NCBI GenBank assembly: GCA_017553245.1
Contig: JAFZMT010000066.1
Span: 1-12,671 of the forward strand
Direction: 5' to 3'
Source of the DNA: Methanomicrobium sp.
GTDB lineage: Archaea; Halobacteriota; Methanomicrobia; Methanomicrobiales; Methanomicrobiaceae
DNA: 12,671 nucleotides
A model generated the notes under the pieces. That model saw only the letters and a list, made by a program, of their open reading frames with translations. It was not told the DNA's origin and ran no database searches. The position numbers and the translations under genes are program-made. Shown piece by piece: positions 1 through 12,671 of the stretch (position 1 is its first letter; every line of letters begins with the position of its first letter).

Positions 1-504
1 GGCATCCTCCTTGTCTATCTCACGCCCGGGTTTGCGCCCGACCTCTACGGATACCTCTTCGGCAATATCCTGCTCGTCCCCGCCGGCGAAATCGTCTTCA
101 TGGGCGCCCTCCTTGCCGCAATCATCGCGATAACGGCAATCTTCTATAACCAGCTCCTTGCTGTCACCTTCGACGAAGAATACGCCTCGGTCATGAACAT
201 AGCGTCCGAAAAGATAATCGCCCTCCTCCTCATAATGACGGCGGTGACAATCGTCATGCTCATTCAGGTTGTCGGCATCATCCTCACGATTGCGCTTCTG
301 ACGCTTCCGGCGGCAATCGCACGCGAGTTTACCGGCAGACTCGACAGGATGTTCTATCTCTCGACAATACTCGGCATCGCCTTTACGACCTGCGGCATAT
401 TCCTCTCATACACACTTGACGTCCCCTCGGGCGCGACGATAATCCTCATCGGCGCCGCGGCATATATCATTGCCCTCTGCGCAAAGACGCTGTGTATAAG
501 ATAA
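1..504 (+). CDS. ABC-3 family metal transporter permease, 3' part
   Basis: This frame is open from base 1, so the gene begins before the window; the 167 residues present are the C-terminal part of a membrane permease of the ZnuB/MntB/FhuG-like ABC-3 family, which imports zinc, manganese or iron with a substrate-binding protein and an ATPase. The sequence shows the family signature LFGNIL near residue 19, followed by hydrophobic segments at about 32-50, 72-105, 115-137 and 142-163. The stretch VVGIILTIALLTLPAAIA and the later SYTLDVPSGATI are typical of ZnuB-type proteins. The N-terminal half, the ATPase and the binding protein are presumably upstream and not visible. Metal specificity cannot be read from this fragment. 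The gene ends with TAA and runs into an AT-rich spacer with long T runs, consistent with termination there. Confidence 0.86.
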   Translation, partial: GILLVYLTPGFAPDLYGYLFGNILLVPAGEIVFMGALLAAIIAITAIFYNQLLAVTFDEEYASVMNIASEKIIALLLIMTAVTIVMLIQVVGIILTIALLTLPAAIAREFTGRLDRMFYLSTILGIAFTTCGIFLSYTLDVPSGATIILIGAAAYIIALCAKTLCIR

Positions 505-563
505 TCCGGAATGGCACGTAAGAAAAGGAATATACAATAATATCGTATCTGAAAAATTACGCT

Positions 564-597
564 AAAAATTTAAAAAAAGAGATTTTTTTGAATTTTT
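564..597. terminator. A/T-rich inverted repeat, probable bidirectional terminator
   Basis: The arms AAAAATT-T-AAAAAAA and TTTTTTT-G-AATTTTT are complementary except for one position and enclose GAGA. It lies between two convergent genes (permease + and PEGA protein -), so each strand ends in a T-rich tract after its gene. More T runs separated by CAG follow up to 652. T-rich tracts are the usual archaeal termination signal; the bidirectional use is inferred. Confidence 0.55.
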
Positions 598-651
598 TAT
601 TTATCGTTTTATCAGATTTTTCAGCATTTTTTTCAGTTTTTCAGTATTACT

Positions 652-2013
652 TCAGTCTTTCCTTCTGATTGCGGACAGTACAACCGCGACCGCAAAAATA
701 CCGATTATTGCCGCAAACGCAGGACTGCCGGACTTCTGAACCTGACCCTGATTCGGTGTGAGCGAACCCGAGACCGATGACGTCGTACCTGCCGTAACCG
801 TTGCCGTAACCGTCGAGTCATAGTAACCCGTAAGCGTGTATTTCACGGAGTATGTGCCTTCAGGAAGCGAAAGCGTAAGCGGAGTGATTCCCTTGTAATC
901 GTTGTTGATGTAGATGTTTGCTCCCGACGGCATCGAGGAGACCGCGAGGTAACCCATTGCCGGACCCGTGCTCTGAAGCGGGATTGTGACCGACGCGGTT
1001 CCGCCGCCGTTAACCGTGACGCTCAGGGATGCATCCTGATATCCCGTCAGTTTTGCCGTGACCGTGTGTGTTCCCGCCGCAACATTGCTTATGACCATGC
1101 TGCCGGATACGGGTGAGATACCCTGATAGACGCCGTCAAGGTAGATATACGCTCCGCCGGGCGCCGATGAAACATAGAGAGTTCCCGTGGGCGCGGCATA
1201 TGCCTGAAGCGTGGGGTAGACATACGAGGTCTGACCCGGGTTTACGGTAACCGAGCTTTCCCAGGGGTAGTAACCCGATTTTTCGAGTTTGAGCGTATGT
1301 GCGCCCTTTACGACACCCGAGATTGTCTTGGGCGAGTTGCCGACGTATTTGTCGTCAAGGTAAACCGATGCGCCCGAAGGTGTCGAACTCACGTAGATCG
1401 AACCGTAGGACTCAATCGGCGTAAGCGTTGCCGATGCGGTCGCGGTCGATCCCGAGTAGACGTAGACCGAAGATGCCCACTCCTGATATCCGGACTTTGT
1501 GACTCTCACATTGTGATAGCCCTGCGAATATCCGTTCTGCGTCACCGGCGTCGTTCCGACATAGATCTCGTCTATGTATACAACCGCGTTTGACGGGTAT
1601 GATGTGACCGATATTGAACCGGATGACTGAATCGGGTTGAGAGTGAGGTAGTAGTCAAGATTCTCTCCCGCCGAAGGCATACTCAGACGGACCGTATTGC
1701 TCTGAGTATATCCGGATTTTGCCGCATATGCGGACCTGAGCGGCGCTCCCGTGGAGTAGACCGCCATTGTGTAAACGCCGTTGGCGGTTGTGCCCTGATA
1801 AGCGCCGTCAACGTAGATTGAAGCGTCGTCGACATTGGTGTGGAATGTTATCCATCCCATGTCTCCGCCGACATCACCGCCGATGGGCACATCCCATGTG
1901 CCTGTTGCACCGCCGGTCTGGTCTCCTTCGGCACTTGCAGGAACGGCAATTGCAAGAAGTGCAATAAGAAGGAGTGCTATAACTGAACCAGTTTTGCTTG
2001 ACATATATATCAT
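652..2013 (-). CDS. Secreted cell-surface protein with five PEGA domains and a PGF-CTERM-like tail
   Basis: A 453-residue exported protein made almost wholly of tandem PEGA beta-sandwich repeats, at about residues 53-125, 132-200, 204-270, 277-347 and 353-419. Repeats 2-5 show the typical pattern S-x-P-x-x-A-x-(I/V)-Y-(I/L), a Y-x-G turn, then T-P/S-P and a K-S-G-Y or L-T-G-Y near the end; repeat 1 is the most divergent. Residues 11-28 form a signal peptide with an ASA-E type cleavage site. The C-terminus has SPAF (430-433), a hydrophobic segment to about 448 and IRRKD, which resembles the PGF-CTERM signal processed by archaeosortase A, with A in place of G. PEGA proteins are common on methanogen surfaces, and an envelope or adhesion role is inferred only. 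Two ATG codons (2013 and 2004) are possible starts; neither has a clear ribosome binding site. It stands alone, with a TATA-like box upstream. Confidence 0.85.
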   Translation of the reverse strand: MIYMSSKTGSVIALLLIALLAIAVPASAEGDQTGGATGTWDVPIGGDVGGDMGWITFHTNVDDASIYVDGAYQGTTANGVYTMAVYSTGAPLRSAYAAKSGYTQSNTVRLSMPSAGENLDYYLTLNPIQSSGSISVTSYPSNAVVYIDEIYVGTTPVTQNGYSQGYHNVRVTKSGYQEWASSVYVYSGSTATASATLTPIESYGSIYVSSTPSGASVYLDDKYVGNSPKTISGVVKGAHTLKLEKSGYYPWESSVTVNPGQTSYVYPTLQAYAAPTGTLYVSSAPGGAYIYLDGVYQGISPVSGSMVISNVAAGTHTVTAKLTGYQDASLSVTVNGGGTASVTIPLQSTGPAMGYLAVSSMPSGANIYINNDYKGITPLTLSLPEGTYSVKYTLTGYYDSTVTATVTAGTTSSVSGSLTPNQGQVQKSGSPAFAAIIGIFAVAVVLSAIRRKD

Positions 2014-2066
2014 TGCAAATTTAGTTCTCTCATTTTTTAATCCTTTGCATAATTTTTTGCAAATTT
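2013..2066. repeat. TTGCAAATTT direct repeats flanking the PEGA promoter
   Basis: Identical 10-bp copies of TTGCAAATTT occur at 2013-2022 and 2057-2066, 44 bp apart, one on each side of the TATA-like box; the distal copy includes the palindrome CAAATTTG (2060-2067). The arrangement suits an operator pair, but A/T-rich words recur by chance here, so this is only a candidate. Confidence 0.3.
2031..2040 (-). promoter_or_regulatory. TATA-like box of the PEGA gene
   Basis: On the minus strand the sequence TTAAAAAATG lies about 23 bp before the ATG at 2013 and 32 bp before the one at 2004. That spacing puts transcription start at or just before the start codons and fits a leaderless or very short-leader mRNA. 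Identified by eye. Confidence 0.4.
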
Positions 2067-2167
2067 GACCGGCAAAAGTCCTGTATCAAGCGGGCTGCGG
2101 TATGGCGGCGGCACGAAAGTCGCCCAACCAAAGCCGCAAATGCGATAAAAAGATAAATTAACGAAGA

Positions 2168-2190
2168 TAATCCGATTTGAATACGGATTA
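2168..2190. repeat. Inverted repeat TAATCCG-N9-CGGATTA
   Basis: Perfect 7-bp arms with a 9-nt loop, in the spacer between the PEGA gene and the 3' end of the ABC permease operon. On the minus strand it is followed by a T-rich stretch (2145-2160), so it may form a terminator hairpin for the permease operon; an operator is also possible. Confidence 0.35.
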
Positions 2191-2195
2191 CGTCG

Positions 2196-2239
2196 TCTGC
2201 GCATCGGAGTATCCGTGAATATGTGTATCTGCGCATCGG
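2196..2239. repeat. TCTGCGCATCGG direct repeat pair
   Basis: The 12-bp word TCTGCGCATCGG occurs at 2196-2207 and 2228-2239, 32 bp apart, with partial similarity continuing as GT.TCC after each copy. It lies immediately beyond the stop codon of the minus-strand permease, next to the 8-bp palindrome TCCGCGGA (2258-2265). Function unknown; it could be a decayed duplication. Confidence 0.45.
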
Positions 2240-2265
2240 TGTCCATGCACATTACTATCCGCGGA

Positions 2266-3342
2266 TCAGAGTCTCTGCGCAAGCCTTGCGGAATATGCCG
2301 TCACAAAGTATGATAGGCATAAAGCAACGGCAAGCATGGGGATAAGAACAATGAAATGCTCGGCACCTATCGATCCCGTAGCCAGCCGCACTATGATGTT
2401 TCCCGAGTTCAGCGGTATCGCGAGGGCAAAAGCAAGCACGACGACGGTCGCTATCGAGAACATGAACTGCGCATTCGTCCTCTCGCGGTATCTCATCGCG
2501 AAGGTTGCGGCAATCAGTATCAGAATGAACGCAACAACGCTGATATGCATAAGAATCTCGAGGATTCCGCCGATATAAATTCCGTTTACAATCAGCAGTA
2601 TCATCCACGTTCCCGCCTGCAAAGGCACGAGTATGAATGCCGCAAGTATCTTGCCCCAGACCATGTCGGTGAAACTCACCGGCGTCGACATCAGGGTCTC
2701 AAGCGTCCTGTTCTGCGACTCCTCGGTTATCATATCGATTATAAGGGCACCCGATATGATTGCGGGCATGAACACGAGTAAAGGTATGAGAACGCCGTAT
2801 ACGAACTCATAGAAGTCGCCCGCGGGATTGACGGCGGGGATGTTCATCTCCACAGGCATCCCCGTAAGCCTGTCCGAACGGGCATCGCGCAGCTCGGTCT
2901 CGTAGTCCGTAAGGACATTCTTCAGCTTTGCGCTGACAATGCCGGATTGGATATCGTTCTCTATGAGATATATCGTCACCTTCATCGGATTCATGGTCTC
3001 TTCCATGTTCTTGGGCACCCAGACCACCGCCGCCAGCTGACGTTCGCTCAGAGCGGATACCGCCGGCGAAAGCTCCATCGGATAGACAATCATGTTCGGA
3101 TCGTCCATCAGTTTGACATAGAGATGCGAGGTTTCGCCCGCATAGGCTATCGGATACTTCATCTTGGAATACTGACTCATCGCATCCGGGTTGTACATCG
3201 ACGCAAGCCCCACAAGGAGGAAGGATGAGAACATGGCGATGAAGAGCTGCAAAAGCAGAGCCAGAACTATGGTCTTTTCGTTGATGAGACCCCTGAATTC
3301 CTTCTTTGCGACGATCTTGCAGTTCTTTGAATTGATTCTCAT
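2266..3342 (-). CDS. ABC-2 type (NatB-like) transporter permease
   Basis: A 358-residue membrane permease of the ABC-2 superfamily, NatB-like, expected to pair with a NatA-type ATPase to export an unknown substrate (ions, peptides or lipids are all possible). A basic N-terminus with the KKEFRGL motif typical of this family precedes TM1 (about 24-47). A large extracytoplasmic domain spans about 50-180, followed by five more hydrophobic segments at about 183-204, 228-252, 258-281, 293-310 and 327-347. The cytoplasmic-loop motif EESQNRTLETLMSTPVS (207-223) is a strong NatB-family signature. The start ATG overlaps the stop of the upstream permease gene as ATGA, so the two are translationally coupled. 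The ATPase is probably the divergent gene at 5438. Family assignment is firm; substrate is unknown. Confidence 0.88.
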   Translation of the reverse strand: MRINSKNCKIVAKKEFRGLINEKTIVLALLLQLFIAMFSSFLLVGLASMYNPDAMSQYSKMKYPIAYAGETSHLYVKLMDDPNMIVYPMELSPAVSALSERQLAAVVWVPKNMEETMNPMKVTIYLIENDIQSGIVSAKLKNVLTDYETELRDARSDRLTGMPVEMNIPAVNPAGDFYEFVYGVLIPLLVFMPAIISGALIIDMITEESQNRTLETLMSTPVSFTDMVWGKILAAFILVPLQAGTWMILLIVNGIYIGGILEILMHISVVAFILILIAATFAMRYRERTNAQFMFSIATVVVLAFALAIPLNSGNIIVRLATGSIGAEHFIVLIPMLAVALCLSYFVTAYSARLAQRL

Positions 3343-5213
3343 CCGAATACCCCCAGTACGAAATAGAGATTATACAGCGTATGCACGAAGCCCGCCGCAA
3401 TTATTCCCATGATATACAGGCGCAGACCGCCGACCCTGACAACGGAGCCGCAGATAAAGGTCGTGACAAAGTGCAGAACCAGCGGCAGCCAGAGCACCTG
3501 AAGGCTTGCGAACATGACCGCGCCGAACACGGAATCAGAAATTTCGGCAAGCGTCGCAAAGAGGAGAAGTTTCTCGCCTATGAGGAAGCCGACCGCAACC
3601 GCGAATGCGCCGATTGCGAGGTTCTTCCACGTCATGTATTCGGGACGCCTGAGGAAGAGCGCATAGATTCCGACCGACTTGAACACCTCCTCAACAAGCG
3701 CCGCCGAAAGCATAATCATAATCAGCGAGAGCGGCATGGGGAAGTTGAAGAGAAGGACAAGCAGCATCAGCTGCATGAGGAATACGAACGGAATCATGCA
3801 GATTGCGACGAACACCAGAGATGTGTTCACGTATCTCTTCGAGATGACGCCGTCGACGAACTCGACAAGCGCGGTCAGAATCTTATGCTGTCCGAAGAGC
3901 CTCTCGCCGTTGTAGTTCCTGACGGCGAAGTAAAAGATCACGAAACTGACAAGATAGAAGATAATCGTGGAATAGAGGTATTCATCGGCTGTAAAGCCGT
4001 CGCCCTGAATCTGATAGATAATCAGGGTAAGCGGGGAAATCTGACTGATAACGTGGATGTTGGCAAATATCGCCGGGAAGAAGATATACGAGGATGCGAC
4101 CGTTGAGAAGAATATCGAGATGAACGAAAGTTCCTTGAAACTCCTCGCTATCATTCCGATGAGCAGTGCCGCCGAGAGGAAGAATAGGATTACCGGAAAC
4201 AGCGGCAGGAAAATTATCAGGTCAGCCTGAATATAGAGGATGAGCCCTACCGCGATTATGCTCATCATCGCAAGATAGGGAAGCATCTTGCCCGCAATTA
4301 TCATCCACGGGCTTACGGGCGCACTTAAGAGAATCTCGCCGCGCCTGTCGATTCTCTCGTTCATGATGCTCATCATGAAGAACTGCGAGGTGAAATAAAG
4401 CGGGAAAATGAAGACGAATACCAGAACTATCGTGTCAAACGGCAGTGAGGCACTCATCTGCGAGGGGACTTTATACTGAATAATCTCAAGGTCGCCGGAG
4501 CGCAGGATATCGGTATAGCGGCTTAATGCGGCATCGCGACCTTCATCGGCGATGAGATACCTGCGCAGTTCCTCAACGGGAATCTCTATCTCCTCGGACG
4601 GCAGGGGAATCTCGATTATGTTCTGCGGCGCGGGGGCGCGGTAGGGGTTTGAATATGAGAATGCCGCACGTCCCATCTGGGTTGCGGTGAAGTCAATCAC
4701 GCTCTCGACCGTCTTTTCGTCTATCCAGACGGGATATGCCGCATAGAGATCATCCTGACGGTTGTAGAACGCAATCTTATAGCGCGAATAATCGCGGTCA
4801 AATGCCAGAAGCGCCGCATTGCTGCGGTCGGTGCCGGACGTGAGGACTTTGTCGCCGGCGATAATCAGATCGAAAGCGCCCCGATACTGCGGGTCTGAAA
4901 GATACTGCGGATGCGCCGAGAAGTAGCCGCTCGGGACTTTGAGGATGATAAAACGGCTGTCATAGCCGATGATTCCCGCGCCGGCGTCTGAATCCGTTAA
5001 AACCGTATATACATTGTCTTCGAGGTGGATGCCGCTGCTCTGGGCAAAGCCCATGACGATTACAAGGAGAATGAAAAGAGCCGCGACTATGGGGATGAGT
5101 CCCTTATCCATTGTCCCCGCAAAACGTCTTATCTCCCACTTGGAGATCTTCAGAATCCTTGACAGGGCGGTTTTTCCGTCCGTTACCGTATTGCTGCCGC
5201 CCGTCTCACTCAA
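3339..5213 (-). CDS. ABC-2 permease fused to a PrsW-type intramembrane protease domain
   Basis: This 624-residue protein has two parts. Residues 1 to about 435 are an ABC-2 permease: TM1 at about 38-56, an external domain of about 200 residues, the loop motif ERIDRRGEILLSAPVSPW (286-303), then several TM segments. Residues about 462-624 are a separate multi-TM domain carrying all four PrsW (M82, glutamic-type intramembrane protease) motifs: E508-E509-x-x-K512, F543-x-x-x-E547, H581 with G589, and H611-x-x-x-N615. In bacteria PrsW cleaves anti-sigma factors, and CPBP-type protease domains are known fused to NatB-like permeases; here the FxxxE and EExxK motifs favour PrsW over CPBP. The start is TTG, with no ATG before codon 35 and an in-frame TAA shortly upstream, so the exact start is uncertain. 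It is the first gene of a two-gene unit and ends by ATGA overlap with the second permease. Confidence 0.85.
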   Translation of the reverse strand: MSETGGSNTVTDGKTALSRILKISKWEIRRFAGTMDKGLIPIVAALFILLVIVMGFAQSSGIHLEDNVYTVLTDSDAGAGIIGYDSRFIILKVPSGYFSAHPQYLSDPQYRGAFDLIIAGDKVLTSGTDRSNAALLAFDRDYSRYKIAFYNRQDDLYAAYPVWIDEKTVESVIDFTATQMGRAAFSYSNPYRAPAPQNIIEIPLPSEEIEIPVEELRRYLIADEGRDAALSRYTDILRSGDLEIIQYKVPSQMSASLPFDTIVLVFVFIFPLYFTSQFFMMSIMNERIDRRGEILLSAPVSPWMIIAGKMLPYLAMMSIIAVGLILYIQADLIIFLPLFPVILFFLSAALLIGMIARSFKELSFISIFFSTVASSYIFFPAIFANIHVISQISPLTLIIYQIQGDGFTADEYLYSTIIFYLVSFVIFYFAVRNYNGERLFGQHKILTALVEFVDGVISKRYVNTSLVFVAICMIPFVFLMQLMLLVLLFNFPMPLSLIMIMLSAALVEEVFKSVGIYALFLRRPEYMTWKNLAIGAFAVAVGFLIGEKLLLFATLAEISDSVFGAVMFASLQVLWLPLVLHFVTTFICGSVVRVGGLRLYIMGIIAAGFVHTLYNLYFVLGVFG

Positions 5214-5221
5214 CCCCGAAG

Positions 5222-5261
5222 TATGTGATTTATCAAAATTCGATTATGTGGTTTATCAAAA
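5222..5261. repeat. 17-bp direct repeats upstream of the permease operon
   Basis: TATGTGATTTATCAAAA (5222-5238) and TATGTGGTTTATCAAAA (5245-5261) differ at one base and are 23 bp apart. They lie 9 to 48 bp upstream of the TTG start of the permease-protease gene. A third, shorter copy, GTTTATCAAA, lies at 5396-5405 directly before the TATA-like box of the divergent ATPase gene. The placement at both promoters suggests a shared regulator binding site. Confidence 0.55.
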
Positions 5262-5280
5262 ATATCTTAGATTATATCAG

Positions 5281-5289
5281 AAATATAAA
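5281..5289 (-). promoter_or_regulatory. Candidate TATA box of the permease operon
   Basis: On the minus strand TTTATATTT lies about 68 bp before the TTG start. With the usual 25-bp spacing transcription would begin near 5258, placing both 17-bp repeats at the transcription start and in the leader. Another AT-rich word at about 5269-5276 is an alternative. Confidence 0.35.
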
Positions 5290-5405
5290 GCTATGCTTAA
5301 CTTAGGTATTTTCTCACGCTTATTTACAAACTTATCCGATCTTACATTCTTAAAAGAGCGTTGCCGCCGCATGAAAGAACTGCAACAGCAAGAAAGTTTA
5401 TCAAA

Positions 5406-5415
5406 GTTATAAAAG
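5406..5415 (+). promoter_or_regulatory. TATA box of the ABC ATPase gene
   Basis: GTTATAAAAG is centred about 27 bp before the ATG at 5438, the spacing expected for leaderless archaeal transcripts. The purine-rich AAGGA at 5431-5435 is too close to the ATG to be a good ribosome binding site. The GTTTATCAAA repeat sits directly upstream, where the BRE would be. Confidence 0.55.
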
Positions 5416-5437
5416 AAAAGATACGCTTGAAAGGAAT

Positions 5438-6331
5438 ATGATACATGCCCGTTCAATAATAAAGGATTACGGCAATTTTCGTGCTCTTGACGGCGTCGAT
5501 TTCGATATAGAAGAGCCGGGGATATTCGGCATAATCGGTCACAACGGCGCGGGTAAGACCACCCTCTTAAAGATAATGTCGGGACTCATCCCCGCGACTT
5601 CGGGCGAACTCAACATCAACGGCGTCGATGTCATAAATAATCCCGACGGACTCAAGGAACAGATGGGATACCTGCCCGAAGAGTCGCGCCTCTACGAGAA
5701 CATGACGGCGCAGGCGTATCTGACGTTCTTCGGCGAGGTCTACTCCATGAAGCCCGAGGAGATTCACTCGCGCACAAAGGAACTCTTTCGGAAACTCAAC
5801 CTCGAAGTCGGCGACAAAAAACTCGGAGAACTCTCGAAAGGAATGAAGAGGAAGGTTGCGATTGCCAGATCACTCCTCCACGACCCCTCGCTTCTGGTCT
5901 ATGACGAACCGACCTCCGGTCTTGACCCCATGACATCGCGCTACATAAGCGAATTCCTGCGCGAACTCAGAAACGAGCGCAAAAAGACCATACTTCTCTC
6001 GGCGCACAACCTCTATCAGGTCGAAGAGCTCTGCGACCGCGTCCTTATCCTTCAGAGAGGAAAGACGGCGGCATTCGGGACAATGGCTGAGCTGCGCGAG
6101 AACTTCGGTTCCGTATACTACGAGGTCGATTTCGTTGCCGAAGACAAAGGCGTGTTCGACGGCATTATCACGGAATACTCGGAAGCCGCGGGAGTCATCT
6201 CGGCAAAGGTCAATGACATCGATTCCCTAAACTCACTGACGCAGGCGGTCACCGCGGGCGGCGGCAGGATAAAGAAGATAGAATCGCACTACCCCAGCCT
6301 TGAAGACCTGCTGGTTAAAATCGGCAGATAA
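5438..6331 (+). CDS. NatA-like ABC transporter ATPase
   Basis: A 297-residue nucleotide-binding subunit that would energise the divergent ABC-2 permeases from the cytoplasmic face. Walker A is GHNGAGKTT (34-42), the signature LSKGM is at 132-136, Walker B is LLVYDEP (152-158) followed by the D-loop SGLDP, and the switch histidine is H190 in SAHN. The Q-loop position reads GYLPEE with glutamate (E81) in place of glutamine, which is frequent in ABC-2 export ATPases. About 85 residues after the nucleotide-binding domain form a C-terminal extension typical of the NatA/CcmA group. It is the only ATPase near the two permeases, so pairing is likely though the genes are divergent. A TATA-like box 27 bp before the ATG suggests leaderless transcription, and a hairpin plus T run follows the stop. 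Confidence 0.93.
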   Translation: MIHARSIIKDYGNFRALDGVDFDIEEPGIFGIIGHNGAGKTTLLKIMSGLIPATSGELNINGVDVINNPDGLKEQMGYLPEESRLYENMTAQAYLTFFGEVYSMKPEEIHSRTKELFRKLNLEVGDKKLGELSKGMKRKVAIARSLLHDPSLLVYDEPTSGLDPMTSRYISEFLRELRNERKKTILLSAHNLYQVEELCDRVLILQRGKTAAFGTMAELRENFGSVYYEVDFVAEDKGVFDGIITEYSEAAGVISAKVNDIDSLNSLTQAVTAGGGRIKKIESHYPSLEDLLVKIGR

Positions 6332-6380
6332 ACGCAAGGCAGATTATCGCAATTATCATTTTTCAAAATATTTCCTTTTT

Positions 6381-6413
6381 TTCAGAATTATTCATTTTAT
6401 ATTCTGAATTTTT
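6381..6413 (+). terminator. Hairpin plus T-run terminator after the ABC ATPase
   Basis: Perfect 8-bp arms TTCAGAAT (6381-6388) and ATTCTGAA (6401-6408) with a 12-nt loop, followed at once by TTTTT and preceded by another T run. It lies 50 bp beyond the ATPase stop codon. The rest of the spacer up to the tRNA is AT-rich without a convincing gene. Confidence 0.6.
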
Positions 6414-6494
6414 AATCCCGAACTGCCTCTTTTGAGAGATTCAAAATCAACGATAATCACGATTAGAGTATAAAACGCCGGAAAACGGAATTTA

Positions 6495-6510
6495 CAAAAA
6501 ATCAAAAATT
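6495..6510 (-). terminator. T-rich terminator of the tRNA-Lys gene
   Basis: On the minus strand AATTTTTGATTTTTTG begins 12 nt after the tRNA 3' end. Paired T runs are the standard archaeal stop signal after tRNA genes. Confidence 0.5.
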
Positions 6511-6521
6511 GCAAAACGAAG

Positions 6522-6595
6522 CGGGCCTGGGGGGATTTGAACCCCTGGCCTACGGATTAAGAGTCCGTCGCTCTTCCTGACTAAGCTACAGGCCC
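6522..6595 (-). tRNA. tRNA-Lys (anticodon CUU)
   Basis: The minus strand folds as a cloverleaf. The acceptor arms GGGCCTG and CAGGCCC pair over 7 bp with discriminator G73. The D arm starts GCTTAG, the anticodon stem is ACGGA/TCCGT with loop CTCTTAA, and the T arm has the loop TTCAAAT. The anticodon CTT (6559-6561) reads AAG lysine codons. The outermost T-stem position is A49 opposite C65, the only mismatch I see. No intron is present and CCA does not appear to be encoded. It lies between two plus-strand genes but is transcribed on the opposite strand, so it needs its own promoter. Confidence 0.95.
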
Positions 6596-6627
6596 CGTTG
6601 TTGTGCCTAAATAAATCTGATTTTTGA

Positions 6628-6636
6628 CTTAATAAG
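6628..6636 (-). promoter_or_regulatory. Candidate TATA box of tRNA-Lys
   Basis: CTTATTAAG on the minus strand is centred 37 bp before the mature tRNA 5' end, giving a leader of about 10 nt, which is normal for a tRNA precursor. TTTATTTAGG (6606-6615) is nearer but would start transcription inside the tRNA. Confidence 0.35.
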
Positions 6637-6650
6637 CCTTTCTGATATTG

Positions 6651-6659
6651 CCTAAATAA
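6651..6659 (+). promoter_or_regulatory. TATA-like box of the TrkA-N/DHH gene
   Basis: CCTAAATAA is centred about 28 bp before the ATG at 6684, and no Shine-Dalgarno sequence precedes that ATG, consistent with a leaderless transcript. Confidence 0.5.
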
Positions 6660-6683
6660 GGATGAGGTACAATCTATACTTAT

Positions 6684-8162
6684 ATGCCTGAGAATCTGCC
6701 AAATCGATCATCTGATAGAGTCAAGTATATGATCCTCGGATGCGGAAGCAACGGCTACAACGTCATCGAAGAACTGGCACACGACGACGAGTCCATTCTC
6801 ATAATTGACCAGGATCCCAAGAGGGTCAATGATCTGAGAGATCAGAATTACGAAGCGCTTGTCTACGATATAGCCGATCCGACCATTTTAGAGAAACTGC
6901 CCATACCCGAAGTGGTATTCATTCTCTCCAATGACAAGAACGCAAATCTGGATGCGGTCAGAAAAGTAAAGGAAGTTCACCCTTCAGCCTATGTCATTGT
7001 AAGAGCCATGGACAGACTGAGCCTCCCGCTCCTTGAGCAGGCGGGCGCGGATGCCGCACTCTACCCGCAGGAGGTCTACGCAAAGACCGCGGTTCACACA
7101 ATGAGGAGACTGCACTCCTCGCGACTTGCGAGAAAGCTCTACCACTATCTCTCGGACTGCGAAGGAACGATGGGTATCATCCTTCACACAAACCCGGACC
7201 CCGACGCAATCTCAAGCGCAATGGCGCTCTACGTAATCGGAAAAGAGGCGACCGGCGGCAAGCTCTCCTGTAAAATAATCTACGACGGCAAGATCGGTCA
7301 TCAGGAGAACCGCGCATTCGTCACTCTCCTCGATATCCAGCTTCAGAGGGTAACCGAGGAAAATATGGAGGATACCATCAGGGGATGCGACTACATCGCG
7401 CTTGTCGACTCTTCAGCCGCGGGTGTAAACAATTTCCTGCCGCCGGATACCAAGGTCGACATCATCATCGACCACCACAAGATAATGGAAGAGGAGAACA
7501 GGTCGGTTCACTTCGTCGACGTAAGACCCGGAATGGGCGCGACGGCAAGTATTCTGACCCAGTATCTTCAGGAACTCGACATTCTTGTCGATCAGAAGGT
7601 GGCAACCGCTCTTCTCTACGGTATCCGCGCCGACACGCACGACTTCTCGAGGAACACGACGCCGCAGGACCTTAACTACGCGGCATTCCTCCTCCCGCTC
7701 ACCGACAATGAGCTTTTAAACAAGATAACGTCGCCGTCAATGTCCATAGAGACCGTCGAGGCGATGGGACTTGCAATCAAGAACAGAAAGGTGCAGAACG
7801 GCTATCTATTCACAAACGTCGGATATGTCAAGAACCGCGACGTAATCCCGCAGGCAGCCGACCTTCTCGTTCAGCTCGAAGGTATCAACACGGCAGTCGT
7901 CTACGGTATCGGCGACGACTCAATCACTATATCCGCAAGGAACAAGGATATCAGGATGCACGTCGGAAACGTCATGAAAGAGGCATTCGATGAGATAGGC
8001 GAGGCGGGCGGACATGCCACGATGGCGGCGGCAAAGATACCCCTCAACTCGTTCGCGGTTATCAAAAACAAGGAAGAACTCCTCAATCTGATAAGCGAAC
8101 CGCTGTTAAAGCGCTTCACGGATACAATCGGTCTGGGAAAGGAAGACAAGAACGAGGCATAA
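6684..8162 (+). CDS. TrkA-N domain / DHH-DHHA1 family phosphoesterase
   Basis: A 492-residue cytoplasmic protein joining a nucleotide-binding regulatory domain to a phosphoesterase. Residues 14 to about 130 are a TrkA-N Rossmann domain with G19-x-G21-x-x-G24 and the acidic D42 that normally binds the NAD ribose. Residues about 160-345 are a DHH domain: HTNPDPDAIS (168-177) holds metal ligands, D242 is in VDSS, the DHH triad is D263-H264-H265, and D317 follows. The DHHA1 part ends with GGH (442-444). DHH/DHHA1 proteins of this type cleave nanoRNA, pAp or cyclic di-AMP, and coupling to a Rossmann domain suggests control by NAD(H) or another nucleotide; the substrate here is not known. No membrane segment is present, unlike bacterial GdpP. 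It is probably transcribed from its own promoter and followed by mptE 96 bp later. Confidence 0.88.
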   Translation: MPENLPNRSSDRVKYMILGCGSNGYNVIEELAHDDESILIIDQDPKRVNDLRDQNYEALVYDIADPTILEKLPIPEVVFILSNDKNANLDAVRKVKEVHPSAYVIVRAMDRLSLPLLEQAGADAALYPQEVYAKTAVHTMRRLHSSRLARKLYHYLSDCEGTMGIILHTNPDPDAISSAMALYVIGKEATGGKLSCKIIYDGKIGHQENRAFVTLLDIQLQRVTEENMEDTIRGCDYIALVDSSAAGVNNFLPPDTKVDIIIDHHKIMEEENRSVHFVDVRPGMGATASILTQYLQELDILVDQKVATALLYGIRADTHDFSRNTTPQDLNYAAFLLPLTDNELLNKITSPSMSIETVEAMGLAIKNRKVQNGYLFTNVGYVKNRDVIPQAADLLVQLEGINTAVVYGIGDDSITISARNKDIRMHVGNVMKEAFDEIGEAGGHATMAAAKIPLNSFAVIKNKEELLNLISEPLLKRFTDTIGLGKEDKNEA

Positions 8163-8180
8163 GCCCGACCGCATAATTCG

Positions 8181-8229
8181 GAACGGGCGGAATCGGGCAG
8201 AATATTGCGGAATATGGCGGAATAGGAAT
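8181..8229. repeat. Degenerate 10-bp tandem repeat upstream of mptE
   Basis: Five successive units of 9-10 bp begin with GAAY: about GAACGGGCG, GAATCGGGCA, GAATATTGCG, GAATATGGCG and GAATAGGAAT. The word GCGGAAT recurs at 8187, 8207 and 8217. It fills the spacer between the DHH gene and mptE and is followed by GGGCA repeats (8233-8256) up to the mptE start. The period equals about one DNA turn. Confidence 0.6.
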
Positions 8230-8258
8230 TTCGGCAGGGCATAGGGCAGGGCAGAGCG

Positions 8259-8924
8259 ATGAAATTTGAAGACTGGGAACCCCATTACCAAAAAATCCTC
8301 GATTTTTTCGGGTTTGACAGAACCGGCGATGAGGACGCCGCCGTTCTGGCACGTTCACTTACGGATAAGGATGATATTGCCGCTTTAACAGCCGCGATCA
8401 AAGGCAGAAAGGTCACGGTATGCGGCAATGCACCCTCGCTTTCGGATGATCTCAGACTCGGCAGGCGAATACGCAGAGGAAGCGGCGCTGACGAAAGCAA
8501 TAACGCGGACGAGGTTATCTTCGCCGCGGACGCCGCCGCCGACAGACTATTCAAAAAAGGAATCCGTCCCGATATCGTCTCTACCGACCTTGACGGCTGC
8601 GAGGATACTTTTCTTGAGATGAACCGCGCGGGAACAATCATGGTCGTCCACGCGCACGGCGACAACGTGCCGCTGATAAAGAGCTGGATACCGCGATTCG
8701 AAGGACCTCTTGTTCTCACAACCCAGAGCCGACCTTTTGAGGGCATGTACAACTTCGGCGGGTTCACGGACGGCGACAGGGCGGTTTTTGCCGCCGACGA
8801 ACTCGGTGCCGCCGGGATAACACTCGCAGGCTTCGACCTTGACGATAAGAATGTCGTGCCCATGAAGCACGGCAAACTCATGATTGCCAGGGATCTTCTG
8901 GCACTCCTCGATTTCAGGGCTTGA
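8259..8924 (+). CDS. mptE: 6-hydroxymethyl-7,8-dihydropterin pyrophosphokinase (DUF115 family)
   Basis: A 221-residue cytoplasmic enzyme of the DUF115 family (archetype MptE of Methanocaldococcus). It transfers pyrophosphate from ATP to 6-hydroxymethyl-7,8-dihydropterin, a step in making tetrahydromethanopterin, the C1 carrier of methanogenesis. Motifs visible are GNAPSL (56-61), AADAAADRL (89-97), GIRPDIVSTDLDG (101-113), HAHGDN (131-136), FGGFTDGDR (166-174) and GFDLDD (191-196), rich in the acidic and histidine residues expected for Mg-ATP binding. The length is near the family norm. A basic-acidic stretch at about 68-83 looks like a small insertion between the first two motifs. The ATG is preceded by GGGCA repeats rather than a clear ribosome binding site. 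The last codons run into a 12-bp tandem repeat that continues past the stop. Confidence 0.9.
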   Translation: MKFEDWEPHYQKILDFFGFDRTGDEDAAVLARSLTDKDDIAALTAAIKGRKVTVCGNAPSLSDDLRLGRRIRRGSGADESNNADEVIFAADAAADRLFKKGIRPDIVSTDLDGCEDTFLEMNRAGTIMVVHAHGDNVPLIKSWIPRFEGPLVLTTQSRPFEGMYNFGGFTDGDRAVFAADELGAAGITLAGFDLDDKNVVPMKHGKLMIARDLLALLDFRA

Positions 8925-9000
8925 TTCCGGGTTTAATTCAGGACCTGATTTCACGGTTTAATTCCGGGTCCTATTCAGGGTGATTTCGGGTTTGAACGGG
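8909..9000. repeat. Degenerate 12-bp tandem repeat across the mptE stop codon
   Basis: Six consecutive 12-bp units (8909-8980) followed by two shortened 10-bp units (8981-9000) share the core ATTC-x-GGG, with a consensus near TTGATTCCGGGT. The first unit encodes the final LDFRA codons of mptE, the second holds its stop, and the rest fill the spacer before the radical SAM gene. The unit TTAATTCAGGAC with its neighbour forms TCAGGACCTGA, a perfect 5-bp-arm palindrome. Confidence 0.7.
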
Positions 9001-9041
9001 ACTGCGGAGTTAACACATAACAATAACGCAATATCACGAAG

Positions 9042-10796
9042 ATGGAGAGAAAAACCGCTTATATTCTTGACGGCTACGTCGATGAACCCGCCTGCCTCGG
9101 AGTGCCGCCCTACATCTCACCTTATATCCGATACTGCGCGGGTGTCTGCGCCGAAAACGGCTTTGAGGTCTCTTATGCCACAATCGACATGCTCCGCAAA
9201 GACCCCGCAGTCATACTTGGGATTGAAAAGAGCGATCTCTTCATTTGCATCGCGGGCGTCACGGTTCCCGGGAAGTATCTCGGCGGAACGCCCGCCGATT
9301 CGGGGGAGATAAACCGCATTGCCGCATCACTGAGGAGACCGCGCAAGGTCCTCGGAGGTCCGATTGTCTTCGGAAACGCTGCCGGCGGCGGCAGCAGGGC
9401 GGAAAGCGACAGCTACTCCCTCTATGACTGCCTCTTGAGCGGAGAGATAAGCGACGCCCTTGACATATACCTCAAATCATACTTTGAAGACGGTGATGGG
9501 CAGGGCGGCAACGTAAAACGCGGCAGAAGAGCATCGGCATCGGGCACGGATGCGGACGATGCGGGCAGGCTCATCCGCGGCGAACTGAAATATGAGGATA
9601 TTGACCGCCGAAGCGTCCTCGGAAGCGGCGTCATAAAACTCCACCCGTCATACCCGCATCTCATCTGCGAACTTGAGACGGCACGCGGCTGTTCACGCGC
9701 CGAGGTCGGCGGATGCGCGTTCTGCACCGAGTTCCTCTACGGAATGCCGCGATACCGAACGACGGAGGGCATCACGGCGGAAGTCGAAGCGCTCTACAAT
9801 GCCGGCGCACGATATTTCAGACTCGGCAGACAGCCCGACCTCCTCGCATACGGCGCCGAATCGCATATGGGGGTAGCCAGACCCCGCCCCGAAAAGATAG
9901 AAGCGCTCTTTAAAGGGATTCGTGAGAGCGCGCCGGAACTCAGAGTCCTGCACATCGACAACATAAACCCCTGCACAATCGCGACATACCCGGATGAGTC
10001 TAAAGCGGCGCTGGAAGCCATTGTCAGATACAACACCGCGGGCGACACCGCGGCTCTTGGTCTTGAGAGCGCAGACCCCGCAGTCGTTGAGGCAAACAAC
10101 CTCAAAGCTTATGCCGATGATGTCTATACGGCTGTCAGAATCATCAATGATGCGGGCGCGGTCCGCGACGGCAACGGCGTCCCGAAACTCCTCCCTGGAC
10201 TCAACTTCGTCACGAACCTCGCCGGCGAGACCGAAGAGACCTATGACTTAAACGAGAAGTTCCTGCGGCGCATCCTCGACGACGGACTAATGACGCGGCG
10301 CATAAACATCCGGCAGGTAATGCCGTTCGAAGGGACGAAAGCCTACGGCGCAAACACCCTCGGCATGCACGCAAAGCGCTTTAAGCAGTTCAAGGAGAGC
10401 GTCCGCGAAAAATTCGACCTGCCGATGCTGAAGAAAGTGCTCCCGCAGGGAACGGTTCTTGCCGACGCCGTCGTCGAGGTCTCGGGAAACATCTCTTTTG
10501 CAAGACAGCTCGGCTCCTACCCGATTCTCATCGGCATCCCGTATGAACTCCCCATCGGCACAGTCGGCGACTTCTTCGTAACCGACTGGGGATACCGCTC
10601 GGTTACGGCATTCCAAAAGCCCTTCAGAATTAACGCGGCAAGCCACGCCGTCATAAAAAAACTCCCCGGTATGGGTAAGAAAACCGGCACGAACGTATTT
10701 GTTAAGCGCCCCTTCGACAATGCCGCAGAGTTCGAGAAGGTTGCGGGGGTTCAGTATTACACGAAATTTCTGGACTTCAGCCGAGAGTCCCGGTAA
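9042..10796 (+). CDS. Radical SAM protein with C-terminal helix-hairpin-helix (COG1031 type)
   Basis: A 584-residue protein of uncharacterised function. Residues 5 to about 145 form an N-terminal Rossmann-like region resembling the domain found before the core in many radical SAM enzymes. A low-complexity, probably disordered linker rich in G, D, R and A spans about 149-178. The radical SAM core starts near 208 with the iron-sulfur ligands C217, C225 and C228 in ARGCSRAEVGGCAFC, a CX7CX2C spacing instead of the classical CX3CX2C. LPGMGKKTGTNVF (541-553) near the end is a helix-hairpin-helix motif, which suggests contact with nucleic acid. This architecture matches archaeal COG1031 proteins annotated only as radical SAM enzymes with a C-terminal HhH. 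The substrate is unknown; an RNA or tRNA modification role is only a guess. Its 3' end overlaps the convergent M50 gene by 20 bp. Confidence 0.87.
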   Translation: MERKTAYILDGYVDEPACLGVPPYISPYIRYCAGVCAENGFEVSYATIDMLRKDPAVILGIEKSDLFICIAGVTVPGKYLGGTPADSGEINRIAASLRRPRKVLGGPIVFGNAAGGGSRAESDSYSLYDCLLSGEISDALDIYLKSYFEDGDGQGGNVKRGRRASASGTDADDAGRLIRGELKYEDIDRRSVLGSGVIKLHPSYPHLICELETARGCSRAEVGGCAFCTEFLYGMPRYRTTEGITAEVEALYNAGARYFRLGRQPDLLAYGAESHMGVARPRPEKIEALFKGIRESAPELRVLHIDNINPCTIATYPDESKAALEAIVRYNTAGDTAALGLESADPAVVEANNLKAYADDVYTAVRIINDAGAVRDGNGVPKLLPGLNFVTNLAGETEETYDLNEKFLRRILDDGLMTRRINIRQVMPFEGTKAYGANTLGMHAKRFKQFKESVREKFDLPMLKKVLPQGTVLADAVVEVSGNISFARQLGSYPILIGIPYELPIGTVGDFFVTDWGYRSVTAFQKPFRINAASHAVIKKLPGMGKKTGTNVFVKRPFDNAAEFEKVAGVQYYTKFLDFSRESR

Positions 10797-11934
10797 ATTC
10801 GGGAGAATAACGCAGTATCATCTCGCTGCTCACAAGCCCGATTATCTCGGTTCCCTCAAAGACGGGGAGAACGCTGACCTCTTTATCGGACATCATCAGC
10901 ATTGCGTCATAAAGCGTGGCATTCGCGGTCACGCCGAAGATGTCCCCCGAAATTACCCCGCCCGCGGTCATCACCGAAGTATCAGTTCTGCCGGCAATGT
11001 CGTGTATCGAGATCATTCCGATAACGTGCCCCAAATCGTTTATTACGGGACATCCCGTGACCTTTTGCGAGACCAACCGTGATGCGACATCATCAAGGCT
11101 GTCGGTGTCATGCACATAAGCGACGTCGGTATTCATCACATCCGTAACTTTGACCGCCTTTATCCGCTCGCTCAGCACGGTCATCGAGTTCTCCTGAGTG
11201 GCCCCGAGGAAAACGAACAGGGCAATAAGAATCAGAAGGAAATTCAGCCAGATTATGCCTGCGACCGCAAATATTACCGCAAATACCTTGCCTATGTCGG
11301 ACGCCGTCTTTGTGGCGCGTGTGCGGGAATACTTCAGTGAGAGAAGCCCGCGGAGGATTCTGCCGCCGTCCATCGGAAATGCCGGTATCATATTGAAGAG
11401 GAAGAGGAATATGTTGAGAATCCCGAGATATCCGAAGATATAGAAGAGGATAAGATCGGGCAGCGGGCTTTCAGCCGAAAGTGCCGTAAATCTTACAAGG
11501 GCATACGCGACCGCACCTGAGAGGATGCCGATGAAAAGGCTTGCGAGCGGTCCCGAAATTGCCGTCCAGAACTCGCTCTTCGGCGTGCTTCTTCCGCGGT
11601 CATCTATCTCCGAGATGCCGCCGAGGAGCATGAGAGTGACCTCGTTTACCCTGTGACCGTATCTCATCGCGGTCAGACAATGCGCCATTTCATGGAGGAA
11701 TACCGCCGCAAACAGACATAGGGTGACGGCGCCGCCGAGCAGATACGGTGTCATGCCTGCCGCAAGAAGAGAGATGTCGAGGTTTTCGGTTCCGTAGACA
11801 GCCTCAAGAAGTCCGACGGTATAGGTGATGTCACTTCCTATGACATATGAGAAGACGGGAATTATCAGCAAAAATGTGATGTGGAGTCTCACGGGCACGC
11901 CCGCAAGCGATCCGATTTTTATAGAATCCTCCAT
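10777..11934 (-). CDS. Site-2-type M50 metalloprotease with two CBS domains
   Basis: A 385-residue integral membrane zinc protease of the archaeal S2P/Rip group, which cuts substrates within the membrane. The zinc motif H81-E82-M-A-H85 lies in a hydrophobic segment, and the third ligand D189 is in NMIPAFPMDGG (181-191), the classical NPxDG site with MIP in place of the short form. Transmembrane segments are at about 17-33, 62-88, 127-150, 160-182 and 215-243. Two cytoplasmic CBS domains follow, at about 263-314 and 319-376, and probably sense adenine nucleotides to gate activity, as in related archaeal proteases. The ATG at 11934 is 51 bp from the divergent PRC-barrel gene and shares its promoter spacer. 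The stop codon lies inside the end of the radical SAM gene on the other strand. Natural substrates are unknown. Confidence 0.92.
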   Translation of the reverse strand: MEDSIKIGSLAGVPVRLHITFLLIIPVFSYVIGSDITYTVGLLEAVYGTENLDISLLAAGMTPYLLGGAVTLCLFAAVFLHEMAHCLTAMRYGHRVNEVTLMLLGGISEIDDRGRSTPKSEFWTAISGPLASLFIGILSGAVAYALVRFTALSAESPLPDLILFYIFGYLGILNIFLFLFNMIPAFPMDGGRILRGLLSLKYSRTRATKTASDIGKVFAVIFAVAGIIWLNFLLILIALFVFLGATQENSMTVLSERIKAVKVTDVMNTDVAYVHDTDSLDDVASRLVSQKVTGCPVINDLGHVIGMISIHDIAGRTDTSVMTAGGVISGDIFGVTANATLYDAMLMMSDKEVSVLPVFEGTEIIGLVSSEMILRYSPEFTGTLG

Positions 11935-11955
11935 ACAGATGGATTATATTTTTAA

Positions 11956-11963
11956 CTTTTAAG
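11956..11963. promoter_or_regulatory. Central TATA-like element shared by the M50 and PRC-barrel genes
   Basis: CTTTTAAG reads CTTAAAAG on the other strand and is TATA-like in both directions. Its centre is about 26 bp from each of the two start codons (11934 minus, 11986 plus), the normal archaeal TATA spacing for leaderless transcripts. A second AT-rich word lies on each side (ATATAA at 11944-11951 on the minus side, TATTATAT at 11964-11971 on the plus side), so separate boxes cannot be excluded. Confidence 0.45.
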
Positions 11964-11985
11964 TATTATATCTTCACTGGTTATA

Positions 11986-12246
11986 ATGAAGACACAGGTT
12001 ACCGAGCTTTTCGGAATGGAGGTCTACACGGAGAAGGCAATCCGCGTCGGCATTGTTGACGATGCTATACTTAACGTCGACTCAAAAAAGATAGATTTCC
12101 TTGCCGTCAGTGAATTAAACCCCGAACTCATTCAGCTTAAGGGATTCAAGGGTATTAAGATTCCGTATCGTATCATCAGATCAATAGGCGATATTATCAT
12201 AATCAGACACTTCTCAAACATGTTCCCCTCAAAGGACGCGGACTGA
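11986..12246 (+). CDS. Small PRC-barrel domain protein
   Basis: An 86-residue protein that is essentially one PRC-barrel domain, the small beta-barrel also found in RimM and photosynthetic reaction-centre H subunits. Features are the N-terminal LFGMEVYT, the turn VGIVDDAILN (21-30), the segment IDFLAV, and a C-terminal half with GIKIPYRIIRSIGDIIII (56-73), all usual in the stand-alone archaeal family. Such proteins are common in methanogens; their role is unknown, with RNA or protein binding suggested. There are no membrane segments. The start has a TATA-like element 26 bp upstream and no ribosome binding site. The gene seems complete, but its last codons coincide with the point where composition and homology change to a bacterial gene fragment, so the C-terminal few residues (about 82-86) might not be native. 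Confidence 0.85.
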   Translation: MKTQVTELFGMEVYTEKAIRVGIVDDAILNVDSKKIDFLAVSELNPELIQLKGFKGIKIPYRIIRSIGDIIIIRHFSNMFPSKDAD

Positions 12247-12671
12247 AGAAGAATACGATAAATATCAGCCTTTTAACGATATTTTTGAAATTTGGCTTTC
12301 GGGCGACCATTATAAATGGCGTTTAATGAGAAATTACGGGATAGACGAAGAATATATCACGGGCAATAAGAGCAATAAGGAAAAGTTCATTACTTATTGC
12401 AAAGTCTTGTCTACGGCGTTCGGAAATCCCCTTTATCACTGGTCGCAGGTGGAACTAAAAGAATTTTTCAACTGTGAACTTGAAATAAACGAAGAAAACG
12501 CCGAACAAATCTGGGACTGGTGTAACGAGTATATAAGGTTAAACGATATAACGCCGCAATCTTTAATAGAAAAATCGAACGTAACGCACGTTTTTACCAC
12601 TAACGAGATTTTCGACGACTTAAAAACCTTTACAGAGATAGCGAAAAAAGGGTATAAGTTTAAGGTAATAC
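12242..12671 (+). pseudogene. uxaC: Uronate isomerase fragment, 5' truncated and running off the window
   Basis: A continuous frame without a start codon encodes an internal part of uronate isomerase (glucuronate/galacturonate isomerase, first step of hexuronate catabolism). Diagnostic stretches are FEIWLSGDHYKWRLMR, DEEYITG, KEKF, the strongly conserved GNPLYHWSQVELKEFF, AEQIWDWCNE and SNVTHVFTTNEIFDDL, in the family order. Homology starts near residue 45 of a typical UxaC, so the N-terminus, including the metal-binding HxH, is missing. Upstream in this frame there is a stop at 12200-12202 and no ATG, GTG or TTG before the homologous part. GC content is about 38 % by hand count, against 55-63 % in sampled methanogen gene segments, and the codons are A/T-ending. 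Methanogens are not known to use hexuronates. This is probably bacterial DNA joined by misassembly, or else a recent insertion. Confidence 0.85.

Follow-up and report, generated by a model that had tools for sequence, protein, structure and literature searches.

A permease fused to a PrsW-type intramembrane protease domain at an archaeal ABC transporter locus

Why would an archaeon build an ABC transporter permease and an apparent intramembrane protease into one polypeptide? A gene of Methanomicrobium sp. raises this question. It lies in a 12,671-nucleotide stretch, contig JAFZMT010000066.1 of assembly GCA_017553245.1, which we refer to in its entirety as the window. We considered whether the frame is real, what its C-terminal domain is, how widely the arrangement occurs and what the two halves might do together. 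The features on which the argument draws are these.

652-2013, minus strand: PEGA-repeat protein with four PEGA stretches, directly downstream of PERM2
2266..3342, minus strand: PERM2, partner ABC-2 permease, 358 aa, its ATG overlapping the FUS stop (ATGA); ABC2_membrane_3, 56.2 bits
3339..5213, minus strand: FUS, ABC-2 permease plus PrsW-type domain, 624 aa, TTG start; fusion-profile match in 147 of 294 genomes of the phylum
3909..5213, minus strand: permease half of FUS (residues 1-435), with elbow helix, TM1, extracytoplasmic domain and more TM helices
3342..3908, minus strand: PrsW-type domain of FUS (residues 436-624); hhalign match to stand-alone PrsW, PF13367 at 3354-3821, domain model pLDDT 86.1
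3678..3692, minus strand: EExxK (E508, E509, K512), invariant in 40/40
3570..3587, minus strand: FxxxEK (F543, E547, K548); E547 and K548 in 40/40, F543 in 39/40
3471..3473, minus strand: H581, the extra PrsW histidine, 40/40
3369..3383, minus strand: HxxxN (H611, N615); H611 in 40/40, position 615 N in 36 and D in 4
5438..6331, plus strand: NatA/DrrA-type ABC ATPase, divergent from FUS; ABC_tran 101.7 bits, DrrA1-3_C 31.8 bits
6684-10796, plus strand: block next to the ATPase with genes for a TrkA-N/DHH/DHHA1 protein, an MptE-like protein and a radical SAM protein
10777-11934, minus strand: M50 site-2-type protease with two CBS domains, the second intramembrane protease of the window

The fusion gene and its probable transporter partners

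The initial annotation had placed an ABC-2 permease and a C-terminal domain in one open reading frame, and this is borne out: 624 codons run on the minus strand from a TTG at 5213 to a stop at 3341-3339. No other ATG, GTG or TTG lies upstream of codon 35, and inspection by eye found no clear ribosome site at the TTG. The homologue from Methanomicrobium mobile (L002) is likewise 624 aa long. The source assembly of the window is a draft in 244 contigs and 74% complete, so two genes might have been fused by a sequencing or assembly error. However, the frame is unbroken in independent records, from M. mobile BP (90% identity) and from a circular Haladaptatus plasmid, and the artefact is refuted.

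The permease half scores 27.8 bits against ABC2_membrane_3, under the cut-off of 31.6. ABC2_membrane matches at E<=1 in 50 of the 57 members of protein set A1 (the window's protein and 56 of 72 protein-search matches, with near-duplicates and partials left out), at best with 7.2e-15, and the predicted model of the N-terminal half matches ABC-2 exporters, displaying the ABC-2 fold.

Where there was room for a neighbour, PERM2 adjoins FUS in 56/56 and 29/30 loci of two locus sets. Conservation of the fusion beside a NatA ATPase, which the initial annotation had raised for Methanomicrobiales, holds there and reaches beyond the order: NatA lies upstream in 55 of 56 loci with room, divergently in all 55, and in 27 of 29 such loci of the second set, where 15 are divergent and 12 co-directional. 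The NatA-FUS gap is at most 600 bases in 41 of 55 loci and exceeds 600 in the other 14. Inserts occur in L008, L012, L014, L017, L019, L022, L025, L039, L053 and L055, records that are mostly Methanoregula or Methanomicrobiales. By reading, the inserted genes fall into two or more unrelated classes, one encoding a metallo-beta-lactamase-like hydrolase and another a lipoprotein-like protein with a shared HTHP/HTHA motif. On the Haladaptatus plasmid, the three genes form an overlapping operon annotated as ATP-binding protein, permease subunit and permease. FUS, PERM2 and the ATPase are very probably parts of one transporter. Its NatA/DrrA-type ATPase and ABC-2 permeases resemble those of NatAB/DrrAB-type exporters; it differs from them in having two different permeases, one of which bears a protease-like domain. 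We also considered a defence system and set this reading aside, since PADLOC returned no match to FUS or PERM2 and generic matches to the ATPase.

Identity of the C-terminal domain

In the FUS translation, the motifs read E508 E509 VF K512, F543 LIG E547, H581 and H611 TLY N615. We scored their conservation on 40 fused proteins, the window's protein being 22-60% identical to the other 39. E508, E509, K512, E547, K548, H581 and H611 are invariant, which, judged from aligned sequences, is conservation far beyond chance. Each motif residue sits inside a predicted helix of the C-domain model, with H581 in the helix at 140-160 of the model, the one before the last. Translation, alignment and model together confirm the four PrsW motifs that had been described in order and within helices, with one amendment. 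The third was given as HxxxxxxxG (581-589); its histidine stands, whereas position 589 is glycine in just 6 of 40 proteins, reducing the motif to a lone His. Two divergent lineages carry HxxVN (L129) and HxxMN (L130) in place of HxxYN. Alignment set A2 comprises 28 of the 30 distant loci, nine protein-search matches, the window's protein, L041 and L047; L122 and L136 were left out, as neither yielded a single intact ORF on extraction.

These motifs are those of PrsW (PF13367; MEROPS M82), including the Bacillus subtilis enzyme: EExxK, FxxxE, the extra His and HxxxN/D, ordered in helices. EExxxR and FxxxH, motifs of CPBP/Rce1 proteins, are absent from the FUS domain, which has EExxK and FxxxE in their place. 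The CPBP model PF02517 finds no match at FUS, and its only match in the window's genome is on another contig (C139). The motifs and the PF02517 result speak against a CPBP identity. Available passages on PrsW modelling describe EExxK, HxxxD and an additional His missing from CAAX proteases, and give Rce1-type CAAX proteases EExxxR without the TM5 His (PMC4602095); H581 fits the additional histidine of PrsW.

Profile comparison with hhalign joined 24 fused domains to 14 stand-alone PrsWs of the same order (Prob 93.8, E 1.7e-7) with the motifs in register, while the controls gave Prob 0.5 for CPBP and 0.1 for PERM2. Stand-alone PrsW and six CPBPs were not joined either (Prob 4.4), so the failure of the fused domain against CPBP is no disproof of deep kinship, and only the motif and PF02517 tests discriminate between PrsW and CPBP. 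The sets behind the domain comparisons were A3 (27 of 54 listed C-domain slices, the window's slice, 27 of the best 120 distant-query matches and P0073), A4 (14 of the 19 loci L091-L109 from the PF13367 search) and A6 (six of 16 CPBP loci).

A check against family models, envisaged by the initial annotation, gave a mixed outcome. In the whole-genome search, PF13367 matches FUS with 24.5 bits, just over its cut-off of 23.5. Twenty matches were listed in fusion-length frames (551-753 aa), of which 19 clear that cut-off, three of these only jointly with neighbouring matches in the frame. Ordinary hmmscan does not report PF13367 for FUS; it reports the family for 2 of 57 A1 members, and above cut-off for 3 of 8 chosen relatives. 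NCBIfam has no match to FUS at E<=1 and no informative match to seven fused proteins. Searched by sequence against the PDB, the full protein found no match, and profiles of the C-domain and of stand-alone PrsW found noise only; Foldseek with the whole FUS model returned nothing at E<=1e-3.

The best PDB structure matches of the C-domain model include APH-1, a protein that does not provide the proteolytic activity of its complex. This resemblance would suit an inactive PrsW-like domain that serves as a scaffold for the permease. APH-1 is a gamma-secretase subunit of the same superfamily but has QExxR instead of EExxxR, according to the available text of PMC6588880, whereas the catalytic-type residues are invariant in all 40 fused proteins. 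We regard a scaffold as quite improbable, and the PrsW-type domain of FUS is probably catalytically active.

The closest named architecture is NF041647 (ABC_perm_CPBP), which likewise sets a permease before a protease from the broader Rce1/CPBP/PrsW superfamily. However, its permease half resembles PERM2 (E 3.1e-12, 46.1 bits, cut-off 435) and not FUS, its CPBP motifs differ, and its 435-bit cut-off is reached in 0 of 41 genomes of the order. Fused domains also stand apart from stand-alone PrsWs, being joined to an ABC-2 permease and continuing motif 2 as ..EK where stand-alone PrsWs mostly have ..EN. In a tree, the 24 fused domains form a branch separate from the 14 stand-alone PrsWs of the same order with support 100/99, a split that, with its long branches flagged, is compatible with a single origin of the fused group.

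The PrsW assignment is well supported. It rests on motifs invariant across the phylum and on the hhalign match with its controls, and weakly on the APH-1-like model and the bare PF13367 pass. We are close to certain that FUS is an ABC-2 permease fused to a PrsW-type intramembrane protease domain.

Distribution across the phylum

Genome searches covered the window's own phylum, protein searches the best 120 matches and the contig scan close relatives. The 147 genomes with a fusion-profile match comprise 47 of 55 in the window's order, its own genome included, and 100 from other families. Strong PERM2 matches (E<=1e-40) occur in exactly the same 147 genomes, and no genome has either alone; a further 55 have weaker PERM2 matches (E 1.5e-15 or worse), which we took as paralogues. 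Among named records, close relatives are Methanomicrobiales, and a distant query led to haloarchaea among its best 120 matches, so the phylum is one that includes both. In 111 genomes the fusion profile matches once and in 36 twice; of 11 second matches examined, ten belonged to the gene already matched and one, in G188, was the PERM2 gene. The match ends before the C-domain in 3 of 147 genomes: G271, at a contig end, G213 and G024, whose ORF (L140) carries the motifs despite the short match. In G030, the permease and PrsW halves lie in different open frames, and the extracted ORF is shorter. Genus g14 of the window's order is represented by five sampled genomes (G136, G163, G212, G217 and G266; 97-99% complete), none of which matches FUS or PERM2, a clean joint loss.

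NCBI labels several of the fused proteins 'PrsW family intramembrane metalloprotease' or 'glutamic-type intramembrane protease', and precomputed Pfam lists place PF13367 and PF12698 together in others, so the domain pair is already visible in databases. Among the literature matches listed, the available open-licence text held no description of an ABC-2/PrsW fusion. The passages available report other PrsW fusions, with toxins, PilZ, FHA and more (PMC3482391); a distribution of PrsW confined to few organisms, in a review of archaeal membrane proteases (PMC4343526); one PrsW-like protein in a Haloferax volcanii review (PMC9263693); and translational upregulation of VNG2625C of Halobacterium salinarum, assigned there to the PrsW protease family (PMC7394353). 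The fused group may have escaped notice, since the common domain model hardly registers the PrsW part and many annotations read 'ABC transporter permease'.

Proposed coupling of transport and proteolysis, and candidate substrates

That fusion and partner permease are present in half of the sampled genomes suggests that the two activities probably work together. The breadth of the fusion, the intact residues in every aligned member and the constant PERM2 make a strong evolutionary case for a functional coupling between ABC transport and intramembrane proteolysis. Such a link is otherwise known from separate bacterial genes, Ecs and RasP, the latter an M50 (site-2) protease. In Firmicutes, passages of PMC2996298 describe the Ecs ABC transporter as functionally tied to intramembrane proteolysis, as we propose for FUS, but Ecs and RasP are encoded by separate genes without a fusion. 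The coupling idea is testable, as a Haloferax sp. protein is among the best 120 distant-query matches. Haloferax is a genus with genetics.

Beyond the observed architecture, motif conservation, joint presence and synteny of FUS, PERM2 and the ATPase, we propose a mechanism. FUS and PERM2 would pair as the membrane subunits of a heterodimeric ABC-2-type exporter, a dimerisation that we infer, and the neighbouring NatA-type ATPase would drive it. The C-terminus of FUS would act as a PrsW-type, glutamate-dependent intramembrane protease. The pump could supply the protease with a peptide that is hydrophobic or spans the membrane, or carry the product away, coupling cleavage to export or extraction. 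Substrates encoded across the genome might include signal-peptide remnants, sorting-tail remnants and misplaced single-span proteins. Taken whole, an exporter with a built-in PrsW protease that couples cleavage and export is the explanation we lean towards; for the processing or clearance of peptides coupled to export, we put the chances at about even. More tentatively, the system could be an ancient archaeal machine in which exporter and intramembrane protease are one unit, the pump feeding or draining the PrsW domain, and which serves housekeeping membrane clearing or surface processing across a phylum that includes Methanomicrobiales and haloarchaea, uniting the roles of Ecs and RasP.

A neighbouring gene might betray the substrate. 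We clustered ORFs of at least 70 aa in the 46 loci longer than 8 kb. PERM2 recurred in 46/46 loci and the ATPase in 44/46; the next clusters (32, 29, 28 and 27 loci) are antisense shadows of these two, by position and strand. The next sense neighbours, named by reading, are an RDD-type membrane protein (26/46), a lipoprotein-like protein (26/46) and a small SemiSWEET-like protein (24/46), for which direct search gave 26, 27 and 25 loci, respectively. They form a block downstream of PERM2 (in L007, L008, L010 and others), and by direct search the loci of Methanomicrobium, Methanospirillum and Methanocalculus lack all three. Among these ORFs, no substrate gene is kept beside FUS, PERM2 and the ATPase across the order. 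With PERM2 and the ATPase as the only neighbours found to be retained across the order, general housekeeping membrane peptides are favoured over one dedicated precursor, although a lineage-specific partner is conceivable.

Peptidase-containing ABC exporters are an established design, and a protease domain and pump half in a single polypeptide could mean that the PrsW domain cuts one dedicated precursor and the pump exports the product. The small lipoprotein-like gene, convergent just past PERM2 in 27 of the 46 long loci, would be a candidate. However, it lies on the opposite strand and is missing from 19 of them, including those of the three genera named above, and the NatA-FUS gap is mostly short. 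We consider a dedicated peptide improbable.

A signalling role is somewhat less doubtful, though still unlikely. The ABC part would sense envelope stress or a peptide, and the ATPase cycle would switch the PrsW domain to clip a membrane-tethered regulator, making the pump a sensor and not an exporter. In B. subtilis, PrsW and then an M50 enzyme cut one substrate in turn, and the window's M50/CBS protease is a possible second cutter. The first cut, by PrsW, is made in RsiW, as stated in the accessible passages of PMC4602095 and PMC3482391. Against this, three genes separate the M50 gene from the ATPase, and an M50 match appears in only 5 of 59 close-relative loci (L002, L003, L004, L006 and L051), always at the outermost end of the retrieved sequence. 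Nor is any neighbour except PERM2 and the ATPase kept across the order, the next commonest sense neighbours occurring in 24-26 of 46 long loci by clustering and in 25-27 by direct search.

Among L002-L060, the PEGA-repeat protein adjoins PERM2 only in L002, L003 and L004; its hydrophobic tail, ending RRKD, is one that we take to resemble an archaeal sorting tail. We dropped a link to archaeosortase/PGF-CTERM sorting: archaeosortase A (TIGR04125) is found in 285 of 294 genomes, a distribution that cannot discriminate. The TrkA-N/DHH gene lies beside the ATPase in 15 of 59 close-relative loci, spanning several genera.
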